Below, piece after piece: positions 1 to 35,428 of a stretch of 35,428 nucleotides of DNA. Each line of letters opens with the position of its first letter. The first letter of the stretch is position 1. A model generated the notes under the pieces. The model ran no database searches, was not told the DNA's origin, and saw only the letters and a list, made by a program, of their open reading frames with translations. The translations under genes and the position numbers were made by a program. Source of the DNA: an uncultured Lentisphaeria bacterium. GTDB lineage: Bacteria; Verrucomicrobiota; Lentisphaeria; Victivallales; Victivallaceae. The stretch is from contig CASFVA010000064.1 in the NCBI GenBank assembly GCA_949298075.1, positions 1 through 35,428 on the forward strand, given 5' to 3'.

Positions 1-2388
1 GGAGAGACCGCCGGTCACTGAACTCAGCAGCACCGCGCCGCCGGTCACGGTGCCGATATTCGCACCGGAGGCCACTTCGACATTGACGTTGCCGGTCACA
101 TTACCCCGCCCCGCTCCGTAAATGAGACTGGCGGAGGCCGCGGCTCCCATCCGCAGATTGACGCCGCCCACGCTCTGGGCCGCATTTTCAGCTCCACCCA
201 TCAAAGCCGTAACCGTTCCGGAAGTCATGCCGATATTGACTGTCCCGGCCAGATCGGTCGAATTGCCGCCGCCATAAACAATCGCGGCGGTGCTGCCGAT
301 ACCGTCGATCTCCAGCCAGAGATTGCCGGATCCGCCCCCCTCACCCAAAATGACGGAACCGGCCACATTTTGAGTTGAAGCATCCCAGCGCGCCCCGTAA
401 TCCGCCCCATGGTTTACTTCATAGGTCGGTTCCGCCAGGCTGCCGGCGGCCAACGCCGTCGTCAGTTCCTCAGGCAATATCGAGGTAATCTGGAAAGACG
501 GACTGCCGGTTGCGCTGACCCAGACACTGTAACTGCGCTGATTGAGGAAGTCGGTGTACTGATATTTTTCCGCGCCGGAAGCCGTAACGCTGAGAGTTCC
601 CAGGTTGCCGCAGACATCAATTGTCATGCTCTTGCCGGCATAGGCGGTACCGGCTCCGATCAGAACATAAGCTCCTGCAGTGAGAGCCGGATTGTTCACT
701 TCCAACACCCAGGCGGCATCCAGCCAGTAGTCGGCGTTGGCCTTGAATATCGACAAGCCGCCAGTCCGCACACGGTCATCAATATCCACCAGAATGGTGA
801 GATTGGAAACGTCCAATGCCGCCGAGGCGTAAATTTCCGAATTGCCGCCCACCTGCATGACGCCGCTGACCGCTCCACCGTTCTGAAAGGTCAATTTCCC
901 GCCATAGACCTTCAGGTCGTTAACCTGAGTGGAGCTTACCGTAGCGACAGCACCGGATTGAATTTCCAGATTTGAAATCACCCCGTTGTCGGCAGTCATT
1001 ACCGTACTGCTTCCCGACATGAACAAATTGACCGCCGACCCCCGAACGCTGGCACTGCCAGATCTTATCACCGTGTCGGAGGCCACGCTGGTACTGCTTG
1101 CAATGTAAAATGTACCGCCGTCAACCACGGTATCCACGGCAAGGCCATCGGCTCCCACCGAGGCCGATCCGCCGTTTAATATGGTTGTACGACTGAGCAC
1201 AGCTCCCGAGAAAGCAATGGCCATCGCTCCGTCGGAAATGGTGTGGGAGACCCCAATGCCGCCGTTGCTGTAGTAGGCCCGGGCCTGAACGCCGGTCATC
1301 GTCGCTCCTGAAACCACGCCGGCGGAATACGCACTGATGATGGAATAATCCTGAAGAACCGCGTCATACAGCACTCCGCCGGAATAAACCATCGCACTGG
1401 TGCGTCCAGCCTGGGTTTCCCCGGAAACCGTGATTCCTGAAACCACGCCGCCGCTGCCGATGTTCAGCCGGGCGCCGTCAGTCAACGCCGTCACATCGGC
1501 AGCCGATGCTCCGCCATCCACCGTGAACACAGTTTTGGAATTGAGAGTCACTCCGAAAGCCATCGCACCACTGTTCAAATCCAAGGTACCGCCGTTCAGG
1601 GTGGTGTTCACCGCCAGTCCGCCGCTGCTGACGACCATGAGGCCGCCTTCGAGAACCGTGTCAACCGCTTCGCCGTTCGGCTTGATGACAATCTGACCGC
1701 CAGACATTACAGTGGACTGGGCAACTGCTGAATCCCAGATCCAGATATTGCCGGCCGACAAGGTGGTTTCATAGGCGCGGCCGCCAGTGCCCAGGGACAG
1801 TCCTCCCCCGGTCATGATCGTGGTACGGCTGACCGCGGCGGAATTGGAAACAACCATCAGTCCCGTGTTGTAAATCGACTGATCGTAACCAACCGCACCC
1901 GAACTGTAATGCATCCGGGCCTGCGTACCGGAGAGCGTCGCCCCGTAAACCCGGGTATTTTCTCCCCGGGCCGTGAAAAAGCCGTATTCCTCCAGCTTCA
2001 GATCATTCAAAATGCCACCACTGGTGACCGTTCCCCCGGTGGTGTCACTCCTTGAGGTGCGGTTCATGGTGATTCCGGAGCCGACCCCGCCAATCAGCTG
2101 AATATTAACGCCGTCGCCAATCGTCGCCCCCGACACCAGTCCGCCGTCATAGGCGCGCAGGTAGGCCCCGGAGTCAAGGGTGACTCCGAGCGCACTGCCC
2201 AGATCGTATATCCGCATGGATCCTCCGGCCAGAACCGTCACTTCAGTGACGACACCGCTGCCCTGATGTTCAGAATCAGCGGAACCGACATTGAGTGTCG
2301 CGCCATTCAGCACGCTGAAGCCGTCACCGACCCCGCCATAGGAACTGCCGCTGCAAATCCAGGTGTTTTCAGAAATGTCATTGGCCAT
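1..2388 (-). CDS. AIDA-repeat surface/secreted protein, 3' end beyond window (partial)
   Basis: I translated this strand by eye from 2397 to base 1 and found no stop codon, so the protein has at least 796 residues and continues past the left edge. It begins MANDISENTW. An in-frame ATG lies at 2397, but 2388 is preferred because AGGG then sits 9 nt upstream. Residues about 20-500 are tandem short Gly/Ser/Thr/Val-rich units of the AIDA type (for example AVDTVLEGGLMVVSSGGLAV), which fold as a parallel beta-helix in known passengers. A non-repetitive module follows (SNLTILVDIDDRVRTGGL onward). Near the edge come units of another type (GTVNIGMTSGTVTALMGG). No signal peptide is visible, so type I secretion is more likely than a classical autotransporter route; this is inference, as the C-terminus is missing. 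It lies 160 bp downstream of the dehydrogenase gene on the same strand. Confidence 0.85.
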   Translation of the reverse strand, partial: MANDISENTWICSGSSYGGVGDGFSVLNGATLNVGSADSEHQGSGVVTEVTVLAGGSMRIYDLGSALGVTLDSGAYLRAYDGGLVSGATIGDGVNIQLIGGVGSGITMNRTSRSDTTGGTVTSGGILNDLKLEEYGFFTARGENTRVYGATLSGTQARMHYSSGAVGYDQSIYNTGLMVVSNSAAVSRTTIMTGGGLSLGTGGRAYETTLSAGNIWIWDSAVAQSTVMSGGQIVIKPNGEAVDTVLEGGLMVVSSGGLAVNTTLNGGTLDLNSGAMAFGVTLNSKTVFTVDGGASAADVTALTDGARLNIGSGGVVSGITVSGETQAGRTSAMVYSGGVLYDAVLQDYSIISAYSAGVVSGATMTGVQARAYYSNGGIGVSHTISDGAMAIAFSGAVLSRTTILNGGSASVGADGLAVDTVVDGGTFYIASSTSVASDTVIRSGSASVRGSAVNLFMSGSSTVMTADNGVISNLEIQSGAVATVSSTQVNDLKVYGGKLTFQNGGAVSGVMQVGGNSEIYASAALDVSNLTILVDIDDRVRTGGLSIFKANADYWLDAAWVLEVNNPALTAGAYVLIGAGTAYAGKSMTIDVCGNLGTLSVTASGAEKYQYTDFLNQRSYSVWVSATGSPSFQITSILPEELTTALAAGSLAEPTYEVNHGADYGARWDASTQNVAGSVILGEGGGSGNLWLEIDGIGSTAAIVYGGGNSTDLAGTVNIGMTSGTVTALMGGAENAAQSVGGVNLRMGAAASASLIYGAGRGNVTGNVNVEVASGANIGTVTGGAVLLSSVTGGLS

Positions 2389-2550
2389 GTCAGTCATCCC
2401 TTTTTGAGTTAATTGGTTGTCAAAACTTGTCTGCTGATGATCTTCATTTCGTCTGCTCGCCCTCCGTTGTTGGCTTCCTCCCGTCTGTGTGATCCGGATC
2501 CCCAGGCGACTGGGATGTCCGAAGAACGTTCGACCGCGACAGCGCCGCCT

Positions 2551-3498
2551 CTACTTGAGATTGATGCTGCTGCCAACAAAATCGCCGCCGGCCAGAGCCT
2601 GAAGTTTCCGGACCGAAAATCCCCAGAAATTTTTTTCAAAATCGCCGCTGAACGCGGCCTGGTGCGGCGTGATAATCACGTTGTCCAGCCCCAGCAGCGG
2701 ACAGTCCGGCGTCGGCGGTTCTGTTTCCAGAACGTCCAGGGCCGCCCCGCCCACCTTGCCGGAACACACCGCTGCGGCCAGCGCCGGCTCATCAATGACT
2801 CCACCCCGCGAGGTGTTGACAATCAGCACGCCGTCCTTCATTCTGGCAATGGTGCCGGCGTTGACAAGCCGGGCCGTCTCCGGAGTCAGCGGGCAATGCA
2901 GTGAAATGATGTCGGACTCCGCCAGCACCTCGTCCAGCGAAGCTCCCCCCGGCGCCACCGGATCAAAATAGAGAACTTTAAGCCGGAAACCGGTCAGCAT
3001 GGCTTCCAGTTTCCGGGCAATCCGTCCATAACCGACCAATCCCAGGGTGCGGCCGGTAAGATGCCAGCGCATCCGGGGGCTGCCGTCCGGGTTCCAGGCT
3101 GCCGCGCCCAGTTCCCGGTTGTCCCGGTCCAGCTGCGGAACCTGACGCACCAGTGCCAGGATGAGAGCAGCCGCATGTTCAGCCACCGCTTCGGAAATCG
3201 AATCCGGAGTGTTGCAGATCGCCACTCCCAGTTCAGTGGCCCGGTCGACCGGAAGCTGATCCACTCCGCTGCCGCTGCGAAATATCGCCCGGCATTTCGG
3301 AAGCCGTTCCAGCACGGCGCCGTCAAGCCCCGGGTTGGGTCCAAAAATCCAGATCACGTCGGCTCCGGCGGCAAATTCAGCCACTTCCGCTCCTGTCCGG
3401 CACCTGCGGCAAACCAGGTCAATTCCGGAGGCGGCGATATCCGCCACAACCCAGTCCGGCAGTTCCCGGAGCTCGTGGGTAACCATTGCCACTTTCAT
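2551..3498 (-). CDS. D-isomer-specific 2-hydroxyacid dehydrogenase (phosphoglycerate-dehydrogenase-like)
   Basis: This 315-residue protein belongs to the NAD-dependent 2-hydroxyacid dehydrogenase family, which interconverts 2-keto acids and D-2-hydroxy acids in the cytoplasm. The Rossmann loop is GYGRIA (156-161), a GxGxxA form of the usual GxGxxG. The catalytic triad is present: Arg231 in NTSRGG, Glu260 in LETEPP and His279 in TPHQAA. The reading frame is open for 14 codons further upstream, but ATG at 3498 is chosen because it overlaps the aldolase stop as ATGA, typical of translational coupling. The length suits the short family members without an ACT domain, so serine-pathway SerA is less likely than a catabolic keto-acid reductase. 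The substrate cannot be read from sequence; its partner suggests a keto acid derived from a sugar acid. Confidence 0.88.
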   Translation of the reverse strand: MKVAMVTHELRELPDWVVADIAASGIDLVCRRCRTGAEVAEFAAGADVIWIFGPNPGLDGAVLERLPKCRAIFRSGSGVDQLPVDRATELGVAICNTPDSISEAVAEHAAALILALVRQVPQLDRDNRELGAAAWNPDGSPRMRWHLTGRTLGLVGYGRIARKLEAMLTGFRLKVLYFDPVAPGGASLDEVLAESDIISLHCPLTPETARLVNAGTIARMKDGVLIVNTSRGGVIDEPALAAAVCSGKVGGAALDVLETEPPTPDCPLLGLDNVIITPHQAAFSGDFEKNFWGFSVRKLQALAGGDFVGSSINLK

Positions 3499-4256
3499 CG
3501 ATAATTCTCCAGGATGGTCCGGGCATGCCGGAACAGACACTCCGTATCGCCGATGGGTGCAATCCAGTCAATCCCGCGCGCTTTCCACATCTCAAACGGG
3601 GCTCCGCTGGCAGTCCCGAGCAGCAGACCGGCCCGCTTGACCTTGGCGCTCACCTCATCGATGACTCTGAGCACCTCGGGATGATTGACATCGCCAAGCC
3701 TCCCCATTGATCCGGAAAGATCGCAAGGACCGATGCAGACGCTGTCAATGCCGGGAACTTTGAGAATTTCATCCAGATGCTTCACCGCATTGATATGCTC
3801 AATCTGAATAATCACCATAGGGTCACTATCGGAACGGCGCAGATATTCCGGAGTCGGAACCGCACCGTAACCGGCTCCGCGCCGCACCCCGAATCCCCGG
3901 TTGCCCGCCGGGGGGTATTTGCAGTTGGCCACTGCAAGTTCCGCAGCTTCACGGTCATTGACCATGGGAATGATTATTCCGGCCGGGGCCAAGTCAAGAA
4001 TCGGTTTGATAATCCCCCATTCATTCCACGCCGCCCGGACAAACGGAGCGCATCCGGTACCGCGCTGGGCCATGACGTGGGTCATGATCGTCTGGAGAGT
4101 GTGGGGAGCATGTTCGGCGTCGATCCAGGTGAAATCGAAACCGGCGTCGCCGGCCAGTTCGCTTACCGATGGATCGGCCAAAGTTATGACCAACCCGACA
4201 CAGACGCCGCCATTGCGGATTTTTGCGCGGAATTTTTCCAGATTGTTGATGTCCAT
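3495..4256 (-). CDS. HpcH/HpaI-family class II aldolase (2-keto-3-deoxy sugar-acid type)
   Basis: This 253-residue protein matches the HpcH/HpaI aldolase family, metal-dependent enzymes that cleave 2-keto-3-deoxy or 4-hydroxy-2-keto acids to pyruvate plus an aldehyde. The key residues of HpaI (His45, Arg70, Glu149, Asp175) all appear with a constant +4 offset: His49 in DAEH, Arg74, Glu153 in IQIEH and Asp179 in IGPCDLS. The family signature YPPAGNRGFG is at about 114-123. Length is normal. It is first in a minus-strand pair with the downstream dehydrogenase (ATGA overlap). AAGG lies 11 nt before the start. Possible substrates include keto-deoxy-rhamnonate-like acids (RhmA type), but specificity cannot be assigned. 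A copy of the ACATGTCAAAT element lies about 200 bp upstream. Confidence 0.9.
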   Translation of the reverse strand: MDINNLEKFRAKIRNGGVCVGLVITLADPSVSELAGDAGFDFTWIDAEHAPHTLQTIMTHVMAQRGTGCAPFVRAAWNEWGIIKPILDLAPAGIIIPMVNDREAAELAVANCKYPPAGNRGFGVRRGAGYGAVPTPEYLRRSDSDPMVIIQIEHINAVKHLDEILKVPGIDSVCIGPCDLSGSMGRLGDVNHPEVLRVIDEVSAKVKRAGLLLGTASGAPFEMWKARGIDWIAPIGDTECLFRHARTILENYR

Positions 4257-4451
4257 AACAGTTCTGCACCTTAACGTTGAATGTAGTTAGAGCAAGAGTC
4301 AAGTTCTGCCGGGGACAACTCCGACAAACGGCTGTTCTCCCCGATTTGCGGCCGGAGGCGTTTCCCGCCCGAAAGAAACGGACAAGAACAAAGCAGCGGC
4401 CTCTGCCCATTAAGATAATCCGGGATCAGAAAAAAAGAATGGCAAATCAAA

Positions 4452-4467
4452 GAAAAACATGTCAAAT
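4452..4467 (+). promoter_or_regulatory. Candidate operator, copy 1 (GAAAAACATGTCAAAT)
   Basis: These 16 bases are identical to the minus-strand sequence at 5467-5452, which overlaps the start of the AraC-type gene. The 12 bases ACATGTCAAATC (4457-4468) recur upstream of the Gfo/Idh gene at 5526-5537. The site is about 200 bp upstream of the aldolase-dehydrogenase pair. A role as binding site for the neighbouring AraC protein is inference. Confidence 0.5.
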
Positions 4468-4478
4468 CAGGTCTAATA

Positions 4479-4545
4479 CCGGGTCAGTCCGGAACGGAAC
4501 TCTCCGGATTTTCCGTTCCCTCCCGGCAAAAGGCTGACCGGTTTT
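4479..4545 (+). other. Large inverted-repeat hairpin with short T tail
   Basis: An inner perfect stem pairs GGAACGGAA (4491-4499) with TTCCGTTCC (4511-4519). An outer stem pairs CCGGGTCAG with CTGACCGG (4534-4541) with one bulge, and TTTT follows at 4542-4545. The orientation looks like a plus-strand terminator or the end of a small RNA, yet both flanking genes are on the minus strand. Function unknown. Confidence 0.45.
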
Positions 4546-4617
4546 GGCAGATTGAGGCCGGCCCCGGCGCTCAACGGTGCACGGCCCGGGTCGACCGGAA
4601 GCTCTTAAGCGGCGCCG

Positions 4618-5460
4618 TCAGCTGCGATGCGTCAGCCGGCGATACTCCCGCGGCGAAATGCCGAAGCATTTTTTGAAGGACTTGCTGAAGGCGAAAGCAT
4701 CGGAAAAACCGACTTTTTCAGCAATTTCAGCCAAAGTAAGATGCTGGGGATAAAGATATTGCGTCGCCCGGTGCAGGCGCCGGCGGATAATAAACTCGCC
4801 CAGCGACAGACCAAACGCGGCGGAAAAATCACGCTGCAGCTTGGAAATTGAACAGTTGTAAAATTTCGCCGCTGCGGCCAGGGTGATCTTTTCAGACATA
4901 TGGTTGTCGATGAACTTCAGCAGCGGCAGATAGTGCAAATGCAAACTGTAAAACGCGGAATACTCCCGCTTCGGAGACCCCATTTCCAGTACCAGTCCGG
5001 CCAGCCGGTAGAGCAGTGACTTCATTTCCGCCAGGTCGTGCAGTCCAGCCAACTGATTGGAGGCAATCAACTTGCAGGTATCGGCAATCCGCCTGGAGTT
5101 CTCTCCGGTAATGAGGTCGGGAATTTCATAAAAGCCGAAAAGGTCGACATCCGGCGGCAGGGTGACATCCCAATGCACCCACGCGGCGACGTGCGGCCGC
5201 TCCGAATTGGAAAACCGGTGCCGCGTGTTGCGGGGAATCAGCACCGTGGTGCCAGGAGCGAACGTCCGGGTCGAACCATCCGGAAACTCCAGCAGACTGG
5301 CACCGGACGCCTCGGCGCCGGAAACGCAGACACTGGTCAGCACGGTATAGGGCAGAATCCGCCAATTGGTGTCGAACTCGGTGCCGACGTAAGTGATTCC
5401 GGCATCCACAATCTTGATGTTCAAAAAGTCAAGCGAGGCATAGTTTATCGTATTTGACAT
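4618..5460 (-). CDS. AraC-family transcriptional regulator with N-terminal cupin-like sensor
   Basis: This 280-residue protein has a beta-rich N-terminal half (about 20-110, including FAPGTTVLIPRNTRHRF) that resembles the cupin-like sugar-binding domain of AraC relatives. The C-terminal part (about 175-278) is a double helix-turn-helix with the usual features: ITLAAAAKFYNCSISKLQRDF, LTLAEIAEKVGFSDAFAFSKSFKKCFGISPREYR. The start at 5460 has AGAGG 6 nt upstream. It is transcribed away from the Gfo/Idh gene across a 121-bp divergent region. The ACATGTCAAAT element overlaps its own start codon, which would fit autoregulation, and further copies lie before both neighbouring catabolic units. It probably senses a carbohydrate from this module; the ligand is unknown. 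Confidence 0.92.
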   Translation of the reverse strand: MSNTINYASLDFLNIKIVDAGITYVGTEFDTNWRILPYTVLTSVCVSGAEASGASLLEFPDGSTRTFAPGTTVLIPRNTRHRFSNSERPHVAAWVHWDVTLPPDVDLFGFYEIPDLITGENSRRIADTCKLIASNQLAGLHDLAEMKSLLYRLAGLVLEMGSPKREYSAFYSLHLHYLPLLKFIDNHMSEKITLAAAAKFYNCSISKLQRDFSAAFGLSLGEFIIRRRLHRATQYLYPQHLTLAEIAEKVGFSDAFAFSKSFKKCFGISPREYRRLTHRS

Positions 5461-5467
5461 GTTTTTC
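5452..5467 (-). promoter_or_regulatory. Candidate operator, copy 2, overlapping araC-type start codon
   Basis: Read on the minus strand, this is the same 16-mer as 4452-4467. It covers the initiation codon (5460-5458) and abuts the AGAGG ribosome-binding site, so a bound regulator or a duplicated initiation region could explain it. The role is inference. Confidence 0.45.
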
Positions 5468-5512
5468 CTCTTTTGAACATTTTAATTGCCATCAAACGGC
5501 GTTTTATTATAT

Positions 5513-5537
5513 CATGTCAGCCACGACATGTCAAATC
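5513..5537 (+). promoter_or_regulatory. Candidate operator, copies 3 and 4, upstream of Gfo/Idh gene
   Basis: CATGTCA occurs at 5513-5519 and again at 5527-5533, so the two copies start 14 bp apart as direct repeats. CATGTC and GACATG (5525-5530) also form an inverted repeat around a 6-bp spacer. The second copy extends to ACATGTCAAATC, matching 4457-4468. The site lies about 45 bp before the preferred Gfo/Idh start. AraC-family proteins commonly bind direct repeats; assignment to the adjacent regulator is inference. Confidence 0.5.
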
Positions 5538-5581
5538 TGAAACGCCGGACTCGGCAATCCGAATTCAAACGGAGCATTATC

Positions 5582-6631
5582 ATGAAGAAAGTCAGATGGG
5601 GAGTCATCGGAGCCGGAGGCATTGCCGACCGGCGCACCATTCCAGGATTATTGAAGGCCGCCAACGCCGAGTTGACCGCCGTCATGGAAATTCATGCTGA
5701 CGACGCCGAACGTCTCAGACTCAAGCACGGAGCCAAACGGGCATGCACCACCGAGGAGGAGCTGCTGGCCGATCCGGAAATTGATGCGGTTTACATCGCG
5801 TCTCCCGTGGTCTTCCACGCCCGTCAGGCCCGGATGGCCGCCGCCGCCGGCAAACACATTCTGCTGGAAAAGCCCATCGCCATGAGCGTGGACGAGGGTG
5901 AGGAGCTGCTGGATTTCTGCCGCCGGCGCGGAGTGCTGGTCGCCGCCGGACTGATGATGCGCTTTGGTTCGCAGGTGCTGAACATGAAACAGGCTGTCGC
6001 GGCGGGAAAAATCGGGCAGGTGGTTTCGGGATATTCACAGTTCACCCTGTGGTGTCCGCCCGAACCAGGTAATTGGCGGCAGGTTAAATCCCAGTCCGGC
6101 GGCGGCTGCCTGATGGATATGGGCGTCCACTGCATAGATTTGATTGAGTACATTACCGGCATGCGCACCAAACGGATCGCGGCCATGAATGAAACCATCT
6201 CCTTCGACTACGACGTCGAGGACACTTCTACCGTGCTGCTGGAACTGGACAACGGCGCGCAGTGCGTTGTTCAGACCAATTTCAACATTCCGGATGAAGC
6301 CGCCAAATGGCGTCTGGAATTTTTCGGTACCCGGGGCCGTCTGCTGGGCGACACCATTATCGGACAGAACGACGGCGGCCGGGTCAATGCGGTGTTTCTC
6401 GAAAGCAACACCGCCTATGACGCCACCCAGAATCACGCCGATGATCCGGGTATTGAGCTTGAAGCCGAGTTCGGCAACATGTACACCCGGGAAATCGAAA
6501 GCTTCTCAGACTCCATTTTAAACGGCACGCCGCTGACCGCACCGGCTTCCGATGCGCTTCACATCCAAAAGCTGCTGAGCGCCGCCTACCGCAGCGGAGC
6601 GGAAAACATCATAATCAATACCGGAAAATAA
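5582..6631 (+). CDS. Gfo/Idh/MocA-family NAD(P)-dependent sugar dehydrogenase
   Basis: This 349-residue oxidoreductase has the N-terminal Rossmann motif GVIGAGGIA (7-15), the EKP motif with catalytic-type Lys97 and the family signature GGGCLMDMGVHCID with Asp179 and His183. These enzymes oxidise or reduce sugars, inositols or sugar derivatives in the cytoplasm. The frame is open upstream to 5486, with an in-frame ATG at 5528, but ATG at 5582 is chosen because GGAG (5571-5574) lies 7 nt before it and the protein then begins at the first Rossmann strand. It is divergent from the AraC gene and 16 bp upstream of the Ldh_2 gene, so the two are probably cotranscribed. The substrate is not identifiable. 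Confidence 0.92.
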   Translation: MKKVRWGVIGAGGIADRRTIPGLLKAANAELTAVMEIHADDAERLRLKHGAKRACTTEEELLADPEIDAVYIASPVVFHARQARMAAAAGKHILLEKPIAMSVDEGEELLDFCRRRGVLVAAGLMMRFGSQVLNMKQAVAAGKIGQVVSGYSQFTLWCPPEPGNWRQVKSQSGGGCLMDMGVHCIDLIEYITGMRTKRIAAMNETISFDYDVEDTSTVLLELDNGAQCVVQTNFNIPDEAAKWRLEFFGTRGRLLGDTIIGQNDGGRVNAVFLESNTAYDATQNHADDPGIELEAEFGNMYTREIESFSDSILNGTPLTAPASDALHIQKLLSAAYRSGAENIIINTGK

Positions 6632-6647
6632 AATATCAGGCCAAATT

Positions 6648-7721
6648 ATGAGTCTCACCATCTCCTGCAGTTTACTGAAACAGCTCACTTCAGATATTTT
6701 CATCCGGGCCGGAGTTCCGACCGCCGATGCCGCCGCCATGGCCGAGGTGCTGACCGTAACCGATATGCGCGGAATCCACTCTCACGGCGTGGTGCGCAGT
6801 GCACGTTACATCGACTGCATCCGGGCCGGCGGCATCCGTCCTGATGCCGAAATCGCCGTCGAAACCTCCGGGCCGGCGTTTCTGCAAGTCAGCGCCGCCG
6901 GCGGTCTCGGCATTCCGGCCGCGGTAAAATCAGTGAACAGACTCATTGAACTCGGGCGCCGCCAGCCGCTGGCGCTGGTGACGGTCAACCACAGCGACCA
7001 TTTCGGCGCCGCCGGATACTACACCATGCTCTGCGCCGAAGCCGGACTGATCGGGTTTGCCATGAGCAACACCTGTCCGCTGATGGCCCCGACCGGCGGA
7101 GCCAAGGCCGCCATCGGCAACAATCCATTCGCCTGGGCGGCCCCGGCCGGGCGTTACCGGGCGGCGCTCTTTGACATCTGCATGAGCACCGTCGCCTGCG
7201 GCAAAGTGGAGATTGCCGCCGCTGAACATAAAACGATTCCGCCGGGCTGGCTGCTGGATCGCAACGGAGTTCCAACCCAGGACCCCGACGAATACGCCAA
7301 AGGCGGAATCATGACTCCGTTCGGGGCGCACAAGGGGTATGGCCTGGCGGTCATGGTGGAAATGCTGTCGGGGGCGCTGGCCGGCGCGGCCATGCTCTCG
7401 GGAGTGCATTCCTGGAACACACGTCCGGGAAGCGACTCCGGGACCGGACACTGTTTTATCACCATCAACCCGGAATTTTTCGGCGGCCTGGAGGCGTTTG
7501 TCTGCCGGATGGAAGCGATGATCGCTGAATTGCTGGCAGTTCCGGCGGCCCCCGGCGGCGACCGGGTACGCTACCCGGGGGAAATTGAATTCGAGCGGGA
7601 ACGGCATGCGGCCGAAACAGGCATCGCCCTGCCGGAAGCCTCGCTGAGCGAACTGCGCCGCGCCGCCGCCATGACCGGACTTGAACCGGCCTTTCAGGCC
7701 ATGGTCGGCGGTTCGGTGTAA
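6648..7721 (+). CDS. Ldh_2-family (malate/L-lactate/ureidoglycolate-type) dehydrogenase
   Basis: This 357-residue protein belongs to the Ldh_2 family of NAD(P)-dependent 2-hydroxyacid dehydrogenases, unrelated in fold to classical lactate dehydrogenases. Family landmarks are DMRGIHSHGVVR (39-50, conserved His pair), VNHSDHFGAAGYY (about 113-125), the GNNPFAWA segment, and IPPGWLLD followed by GAHKGYGLAVMVEMLSG. Length is typical. It follows the Gfo/Idh gene by 16 bp. It converges with the propeller gene, with only 8 bp between the two stops. With the aldolase and the D-2-hydroxyacid dehydrogenase nearby, a role in oxidising a hydroxy-acid intermediate is plausible but unproven. Confidence 0.9.
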   Translation: MSLTISCSLLKQLTSDIFIRAGVPTADAAAMAEVLTVTDMRGIHSHGVVRSARYIDCIRAGGIRPDAEIAVETSGPAFLQVSAAGGLGIPAAVKSVNRLIELGRRQPLALVTVNHSDHFGAAGYYTMLCAEAGLIGFAMSNTCPLMAPTGGAKAAIGNNPFAWAAPAGRYRAALFDICMSTVACGKVEIAAAEHKTIPPGWLLDRNGVPTQDPDEYAKGGIMTPFGAHKGYGLAVMVEMLSGALAGAAMLSGVHSWNTRPGSDSGTGHCFITINPEFFGGLEAFVCRMEAMIAELLAVPAAPGGDRVRYPGEIEFERERHAAETGIALPEASLSELRRAAAMTGLEPAFQAMVGGSV

Positions 7722-7729
7722 TGGATTGA

Positions 7730-9040
7730 TTATTTCAAACCGTCCGGTCCGGGAACAGCGTTGAGACTGCGGGTATCGGCGGCAAAAACCCGCCGCCGAC
7801 CGCCCTGCATGGCATTGAAAATCAGCAGATCGCCTCCGGCACACCAGACCGGATGCGGATCAAGCCGGAAATCCGAGGCGGTCTCAAATCCGGGAGTCCG
7901 GGTTCGGATCCGGGTGAAAACGCGCTCGGTGCCTTCGGCCAGGTCCAGCAGCCGCAGCGCCGCGGAGCCGTCCGGAGCAATAAACGGAGTCTCAAACAAA
8001 TAACAATCGGTAATCCCATAGCGGCCGCTGCGCAGGAAAGAGGGGTGACCGCTGCCGGTGTAATTGCCGATGGTGTGCAGCCCGGAACCGTCATAACCGC
8101 ACATGCACAGCCGCATGCGTTCCCGGTCGATGTTGAGGTTCATGGTGAGACGGCGGCCGTCCGGAGTCCAGTTGGTGTGATGGCCATGTTTTTCCCATTC
8201 CGAGGCCGGAATGGCCAGAAACAGCTCGGAACCATCCGGACGCATAGTGTAGACGTCATAACGCAGGGAATTATAATCGTTGTTCATCATGCGGAACATC
8301 CGCCCTCCCCGATCCGGGAAATAGCGCAGCGAAAACATCAGACGTTCGCCGGTCGGACTCCATTTGGTGTGAAATCCATACACCTCGCTCCGGGCGTATT
8401 CCTCCCGGCGTTCCGGCGGCAGCACCCGCTCCGCCACCTCGGCAATCGAAATCAGCAGACGCCGGGTCCCGGTGACCAGATCGGTAAGAAAAACCCCGTC
8501 ATCCGCAACTGCGCCGCGGTTGTACCTCACCCGCTCGTCAGGCAGCACCACACCGTAGCCGCCCTGGGTACGGCGCATGGCTCCGGCGTCGGCGGCCAGC
8601 GCCGACCGTCCGTCCGGCGAAACATGGTAAACCGAGGCGCCGGCAATTCTGCGGTACGCTCCGCTCTCGATGTCAAGCACCACTATGAACGGCTCCCAGT
8701 TGGAGGTGTCGACATCATTGAACACCAGTTCATGTTCCGAGGCGCCCCAGTTCAGGTTCGCCCCCATCTGGTACTCCCATCCGGCGGTTTCCCAGACGGT
8801 GCGGCAGGTTCCGGTAAACGTATCAACCACCTCGATCCGCACCCGGTCGCCGGGCCGGGGAAAGACGCCATCAGCATCCGGAAGGCGCGTGAGCGCGACA
8901 TAACGGCCCGAAGGACTCAGCGGCGAAGTGTCAAAAAAACGGTGAATGTGATTGGCGTCTGTCTGCGGCGTGAGACACCAGACCGGCACTTCGCAGGAAT
9001 AATCAGCATAGCGTGGGAAATTGTTTTCAAAACGTTTCAT
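7730..9040 (-). CDS. Oligogalacturonate-lyase/TolB-like beta-propeller protein
   Basis: This protein of about 436 residues consists of repeated propeller blades with PD40/WD40-like strands such as WSPTGERLMFSL, WTPDGRRLTMNL and FIAPDGSAALRLLD. Histidine-rich spots typical of the oligogalacturonate lyase-like family occur between blades: GFHTKW, HGHHTNW, GSGHPSF and DPHPVW. In true oligogalacturonate lyases, His residues bind the metal at the propeller centre. The frame extends upstream to 9145, but ATG at 9040 (MKRFENNFPRY) is preferred because GGGAG precedes it by 10 nt. No signal peptide is seen, so it is probably cytoplasmic. Lyase activity on unsaturated or oligo-uronides would fit the module, but a non-catalytic propeller cannot be excluded. 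Confidence 0.72.
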   Translation of the reverse strand: MKRFENNFPRYADYSCEVPVWCLTPQTDANHIHRFFDTSPLSPSGRYVALTRLPDADGVFPRPGDRVRIEVVDTFTGTCRTVWETAGWEYQMGANLNWGASEHELVFNDVDTSNWEPFIVVLDIESGAYRRIAGASVYHVSPDGRSALAADAGAMRRTQGGYGVVLPDERVRYNRGAVADDGVFLTDLVTGTRRLLISIAEVAERVLPPERREEYARSEVYGFHTKWSPTGERLMFSLRYFPDRGGRMFRMMNNDYNSLRYDVYTMRPDGSELFLAIPASEWEKHGHHTNWTPDGRRLTMNLNIDRERMRLCMCGYDGSGLHTIGNYTGSGHPSFLRSGRYGITDCYLFETPFIAPDGSAALRLLDLAEGTERVFTRIRTRTPGFETASDFRLDPHPVWCAGGDLLIFNAMQGGRRRVFAADTRSLNAVPGPDGLK

Positions 9041-9376
9041 GACCCCGAGTTCTCCCTTTGGCAAAAAAACAGCGGTTCCGCCCCTGCCGACCGGACCGGC
9101 GCCGCCCTTGAAACTGCCGGAAATATACATCATGGAACAACACATTGCAACCGCAGCGCCCCATCATCAGGCAATTAACGGTTTAACGCTCCGGGTCAAA
9201 TTCGGAAAAGTTTGAATTTCATTTGCTGATTTCCGTCAGCGCCGGCTTGATTTTTTTTTTACAAAACGCTATTATAATATGGCTGCCGGCGGTTTTCAGG
9301 AGCTGTCCACCCGGAAATTCCGGATTCCGGATATTCCGGCGCAACACGCATCACATTGGAGAGAGGAGTTCAGCAC
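9041..9376. other. Divergent intergenic region, propeller gene / murA
   Basis: This 336-bp region must carry the promoters of both flanking genes. On the plus strand TATAAT at 9273-9278 is an excellent -10, but the best -35 (TTGATT, 9247-9252) is 20 nt away, separated by a run of T and A. On the minus strand only a weak TTGACC with a TAATTG-like box is seen. No other gene is apparent. Confidence 0.5.
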
Positions 9377-10654
9377 ATGCGAAGTTTACGGGTCAGGGGA
9401 GAAGCCGCCATCCGCGGGGAAATCACCGTCAGCGGCAATAAAAACGCAGCGCTGCCGATGATCGCGGCCCTGCTCCTGACCGACGAGGAAGTCACCCTCC
9501 GCCGGATCCCCGACATTCTGGATGTGCATACCATGCTGGACATCGCCTCCGAACTGGGCGCGGAATATGAGTTCAAGGCCGGCACCCTGCGTTTCTGCTG
9601 CCGGAACATCCGGACCACTTCAATTTCCCGGGAGCTCTGTTCGCGTAACCGCACCAGCATTCTGTTCGCTGCTCCGCTGCTGGCCCGCTGCCGCCGGGCC
9701 GAACTCTTTCCGCCCGGCGGCGATGTCATCGGGCGCCGCCGTCTCGACGCTCATTTTTACGGACTGGAGAAACTCGGCGCCCGGCTTGAAGCCGATGATC
9801 TGACCTACCAGTTCCGGGCCGATCGCCGGCTGAGCGGACGCGAACTTTTTCTGGACGAAGCCAGCGTCACCGCCACCGAACAAATTCTCATCGCCGCCGC
9901 CACGGCTTCCGGAGTGACCCGGCTGTACAACGCGGCCTGTGAGCCTCACGTCCGCGACCTCGCCAATTTACTCAACGCCATGGGAGCCAGAATCTCCGGA
10001 GCCGGCAGCAACACCGTCACCATTGAAGGCGTTGAAAAGCTGCACGGTACCGACTACACCATCGTTGGCGACCACATCGAGGCGGGCAGTTTTGTCGCGC
10101 TGGCGGCGGCCACCGGCGGCGAACTCGTCATCCGCGGCACCACACCGCGCCATTACTGGATGCTGCGGCGGGTATTCGAGCGCATCGGAGTCGGGCTGGA
10201 ACTGCACGCCGACCACATCGTCGTGCCCGGCGGACAGCATCCGGAAATTCAACCCGATTTCGGCGGACATATTCCGCAGATTTCCGACGGACCGTGGCCG
10301 CAGTATCCATCCGACATGATGAGCTGCACCATCGTCGCCGCCACCCAGTGCCGCGGCACGGTGATGTTCTTTGAAAAAATGTTTGAAAGCCGCATTTATT
10401 TCGCAGACCGGCTCATAAGCATGGGAGCCAACGCCATTGTCTGCGATCCGCACCGGGTGGTCATCACCGGACCGGCCCGGCTGCACGGGTTGGAAATGTC
10501 CAGTCCCGACATCCGGGCCGGCATGGCCATGGTCATCGCCGCGCTGTGCGCCAGGGGCGAGAGCGTGATCAACCACGCGGAAATCATCTATCGCGGTTAT
10601 GAGAACCTCGTCGCCAAACTCGGCGCCATCGGCGCCGAGGTCGAGGAAATCTGA
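9377..10654 (+). CDS. murA: UDP-N-acetylglucosamine 1-carboxyvinyltransferase, Asp-type MurA
   Basis: This 425-residue protein is MurA, which transfers enolpyruvate from PEP to UDP-GlcNAc in the first committed step of peptidoglycan synthesis. Evidence includes SGNKNAALP with Lys22, the loop PPGGDVIGRRRLDAH, LANLLNAMGA, DHIEAGSF, the SDMM segment (Asp313) and the C-terminal SPDIRAGMAM...RGYENLVAKL block. The residue equivalent to the catalytic Cys115 of E. coli is Asp116 (GAT at 9722-9724); the equivalent of Arg120 is kept. Asp at this place is known from mycobacteria and chlamydiae and gives insensitivity to fosfomycin. ATG at 9377 is chosen over 9356 because GGAG (9365-9368) is 8 nt upstream. 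A second, Cys-type MurA elsewhere in the genome is possible. Confidence 0.9.
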   Translation: MRSLRVRGEAAIRGEITVSGNKNAALPMIAALLLTDEEVTLRRIPDILDVHTMLDIASELGAEYEFKAGTLRFCCRNIRTTSISRELCSRNRTSILFAAPLLARCRRAELFPPGGDVIGRRRLDAHFYGLEKLGARLEADDLTYQFRADRRLSGRELFLDEASVTATEQILIAAATASGVTRLYNAACEPHVRDLANLLNAMGARISGAGSNTVTIEGVEKLHGTDYTIVGDHIEAGSFVALAAATGGELVIRGTTPRHYWMLRRVFERIGVGLELHADHIVVPGGQHPEIQPDFGGHIPQISDGPWPQYPSDMMSCTIVAATQCRGTVMFFEKMFESRIYFADRLISMGANAIVCDPHRVVITGPARLHGLEMSSPDIRAGMAMVIAALCARGESVINHAEIIYRGYENLVAKLGAIGAEVEEI

Positions 10655-10707
10655 TCAATATTTTCACCAGCCAGTAGTTCAACCCCAACCCCGAAAGGAA
10701 CAAAATC

Positions 10708-12240
10708 ATGCAAAAATGGATACTGCTGGGTGCCGCATTCCTGACTTCGCTGACGATGTCGGCAGCGGAAAGCGAAAGCGCCGCCGCCAAGGCAACTCTG
10801 TCCCGGGTTGATCTGGATGGCAACTATCTGTTTTACAGTGACGTGTCATGGGTTGTGCCTTCAGTCAAGAAGGCAATCGTCCCGCTCCTGAACGGTACGC
10901 TGCAGTCGAAAGCGATTTCCGATCAGCTGGTGCAGGCGATCATCAAAGTCAGCGGTGTGGATGCGATCCGGAGTTCAGCCATCAGCTGCCGCACCGCCGA
11001 ACCGGGAGTATACATCTACAAGAATTTCGCTTACATGGGCAAACCGCGTCCGGAAGGGCTGATCTCCGACCTCTTCGGCGCCAGGAATGCGCCGTTTGAA
11101 ATGCTCAAATCCCTGCCGCAGGATACTGTTATAGCCGTGGAATTCACTTTTGACGCCGACGTTCTCCGGCAGGCCGTCCGGCAGGTGATGGACGCCGTGG
11201 CTCTTCCGACTTTTACCGCGGCCCGGCAACATGTCTCCCGGCAATTCAAACAGGAGACCGGCATCACGTTTTCTGAGTTGTCCAGGTCGATCAAAGGTCG
11301 CGTCTCGCTGCTGATCTGCGGAACACCGACCCAGCCCAACTTTTATCTTTCCATTCCGGATAAAGACGGTGTAATTACCCGGCTGCTCGCTTCCAACGGT
11401 CTTGCCGCCGATCCCAAAACCGGACGGGCTCCGCTGCCGCTGCCGCTGCCGCTGCCGAATCTGCAGCCCTGTCTGATCTTCGCTCCGGGCTCCATTGCCG
11501 TCGTCGGCAACCCCGAACTGCTCGACCGGATCGCCGCTGCAAAAGCCACGGGCGGACTGCTGGCCGACGCCAGTTTCAGCCGGTACGCCAAAGACATGCC
11601 GGACGCCGGATTTATGGGAATTGTCACCAACATCACTCCGGAGCTGGTCAACCAGGTGCTGCTTTTGCTCCCGCCTGAAGCAAGCATGCTGCGAATGAGC
11701 AATCTCAAAATTCAGGCGTTTGCGGTCAATACACTGGTTGATGACGGCATTTACGAAGTGGCAAAAGCCAACTTCTCGGTACAGGATATAGCGGGGCTTT
11801 ATTTTGATATGATGTCCAGGGCAATGCAGGCCTTGGAACAGGCCCGGCAGATGCAGGGAAACACCGAACAGCTTTCCGACACCAAACAGCTGGCTCTGGC
11901 AATGATGATGTACAGTGCCGACCACAAGGAAGCGCTGCCGGAGTCGCTCGGGCAGCTGAAGGAATATCTTCCGGACAATTTGGAAATTAATCCGTCGACC
12001 ATTTATCTGGGCAAAGGCTTGAAACTCTCTGAGCTCAAGCAGCCCGCCCACACACCGGTACTGCTGGTTTGCGACCACGAAACGGTGATGGTGTGCTACG
12101 CCGACGGCAATGTGGCCCGAGTAACTCCGCCCCAAGACGCCGCGATGCCGCAGGCGCTGCTGGAAGACCTGCTCCGGAAAAATCCGATCGAGCCGGCGGT
12201 TGCCGAGCGTCTCAAGGCCAATCTGACCGCAACGATGTGA
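10708..12240 (+). CDS. Secreted protein of unknown function with pseudopilin-like C-terminal features
   Basis: I do not recognise this 510-residue protein as a named family. It starts with a signal peptide (MQKWILLGAAFLTSLTMSA, cleavage likely near 19), so it is exported. A run of alternating Leu-Pro (about 244-251) comes from a CTGCCG microsatellite. Near residues 393-420, the stretch TKQLALAMMMYSADH followed by ALPESLGQLKEYLPDN resembles the LKQIGLALxMYADDH...P.SL segment of H-X9-DG pseudopilins. The end has HETVMVCYADGNV, close to the H-x9-DG box but with eight intervening residues. There is no N-terminal pilin helix. It follows murA by 53 bp with AAGGA before the start, and a strong terminator follows. 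Confidence 0.8.
   Translation: MQKWILLGAAFLTSLTMSAAESESAAAKATLSRVDLDGNYLFYSDVSWVVPSVKKAIVPLLNGTLQSKAISDQLVQAIIKVSGVDAIRSSAISCRTAEPGVYIYKNFAYMGKPRPEGLISDLFGARNAPFEMLKSLPQDTVIAVEFTFDADVLRQAVRQVMDAVALPTFTAARQHVSRQFKQETGITFSELSRSIKGRVSLLICGTPTQPNFYLSIPDKDGVITRLLASNGLAADPKTGRAPLPLPLPLPNLQPCLIFAPGSIAVVGNPELLDRIAAAKATGGLLADASFSRYAKDMPDAGFMGIVTNITPELVNQVLLLLPPEASMLRMSNLKIQAFAVNTLVDDGIYEVAKANFSVQDIAGLYFDMMSRAMQALEQARQMQGNTEQLSDTKQLALAMMMYSADHKEALPESLGQLKEYLPDNLEINPSTIYLGKGLKLSELKQPAHTPVLLVCDHETVMVCYADGNVARVTPPQDAAMPQALLEDLLRKNPIEPAVAERLKANLTATM
11431..11457 (+). repeat. CTGCCG hexanucleotide microsatellite inside coding sequence
   Basis: CCG followed by four uninterrupted CTGCCG units encodes alternating Pro-Leu. 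Each unit is 6 bp, so slippage would change protein length by two residues without breaking the frame. Confidence 0.85.
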
Positions 12241-12258
12241 GACGTGGTTTTAAATTCA

Positions 12259-12286
12259 GGGGAGTCCGCGCCGGACTCCCCCTTTT
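12259..12286 (+). terminator. Rho-independent terminator after the secreted-protein gene
   Basis: GGGGAGTCCG (12259-12268) pairs perfectly with CGGACTCCCC (12272-12281) around a 3-nt loop, and CTTTT follows. It lies 18 bp after the stop and separates this unit from the convergent AraC-type gene. Confidence 0.85.
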
Positions 12287-13095
12287 CATACCGTAATTCC
12301 GGAACGGCGGCGGCGGCACTCCCGGGGGGAACAGCCGACCAACCGGTGGAAAGCCGCGGAAAAATGAGACAAATTGACAAATCCGGAAGCCGCCGCCACC
12401 TCGCTGATGTCGAGATCGGTTTCATTGAGCAGTTCCCGGGCGAAACCGATCCGCAGCTCCAGCCGGCAGGACGCAAAGTCCCTGCCCATCTGTTCCCGGA
12501 ACAGATGTGAGAACCGGGACACGCTCAGCGCCGCCCGCCGGGCCGCTGCCGCCGCGGTCAACCGTCCGCCCAGATTGGCGGTCATGAATTCCACGGCCGC
12601 CGCAATTCGCGGATCAAGATTGTCGGGAGCGACCAGCCGATCGTAATGACGCAACGCTGGCAGCGAGTCGGTCAGAGCGACCAGCTCCGGCAACGCCTGC
12701 GCCAATTCCGGACGCCATTCCGGCAGTTCCGGTGCGGACAGCATGCCGCCCGGAGGAGCGAACGGGCCGAAGATGAATGCGCCGATCAACCGCCGATTCC
12801 GCAGCTTGGGTACAATGAATTCCAACGCTCCGGCGTGGCAGCTGTGCAGAAACGGCTCCCCTTCCCGGAGCCGGATCTTTTCCGGAAGCAACACGGTGTC
12901 ATTGGCCAGACAGGCGCCGAACACCGCCAGCTTGGCCCGCCGGCAGAAAGGATGCCGGTGGCTCTGACAGCGCTGCAGACGCTGTTCAACCAGCAGCTGC
13001 GGTGTTTTCTTCCAGACGCATCCCGTGCCGAGCAGAGCCTCCATTCCGACCAGATACGCTTCAAATTTCTTGAAATCACCGGTTACGTTACCCAT
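12286..13095 (-). CDS. AraC-family regulator with PocR-like N-terminal sensor domain
   Basis: This 269-residue protein combines an N-terminal domain (about 10-110) resembling the PocR sensory domain, with CQSHRHPFC, LAVFGACLANDTVLLPEKI and HSCHAGALEFIVPK, with a C-terminal AraC double helix-turn-helix (about 170-265: LTAAAAARRAALSVSRFSHLFREQMG, LDISEVAAASGFVNLSHFSAAFHRLVGCSPRECR). PocR domains are known to sense small hydrocarbon-derived ligands in propanediol/cobalamin regulation; the ligand here is unknown. The gene is divergent from the FAD oxidoreductase gene across an AT-rich 141-bp region and most likely controls it. The stop abuts the upstream convergent terminator. Confidence 0.85.
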   Translation of the reverse strand: MGNVTGDFKKFEAYLVGMEALLGTGCVWKKTPQLLVEQRLQRCQSHRHPFCRRAKLAVFGACLANDTVLLPEKIRLREGEPFLHSCHAGALEFIVPKLRNRRLIGAFIFGPFAPPGGMLSAPELPEWRPELAQALPELVALTDSLPALRHYDRLVAPDNLDPRIAAAVEFMTANLGGRLTAAAAARRAALSVSRFSHLFREQMGRDFASCRLELRIGFARELLNETDLDISEVAAASGFVNLSHFSAAFHRLVGCSPRECRRRRSGITV

Positions 13096-13236
13096 TTACT
13101 GAAGACCAATATTTTTTGAAATAAGCATATCCAACATATAAAATAGCATAAAAAACAAAATATTTCCAATCTACATGCGCTAAATTAAATGACAGAGAAC
13201 CACAACTTCAAACCCCACTTTTTCAGGGAGGACGCC

Positions 13237-14583
13237 ATGAAAACCATTGCCTGTAATTCCAAAGTTTTTCCCGCCGAACTTCCGGTGCTGGCCGAAGCCG
13301 ACGTCGTGGTCGCCGGCGCCGGTCCAGGCGGACTGGGTGCCGCCGTCATGGCCGCCCGCTGCGGCGCTTCGGTAGTCACGGTCGAGAGTTACGGACTGCC
13401 CGGCGGTCTGGCCGCCACCGGCGAAATCCACCCGTTCATGATCAGCCACTCCAAGGGGAAAAGTCTCGACGCCCCGATTTACGGCGAATGGATTGACGCC
13501 ATGCACAAATATCTGCCGCCTGAAATTCTAAAGCGTGACAAGGAAATCAAGGATTACCGGAACCATCTCTCCCGTACGGTCAGCAAACCGCTGGCGGCGC
13601 TGGCGGCCGAAGATCTGCTGCTGGAGGCCGGAGTTAAAATGCTCTATCACCATACGGTCTGCGGCGTAATCATGGCTGGAAAAATCATCAGAGCCATTGT
13701 CGTGCATTCCAAGAGCGGATTCGGTGCGGTCGTCGGCCGCGTCTTCGTCGACTGTACCGGCGACGGTGATCTGGCGGTGCTGGCCGGTTGCAGATTTGAA
13801 ATGGGGGACGACAAGGACCACCTCTGCCAACCCATGACCCTCTGCTTCAAGCTGTGCAACGTCAAGCTGCCGCCCAAGGGGCTGGGCAACCGGGAATGGG
13901 TGCAACTGATTCAGAAAAAATACAAGGAGGCGCAGGCCTCCGGTGTCATCGATTGTCCTCGTGAAGACGTACTCATGTTCCCGTTCGAAGTTGACGGCGA
14001 CGGCGTCGTGCATTTCAACACCACCCGGGTGATCCGCCATGACGCCACCAACGGACTCAGTCTCTCGGAGGCGGAAGTCATCGCCCGGCGCCAGCTCCGG
14101 CAGATTCTGGCCTGGCTGCGGGCGGAAATTCCCGGATTTGAAAACGCTGCTCTGATGTCAACCGGCATTCAGATCGGTGTGCGCGAAAGCCGCCGGATCT
14201 GCGGAATTGACCGCGTCACTCAGGAGGCTTTTACCAGGCAACTGAAATTCCCGGACGGCGTCGTGCGGTGCAGCTATCAGATTGACGTGCACTCGCCGAC
14301 CGGTTCCGGCACCTGGCGGGAGTCAATTCCACGGGACGAATTTTACGAAATCCCCTACGGCTGCATTGTGCCGCGCGACTGCGATAACCTTACCGTGGGC
14401 GGCCGTCCGATTTCCAGCGACATGGCCATCCACAGCAGTTTCCGGGTAATGCCGCCGGCAATTTCGATCGGACAGGCCGCCGGTGTCGCCGCCGCCATGG
14501 CGGTCGCCGGCAAAACCACTCCGGCCAAGCTGGACGGCGTGGCAGTCCGCCGCCGCCTGATCGAACTGGGCGCCCGGCTCTGA
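13237..14583 (+). CDS. FAD-dependent oxidoreductase (FAD_oxidored family)
   Basis: This 448-residue protein carries the dinucleotide-binding motif VVVAGAGPGGLGAAVMAA (23-40), followed by SYGLPGGLAATGEIHPFM, the VFVDCTGDGDLAVLAGC segment and a C-terminal FAD-contact region (NLTVGGRPISSDMAIHSSFRVMPPAISIGQAAGVAAAMAV). This arrangement is typical of the FAD_oxidored family common next to carbohydrate genes in PVC and Bacteroidetes genomes; substrates are mostly unknown. The frame is open upstream to 13189, but ATG at 13237 is preceded by GGGAGG at 5 nt and starts closer to the Rossmann fold. It is divergent from the PocR/AraC regulator, its likely controller. Confidence 0.88.
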   Translation: MKTIACNSKVFPAELPVLAEADVVVAGAGPGGLGAAVMAARCGASVVTVESYGLPGGLAATGEIHPFMISHSKGKSLDAPIYGEWIDAMHKYLPPEILKRDKEIKDYRNHLSRTVSKPLAALAAEDLLLEAGVKMLYHHTVCGVIMAGKIIRAIVVHSKSGFGAVVGRVFVDCTGDGDLAVLAGCRFEMGDDKDHLCQPMTLCFKLCNVKLPPKGLGNREWVQLIQKKYKEAQASGVIDCPREDVLMFPFEVDGDGVVHFNTTRVIRHDATNGLSLSEAEVIARRQLRQILAWLRAEIPGFENAALMSTGIQIGVRESRRICGIDRVTQEAFTRQLKFPDGVVRCSYQIDVHSPTGSGTWRESIPRDEFYEIPYGCIVPRDCDNLTVGGRPISSDMAIHSSFRVMPPAISIGQAAGVAAAMAVAGKTTPAKLDGVAVRRRLIELGARL

Positions 14584-14620
14584 AAAACCGCCGCGCCCGG
14601 TTGAAATACCGCATCCGGCA

Positions 14621-14662
14621 GTGTATATTATTGAAAAGTTGCATTAACTAAATCATATACAC
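14621..14662 (+). promoter_or_regulatory. Promoter with flanking 8-bp inverted repeat before Gfo/Idh-mnmE
   Basis: TTGAAA (14631-14636) and CATATA (14654-14659) are separated by 17 nt and form a plausible promoter. A perfect inverted repeat, GTGTATAT (14621-14628) and ATATACAC (14655-14662), brackets it, with one arm over the -10. Such a layout suits a repressor, but no regulator is assigned. Confidence 0.5.
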
Positions 14663-14679
14663 CAAAATCAACTGGCCAA

Positions 14680-15729
14680 ATGATCAAATGCGGAATCATC
14701 GGGTGCGGTGTGATCGCCCCCACCCATATTGAAAGCTATCAGGCGATCAAGGATGCTGAAGTCATTCACCTCTGCGATTTGGTTCCTGAACGGCTTAACA
14801 CACTGGGCGACCGCTACGCCATTGCCCGGCGCTCAGTGAATTATCATGAACTGCTGGCGGATCCGGACGTTCAGCTGGTGAGCGTCTGCACTGATCATGC
14901 CAGCCACGCCCGGATCGTAACCGATGCGCTGGCGGCCGGCAAGCATGTGGTCTGTGAAAAATCCCTCGGCCGGGTGCCGGATGACCTTGAAATTATGGTC
15001 GCCGCCGCCCGACAGCATCCGGAACTGGTGACTTCGGGTATATTCCAGCACCGTTTTCAACCCCACAATCTGGCGCTGCGCGATCTGGTTGGATCTGGGA
15101 AACTTGGCCGGATGCTGATGGTCAACCTCAGCTTCTCCTGTCTGCGCACCGCAGACTACTACCGCAAGGATGCCTGGCGCGGCACCATGGCCGGCGAAGG
15201 CGGCGGCGTACTGATCAATCAGGCAATTCATCACATTGATCAGCTGAGGTTTGTGTTCGGAGAAGTCAAGGCGGTCACCGCCATTACCGCCAATCTGACC
15301 CACCAGAAGGTGATCGAAGTCGAGGATACCAGCGTTTTTCTGCTGGAGTTTGAAAACGGCATGCTCGGCACCGTGGCGGCAACCAGCTCCAGCCCCGATA
15401 CCTGGCGCATTGCGCTGACTATCACCGGCGACCGGGCCTATATAGAATATGATGACGAGGCGGCGGTCAGAATCGTCACTTCGGATGAGCTGCTCAAAAA
15501 CGAAATCAGCGACCGGCTTTCCGACGCTCCGGCCGCAATTGTCACCGCCGGCAAATCCTATTACGGCGGCGGACACACCGATCAACTCGCCGATGTCATC
15601 GACGCCATTGAACACCACCGGCAGCCGGCAGTCACGCTGATCGACGCCGCTAACAGTTCCAGTTTGATTTTCGCAGTCTACGAATCGGCCCGCACCCGGC
15701 GGCGGGTCGAAGTCCGCCGTTACCGCTGA
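14680..15729 (+). CDS. Gfo/Idh/MocA-family oxidoreductase
   Basis: This 349-residue protein is a second member of the Gfo/Idh/MocA family. The Rossmann motif is GIIGCGVIAPTH (5-16). The catalytic-type Lys94 lies in CEKSLG rather than the more usual EKP. The second signature is GEGGGVLINQAIHHIDQL, with His184 at the expected place and Asn in place of the usual Asp before it. The C-terminal domain is standard in length. The Shine-Dalgarno sequence is weak. The gene starts 17 bp after a candidate promoter flanked by an inverted repeat and is followed by mnmE after 8 bp, so the two are probably cotranscribed. Substrate unknown. Confidence 0.9.
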   Translation: MIKCGIIGCGVIAPTHIESYQAIKDAEVIHLCDLVPERLNTLGDRYAIARRSVNYHELLADPDVQLVSVCTDHASHARIVTDALAAGKHVVCEKSLGRVPDDLEIMVAAARQHPELVTSGIFQHRFQPHNLALRDLVGSGKLGRMLMVNLSFSCLRTADYYRKDAWRGTMAGEGGGVLINQAIHHIDQLRFVFGEVKAVTAITANLTHQKVIEVEDTSVFLLEFENGMLGTVAATSSSPDTWRIALTITGDRAYIEYDDEAAVRIVTSDELLKNEISDRLSDAPAAIVTAGKSYYGGGHTDQLADVIDAIEHHRQPAVTLIDAANSSSLIFAVYESARTRRRVEVRRYR

Positions 15730-15737
15730 CCGGTTTA

Positions 15738-17063
15738 ATGAACACCTCCGACACCATTGCGGCTCCGGCCACAGCTATCGGCGGAGCCGTTACCATCATC
15801 CGGATCGCCGGCCCCGGAGCTCTGACCGCCGGCAATACGGTCTGGCATGGCCGCAGGCCTTTGTCAGGTGCCGATGCCAGAAAAATGCAGCTGGGCAAGA
15901 TCGGCGGAGATCCGGCGCTGGCAGTTTACATGCCGGGTCCGCACAGTTACACCGGCGATGACGTGGTTGAACTGCAATGCCACGGCGGAGCGGCGGCGGC
16001 CAACGCCGCCCTGCGCGCCGCTTTTGCCGCCGGCTGCCGGCTGGCGGAACCGGGTGAATTCACCTTTCGGGCTTTTGTCAACGGCAAACTCGACCTGCTG
16101 CAGTCTGAAGCGGTGGCCGATCTGGTGTCCTCAGGCAGCGAAGCCGCCCTCGCCCTGGCCGAAAGACAGCTGGCCGGTACGCTCAGCGAAAAGCTGAACT
16201 CCGTCATCGACCGGATTGACGATCTGCGCTCTGAATGTGAAGCCCGTCTCGACTTTCCGGACGAAGATCTGGACTTTTCATCCGGAATTGCCGCAGAAAT
16301 TTCCGCCCTCAGAGTCGAACTTCACCGGCTGCTGGCCACCCGCAGTCTCGGGGATTCCCTGCGCGACGGCGTTCGGGTGGTGCTCGCGGGGCGTCCCAAT
16401 GCCGGAAAATCCAGTCTGCTCAATCGGCTGGCCGGCTTCGACCGGGCCATTGTCAGCGCGATTCCCGGTACCACCCGGGACACAGTCGAATGCGACGCTG
16501 TGTTGCGCGGAATCCCGGTAAAGCTCATCGATACCGCCGGGCTGCGGGAATCTACCGACGCGGTAGAGCAGCTCGGCATAGAACGCAGCCGCCGCTCCAT
16601 CGCCGCCGCGCAAATCACGTTCTGGGTACTGGATCCGACCGGAGACCTCGACGCTGAGACAGCCGAATTCAACCAATTAGCCCCCCCGGGTGCCATTGCC
16701 GTATGGAATAAATCGGATCTTGTACCGGAAATGCGGCTGCCTGAACCCGCAACAGAAACCGTGCGCATTTCCGCCAGAACCGGAGCCAATTTGGACGAGC
16801 TGCTCGATGCTTTCGGACGGACACTTTGCGCCGCGGAACATCCCGAACCACCGGAAGTGGCGGTTAACGCCCGCTGTGCCGCAGCTCTGGAGTCCGCCGA
16901 CCGCAGCCTTGAGCAGGCGTCCGGCCAGTTCATTTCGGCCAACTTCGAACTGGCCGCCGCCGAGCTGGCCACCGCCGCCCATGCAATTGGAACCACTGTC
17001 GGACGTACGGCCGATCCCGACCTGCTCGACCGGGTGTTTCAAAACTTCTGCATCGGCAAATAA
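15738..17063 (+). CDS. mnmE: tRNA modification GTPase MnmE
   Basis: MnmE acts with MnmG to install the aminomethyl-type modification on U34 of tRNAs that read two-fold degenerate codons. The 441-residue protein begins with the usual TIAAPAT and has the folate-binding N-terminal domain with PGPHSYTGDDVVELQCHGG (66-84) and AEPGEFTFRAFVNGKLDL. The embedded G domain has GRPNAGKS (218-225), GTTRDT (244-249), DTAG (265-268) and NKSD (324-327). It ends in the conserved FCIGK, whose Cys is required for modification. It starts 8 bp after a Gfo/Idh gene, an unusual companion. MnmG is not in the window. Confidence 0.96.
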   Translation: MNTSDTIAAPATAIGGAVTIIRIAGPGALTAGNTVWHGRRPLSGADARKMQLGKIGGDPALAVYMPGPHSYTGDDVVELQCHGGAAAANAALRAAFAAGCRLAEPGEFTFRAFVNGKLDLLQSEAVADLVSSGSEAALALAERQLAGTLSEKLNSVIDRIDDLRSECEARLDFPDEDLDFSSGIAAEISALRVELHRLLATRSLGDSLRDGVRVVLAGRPNAGKSSLLNRLAGFDRAIVSAIPGTTRDTVECDAVLRGIPVKLIDTAGLRESTDAVEQLGIERSRRSIAAAQITFWVLDPTGDLDAETAEFNQLAPPGAIAVWNKSDLVPEMRLPEPATETVRISARTGANLDELLDAFGRTLCAAEHPEPPEVAVNARCAAALESADRSLEQASGQFISANFELAAAELATAAHAIGTTVGRTADPDLLDRVFQNFCIGK

Positions 17064-17079
17064 ACGGATGATTATAGCC

Positions 17080-17108
17080 TTGTATTGTTGATGGCACCAT
17101 GCTATATT
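17080..17108 (+). promoter_or_regulatory. Promoter for the cobalamin riboswitch transcript
   Basis: TTGTAT (17080-17085) and TATATT (17103-17108) have the ideal 17-nt spacing. The expected start, about 17114-17116, falls just before the riboswitch aptamer, which supports both predictions. Confidence 0.7.
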
Positions 17109-17114
17109 AATAGG

Positions 17115-17215
17115 ATTGGCAGGGACATTGACCAGTGAACCGCGTGCAAATCGCGGACTGTCGAGCAACTGTGATTCCGCCGGTTCCGGCGGCAAGTCAG
17201 ATCCTGGTCTCTGTT
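17115..17215 (+). promoter_or_regulatory. Cobalamin (B12) riboswitch aptamer
   Basis: The core follows the cobalamin riboswitch consensus. GTGAAC is followed by stem CCGCG (17140-17144)/CGCGG (17152-17156) enclosing TGCAAAT, then ACTGTCGAGCAACTGTGA (17157-17174), a stem CCGCCG (17177-17182)/CGGCGG (17187-17192), and AAGTCAGATCCTGGTC, a somewhat shortened B12 box. ACCAG (17131-17135) pairs with CTGGT (17204-17208) to close the aptamer, with CAGGGA/TCTCTG able to extend the outer stem. Such RNAs bind adenosyl- or methylcobalamin and usually repress B12 uptake or synthesis genes. Here the next gene on this strand encodes a pseudopilin-like protein. Confidence 0.88.
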
Positions 17216-17483
17216 CAGAATCACCCTTCCCGGCAGCATCGACTTCCGGGGATGTGCCCGTAACGCATTCACAGGGTCGAATATGCAGCAGCTAAACCGT
17301 AACAGCCGGTACAGGAATACCGGCGAAAGTGCACTGTGCCGCTTTGTCGGCAACACCGGATTTCCGGCGCCTTATTCTCCTCGGGCGTCGGGCACGGAAA
17401 ATTCAATCGGCGTTCAGCCGCGGATTCCGCAGACATGGACGCAACCGGAATGTTCCGGATTCACTTCAGAGGAGATTTCCCGC
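17216..17483 (+). other. Expression platform and leader between riboswitch and pseudopilin gene
   Basis: These 268 bases contain several possible hairpins: CGAC/GTCG arms flanking 17240-17280, CCGGTA/TACCGG near 17306-17323, and CCGG/CCGG further on. There is no clear terminator with a T run, so control of translation is likelier. An ATG at 17283, preceded by AGGG at 6 nt, opens a frame that runs without stop into the pseudopilin gene. It could give a 67-residue extension, but the protein-like start is 17484. Confidence 0.45.
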
Positions 17484-18281
17484 ATGACGACTTTATCGAG
17501 TCGGTCCCCCCGCCCCAACGGCGGCCGGTCCCCGTTAAGACCGGCCGGAGCCGCAGCTTTCACCTTGATTGAGCTGCTGGTGGGCATTGCAATAATTGCC
17601 ATTCTGGCCAGTATTCTGCTGCCGTCGCTGCAGCGGGCCAAGGCCAGGGGCGTATCCACCAGCTGCCTGAACAATACCCGTCAGCTGGGAATTATGAACC
17701 ACCAGTATTCGGATGCGTATTCCGGCTGGTACTGTCCGCTTTACGACGGCAAATCCGGCTGGGATGCCTCGTTCAAGAGCGACTTCTCCATTGATGAAGA
17801 CTCCAAAGGACTGCTGGCCGCCGGCATCGGCGGCGCCAGTTCCGGCAGCAACCGGGTCTGCCTGTGTCCGGCAATCAAGGACAGCTACAATACCAGCTGG
17901 GCCTCGGTCAACAGCGGGTACGGTTACAACGAATTTCTCGGAGCCGAGGCGAGCTGGTCCGGCGGTCTGCGCTGGAAGGGCGTCAAAAACTCCCGGTTGC
18001 GGATTCCGGCCCTGACGGTGATGTTCGCCGACTGCGGATACCTTTCCGGCAGCAACGTCGAACCCTCCAGCTATCTGCGCGCTCCGGAAGGGCGTGATGG
18101 CAGCTACAGCTCCAGCGGCACGGCCGCGTTCCGCCACTCCGGATCGGTCAACGCCGTGTTTGCCGACGGACACAGCGAATCCCGGAGTGAAATTTTCACC
18201 GGCGGCAAGGCGGATGCCGACGGCATCATCACCGGGTTCATCTCAGATGACAACCGCAATTACGATCCGGACTGGCGCTGA
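17484..18281 (+). CDS. Type II secretion-like pseudopilin, H-X9-DG family
   Basis: This 265-residue protein has a prepilin-type leader rich in Arg/Pro/Ser ending PAGAAA, then [31 protein letters not shown], the methylation/assembly helix with Glu five residues after the cleavage site (cleavage after Ala rather than the usual Gly). The C-terminus has [12 protein letters not shown], an exact H-X9-DG box. Such proteins are greatly expanded in Lentisphaerota and Planctomycetota; most have no known role and are thought to be membrane-anchored or assembled by a type II secretion-like system. ATG at 17484 is chosen because AGGAG lies about 9 nt upstream; an in-frame ATG at 17283 would add 67 residues. 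The cobalamin riboswitch precedes it and a strong terminator follows. Confidence 0.87.
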
Positions 18282-18315
18282 TCAGCTCCAGCCTTTTCCG
18301 GTCTGAAACCGAAAG

Positions 18316-18355
18316 AAATCCCGACAGCCCCCTGTATGGCGCTGTCGGGATTTTT
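18316..18355 (+). terminator. Rho-independent terminator after pseudopilin gene
   Basis: AAATCCCGACAGC (18316-18328) pairs perfectly over 13 bp with GCTGTCGGGATTT (18341-18353), followed by further T. It ends the riboswitch-pseudopilin unit 35 bp after the stop, which therefore appears to be monocistronic. Confidence 0.92.
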
Positions 18356-18377
18356 ACCGCCGGCGTTTGCTCGCCAG

Positions 18378-19259
18378 TCAACGCAGCACGGAACGGCGGC
18401 GGCGGGGGGGCGCGTGGTAAACAATGCCGCCGGAGCGCAATTCCTCAACCCCGGAAGCAAATTTGACCGCTCCAGAAGCGGCCTGCGCAATATTCAACGC
18501 CAGCCGGCATCTTCCTTCCGGCGTTACATTATCCTGGATTGCCGCCGGCCGTGTCACCGTGAACGTCCGCCCGGGCCCCAGCTCGACCACTCCCCACGGC
18601 GCCGGAATCGCGGCCGGATCCACCAGACCGGCCGGCACCGCCAGATAACAGAGATCGGCCACTCCGGCCCGCCGGATCCGCTCCAACCGGCTGCCCGCGT
18701 TGAGATCACGCATAATCCGATCGATGCGCCGCCGGACCCGGTGATACTCCCGGTTGTGACTTTCATCATAATTCCAGGTGCGGAATTCATTGAAAAGGTC
18801 ATCCGAGGCCGCAAGTTCAGGTTCGGAGACGCGAATTGCCGCCTCCATTTCCTCCCTTCGGTCATTGAGCGTTGAGAGCTCTTCCAGCAGTTCCTCCTGG
18901 CCGGCGCAATCGGCAAAACACAGTGCCTTGTCCAGATACATGACCACCGCGGCGCTGCGCACCGCATCCATGCGCCGACCGGATTCCGGCCGCCAGAAAC
19001 CGGCGGCGGCCACCACCGGCTTGCTGGCCCGGATCGCCACATGTTCCGCTACGCCATCCGGGGCCAGGGAACAGAGAAAACCGAAAGCCAGCTGCTGGTA
19101 GTCCCGGGGGCGCAACGGCAGGTCGGCCGAAACCACGGGTTCCGGCGAGGCGGCCTCTGCAGCCGGGGCCGCCTCAGGTTCCGGGGATTCAGGCATGGGG
19201 GCGGACTCCGCCGCCGGTTGCTGCTGCTGCGCGTAAGTGAACAGATCCCATTCTTCCAT
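18378..19259 (-). CDS. Protein of unknown function, possibly with a degenerate nuclease-like fold
   Basis: I cannot name this 293-residue protein. Residues 10-45 are low-complexity (Gln, Pro, Glu, Ala), a likely flexible tail. Residues 121-142 and 165-198 are charged and probably helical. Residues 202-226 (DLCYLAVPAGLVDPAAIPAPWGVVE) closely resemble a strand-loop-strand segment seen in small PD-(D/E)XK-type proteins of the MmcB kind (YLAVPxGLV...P..WGLLE). In those families an E-x-K motif lies upstream; here the nearest equivalent, EAAIRVSEPELAASDD (139-154), lacks the Lys, so any nuclease would be inactive or the resemblance is fortuitous. There is no signal peptide. The gene is divergent from rpe. 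Confidence 0.75.
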   Translation of the reverse strand: MEEWDLFTYAQQQQPAAESAPMPESPEPEAAPAAEAASPEPVVSADLPLRPRDYQQLAFGFLCSLAPDGVAEHVAIRASKPVVAAAGFWRPESGRRMDAVRSAAVVMYLDKALCFADCAGQEELLEELSTLNDRREEMEAAIRVSEPELAASDDLFNEFRTWNYDESHNREYHRVRRRIDRIMRDLNAGSRLERIRRAGVADLCYLAVPAGLVDPAAIPAPWGVVELGPGRTFTVTRPAAIQDNVTPEGRCRLALNIAQAASGAVKFASGVEELRSGGIVYHAPPRRRRSVLR

Positions 19260-19362
19260 AAAAACATCCCGCTCCGCAATTCTCTACCCGGGGTTCGGCG
19301 GCACCGTCGGATGCCGGTGACATACAATAGCATCAATGCCGGGAACTTTCCAGTCCAAACCA

Positions 19363-19391
19363 TTGCAAAAATTCGGCGGGCGGGCTATATT
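19363..19391 (+). promoter_or_regulatory. Promoter for rpe
   Basis: TTGCAA (19363-19368) and TATATT (19386-19391) are separated by 17 nt, about 48 bp before the preferred rpe start. Confidence 0.7.
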
Positions 19392-19438
19392 TACCGGGTT
19401 TGAACACCTGATACAGAAAAAATATGGAGTCTGCCATC

Positions 19439-20143
19439 ATGCACGACCTTAGGAAACTGCCCGGCGACCGGATTCTGGTGTCACCATCACTGCTGGCCGC
19501 TGACTTCGCCCGGGCCGGGGATCAAGTCGCGGCCGCCGCTGCCGCCGGAGCTGAAATGCTGCATTTGGATGTCATGGACGGCCATCTCGTGCCCAATATC
19601 TCGTTCGGAGCGCCGGTGATCAAAAGTCTGCGTCCGGGCAGCCGGCTTATCTTTGACACCCATCTGATGATCTCCCATCCCCTCAGATACGCCGGCGACT
19701 TCGCCGCCGCCGGCGCGGACCATCTCACATTTCATCTGGAGTGCGATGACGACATTGACGCCACCATCGCCGAAATCCGCCGCCTCGGACTCACGGTCGG
19801 TCTGTCCCTGCGCCCCGGCACTCCGGCTGAAGCGCTCTTCCCGTTTCTGGACCGGATCGATCTCGTGCTGGTCATGACGGTGGAACCGGGGTTTGGCGGG
19901 CAGAGCTTCATGGCGGATCAACTGCCCAAAATCACGGCATTCAAACGGGAAATCCGCCGGCGGCAGCTTCCGGTATTGCTGGAAGTGGACGGCGGACTTG
20001 ATGCCATAACCGTCACGGCGGCGGCCGCTGCCGGCGCCCAGGTGATCGTAGCCGGCACCGCCGTATTCCGGCACCCCGGCGGCATGGCGGCTGCGGTGGC
20101 GGAACTTCACGCCGCCAGTGCGGTACTGGACCGTGACCTCTGA
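19439..20143 (+). CDS. rpe: Ribulose-phosphate 3-epimerase
   Basis: Rpe interconverts ribulose 5-phosphate and xylulose 5-phosphate in the pentose phosphate pathway. The 234-residue TIM barrel shows the expected motifs: SPSLLAADFA at the N-terminus (Ser and Leu of strand 1), HLDVMDGHLVPNISFG with the metal/catalytic Asp, DTHLM, MTVEPGFGGQSF with the phosphate-loop Gly residues, and LEVDGGLD with the second catalytic Asp. ATG at 19424 is in frame, but 19439 is preferred because GGAG (19426-19429) then lies 9 nt upstream. It has its own promoter and is followed after 70 bp by the beta-mannosidase gene, possibly in one transcript. Confidence 0.95.
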   Translation: MHDLRKLPGDRILVSPSLLAADFARAGDQVAAAAAAGAEMLHLDVMDGHLVPNISFGAPVIKSLRPGSRLIFDTHLMISHPLRYAGDFAAAGADHLTFHLECDDDIDATIAEIRRLGLTVGLSLRPGTPAEALFPFLDRIDLVLVMTVEPGFGGQSFMADQLPKITAFKREIRRRQLPVLLEVDGGLDAITVTAAAAAGAQVIVAGTAVFRHPGGMAAAVAELHAASAVLDRDL

Positions 20144-20213
20144 ACGCGGCGGTGCAGCGCCCGGAGAGAAGATTTCCCGACGGCGCCCGCGGCTTTAACT
20201 GGAGCTGAACATC

Positions 20214-22520
20214 ATGCGTTATTTGGCCCTTACCGAAAACTGGAAGCTGACCTTCTCCAATCCCTCCGATGGAATTGCGCATACGATTCCGGCCCGGGTC
20301 CCCGGAAACGTGCTGGGGGATCTTTTCCGGGCCGGGCTTATTCCGGATCCGTTTTACGCCGATAACAGCGTCGCGCTCCGGCCATGGGAATTTGCCGACT
20401 GGGAATACCACGTCGCGTTTACTTCGCCTCCCTGCTCCGACACCGAGACGGTGACACTGGTCTGCGAGGGGATTGACACGGTTGCGGAAATCCGGCTCAA
20501 CGGCCAGTTGGTCGGCCGCTCTGACAACATGTTCATGGCCGGACGCTTCGACGTCACCGGGCAACTGGCCGGCTCCGGCGGCGTCAACACGCTCACCATA
20601 AAAATATACTCGAGCATCAATGCCGCCCGGCAATTCGCAACCGAACCCTTTGCCACCGCGCAAGCCTACAACCGTGAGGCGCTCCCCATGCGGCGGGCCA
20701 GGCACACTTACGGCTGGGACATAGCTCCCCGGCTGATCGGCGCCGGTCTCTGGCGTCCGGTCGGACTGGAAATTGCCGCGCCGGAACGCTGGCAGAACGT
20801 TTACCTTCCCACGCTGAGCTGCTCTGACAAAACCGCCAGACTGGCCTTGTTCTGGTCGTTCACCACTCCGCGCCGCTCTCTGGAGGGATATTCGGGACGG
20901 CTGCAACTGAAGAACCGGGACCAGATTTTTGAACGGGAGTTTCCGTTGCGTTTTGTCAGCGGCAGATTATCCTTCGATCTGCCCAATCCCCGCCTCTGGT
21001 TTCCGGCGGGCTCAGGGGATCAGAATCTGTATGAATGCACCCTCGAACTCCACCGCGACGGGCGGATTCTGGACGTATTCCGCAGCCAAATCGGCATTCG
21101 CACCATCGAACTCAAACGCTCCGACACGCTTGACGGCGGCGGTGAATTCCAGTTTTTCGTCAACGGCCGCCGTGTGTTCATCAAGGGCTCCAACTGGGTG
21201 CCGGTCACTGCGCTGCATGGCGAAAACGAACCAGAGCTGGTCCGGCGCGGCCTGGAGCTGGCCTCTGAACTCGGCTGCAATCTGCTGCGCTGCTGGGGCG
21301 GCGGAGTTTACGAGGACGGAGATTTTTTCGATTACTGCGACGAACACGGCATTCTGGTTTGGCAGGACTTCATGCTCGCCTGTGAAATTCCGCCGCAGGA
21401 TGACGCATTCGCCGGCCGCATGGCCGCTGAAGCCCGATTTATAATTGAAAAACTGCGTCATCACGCCTCCCTTGCGCTGTGGAGTGGCGACAACGAGGGC
21501 GATGACCTGTTTTTCACCGACGACTCCGTCATCCGCAAATGGCCGCCTTCTTCCAACCGGATCACCCGGGAAGTACTCCGGGATCAGGTTCGCCGCTTCG
21601 ACCCGGTCCGCGACTACCTGCCCAGTTCGCCATGCATAGCTGACGAATCCTGGCGGCGGGGGCGACACGACGACTCTCCGGAACAGCACCTCTGGGGTCC
21701 ACGGGACAACCACAAGTCCGACTTCTATCGCGGAACCCGCGCAGTGTTCGCCAGCGAAATCGGCTATCATGGCATGCCGGCCCTGGCCAGCGTCCGGTGT
21801 TTCATTCCGGACAGTCAGCTTGACGGGCGTAACGGCTTCAGTCCGGCCTGGCTCTGCCACGCCGCTCAGCCATTCGGGGACTTCCACGGCAACTACGCCT
21901 ATCGCATCCGGCTTATGACCGATCAGGTCCGGGAATTCTTCGGAGAAATACCGGAATCGCTGGCTGACTTCATCGCCGCCTCCCAGATCGTCCAGGCCGA
22001 AGCAATGAAGTTCTTCGTCGAAAGTTTCCGGATCGCCAAATGGAGCAGAACCGGTCTGATCTGGTGGAATATCATCGACTGCTGGCCGCAGTTTTCCGAT
22101 GCGGTGGTCGACTTTTACGGACGCCGCAAGCTGGCGTTTTATTATCTTAAATCCGTCCAGCGTCCGCTGCTGCTGGCCTTTGAGGAACCGTCAGCGTGGG
22201 GAATCCGGCTCTTTGCGCTCAACGACACCACCGGTGAGCGGCAGGGGCGTTTCCGGGTGACCGAACTGGAAAACGGAACCGAACTGGCCGCGGGAATTTT
22301 CAACGCCGCCCCGGAAGCCTCCACCCCGCTGCTCAAACTGCGGATCAACACCTCGCGCCGCCGTTTTCTGCTGGTTGAATGGGAATCCGACGGCGAAACC
22401 GGCGCCAACCACTATCTGCTCGGCGCCGCGGCGTTTGATCTGGCCGCTTACCGCGCCGGCCTGCATGAACTCGACCGCCGCGTCTACGCCGCAGTCGGGA
22501 AACGGGAGGACACATGGTGA
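20214..22520 (+). CDS. Glycoside hydrolase family 2, beta-mannosidase-like
   Basis: This 768-residue enzyme has the GH2 plan: sugar-binding jelly roll (about 1-185, with PWEFADWEYHVAF and AEIRLNGQLVG), immunoglobulin-like domain (about 195-295) and TIM barrel (about 300-600). GSNWVPVTAL (325-334) and LLRCWGGGVYEDGDFFDYCDEHGILVWQDFM (358-388) are characteristic of beta-mannosidases and related exo-glucosaminidases. The acid/base is Glu428 in WSGDNE (usually W-x-GNNE) and the nucleophile Glu515 in FASEIGYHG (usually SEFG). There is no signal peptide, so it probably works in the cytoplasm on short imported beta-mannosides. GGAG lies 9 nt before the start. Its end overlaps the phosphatase gene by 7 bp. 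Exo-beta-glucosaminidase is the main alternative. Confidence 0.88.
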   Translation: MRYLALTENWKLTFSNPSDGIAHTIPARVPGNVLGDLFRAGLIPDPFYADNSVALRPWEFADWEYHVAFTSPPCSDTETVTLVCEGIDTVAEIRLNGQLVGRSDNMFMAGRFDVTGQLAGSGGVNTLTIKIYSSINAARQFATEPFATAQAYNREALPMRRARHTYGWDIAPRLIGAGLWRPVGLEIAAPERWQNVYLPTLSCSDKTARLALFWSFTTPRRSLEGYSGRLQLKNRDQIFEREFPLRFVSGRLSFDLPNPRLWFPAGSGDQNLYECTLELHRDGRILDVFRSQIGIRTIELKRSDTLDGGGEFQFFVNGRRVFIKGSNWVPVTALHGENEPELVRRGLELASELGCNLLRCWGGGVYEDGDFFDYCDEHGILVWQDFMLACEIPPQDDAFAGRMAAEARFIIEKLRHHASLALWSGDNEGDDLFFTDDSVIRKWPPSSNRITREVLRDQVRRFDPVRDYLPSSPCIADESWRRGRHDDSPEQHLWGPRDNHKSDFYRGTRAVFASEIGYHGMPALASVRCFIPDSQLDGRNGFSPAWLCHAAQPFGDFHGNYAYRIRLMTDQVREFFGEIPESLADFIAASQIVQAEAMKFFVESFRIAKWSRTGLIWWNIIDCWPQFSDAVVDFYGRRKLAFYYLKSVQRPLLLAFEEPSAWGIRLFALNDTTGERQGRFRVTELENGTELAAGIFNAAPEASTPLLKLRINTSRRRFLLVEWESDGETGANHYLLGAAAFDLAAYRAGLHELDRRVYAAVGKREDTW

Positions 22521-22963
22521 AAATTCTGTTCGTCTGCACCGGAAACAGCTGCCGCAGTCCGATGGCGGAGCTTTACTTCAACGCCTATTGTGCCGGGCGC
22601 GGCATCGCGGCCCGAGCCGGTTCCGCCGGACTCTCCGCCCGGGACAACGGCCCGATCTCTTCCGGAGCCGCCCGCGCCCTGGCGGACTTCGGCATTGACA
22701 GCTCCGCATTCTGTTCCCGCCGGCTGACACCGGAACTGGCTTCCCAGTACGACCTCATCATCGCCATGACCGCCGGACACCGTCGGGCGGCCGCCGCGCT
22801 GGCTCCGGCCGACCGGATCCGGATGCTTTCGGAGTGGGCCGTGCCGCCCGGAGGCGATGTGCCGGATCCTTTCGGCGGTTCCGATGCGGTCTACCGCGCG
22901 GTGTTCGGAGCCATGCGTCCGGCGCTGGAAAAACTGGCTGAAAATTTGCGCCAAACAACATGA
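22514..22963 (+). CDS. Low-molecular-weight protein-tyrosine phosphatase family
   Basis: This 149-residue protein has the N-terminal phosphate-binding loop VCTGNSCRSP with nucleophile Cys8 and Arg14 (C-x5-R) and the general-acid loop VPDPFGGS with Asp118, both in the places expected for low-molecular-weight phosphotyrosine phosphatases. Relatives act on tyrosine kinases of polysaccharide export, on arginine phosphate, or as arsenate reductases; the DPFGG loop favours the phosphatase group. The start overlaps the end of the beta-mannosidase gene by 7 bp in another frame (ATGGTGA), implying translational coupling. The following gene is a UDP-sugar epimerase, so a link to polysaccharide synthesis is possible but not shown. 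Confidence 0.9.
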   Translation: MVKILFVCTGNSCRSPMAELYFNAYCAGRGIAARAGSAGLSARDNGPISSGAARALADFGIDSSAFCSRRLTPELASQYDLIIAMTAGHRRAAAALAPADRIRMLSEWAVPPGGDVPDPFGGSDAVYRAVFGAMRPALEKLAENLRQTT

Positions 22964-22978
22964 CAAACGCCAATTAGT

Positions 22979-23010
22979 CCATGGCATTTCATGGGGTGCG
23001 GCAGTATATT
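22979..23010 (+). promoter_or_regulatory. Weak promoter candidate with small dyad before epimerase gene
   Basis: TATATT (23005-23010) is a good -10, with TGGCAT at 22982-22987 as a poor -35 at 17 nt. A dyad CCATG/CATGG (22979-22983 and 22990-22994) overlaps the -35. Confidence 0.4.
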
Positions 23011-23048
23011 CCTTCCCGAACTGAAGTTGAAGAAAGGATTTTCACATC

Positions 23049-23969
23049 ATGCGTATTCTTGTGACCGGCGGCGCCGGATTCATCGGCAGCCATATTGTTG
23101 AACATTTTCAGGGCAAGGCCGAGATCCGGGTGCTGGACAGCCTCCGCACCGGCTACCGCGCCAACCTCAACGGGCTGGACTGCGAATTCATCGAAGGCGA
23201 TATCCGCGACCGGGCGGCGGTGGACCGCGCCATGAACGGCGTGGATTACGTCTTTCATCTTGCCGCTCTCATCAGCGTGCCGGAATCCATGAGCGCTATC
23301 GCCGAGTGCATCGAAATCAACAACCTCGGCATGATCAACGTGCTGGAATCCGCGGCGGACGCCGGCGTCAAAAAACTCTGCTTCAGCACCTCGGCCGCCA
23401 TTTACGGTGACAATCCGGTTGTACCCAAAGTCGAAACCATGCTTCCGGAGCCCAAAAGCCCCTACGCCATCACTAAACTTGACGGTGAATACTATTGCCG
23501 GATGTTCACGGCCGAACGCGGCCTGCCGACCGCCTGCCTGCGTTATTTCAACGTCTTCGGTCCGCGCCAGGATCCCAACAGCGCCTACGCCGCCGCCGTG
23601 CCGATTTTCATCGCCCGGGCGCTGCGCAACGAGGATATTACCATATTCGGCGACGGCGAGCAGACCAGGGATTTCGTTTTTGTCAAGGACGTGGCGGCCG
23701 CCAATGCCTTTTTCGCGACCAATCCCGCCACCGGAGTCCATAACATCGCTTACGGGAAGCGCATCACCATCAACGCTCTTGCGCGGGAAATCATCCGGCT
23801 GACCGGCTCGAATTCCAAAATAATTCACCTGCCCGAACGGGCCGGAGATGTCAAGCACTCCATGGCCGGAGTGGAGAAACTCCGTTCCACCGGATTCCAG
23901 CCCGCCGGTTCATTTGAAGCCGGACTGGCCGCCACGGTGGCATTCTACCGCTCAGCGGCCGGACTCTGA
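23049..23969 (+). CDS. NAD-dependent UDP-hexose 4-epimerase/dehydratase (extended SDR)
   Basis: This 306-residue protein is an extended short-chain dehydrogenase with the NAD motif TGGAGFIGSH (6-15), FHLAA (69-73), catalytic STSAAIYG (Ser/Thr near 114) and Tyr139-x3-Lys143 in YAITKLDGEYY. The segment LRYFNVFGPRQDPNSAYAAAVPIF is typical of UDP-glucose/UDP-N-acetylglucosamine 4-epimerases. It would supply nucleotide sugars for surface glycans in the cytoplasm. GGATT precedes the start by about 9 nt. Its last 25 bp overlap the end of the convergent glycosyltransferase gene. The exact sugar cannot be decided; dTDP-glucose or GDP-mannose relatives are less likely. Confidence 0.88.
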   Translation: MRILVTGGAGFIGSHIVEHFQGKAEIRVLDSLRTGYRANLNGLDCEFIEGDIRDRAAVDRAMNGVDYVFHLAALISVPESMSAIAECIEINNLGMINVLESAADAGVKKLCFSTSAAIYGDNPVVPKVETMLPEPKSPYAITKLDGEYYCRMFTAERGLPTACLRYFNVFGPRQDPNSAYAAAVPIFIARALRNEDITIFGDGEQTRDFVFVKDVAAANAFFATNPATGVHNIAYGKRITINALAREIIRLTGSNSKIIHLPERAGDVKHSMAGVEKLRSTGFQPAGSFEAGLAATVAFYRSAAGL

Positions 23970-25060
23970 ACGCCGCCGGACATGAAGTGAAGAAAACGTA
24001 ACGTCCGCAGGCCGTCGAACCAGCGGTCAAACGCCTCCCGCCGGGCATCCGCCCGGTCCGGCTGGTTGGCAATAATCTGCGGCCACAGCCGGGGAAACCG
24101 GTTCGTTTCAAAAAAACGGCGCGCCGGTTCCGGCAGCTCGGCCAGAAAGGCTCCGGCGGATTCCAGCAAGTCCGGACGCGAGGCTGCCGCCAACACGTTC
24201 CGGAGCGCCTCAAAGGCCGCCGGCGTCACTTCATTGAGTCCATGCCCCGCCATCAGCCGGGACACGGCCACCCCCGTGCCGAACGGGACCCGGTCCGAGC
24301 AGCGCGGCGACGGATAAACCAGCACCCGGCGCTCCTCAACAATTCCGGAAGTCTTGGCCACTTCCTGAAGAAAATAAAAATCCTCACCCGCCGCGCGCAC
24401 TTTCATGCCGCCGGCCCGAATACAGGCGCCGCCTCTCACCGCAAACGCTGAACCGATGCTGCTGAACGCGTAAGGCGACCCCGCCCTCCGCAGACCAGAT
24501 ACGTAAGAGTCCAAATAGGCTTCGTAAGACCGGATCGCCGCCTCCATTTCCGGAGTCTCTCCGGCGCGGTGCCGCACCCCGACGGTTATTCCGCCGGCTC
24601 CGGGATGGGCCGCCAATGTTGCGGAAATGACGGTAAAGTATTCTGGATCCACCGGACTGTCGGCATCCAGCGAATAAATGATCGCGGATTCCACCGAATC
24701 CGCATCCCAGGCCGAGAGCGCGGAATCCATGCCCAGCTTGCGCGCCGCCCCGACACCGCCGGCAAGCTCCGGCGCCCACAGAGAATAAACTCCCCGGTCG
24801 CGCCACTGCGGCCGATCCAGAGCGGCGCGCAGCTCCAGGGATTCCCCGGCCCCGGCTCCGGCCGGATAATTGATCACCACCAGCACCGCCACCGGCTCGC
24901 TAAAACGACTCCGGGCCACGGCCAGACTGGACAGGACTCCCGGCAGTTCCGCCGTTTCGTTGTAAGCCGGAATGACCACCACATGCAGCACGTCGCGGCC
25001 ACCCGGAAAAACCGGCGCCGGATTCCGGCGCCGGTATTTGTCGAAAGCCGCCGGTTTCAC
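23945..25060 (-). CDS. Family 2-type glycosyltransferase
   Basis: This protein of about 371 residues begins its GT-A fold with LHVVVIPAYNETAELPGVLSSLA (25-47) and has GGVGAARKLGMD (101-112) and SLDADSP (130-136) with the metal-binding DAD. GEDFYFLQEVAK matches the conserved ED region that carries the catalytic base. It transfers a sugar from an activated donor to an unknown acceptor; no membrane segment is evident. The start is uncertain. The frame is open to ATG at 25162 inside guaA, but GTG at 25060 with GGGGGA 5 nt upstream avoids that overlap and is preferred. It lies downstream of guaA on the same strand, and its end overlaps the convergent epimerase gene by 25 bp. Confidence 0.8.
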   Translation of the reverse strand: MKPAAFDKYRRRNPAPVFPGGRDVLHVVVIPAYNETAELPGVLSSLAVARSRFSEPVAVLVVINYPAGAGAGESLELRAALDRPQWRDRGVYSLWAPELAGGVGAARKLGMDSALSAWDADSVESAIIYSLDADSPVDPEYFTVISATLAAHPGAGGITVGVRHRAGETPEMEAAIRSYEAYLDSYVSGLRRAGSPYAFSSIGSAFAVRGGACIRAGGMKVRAAGEDFYFLQEVAKTSGIVEERRVLVYPSPRCSDRVPFGTGVAVSRLMAGHGLNEVTPAAFEALRNVLAAASRPDLLESAGAFLAELPEPARRFFETNRFPRLWPQIIANQPDRADARREAFDRWFDGLRTLRFLHFMSGGVQSPAAER

Positions 25061-25109
25061 CGGCTTCCCCCGACAGCGCCCGCGCCCCTGACGGTAACGC
25101 GGCGGAGCA

Positions 25110-26414
25110 TCACTCCCATTCGATCGTGCCCGGGGGTTTGGCGGTGATGTCGTAAACCACACGGTTGACGCCTTTCACCTCGCGGACAATGCGCTCTGCC
25201 ATGGTGAAAAGCAGCGGCCAGGGCAGTTCCACCACTTCAGCGGTAACTGCGTCCACAGTATTGATCGACCGGATCGCAATCACGTAATCGTAAGTGCGGC
25301 GGCCATCTTTCATGCCGACCGTCTTGACCGGCACAAAAATCGCAAAAGTCTGCCAGGTGCGGTGATACCACCCCGACTTGAGCAGCTCCTCGGTCACAAT
25401 CGCATCGGCTTCGCGCAAAATTTCCAACGTCGGCCGGGCGATCGCGCCCACGTGACGAACCCCCAGCGACGGACCGGGAAACGGGTGACGATCCAGCAGC
25501 TCCGACGGCAGCCCGAGCATCCGTCCGACCTGGCGGACTTCGTCTTTGAACAGCCGTTCCACGGGTTCGACCAGCTTGAACTTCATGTGGGGAGGCAGGC
25601 CGCCGACATTGTGATGGCTCTTGATCACCTTGGAGGGATCGCCGTCAAAAGGAATGCTTTCAAGGATGTCCGGATAAATCGTTCCCTGCCCCAGAAACGG
25701 CGCACCGGTCTCGGCTGCCGCCTCGGCAAAGACATCAATGAAAATCCGTCCGATGATCTTGCGCTTCTCCTCCGGATTCTCAACCCCGGCCAGCGCGTCG
25801 AGGAAACGGTCGCTGGCGTCGATGTAGCGCAAATTCATTTTGAAGTTGCGCGCGAACACCTCCTGCACCATTTCCGGCTCGTGTTTGCGCAGCAGCCCGT
25901 GATTGACAAACACACAGGTGAGCCGGTCGCCGATCGCCTTGTGAATCAGCGCCGCCACCACACTGGAGTCGACTCCGCCGGAAAGTCCCAGCACCACCCG
26001 GCCGTCACCGACTTGGGAGCGGATATCCGCCACTGCCTCATCGATGAAGTTTTCCAGTTTCCAGCTGCCGGTACAACCGCCGCGGTCCCGGCAGAACTCC
26101 ACCAGTCCGGAAACGTCTTCAGGCGTGACCCCGGTTATGGACTCGGCTCCGGCGATCTTCCCGGCCGTTGCATTGACAGCGAGCCGGGGCACCTTGACCG
26201 CGGCAAATTTGTCCAGCGCCGCCCTGACCTCGCAACTCAAGGCATCGGCAATGAAAATCAGCGCACGCGGCTCCTCGGCCAGCAGACGGTCAAGCGGCAC
26301 CGAATAGGGCATGACCATGGTGTAGATGTTGCGGTCGCGAATCGCCCGGGCAAATTTCTGCACCGCCTCGCAGCCGCAATTGATCAAAACCACGGTTTCA
26401 GGAGTTTTTTTCAT
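25110..26414 (-). CDS. guaA: GMP synthase with vestigial glutaminase domain
   Basis: GMP synthase converts XMP to GMP using ATP and ammonia, normally released from glutamine by an N-terminal class I amidotransferase domain. The synthetase part is complete: PP-loop SGGVDSS (145-151), VFVNHGLLRK, LGQGTIYPDILES, KSHHNVGGLP, HPFPGPSLGVR and the C-terminal dimerisation domain ending KPPGTIEWE. The N-terminal part is only about 115 residues instead of about 200. It keeps the opening strand-helix-strand (VVLINCGCEAVQKFARAIRDRNIYTMVMPYS) but lacks the GxCxGxQ nucleophile elbow and the His-x-Glu pair. The total is 434 residues against about 525 in E. coli. ATG at 26414 follows GGGGGGAAG by 5 nt. The enzyme should need free ammonia or a separate glutaminase subunit. 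Confidence 0.93.
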   Translation of the reverse strand: MKKTPETVVLINCGCEAVQKFARAIRDRNIYTMVMPYSVPLDRLLAEEPRALIFIADALSCEVRAALDKFAAVKVPRLAVNATAGKIAGAESITGVTPEDVSGLVEFCRDRGGCTGSWKLENFIDEAVADIRSQVGDGRVVLGLSGGVDSSVVAALIHKAIGDRLTCVFVNHGLLRKHEPEMVQEVFARNFKMNLRYIDASDRFLDALAGVENPEEKRKIIGRIFIDVFAEAAAETGAPFLGQGTIYPDILESIPFDGDPSKVIKSHHNVGGLPPHMKFKLVEPVERLFKDEVRQVGRMLGLPSELLDRHPFPGPSLGVRHVGAIARPTLEILREADAIVTEELLKSGWYHRTWQTFAIFVPVKTVGMKDGRRTYDYVIAIRSINTVDAVTAEVVELPWPLLFTMAERIVREVKGVNRVVYDITAKPPGTIEWE

Positions 26415-26463
26415 TGGAACTTCCCCCCAAAAAAATGTGAATCTGATCTGTTGCGTTTGGAAT

Positions 26464-26491
26464 AACATAGCGCCGGATCGTTTTTTTTCAA
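26464..26491 (-). promoter_or_regulatory. Promoter for guaA
   Basis: On the minus strand TTGAAA (26491-26486) and TATGTT (26469-26464) are 16 nt apart, about 50 bp before the guaA start. Confidence 0.65.
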
Positions 26492-26501
26492 GTTGCCCGT
26501 C

Positions 26502-26528
26502 TTGCTATTTGGCGGTTTTGAGTATAAT
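26502..26528 (+). promoter_or_regulatory. Promoter for phosphofructokinase gene
   Basis: A perfect TATAAT (26523-26528) lies 15 nt after TTGCTA (26502-26507). It is divergent from the guaA promoter, with the -35 regions facing each other only about 10 bp apart. Confidence 0.6.
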
Positions 26529-26726
26529 TTAAATAACTGTTCATCCCGGGCTGCCGCCGGATCATGCGGCCAGTCGCCGGACTTCCGGGAAAGCGCCGCA
26601 GGAATGAAACGGTCACGCCGGACCATGCGGGGAACCGTCGGCTCCGGAATCATTTGGGAAAAAACCGCCGGGGTGGAGACAACCTACGCCCGGAAGGTCG
26701 GATAAACGCAGAGGATCGGAATTGCC
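26529..26726 (+). other. Long untranslated leader of the phosphofructokinase gene
   Basis: About 190 nt separate the predicted transcription start from the pfk start codon. The stretch is rich in GCCGG/CCGGC segments able to pair, and I found no convincing gene and no riboswitch class that I recognise. It may be a structured regulatory leader or a small RNA. Confidence 0.35.
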
Positions 26727-28013
26727 ATGTTGACTCAGAAAGACTTCATCATAACCAATTTGGGCGAAGCCAATCTGCCTTCGCCGCTGGAGGGTATCAG
26801 CTTCATCCCGAACGATCTCCGGGTGCCGTATTCAACCAATGCCGCCGAAATCACCGACTGCATCCGCGGCGGCAATGAAATTCTCTCTTTTGAACATGCC
26901 GGGCCGCGTCGGCAGATTTTCCACGATCCGGCCTGGAGCCGGGCGGCGATTCTGACTGCCGGCGGACTCTGTCCGGGACTCAACGAAGTCATCAAATTCA
27001 TCACGCTGAACCTGCTGACCGGTTATCATGTTCCGGTGGTTTATGGCATCCGTTACGGTTACCGCGGACTGAATCCGGCTTATGGACTGGCGCCTATCGA
27101 GCTGAACGAGGAGATCGTCGATCCCATCCATGAGGTGGGCGGCACCATTCTCGGCTCCTCCCGCGGCGAGGAAGAGGCTGAAGTTATGGTGGACACGCTG
27201 ATTCGCATGCGAATCAACCTGCTCTTCTGCATCGGCGGCGACGGCACCGCCCGCGGCGCCCACGACATTGCCATGGAAGCCGCGCGCCGCCGCATGCCGC
27301 TCAGTGTAATCGCCATCCCCAAAACCATCGACAATGATGTGGGATTCATTGATCAGACATTCGGTTTCGCCACGGCCGTGCTGAATGCCGGTCCGGTAAT
27401 TTCCTGCGCCCACAATGAAGCCAAGGGCGCGCCCAACGGCATCGGACTGGTCAAGGTCATGGGCCGGGACTCCGGCTTCATCGCCGCCTATACCGCGCTG
27501 GCCAACCCCTATGTGAATTACTGTCTGATCCCCGAGGATCCCTTTACGCTGGAGCGGGGACCGCGCGCCCTGCTGCCGCACCTGCACGAGCGGCTCAAAG
27601 TCAAAAATCACGCCGTGATCATCGTCGCGGAGGGAGCCGGGCAGGAGCTGATCAGCGGTGCCGGCGAAGAACGGGACGCTTCCGGCAACATTCTGCACGC
27701 CGACATCGGAGAATTCCTGGCCGACGCCATCAAGAACTATTTCAAAAAGCACCGAATGGAAGTCAATTTGAAGTATTTCGACCCCGGTTATACCATCCGC
27801 AGTGTCAAAGCCGAGGGCGAGGACGCGGTGTTCTGCGCCCTGCTCGCGCAAAGCGCGGTCCACGCCGCCATGTCCGGACGCACGGACATGATGGTGGGCC
27901 ACTGGTCCGGAGCTTTCACCCATGTGCCGATTGCCCTGGCCACCCGGGCCCGGAAAAAAGTTGACCTCACCAGTCCGCTCTGGAACGGAGTGAAATCGCT
28001 CTGCTGCTTCTGA
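26727..28013 (+). CDS. 6-phosphofructokinase (plant/TP0108-like ATP-PFK clade)
   Basis: This 428-residue enzyme phosphorylates fructose 6-phosphate in glycolysis. Motifs are AAILTAGGLCPGLNEVIK (73-90), GGDGT (170-174), PKTIDND (198-204) and GRDSGFIA (about 246-253). In this superfamily, Gly in GGDGT is associated with ATP use and Asp (GGDD) with pyrophosphate, whereas Lys in PKTIDND is usual for pyrophosphate enzymes and for the long plant/spirochaete-type ATP enzymes. The combination, together with the roughly 70-residue N-terminal extension, points to the latter clade. ATP is the likely donor, but this needs assay. The start has GGA 7 nt upstream and a leader of about 190 nt. Confidence 0.92.
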   Translation: MLTQKDFIITNLGEANLPSPLEGISFIPNDLRVPYSTNAAEITDCIRGGNEILSFEHAGPRRQIFHDPAWSRAAILTAGGLCPGLNEVIKFITLNLLTGYHVPVVYGIRYGYRGLNPAYGLAPIELNEEIVDPIHEVGGTILGSSRGEEEAEVMVDTLIRMRINLLFCIGGDGTARGAHDIAMEAARRRMPLSVIAIPKTIDNDVGFIDQTFGFATAVLNAGPVISCAHNEAKGAPNGIGLVKVMGRDSGFIAAYTALANPYVNYCLIPEDPFTLERGPRALLPHLHERLKVKNHAVIIVAEGAGQELISGAGEERDASGNILHADIGEFLADAIKNYFKKHRMEVNLKYFDPGYTIRSVKAEGEDAVFCALLAQSAVHAAMSGRTDMMVGHWSGAFTHVPIALATRARKKVDLTSPLWNGVKSLCCF

Positions 28014-28051
28014 ATCACGCCGCCGGACGGCCGGCATTTACCGGGAAAGTC

Positions 28052-28080
28052 TTGAAAGTGACCGGAAAATGTGCTATTTT
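28052..28080 (+). promoter_or_regulatory. Promoter for Na/phosphate cotransporter gene
   Basis: TTGAAA (28052-28057) and TATTTT (28075-28080) are separated by 17 nt. The resulting leader to the start codon at 28275 is about 190 nt and GC-rich. An open frame from 28116 runs through it into the gene, but it has no convincing ribosome-binding site. Confidence 0.6.
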
Positions 28081-28274
28081 AAGTGACCGTTGCTTAAAGC
28101 CGGACCGGTCGGGCGTTGGAGTTGTCTTCCGGATTGCTCAACACGGCCGCCGCGCTGCCGCCCGGCAGCCGGCGGGGCCCGGAACACGTCCTGCCGGACT
28201 TTGCCCTTGAGCAAACTTTCCGTCCGGTCCGCTCGGAACCGGACCGCAAACAATCACACCAGAGGAGATTTCGC

Positions 28275-29969
28275 ATGTTGGCAATGATGATAAATGTATT
28301 CGGTGGACTGGCGATCTTCATTTTCGGCATGAAAATGATGAGCGACGGTCTGCATTGTGTTGCCGGAGAACGCATGCGTTCCATTCTGCGCCTGTTTTCC
28401 GCCAATCGTTTTGTCGCCATCCTCTCCGGGACTGCGGTCACCGCCGTCATTCAGTCATCCAGCGCCAGCACGGTGATGGTCATCGGCTTCGTCAACGCCG
28501 GCCTGCTGACCCTGGTTCAGGCCATCGGCATTATCTTCGGCGCCAATATCGGAACCACCGTCACCGCTCAGCTGGTCGCCTTTGACATCAGCTGGATCAT
28601 CATGCCGGCGATCATCCTCGGCCTGCTCGCCGGATTTGTGCCGCGCCCGGCCTTTACCGGCTGGGGAACGACCATCATCGGATTGGGTTTTCTCTTTCTG
28701 GGCATGATGATCATGAGCGGCGAACTCAAACAGCTCTCCGAACATCCGGCATTCATGGCCGCTTTCCAGATTTTCGACTGCGCCCCGGTCAACGGCTGGA
28801 TTCCTCCGCTCGCCCTGTTCGGCGCCATCGCCGTCGGCATGGCCGTCACCCTGGTCATTCAAAGCAGTTCAGCCTGTTCCGGCATCATCATTGCCCTGGG
28901 AGCCAGCGGCCTGGTCAACCTTTACACCGCCGTGGCCCTGGTGCTCGGCTCCAACATCGGCACCACCATCACCGCCCAGCTGGCCGCCATTCCGGCCAAC
29001 CGGGTGGCCAAACAAGCTGCGCTGGCCCATACTCTCTTCAACGTCATCGGTGTGCTGATCATCTGCGCCACGTTCTGGATCGTACCGGGAGACTCCGACC
29101 TGCCGGTATTTTTCCGTCTGGTCGATCTGGTGTCGACCTCCGGTGACCTGCCCCGGCAGATCGCCAACGCCCATACCATTTTCAATGTCTGCACGACCCT
29201 GATTCTGACTCCATTCATCCCGCTGCTGGCCAAAATCTGCGAGCGGATCATTCCGGCCGGAAGCGGTAAAATCAAGTTCCAGCGGCTTGAACCCCACCTG
29301 CTTGACACTCCGGAAATCGCCCTGACCCAGACGGTTTCCGCATTGCGCAAGATGCTGAAAAAAGCCTGGAAGATGGCCGATGGAGCCCTGAAAACCGGCG
29401 GGCTCGGCGACGGCGCCGACCGCACCGCCCTCAAAAACCTTGATGAGCGTGAAGCCAGAATTGACCTTTACCAGCACGACATTACCGCCTACCTTTCTCA
29501 ACTGATGCTGCGTCCGCTCTCGTCCCGGCAGGCCGCCCGGATTCCCAAGCTGATTCACTGCACCAACGACGCCGGGCGAATCGGCGATCATACGGTGACC
29601 ATCCGCGATCTGATCCGGGAATTCAAGTCTGCCAAAGGCAAATTGAGTCAGGCCGCGGAAACGGAATTCCGCAATCTGCACCGGCTGCTGAGCGAACAGG
29701 CCGACAACGCCCTGCAGCTGCTCGAAGGCAGCACCCCGGAACTGCAGACCCGCGCCGTCGAACTGGAAAAAAAGATCATCCTCCGCTGCGATGAATGCGA
29801 ACACAACCACCTGAAGCGGCTCACTGCCGGCCAGTGTCATCCGGCCACCGGAGTCTTTTATCTTGAACTGGTGTCGGAAGTCCGTAAGATTTCGCGGCAC
29901 TTCGCCAACATCGCCGAACGCGCTGCCGCCTGCCGGGGAGCCGCCGAAGCGGAACCGGAATCCGTCTGA
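28275..29969 (+). CDS. Na/Pi cotransporter family protein with PhoU-like C-terminal domain
   Basis: This 564-residue inner-membrane protein carries the duplicated Na/Pi-cotransporter repeat. QSSSAST (60-66) and QSSSACSG (196-203) are each followed by a GANIGTTVTAQL/GSNIGTTITAQL motif (89-100 and near 226-237), the inverted-repeat transport core of the NptA/SLC34-like family. Several hydrophobic helices span residues 1 to about 325. Residues about 345-550 are helical and charged, resembling the PhoU-like domain found fused to many bacterial members. ATG at 28275 is chosen because AGGAG lies about 7-8 nt upstream and the membrane domain starts there. It precedes the glutamate symporter gene by 111 bp on the same strand. 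Phosphate is the probable substrate. Confidence 0.92.
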   Translation: MLAMMINVFGGLAIFIFGMKMMSDGLHCVAGERMRSILRLFSANRFVAILSGTAVTAVIQSSSASTVMVIGFVNAGLLTLVQAIGIIFGANIGTTVTAQLVAFDISWIIMPAIILGLLAGFVPRPAFTGWGTTIIGLGFLFLGMMIMSGELKQLSEHPAFMAAFQIFDCAPVNGWIPPLALFGAIAVGMAVTLVIQSSSACSGIIIALGASGLVNLYTAVALVLGSNIGTTITAQLAAIPANRVAKQAALAHTLFNVIGVLIICATFWIVPGDSDLPVFFRLVDLVSTSGDLPRQIANAHTIFNVCTTLILTPFIPLLAKICERIIPAGSGKIKFQRLEPHLLDTPEIALTQTVSALRKMLKKAWKMADGALKTGGLGDGADRTALKNLDEREARIDLYQHDITAYLSQLMLRPLSSRQAARIPKLIHCTNDAGRIGDHTVTIRDLIREFKSAKGKLSQAAETEFRNLHRLLSEQADNALQLLEGSTPELQTRAVELEKKIILRCDECEHNHLKRLTAGQCHPATGVFYLELVSEVRKISRHFANIAERAAACRGAAEAEPESV

Positions 29970-30080
29970 TTTTTGAACTTTGCCGCCGGAACCCGGCAGG
30001 GATGGTTTCCGGCGCAGAAAGCCCCGCGGAGCTTCCGGGCCCGGCGGTTCCGCGGGCGGTAAACAACCGAGGGGAATCAG

Positions 30081-31472
30081 TTGAACGCAATCATTATTTT
30101 CTGCCTGCTGTCGCTGCTGCTGGTCGCCGGCAAGATTTTCCGTATGGCTCTGCCGGTGCTGCAGCGGCTGTATCTGCCCAGTTCGGTCATTGGCGGCGGA
30201 ATCGGGCTGCTGCTGATCTCACTCTTTCGCGAACAAATTCCGGCGGACTGGATTTCCGCCATGAAACAACTGCCCGGCTTTCTGATCAACGTAGTGTTCG
30301 CCTCGCTTTTTCTCGGGGCCGCCACACCGAAATTCGGTCAGGTCTGGAAACTGGCCCTGCCCCAGCTCTGCATGGGCCAGATGCTGGCCTGGGGACAATA
30401 TGTGCTGGGACTCGGCCTGGTCGGTCTGCTGCTGATTCCGCTGTTCGGAGTTCCGCCGGCGTTCGGAAATCTGCTGGAAATCGGCTTTCAGGGGGGGCAC
30501 GGCACAGTCGGCGGACTGATTTCCAGTTTTGAATCATTCAACTGGAGCGACGGCATCGCCCTCGGCTACACGGTAGCCACCATCGGTATGGTGCTGGGGA
30601 TTGTCATCGGCATGGTGCTGATCAACTGGGCGCACCGTAAAGGATATGTCGCCAACGTCCGGACGTTTCGGGACCGCGACCGCTTCGAACGGCTCGGGGT
30701 CTATCGCTCGCAGAAACGGCCGGATGCGGGACTTCAAACGGTGTTTTGCGATTCCATCGATTCCCTGGCCTGGCACATTGCGCTGATCGGACTGGCCATC
30801 CTGCTCGGATTCGGCATGCTGAAAGGACTGCAGCTTCTCGAAGTTTACTGTTTCCCGGGCTATTCCGGGAAAAGAGTTTTCGCCGGGTTCCCTCTGTTTC
30901 CGCTCTGTATGATCGGCGGCTTGATCCTGCAGAAATTCGCTCAGCGCGCACACCTTGACCGTCTGATCGACCACGGTCAGATGCAGCGTCTGGCCGGAGC
31001 CTCGCTGGACTTTCTGGTGGTATCTGCAGTGGCTACCATTCAACTTTCAGTGGTGCTGGCCAACTGGCTGCCGCTGCTGGCACTGGCGGTGGCTGGCACG
31101 CTCTGGAGCATTATGATGGTGGTTTACGTCGCGCCCCGGCTGTTCCGGGAAGCGTGGTTTGAGCGCTCAATTGCCGAATTCGGCCAGTCGCTCGGAGTGA
31201 CCGCCACCGGACTTATGCTGCTGCGCACGGTGGATCCGGAAAACAAGACGATTGCGGCTGAATCCTTCGGTTACAAGCAGCTCCTGCACGAACCTTTCAT
31301 GGGCGGCGGCCTGTGGACTGCGCTGGCGCTGACGCTGGTTTTCACCATCGGCTGGCTTCCGCTGTGGCTGATAAGTTGCGGCGCACTGATTTTCTGGGGA
31401 GCGCTCTCGCTGCGGATTATCTGCCTCAACCGCCACCGGGAGGCGCCGCGGCGGCAGCGATCACATCAGTAA
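30081..31472 (+). CDS. Sodium/glutamate symporter, GltS family
   Basis: This 463-residue protein has about ten or more hydrophobic helices in two halves and the GltS landmarks LPSSVIGGGIGLLL (34-47), FQGGHGTVGGL in the first half and a second-half counterpart near EFGQSLGVTATGLMLLR. GltS proteins import glutamate with Na+. The start is TTG at 30081, preceded by GAGGGG at about 5 nt; no ATG gives a better N-terminus. The central loop (about 185-215, RDRDRFERLGVYRSQKRP) is long and charged. A basic tail ends the protein. It may be cotranscribed with the upstream Na/phosphate gene; both depend on sodium. Substrates other than glutamate are possible. Confidence 0.88.
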   Translation: MNAIIIFCLLSLLLVAGKIFRMALPVLQRLYLPSSVIGGGIGLLLISLFREQIPADWISAMKQLPGFLINVVFASLFLGAATPKFGQVWKLALPQLCMGQMLAWGQYVLGLGLVGLLLIPLFGVPPAFGNLLEIGFQGGHGTVGGLISSFESFNWSDGIALGYTVATIGMVLGIVIGMVLINWAHRKGYVANVRTFRDRDRFERLGVYRSQKRPDAGLQTVFCDSIDSLAWHIALIGLAILLGFGMLKGLQLLEVYCFPGYSGKRVFAGFPLFPLCMIGGLILQKFAQRAHLDRLIDHGQMQRLAGASLDFLVVSAVATIQLSVVLANWLPLLALAVAGTLWSIMMVVYVAPRLFREAWFERSIAEFGQSLGVTATGLMLLRTVDPENKTIAAESFGYKQLLHEPFMGGGLWTALALTLVFTIGWLPLWLISCGALIFWGALSLRIICLNRHREAPRRQRSHQ

Positions 31473-31936
31473 TTTTCCGGAAAGTTTCCGATACCGCTGA
31501 AAATGGCGGCATGACGCATCGGTGCAGAGCGTTTCAGGAGTTTTTCGCCCCAGTTTGATTTCAGGCTCAAGGAGCCTTTATCATTAGCTGATTTGGCAAC
31601 TCCCTCCAACGGCAGCTGCGCCCCTGAACGTCGCAGAGCGGTTCAAAGACACCGGCCCGCCGCTTGCCGGCAGTTTGGACTCCCCCGGAGATTACCCGGC
31701 AGCCTTTCCCGACCTTAAACCTGCCGGACGTTGTTCATACAAGCGGCCAATTCCATCGGCCGACCGGTCTGCCGCGGCTTCGCAACTGAACGCTCCGGCC
31801 GGTATTCCAGGGAGAAACCAGTCATCCATCTGGCTCATTGTCCATGCGTTCCACCCGACGACCAAAGGATTCCGGCAGATATGCCGACGGGCGGAGCGCC
31901 AGGAGCGGGACGCTTTCCCGCGAACAAACGCACATG
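31473..31936. other. Gene-free stretch after the glutamate symporter
   Basis: This 464-bp stretch has no convincing gene. Open frames here run through the tRNA-Ser gene or its terminator and lack ribosome-binding sites. A short hairpin AGGCTC/GAGCCT (31563-31577) followed by TT may terminate the symporter transcript. I recognise no RNA gene in the rest. Confidence 0.5.
31563..31579 (+). terminator. Weak terminator-like hairpin after symporter gene
   Basis: AGGCTC pairs with GAGCCT around AAG, followed by TTTA. The stem is only 6 bp and the T run is short. Confidence 0.4.
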
Positions 31937-31963
31937 AAAAAAGCGCAGCCGTCATGGCTGCGC
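31937..31963 (-). terminator. Rho-independent terminator of tRNA-Ser
   Basis: On the minus strand GCGCAGCC pairs perfectly with GGCTGCGC around a 5-nt loop, followed by six T. It lies 10 bp after the tRNA 3' end. Confidence 0.9.
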
Positions 31964-31973
31964 GGAATTTTTA

Positions 31974-32061
31974 TGGCGGAGAGAGAGGGATTCGAACCCT
32001 CGGTACCTTGCGGTACACCACATTTCCAATGTGGCGCCTTCGACCACTCGACCATCTCTCC
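31974..32061 (-). tRNA. tRNA-Ser (anticodon GGA)
   Basis: The 88-nt gene folds as a class II tRNA. The acceptor stem is GGAGAGA/TCTCTCC, the anticodon stem CCACA/TGTGG encloses TTGGAAA with anticodon GGA at 32027-32025, the long variable arm is built on GTACC/GGTAC, and the T arm is GAGGG TTCGAAT CCCTC. The discriminator base is G, as usual for serine, and the 3' CCA is encoded. It should read UCC and UCU codons. It has its own promoter and terminator and is therefore a single-gene unit. Confidence 0.96.
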
Positions 32062-32078
32062 AAACAAGCGTGTTCAAT

Positions 32079-32107
32079 AATATAACCCGGCCTGTCGCCT
32101 TTTTCAA
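32079..32107 (-). promoter_or_regulatory. Promoter for tRNA-Ser
   Basis: On the minus strand TTGAAA (32107-32102) and TATATT (32084-32079) have a 17-nt spacer, 17 bp before the tRNA 5' end. It is one of the best promoter matches in the window. Confidence 0.8.
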
Positions 32108-32120
32108 GTTCGTTCAAAGG

Positions 32121-32741
32121 CTATTTTACACTTTTAAGCGGCAGAAACAAACTCCGGTAATTGATAAAATAGCGCAATCCGGAGAAAACCGTAACCAGCA
32201 CAATCCCGCACAAATATGCAATCCAGATATACCAGAGGCGCACTCCGAACGGCGAAGCGCTGCGCAGGTAATCAGTTCCGCCATCAATCACCCATGCCGT
32301 GCCCGCAATCGCCAGCATGACCATCTGCAGCGCGGTTTTAAGTTTTCCCCAGCGGTCCGCCGAAATCACAATCTGCTTCTTGGCCGCCAGGGTGCGCAAT
32401 CCGGTTACCATGAACTCCCGGCTGAGAACCGCAATCGCAATCCACGCCGGCATGAGTTTATATTCAATGGCCATAAGCATGGTTCCGGTGACGAAGATCT
32501 TGTCCGCCAGAGGATCCATCAACGCTCCGAAATCGCTGACGCATTTGTATTTGCGGGCCAGGTAACCGTCTAGCAAATCGGTAAGACCGGCCAGGATCGC
32601 CAGCACAAACGCAGTCAGACGCACACCAAAAACCCATTCCTTATCCGCCATAATTCTGGCATCAGCCAGAGAAGCCATGACTACGAAAATCAAAATCATG
32701 ACAACACGGGTTACCGTCAGAATATTGGGAATGTTTTTCAC
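32121..32741 (-). CDS. pgsA: CDP-diacylglycerol-glycerol-3-phosphate 3-phosphatidyltransferase
   Basis: PgsA makes phosphatidylglycerophosphate from CDP-diacylglycerol and glycerol 3-phosphate in the inner membrane, the committed step towards phosphatidylglycerol and cardiolipin. The 206-residue protein starts with the typical NIPNILTVTRVVMILIF and contains the complete CDP-alcohol phosphotransferase motif DGYLARKYKCVSDFGALMDPLAD (DGx2ARx8Gx3Dx3D, residues about 58-80). Several hydrophobic helices follow, together with the conserved SREFMVTGLR and GKLKTALQM segments. Its start overlaps the rimO stop by 4 bp (ATGA), so the two are coupled. Confidence 0.93.
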   Translation of the reverse strand: MKNIPNILTVTRVVMILIFVVMASLADARIMADKEWVFGVRLTAFVLAILAGLTDLLDGYLARKYKCVSDFGALMDPLADKIFVTGTMLMAIEYKLMPAWIAIAVLSREFMVTGLRTLAAKKQIVISADRWGKLKTALQMVMLAIAGTAWVIDGGTDYLRSASPFGVRLWYIWIAYLCGIVLVTVFSGLRYFINYRSLFLPLKSVK

Positions 32742-34099
32742 TGTTGCTTTCCTTTCAAAAATTTACCAATCAGGTCACATCCGGCGGTGCCGATGATTTC
32801 CACCCGGCGAAATTCTCCGGCGTTGACCCGTCCAGGACGTTCAATATAAACGGCATTATCGATTTCCGGGGCATCGGAAGCTCCGCGGGCCCACGCATAT
32901 TCACGGCAGCATTCATCCACCAGCACCGGCATCACGGTTCCGACCAGAGCGCGGTTGCGGCGCTTCATGCGCTGCTCCTGCGACTTCATCAGTTTGGCCG
33001 CCCGGGCCGAAGCAATGTCACCGGCAATCTGGCCCGGCAGAGCGGCCGCCGCCGTACCGGGTTCGGCGGAAAATGGAAACACACCCATGCGTTCAAACCT
33101 CATGTCGCGGACAAAATCCGACAGTTCCTGAAACTCCGCCTCGCTCTCTCCGGGAAAACCCGTGATAAAAGTGGTGCGCAATGTCAAATCCGGCACTCCA
33201 GCTCTCAAAGCCGCAATGATTTCACGAATGCGTGCAGCGTCGACGTGCCGGTTCATCGCCCGGAGAATCCGGTCGGAAATATGCTGCAACGGCATATCAA
33301 CATAAGGCAGCAGCCTGCCGCCCTCGCCCAGCAATGCGATCAGCTCGTCGGAAAAATGAGCCGGATGGGTGTAAAGCAGGCGAATGACAAAATCACCTTC
33401 CAGCGCTCCGAGCCGCCGTAAAAGTCCGGTCAGGTTTTCTCCGCTTTCCGGACGATCCATTCCGAACGCCGTGATGTCCTGCGCAATCACCACCAGTTCG
33501 CGAACCCCGTTGGCAATCAGGGTTCCGGCCTCCGCGACCACCGAATCCGCCGTGCGGCTGCGAAGCCGGCCCCGCAGGCCGGGAATTGCGCAATAGGTGC
33601 AGCAATTGTTGCAGCCGTCGGCGATCTTGAGATAGGCGACATGGGGAACCGTCAACTGCAACCGGGGGGTCAGGTGGTCGTAAAGATAGGTTGGAACCAC
33701 GGCACCGGCCTTGCCCTCCACCGGATCGGGCAGAGTTTCTGAGGCCAGATCATTGACCCCCAGCCAGCAGTCCACGCCAGGCCAGCGCTTCCGGCACGGC
33801 ACCCGGCGGTCGTATTCAGTCAGACAGCCGGCCACCACCACCCGTCGCCCCTGCCGGGCGGCTTTCCACTGCAAGGCACGTTCAATTTCAGCGGCCGCCT
33901 CTTCCCGGGCGGCGGGCAGAAACGCGCAGGTGTTGATCAGGTAAATCCCCGCCGCCTCGGGATCGAAGGTAATGGCATACCCCCGGGTCGCCAGGCGTCC
34001 GGCAATGACTTCGGAATCCACCAGATTCTTATGGCACCCGAGCGATACCAGATAAAAAGCCTCCGGCGCGGCGGAGACGGATTTTTCGGACTTTTTCAT
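32738..34099 (-). CDS. rimO: Ribosomal protein S12 methylthiotransferase RimO
   Basis: RimO is a radical-SAM enzyme that adds a methylthio group to an Asp of ribosomal protein S12. The 453-residue protein has the N-terminal MTTase domain with three cluster cysteines (SLGCHKN, INTCAFL, AGCLTEY), the radical-SAM motif C-x3-C-x2-C in DGCNNCCTYC with AIPGLRG after it, and a C-terminal TRAM-like domain (from about 390). The NTCAF, LLYTHP and TTFITGFPGE segments favour RimO over the tRNA enzyme MiaB. ATG at 34099 is chosen over an upstream TTG at 34126 because GGAAAAGACG precedes it. It is the first gene of a pair with pgsA, under a strong promoter. Confidence 0.95.
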   Translation of the reverse strand: MKKSEKSVSAAPEAFYLVSLGCHKNLVDSEVIAGRLATRGYAITFDPEAAGIYLINTCAFLPAAREEAAAEIERALQWKAARQGRRVVVAGCLTEYDRRVPCRKRWPGVDCWLGVNDLASETLPDPVEGKAGAVVPTYLYDHLTPRLQLTVPHVAYLKIADGCNNCCTYCAIPGLRGRLRSRTADSVVAEAGTLIANGVRELVVIAQDITAFGMDRPESGENLTGLLRRLGALEGDFVIRLLYTHPAHFSDELIALLGEGGRLLPYVDMPLQHISDRILRAMNRHVDAARIREIIAALRAGVPDLTLRTTFITGFPGESEAEFQELSDFVRDMRFERMGVFPFSAEPGTAAAALPGQIAGDIASARAAKLMKSQEQRMKRRNRALVGTVMPVLVDECCREYAWARGASDAPEIDNAVYIERPGRVNAGEFRRVEIIGTAGCDLIGKFLKGKQQ

Positions 34100-34144
34100 C
34101 GTCTTTTCCGTGAGCGCTTCAACCAACCACTGAATATTCCGAAT

Positions 34145-34172
34145 AATATAACCGGCCGCCGCCTTTTGTCAA
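34145..34172 (-). promoter_or_regulatory. Promoter for rimO-pgsA
   Basis: On the minus strand a consensus TTGACA (34172-34167) and TATATT (34150-34145) are 16 nt apart. The -35 overlaps the stop codon of the upstream FAD dehydrogenase gene. Confidence 0.8.
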
Positions 34173-35428
34173 CCTTCGCGAAGGAGATTTTCAGCACAAC
34201 GCAACCCGTCACAGGCGGCAGAGACAATACCTCCGGCCGCCCCGACCCCCTCCCCGGCGAGAAACAATCCCGGCAGAGTGGAGTCCCCCGTCGCCCGGCG
34301 AACAAAACCTACCGGGCTGGAAACACAGCTTTCCACCCCGATCACCCTCCCCCGGTCAATAAAACCCGGACACCGCCGGTTGAAATAAACCAGCGCCGCC
34401 CGCAGCGCCTCGCGCAGTTCCGTCGGGATCAACTCATCAATTCTTCCCGGCGTCACCCCAGCCTGGACTGACCTCTTACCGCCGGTCAGCCGGAGCCGGC
34501 CGGCAACAAACGCCGCCGCATCCTGGGCCGGCAGAGTGTAATCACCGCCTCCAAGGCGGAACGTCTCCGTCTCCAGAGACTCAATCAGCCGATCTGCCTC
34601 CTCCAGAGCAGTGAAACGCTCCGGCGGCAGCGTGGCGATCAGACAGCTGTTGGCAAATTCACCGTCCCGGGCAAAATTGCTCATTCCGTTGGTCAGGGAG
34701 TGTCCCGGCCAGGCGCTGGCGTTGACAATCTCGCCGCCCGGACACATGCAGAAACTGCTGACTCCCAGCCTCCCGTCTCCGGGATGCGATACCAGATGGT
34801 ACTCCGCGGCGCCGAGCGCTTCCGGCCGGCTGCCGTGGTATTGGAGACGGTCAATGAAGCGCTGGGGATGTTCAATCCGGCAGCCGATCTGAAACGGTTT
34901 CAGCCGCCATTGTGCCCGCCCCGTCAGCCGCCGGACCAGTTCCCGCCCCCCCAATCCCGGTGCCATCAGCACCGCCGGAGCTTCCAGCACTTCCCCCGAA
35001 GCGCAGCGCACCCCGGCGCAGCGCCCGCTGCGGACAACGACATCGGCAATTTCCGTATTGAAATGAAATTCTCCGCCCAGCGCTTCGATCCGCCGCCGCA
35101 GCCGGGCGGTCACGGCAACCAGGCGATCCGACCCGACGTGCGGCCGGTTGACGTAGGCGATTTCGGCCGGGGCGCCGCAGCGCACCAGCTCCTCAATCAC
35201 AAAACGCCCCCGGACATCCCTGGTGCCGGTGTAGAGCTTGCCGTCGGAAAAGGTTCCGGCCCCGCCCTCGCCGATCAGCAGATTGTTCTCACTGTCCAGA
35301 CAGCGGGACTCCAAAAAACGCCGCTGACCGGCGCAGCGCTCCTCCACCTCCGGCCCACGGTCAACAATTACCGGCCGGACTCCGGCCAACGCCAGCGCCA
35401 ACGCTCCGAATATTCCGGCCGGTCCGGT
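34169..35428 (-). CDS. FAD-dependent dehydrogenase, COG2509-like, 5' end outside window (partial)
   Basis: At least 419 residues are present and the frame is open to the right edge. The visible N-terminus, TGPAGIFGALALALAGVRPVIVDRG, is the tail of a GxGPAG Rossmann motif, so only part of the N-terminus is missing. Further features are GEGGAGTFSDGKLYTGT, CPGGEIVNAS, LRLTGGKRSVQAGVTPGRIDELIP, GVESCVSSPVGFVRR and the C-terminal FAD motif LPGLFLAGEGVGAAGGIVSAACDGLRCAENLL. This pattern matches uncharacterised FAD-dependent dehydrogenases related to HI0933/geranylgeranyl-reductase-like flavoproteins. The substrate is unknown. It lies directly upstream of rimO, whose promoter overlaps its stop codon. 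Confidence 0.88.
   Translation of the reverse strand, partial: TGPAGIFGALALALAGVRPVIVDRGPEVEERCAGQRRFLESRCLDSENNLLIGEGGAGTFSDGKLYTGTRDVRGRFVIEELVRCGAPAEIAYVNRPHVGSDRLVAVTARLRRRIEALGGEFHFNTEIADVVVRSGRCAGVRCASGEVLEAPAVLMAPGLGGRELVRRLTGRAQWRLKPFQIGCRIEHPQRFIDRLQYHGSRPEALGAAEYHLVSHPGDGRLGVSSFCMCPGGEIVNASAWPGHSLTNGMSNFARDGEFANSCLIATLPPERFTALEEADRLIESLETETFRLGGGDYTLPAQDAAAFVAGRLRLTGGKRSVQAGVTPGRIDELIPTELREALRAALVYFNRRCPGFIDRGRVIGVESCVSSPVGFVRRATGDSTLPGLFLAGEGVGAAGGIVSAACDGLRCAENLLREG

Follow-up and report, generated by a model that had tools for sequence, protein, structure and literature searches.

The riboswitch-pilin locus

The window, which is the whole stretch of 35,428 nucleotides analysed from an uncultured bacterium of the class Lentisphaeria (order Victivallales, family Victivallaceae), carries a compact unit on its + strand: a cobalamin riboswitch aptamer of the AdoCbl-II type (17119–17214) and a gene encoding an H-X9-DG pseudopilin (17283–18281; PF07963, TIGR02532, TIGR04294). 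A possible sigma-70-like promoter, TTGTAT-N17-TATATT, can be read directly at 17080–17108. The first-pass annotation described this promoter as good; the sequence is present, but the adjective is too strong, because the first hexamer is identical to TTGACA at only three of six positions and the promoter is missing from the listing of a consensus promoter scan. The unit ends with an intrinsic terminator, a hairpin followed by a U tract at 18315–18354 (-25.6 kcal/mol, z -6.6; 0 of 200 shuffles equally stable), and its description as strong holds, even though a consensus terminator scan does not list it.

Class of the aptamer

The aptamer matches the Rfam model AdoCbl-II (RF01689) with 30.6 bits and an E-value of 3.3e-5 in a scan of 561 bases, the genome-scale E-value from a whole-genome search also being 3.3e-5. 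This is a significant full-model match (model positions 1–81 of 81), but it remains below the gathering score of 36.5 bits, which is the curators' threshold and no structural feature, and which is exceeded in 13 of the 78 genomes of the family. A check against the Rfam covariance models is, thus, positive for significance and negative for the curated cut-off. The score of the cobalamin model RF00174 is 18.9 bits (gathering score 31.5), and at the gathering thresholds of Rfam the whole window gives a tRNA as its sole match and no riboswitch. A lineage covariance model (R1) was therefore built from 18 aptamer-plus-P13 sequences of relatives, the window being excluded. It matches 17121–17268, including P13, with 54.8 bits (E 3.9e-12; the E-values of this model are rough), and this is its single match in the whole window at E-values of up to 1. 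Given the score below the curated cut-off, the aptamer is of the AdoCbl-II type rather than a certified member of RF01689. The case for it rests on model scores and conservation, because single-sequence fold stability lends nothing to it (the fold of 17115–17300 is not stabler than shuffles; z -0.33). The scores of both models, together with the pilin domain matches described below, confirm the original observation of a cobalamin riboswitch in front of a pseudopilin gene. A shortened B12 box had also been suggested as possibly altering ligand binding, which was an overstatement: the RF01689 alignment contains one deletion, and the box looks like the core of the AdoCbl-II type and not like a broken element.

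A real departure of the window aptamer lies in loop L5, which reads CGAG rather than the CGCG usual in relatives. The P5/L5 element CTGTCGAGCAAC is located at 17158–17169 (loop at 17162–17165), and the P13 hairpin at 17250–17270 has a loop, L13, of sequence CCCGTAA, the proposed kissing partner of L5. In many relatives, the hairpin ttgtgCGCGTAAcacaa or a similar one lies 3' of the aptamer, followed by a ribosome-binding site and a start codon, and the loop of P13 is able to base-pair with L5 (CTGT-CGCG-CAAC). A pattern search of the family loci found the combination CGCG/CGCG (L5/hairpin loop) in 31 loci. The window and two relatives (L062 and L071) combine CGAG with CCCG, giving three standard pairs of four with an A-C as the fourth in each; CGCG/CCCG (six loci) and UCCG/CGAG (three loci) have one mismatch each, and further single loci have poor pairings. 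The sole fully compensated change is found in one locus, L048, with CGUG in L5 and CACG in the hairpin loop, and the pattern search found no matching hairpin for 33 loci with CGCG in L5. The covariation of the kissing loop is thus thin, one compensated change standing against mismatched and hairpin-less loci.

The likely ribosome-binding site, AGGG (17273–17276), lies inside the extended P13 stem of the fold predicted for 17115–17300, six nucleotides from the ATG at 17283, which stands close behind P13 in agreement with the layout of relatives. Since AGGG is held within this stem, the predicted fold points to translational repression, with the ATG at 17283 as the controlled start. This start would give the protein a long leader, of 92 residues; leaders of 60–148 residues, as judged from open reading frames, are found in several relatives, some of these frames starting inside or before the aptamer. 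The ATG at 17484–17486, read directly and preceded by a GAGGAG of its own, is a possible alternative start codon.

The pilin

The protein has 332 residues from the ATG at 17283 and 265 from that at 17484, and the codon of the mature Phe is at 17559. The prepilin cleavage/methylation motif is present (N_methyl, PF07963, 23 bits, cut-off 21.2; TIGR02532, 23 bits, cut-off 16.3), as is the C-terminal H-X9-DG motif (TIGR04294, 19.9 bits, cut-off 19), whereas the match to DUF1559/SBP_bac_10 (PF07596) is below threshold (15.1 bits, cut-off 23.3). Pfam gives N_methyl and this weak DUF1559 match only, and the TonB plug domain (PF07715) was not found in the protein. An AlphaFold model (36 sequences; mean pLDDT 71) comprises the pilin helix and a globular part of poor model quality; a search of PDB structures gave no match at an E-value of 0.001 or below, and the pilin helix only above it (1ay2, E 0.27).

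The genome of the window contains 32 N_methyl matches. In a FastTree phylogeny in which all 28 background pilins come from this genome, one branch (support 0.64) holds 69 of 72 riboswitch-locus pilins and 2 of the 28 others; eight pilins were left out of the tree, five for want of a start motif that fitted the pattern within their first 140 residues, and three for being too short. A clean clade of riboswitch-linked pilins was considered and rejected, given this support, the two background pilins inside the branch and the three riboswitch-locus pilins outside it (two second pilins and one at a distance of 1.5 kb). RH or KH precedes the DG motif in 67 of the 72 riboswitch-linked pilins versus 5 of the 28 others of the one genome.

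Riboswitch loci in the family

RF01689 matches at E-values of up to 0.05 are found in 48 of the 78 family genomes and RF00174 matches in 62. The union of the two lists yielded 112 loci, including that of the window. Left out were one of the 62 RF01689 matches, which lies at the beginning of a contig of genome G006, and one RF00174 match, the second riboswitch of contig C310 of genome G063. The latter omission works against the pilin reading, because this riboswitch ends 49 nt before a pilin gene that is followed by btuF. Seven loci with less than 500 nt downstream were dropped, leaving 105 usable loci with at least that length. Genes were labelled from BLAST clusters and the pilin motif, with Pfam and NCBIfam checks on examples, in which the transporter labels agreed (Peripla_BP_2, FecCD, ABC_tran).

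A pilin is the first labelled gene in 65 of the 105 loci, the window included, and such pilin-first loci occur in 60 of the 69 family genomes with usable loci. The pairing noticed in the window is, therefore, found again in its relatives, and the opposite picture, of a B12 transporter gene with a pilin inserted by accident, does not describe a family in which a pilin comes first in the majority of loci. At least one of btuF, btuC and btuD lies within 3.2 kb in 35 of the 65. The pilin-first share is 11/14 for RF01689 matches at or above the Rfam cut-off and 9/17 for RF00174-only matches of at least 31.5 bits. The first labelled gene in the other 40 loci is btuF (11), btuC (2), btuD (1), a large PMP/RTX-type repeat protein (5), a member of one of two corrin-pathway-like gene clusters (4 and 3) or MarC-like (2); in three loci it is far off, and nine loci have no labelled gene, among which some weak riboswitch matches may be false. 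In a control, pilins were found on the same strand in 0 of 30 TPP riboswitch loci of the family (30 of the 75 listed; flanks of 1.5 kb). Even at an assumed pilin rate of 10%, the binomial probability of the pilin-first share is below 1e-37, a figure that ignores kinship; the loci are not independent, as many of the counted genomes are close kin. The window pilin itself is monocistronic, and the btuF-btuC-btuD genes of its genome are on another contig, behind a second cobalamin riboswitch match (24.4 bits, cut-off 31.5).

Distribution beyond the family

Seven further families of the order contributed 60 listed loci. Of these, 57 were usable, and a pilin comes first in 24, from five of the families and 23 genomes, with btu genes within 3.2 kb in 14 of the 24; a large repeat protein comes first in 10 of the 57. 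The window pilin is 41–47% identical to its six nearest public relatives over their best segment, and the nearest named ones come from Lentisphaeria/Lentisphaerae metagenome-assembled genomes, including those from goat rumen and sheep colon (L202, L205, L207). A cobalamin riboswitch match lies upstream in five of the six (L202–L205 and L207), with scores below the family cut-offs in L202–L205 and just reaching its own in L207; R1 finds the same five, four of which are genomes already in the locus counts. The match in L203 is 1.3 kb upstream, with another pilin in between, according to the map of L190.

A gathering-threshold scan of 73 of 74 further pilin relatives revealed a cobalamin riboswitch in only one, L210 (Verrucomicrobia), where the gene of a probably secreted protein separates the riboswitch from the pilin. 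Most distant relatives are, thus, not riboswitch-linked. The 74th relative, L209, a metagenome-assembled genome of Candidatus Zipacnadia (Armatimonadota), has two Cobalamin matches (87.8 and 86.3 bits) in front of a pilin 32% identical to that of the window.

TonB receptors and secretins

The plug domain of TonB receptors was detected in 2 of the 78 family genomes (one of them below the cut-off) and in 3 of 137 genomes of the order, and was not found in the genome of the window, these counts being based on draft genomes and a single Pfam model (PF07715) that did detect the domain in control genomes (E. coli, Caulobacter and Bacteroides). The order is, therefore, nearly devoid of TonB receptors, and BtuB is hardly to be found in it. 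Secretins are present in 77 of the 78 family genomes and PilT-family ATPases in all 78 (76 over the cut-off).

The other orders of the class present a different picture. Sixteen of 19 cobalamin riboswitches sampled there, from among the best-scoring matches rather than at random, precede a TonB receptor; the remaining three precede metE, a DUF4465 protein (L393) and an otherwise unmatched PEP-CTERM protein, and there is no pilin among the open reading frames displayed at the 19 loci. The position behind the riboswitch is, thus, occupied by TonB receptors in the sampled orders that possess them and, in the family without them, most often by a pilin.

Proposed role of the pilin

The window pilin almost certainly belongs to the B12 regulon. 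Most likely, it stands in for BtuB in acquiring corrinoids at the outer membrane, a role to which we would assign a probability of roughly 0.6. The earlier suggestion that the protein might have a part in corrinoid capture or import on the cell surface, thus, gains indirect support, from the recurrence of pilins at the head of riboswitch units and btuFCD operons and from the scarcity of TonB receptors. Vitamin B12 is generally held to be too large for porins.

Several elements of a possible mechanism are backed by data: the riboswitch, membership of the regulon, the linkage to btuFCD in relatives, the near-absence of TonB receptors, and the secretins and PilT-family ATPases. From these, we infer a course of events in which the RNA would first bind its ligand and act as a repressor. 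With ample corrinoid, the class II-like riboswitch would block translation of the pseudopilin, the ligand stabilizing both the L5–L13 kissing loop and the P13 stem with the ribosome-binding site inside it. Under corrinoid shortage, the pilin would be made, cut by the prepilin peptidase and built into a pseudopilus by the cell's type II/type IV pilus machinery, which is based on secretins. Its exposed H-X9-DG domain might then bind corrinoid, or a surface protein carrying corrinoid, and the pilin would carry the corrinoid across the outer membrane, possibly by retraction, before BtuF-BtuCD took over. The pilin would, in this way, do the work that other bacteria leave to BtuB, a TonB-dependent receptor. 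That the pilin itself binds corrinoid and is moved through the secretin by pilus dynamics is a tentative proposal, to which we give somewhat less than even odds.

Three other explanations deserve consideration. The main rival, although unlikely, also places the pilin in the B12 regulon, but in a pseudopilus for secretion: in the manner of type II secretion, this would export a surface protein that scavenges B12, and the pilin itself would move no corrinoid inward. It would account for the large PMP/RTX-type repeat protein that adjoins the pilin in some riboswitch units (such as L071, L082 and L090), for the probably secreted protein between riboswitch and pilin in L210 and for the PEP-CTERM protein after the pilin in L209; but most pilin-first units contain no repeat protein, 35 of the 65 hold btu genes, and one dedicated pilin per substrate would suit binding better than a generic secretion piston. 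Still less probable is that the pilin meets some other B12-dependent need under B12 limitation, such as attachment or the uptake of DNA with corrinoid genes. Type IV pili are known for roles in both attachment and DNA uptake, and 29 of the 105 loci are standalone riboswitch-pilin units with no btu or cob genes within 3.2 kb; such a need would, however, leave the btuFCD operon and the missing BtuB unexplained.

The first-pass annotation had also raised the possibility that the riboswitch is a remnant from a lost transporter gene. This origin, or a chance capture of the riboswitch by one of many pilin genes, appears very improbable. The window pilin is indeed monocistronic and pilins are numerous in its genome (the 32 N_methyl matches), but the pairing occurs in 65 of 105 loci and 60 genomes, versus 0 of 30 TPP loci (the probability below 1e-37 given above, kinship ignored), spans genera and families, and recurs both with and without btu genes; transporter loss is also countered by the btuF-btuC-btuD genes that the genome of the window retains behind its second riboswitch match.

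If the preferred role in corrinoid acquisition is correct, a likely ligand can be named for one pilin of a large family of unexplained function, a B12 route is proposed for outer-membrane bacteria without TonB receptors, and the role of the many pseudopilins of these bacteria becomes testable with a single vitamin. A broader idea, which we regard as speculative and rather less probable than not, is that substrate-specific pseudopilins working via secretins constitute a TonB-independent form of nutrient import across the outer membrane; the riboswitch pilin would be its corrinoid-specific member, and other H-X9-DG pilins would be receptors for other large substrates.

Relation to known systems

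The window aptamer resembles AdoCbl-II riboswitches (RF01689, which shares one clan with RF00174 and RF01482) in its core and junction elements, over the full model, and in the position of P13 near the ribosome-binding site; it differs in its score below the cut-off, in the combination of L5 CGAG with L13 CCCG and in the control of a pilin. The btuB-btuFCD regulon likewise has riboswitch control and, as in relatives of the window, btuFCD partners, but a pilin often stands where other orders have a TonB receptor. The window protein shares the N-terminal prepilin motif and the H-X9-DG end with H-X9-DG/DUF1559-type pseudopilins, and is set apart by its place in the riboswitch-linked RH/KH set and by a DUF1559 score below the cut-off.

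Planctomycetes form a phylum related to that of the window's bacterium. According to the available part of one study, planctomycete pili-like fibres bind dextran (PMC5394234); as surface fibres binding a large nutrient they offer a parallel, but the substrate is a sugar polymer, the phylum is another one and that part mentions no riboswitch (PMC5394234). BtuH/DUF4465 proteins are described, in the available parts of two reports, as surface B12-binding proteins (PMC13398666, PMC8941943), with B12 binding by DUF4465 domains in the eight members tested and genes often located beside TonB receptors (PMC13398666). They share B12 scavenging with the proposed role of the pilin, and L393, a locus in one of the other orders of the class, has its riboswitch in front of a DUF4465 gene, but the protein family is not that of the window's pilin. 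Lentisphaerae and BtuFCD are treated in PMC2667541, the available part of which contains no word of pilins. No pilin under a cobalamin riboswitch is reported in the titles and abstract beginnings listed by searches of the open-licence PMC literature. The class of riboswitch and the kind of protein are, thus, both known; their union and the TonB-free B12 route that it implies did not appear in the open-licence literature searched.

Other genes in cobalamin-riboswitch units

Giant proteins of one cluster are encoded directly behind cobalamin riboswitches in L337, L340, L342, L345 and other loci of one genus (g47), and in L062, L071 and L082; the two that were scanned (L082 and L337) contain Chlamydia-PMP and RTX repeats. 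After the pilin, this is the second kind of surface protein in the B12 regulon that lacks an explanation. Small lipoprotein-like open reading frames with a CxxC motif directly follow the riboswitch pilin in L048 (2629–2958, 110 residues) and L047 (85 residues); that of L048 has no match in Pfam or NCBIfam, and the pair are candidate partners of the pilin. In five loci (L041, L077, L180, L328 and L336), a HutW/ChuW-like radical SAM protein, possibly involved in corrinoid or heme processing, is encoded between the pilin and btuF; that of L041, the only one scanned, scores 337.7 bits (cut-off 400).

Several families of the order encode radical SAM proteins of a second kind, about 460 residues long and with a SPASM domain, downstream of strong class I cobalamin riboswitches; they were identified by Pfam in L305 and L306 and by their first residues in L302, L312, L318, L319 and L331. 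In family f2, the gene of an HlyD-type membrane-fusion protein follows strong cobalamin riboswitches (L299, by Pfam; L301, by similar length and first residues), and genome G096 has cobalamin riboswitches before thiC and the anaerobic ribonucleotide reductase gene nrdD (L325 and L326). A CobD-type aminotransferase is fused to the cobyric acid synthase CobQ in an 879-residue protein of L040 (6282–8918), and a cluster of proteins resembling it, with a median length of 856 residues, is found in 12 loci. A pilin of the window type is present in L245, a metagenome-assembled genome titled Klebsiella pneumoniae that is probably mislabelled or a mixed bin.
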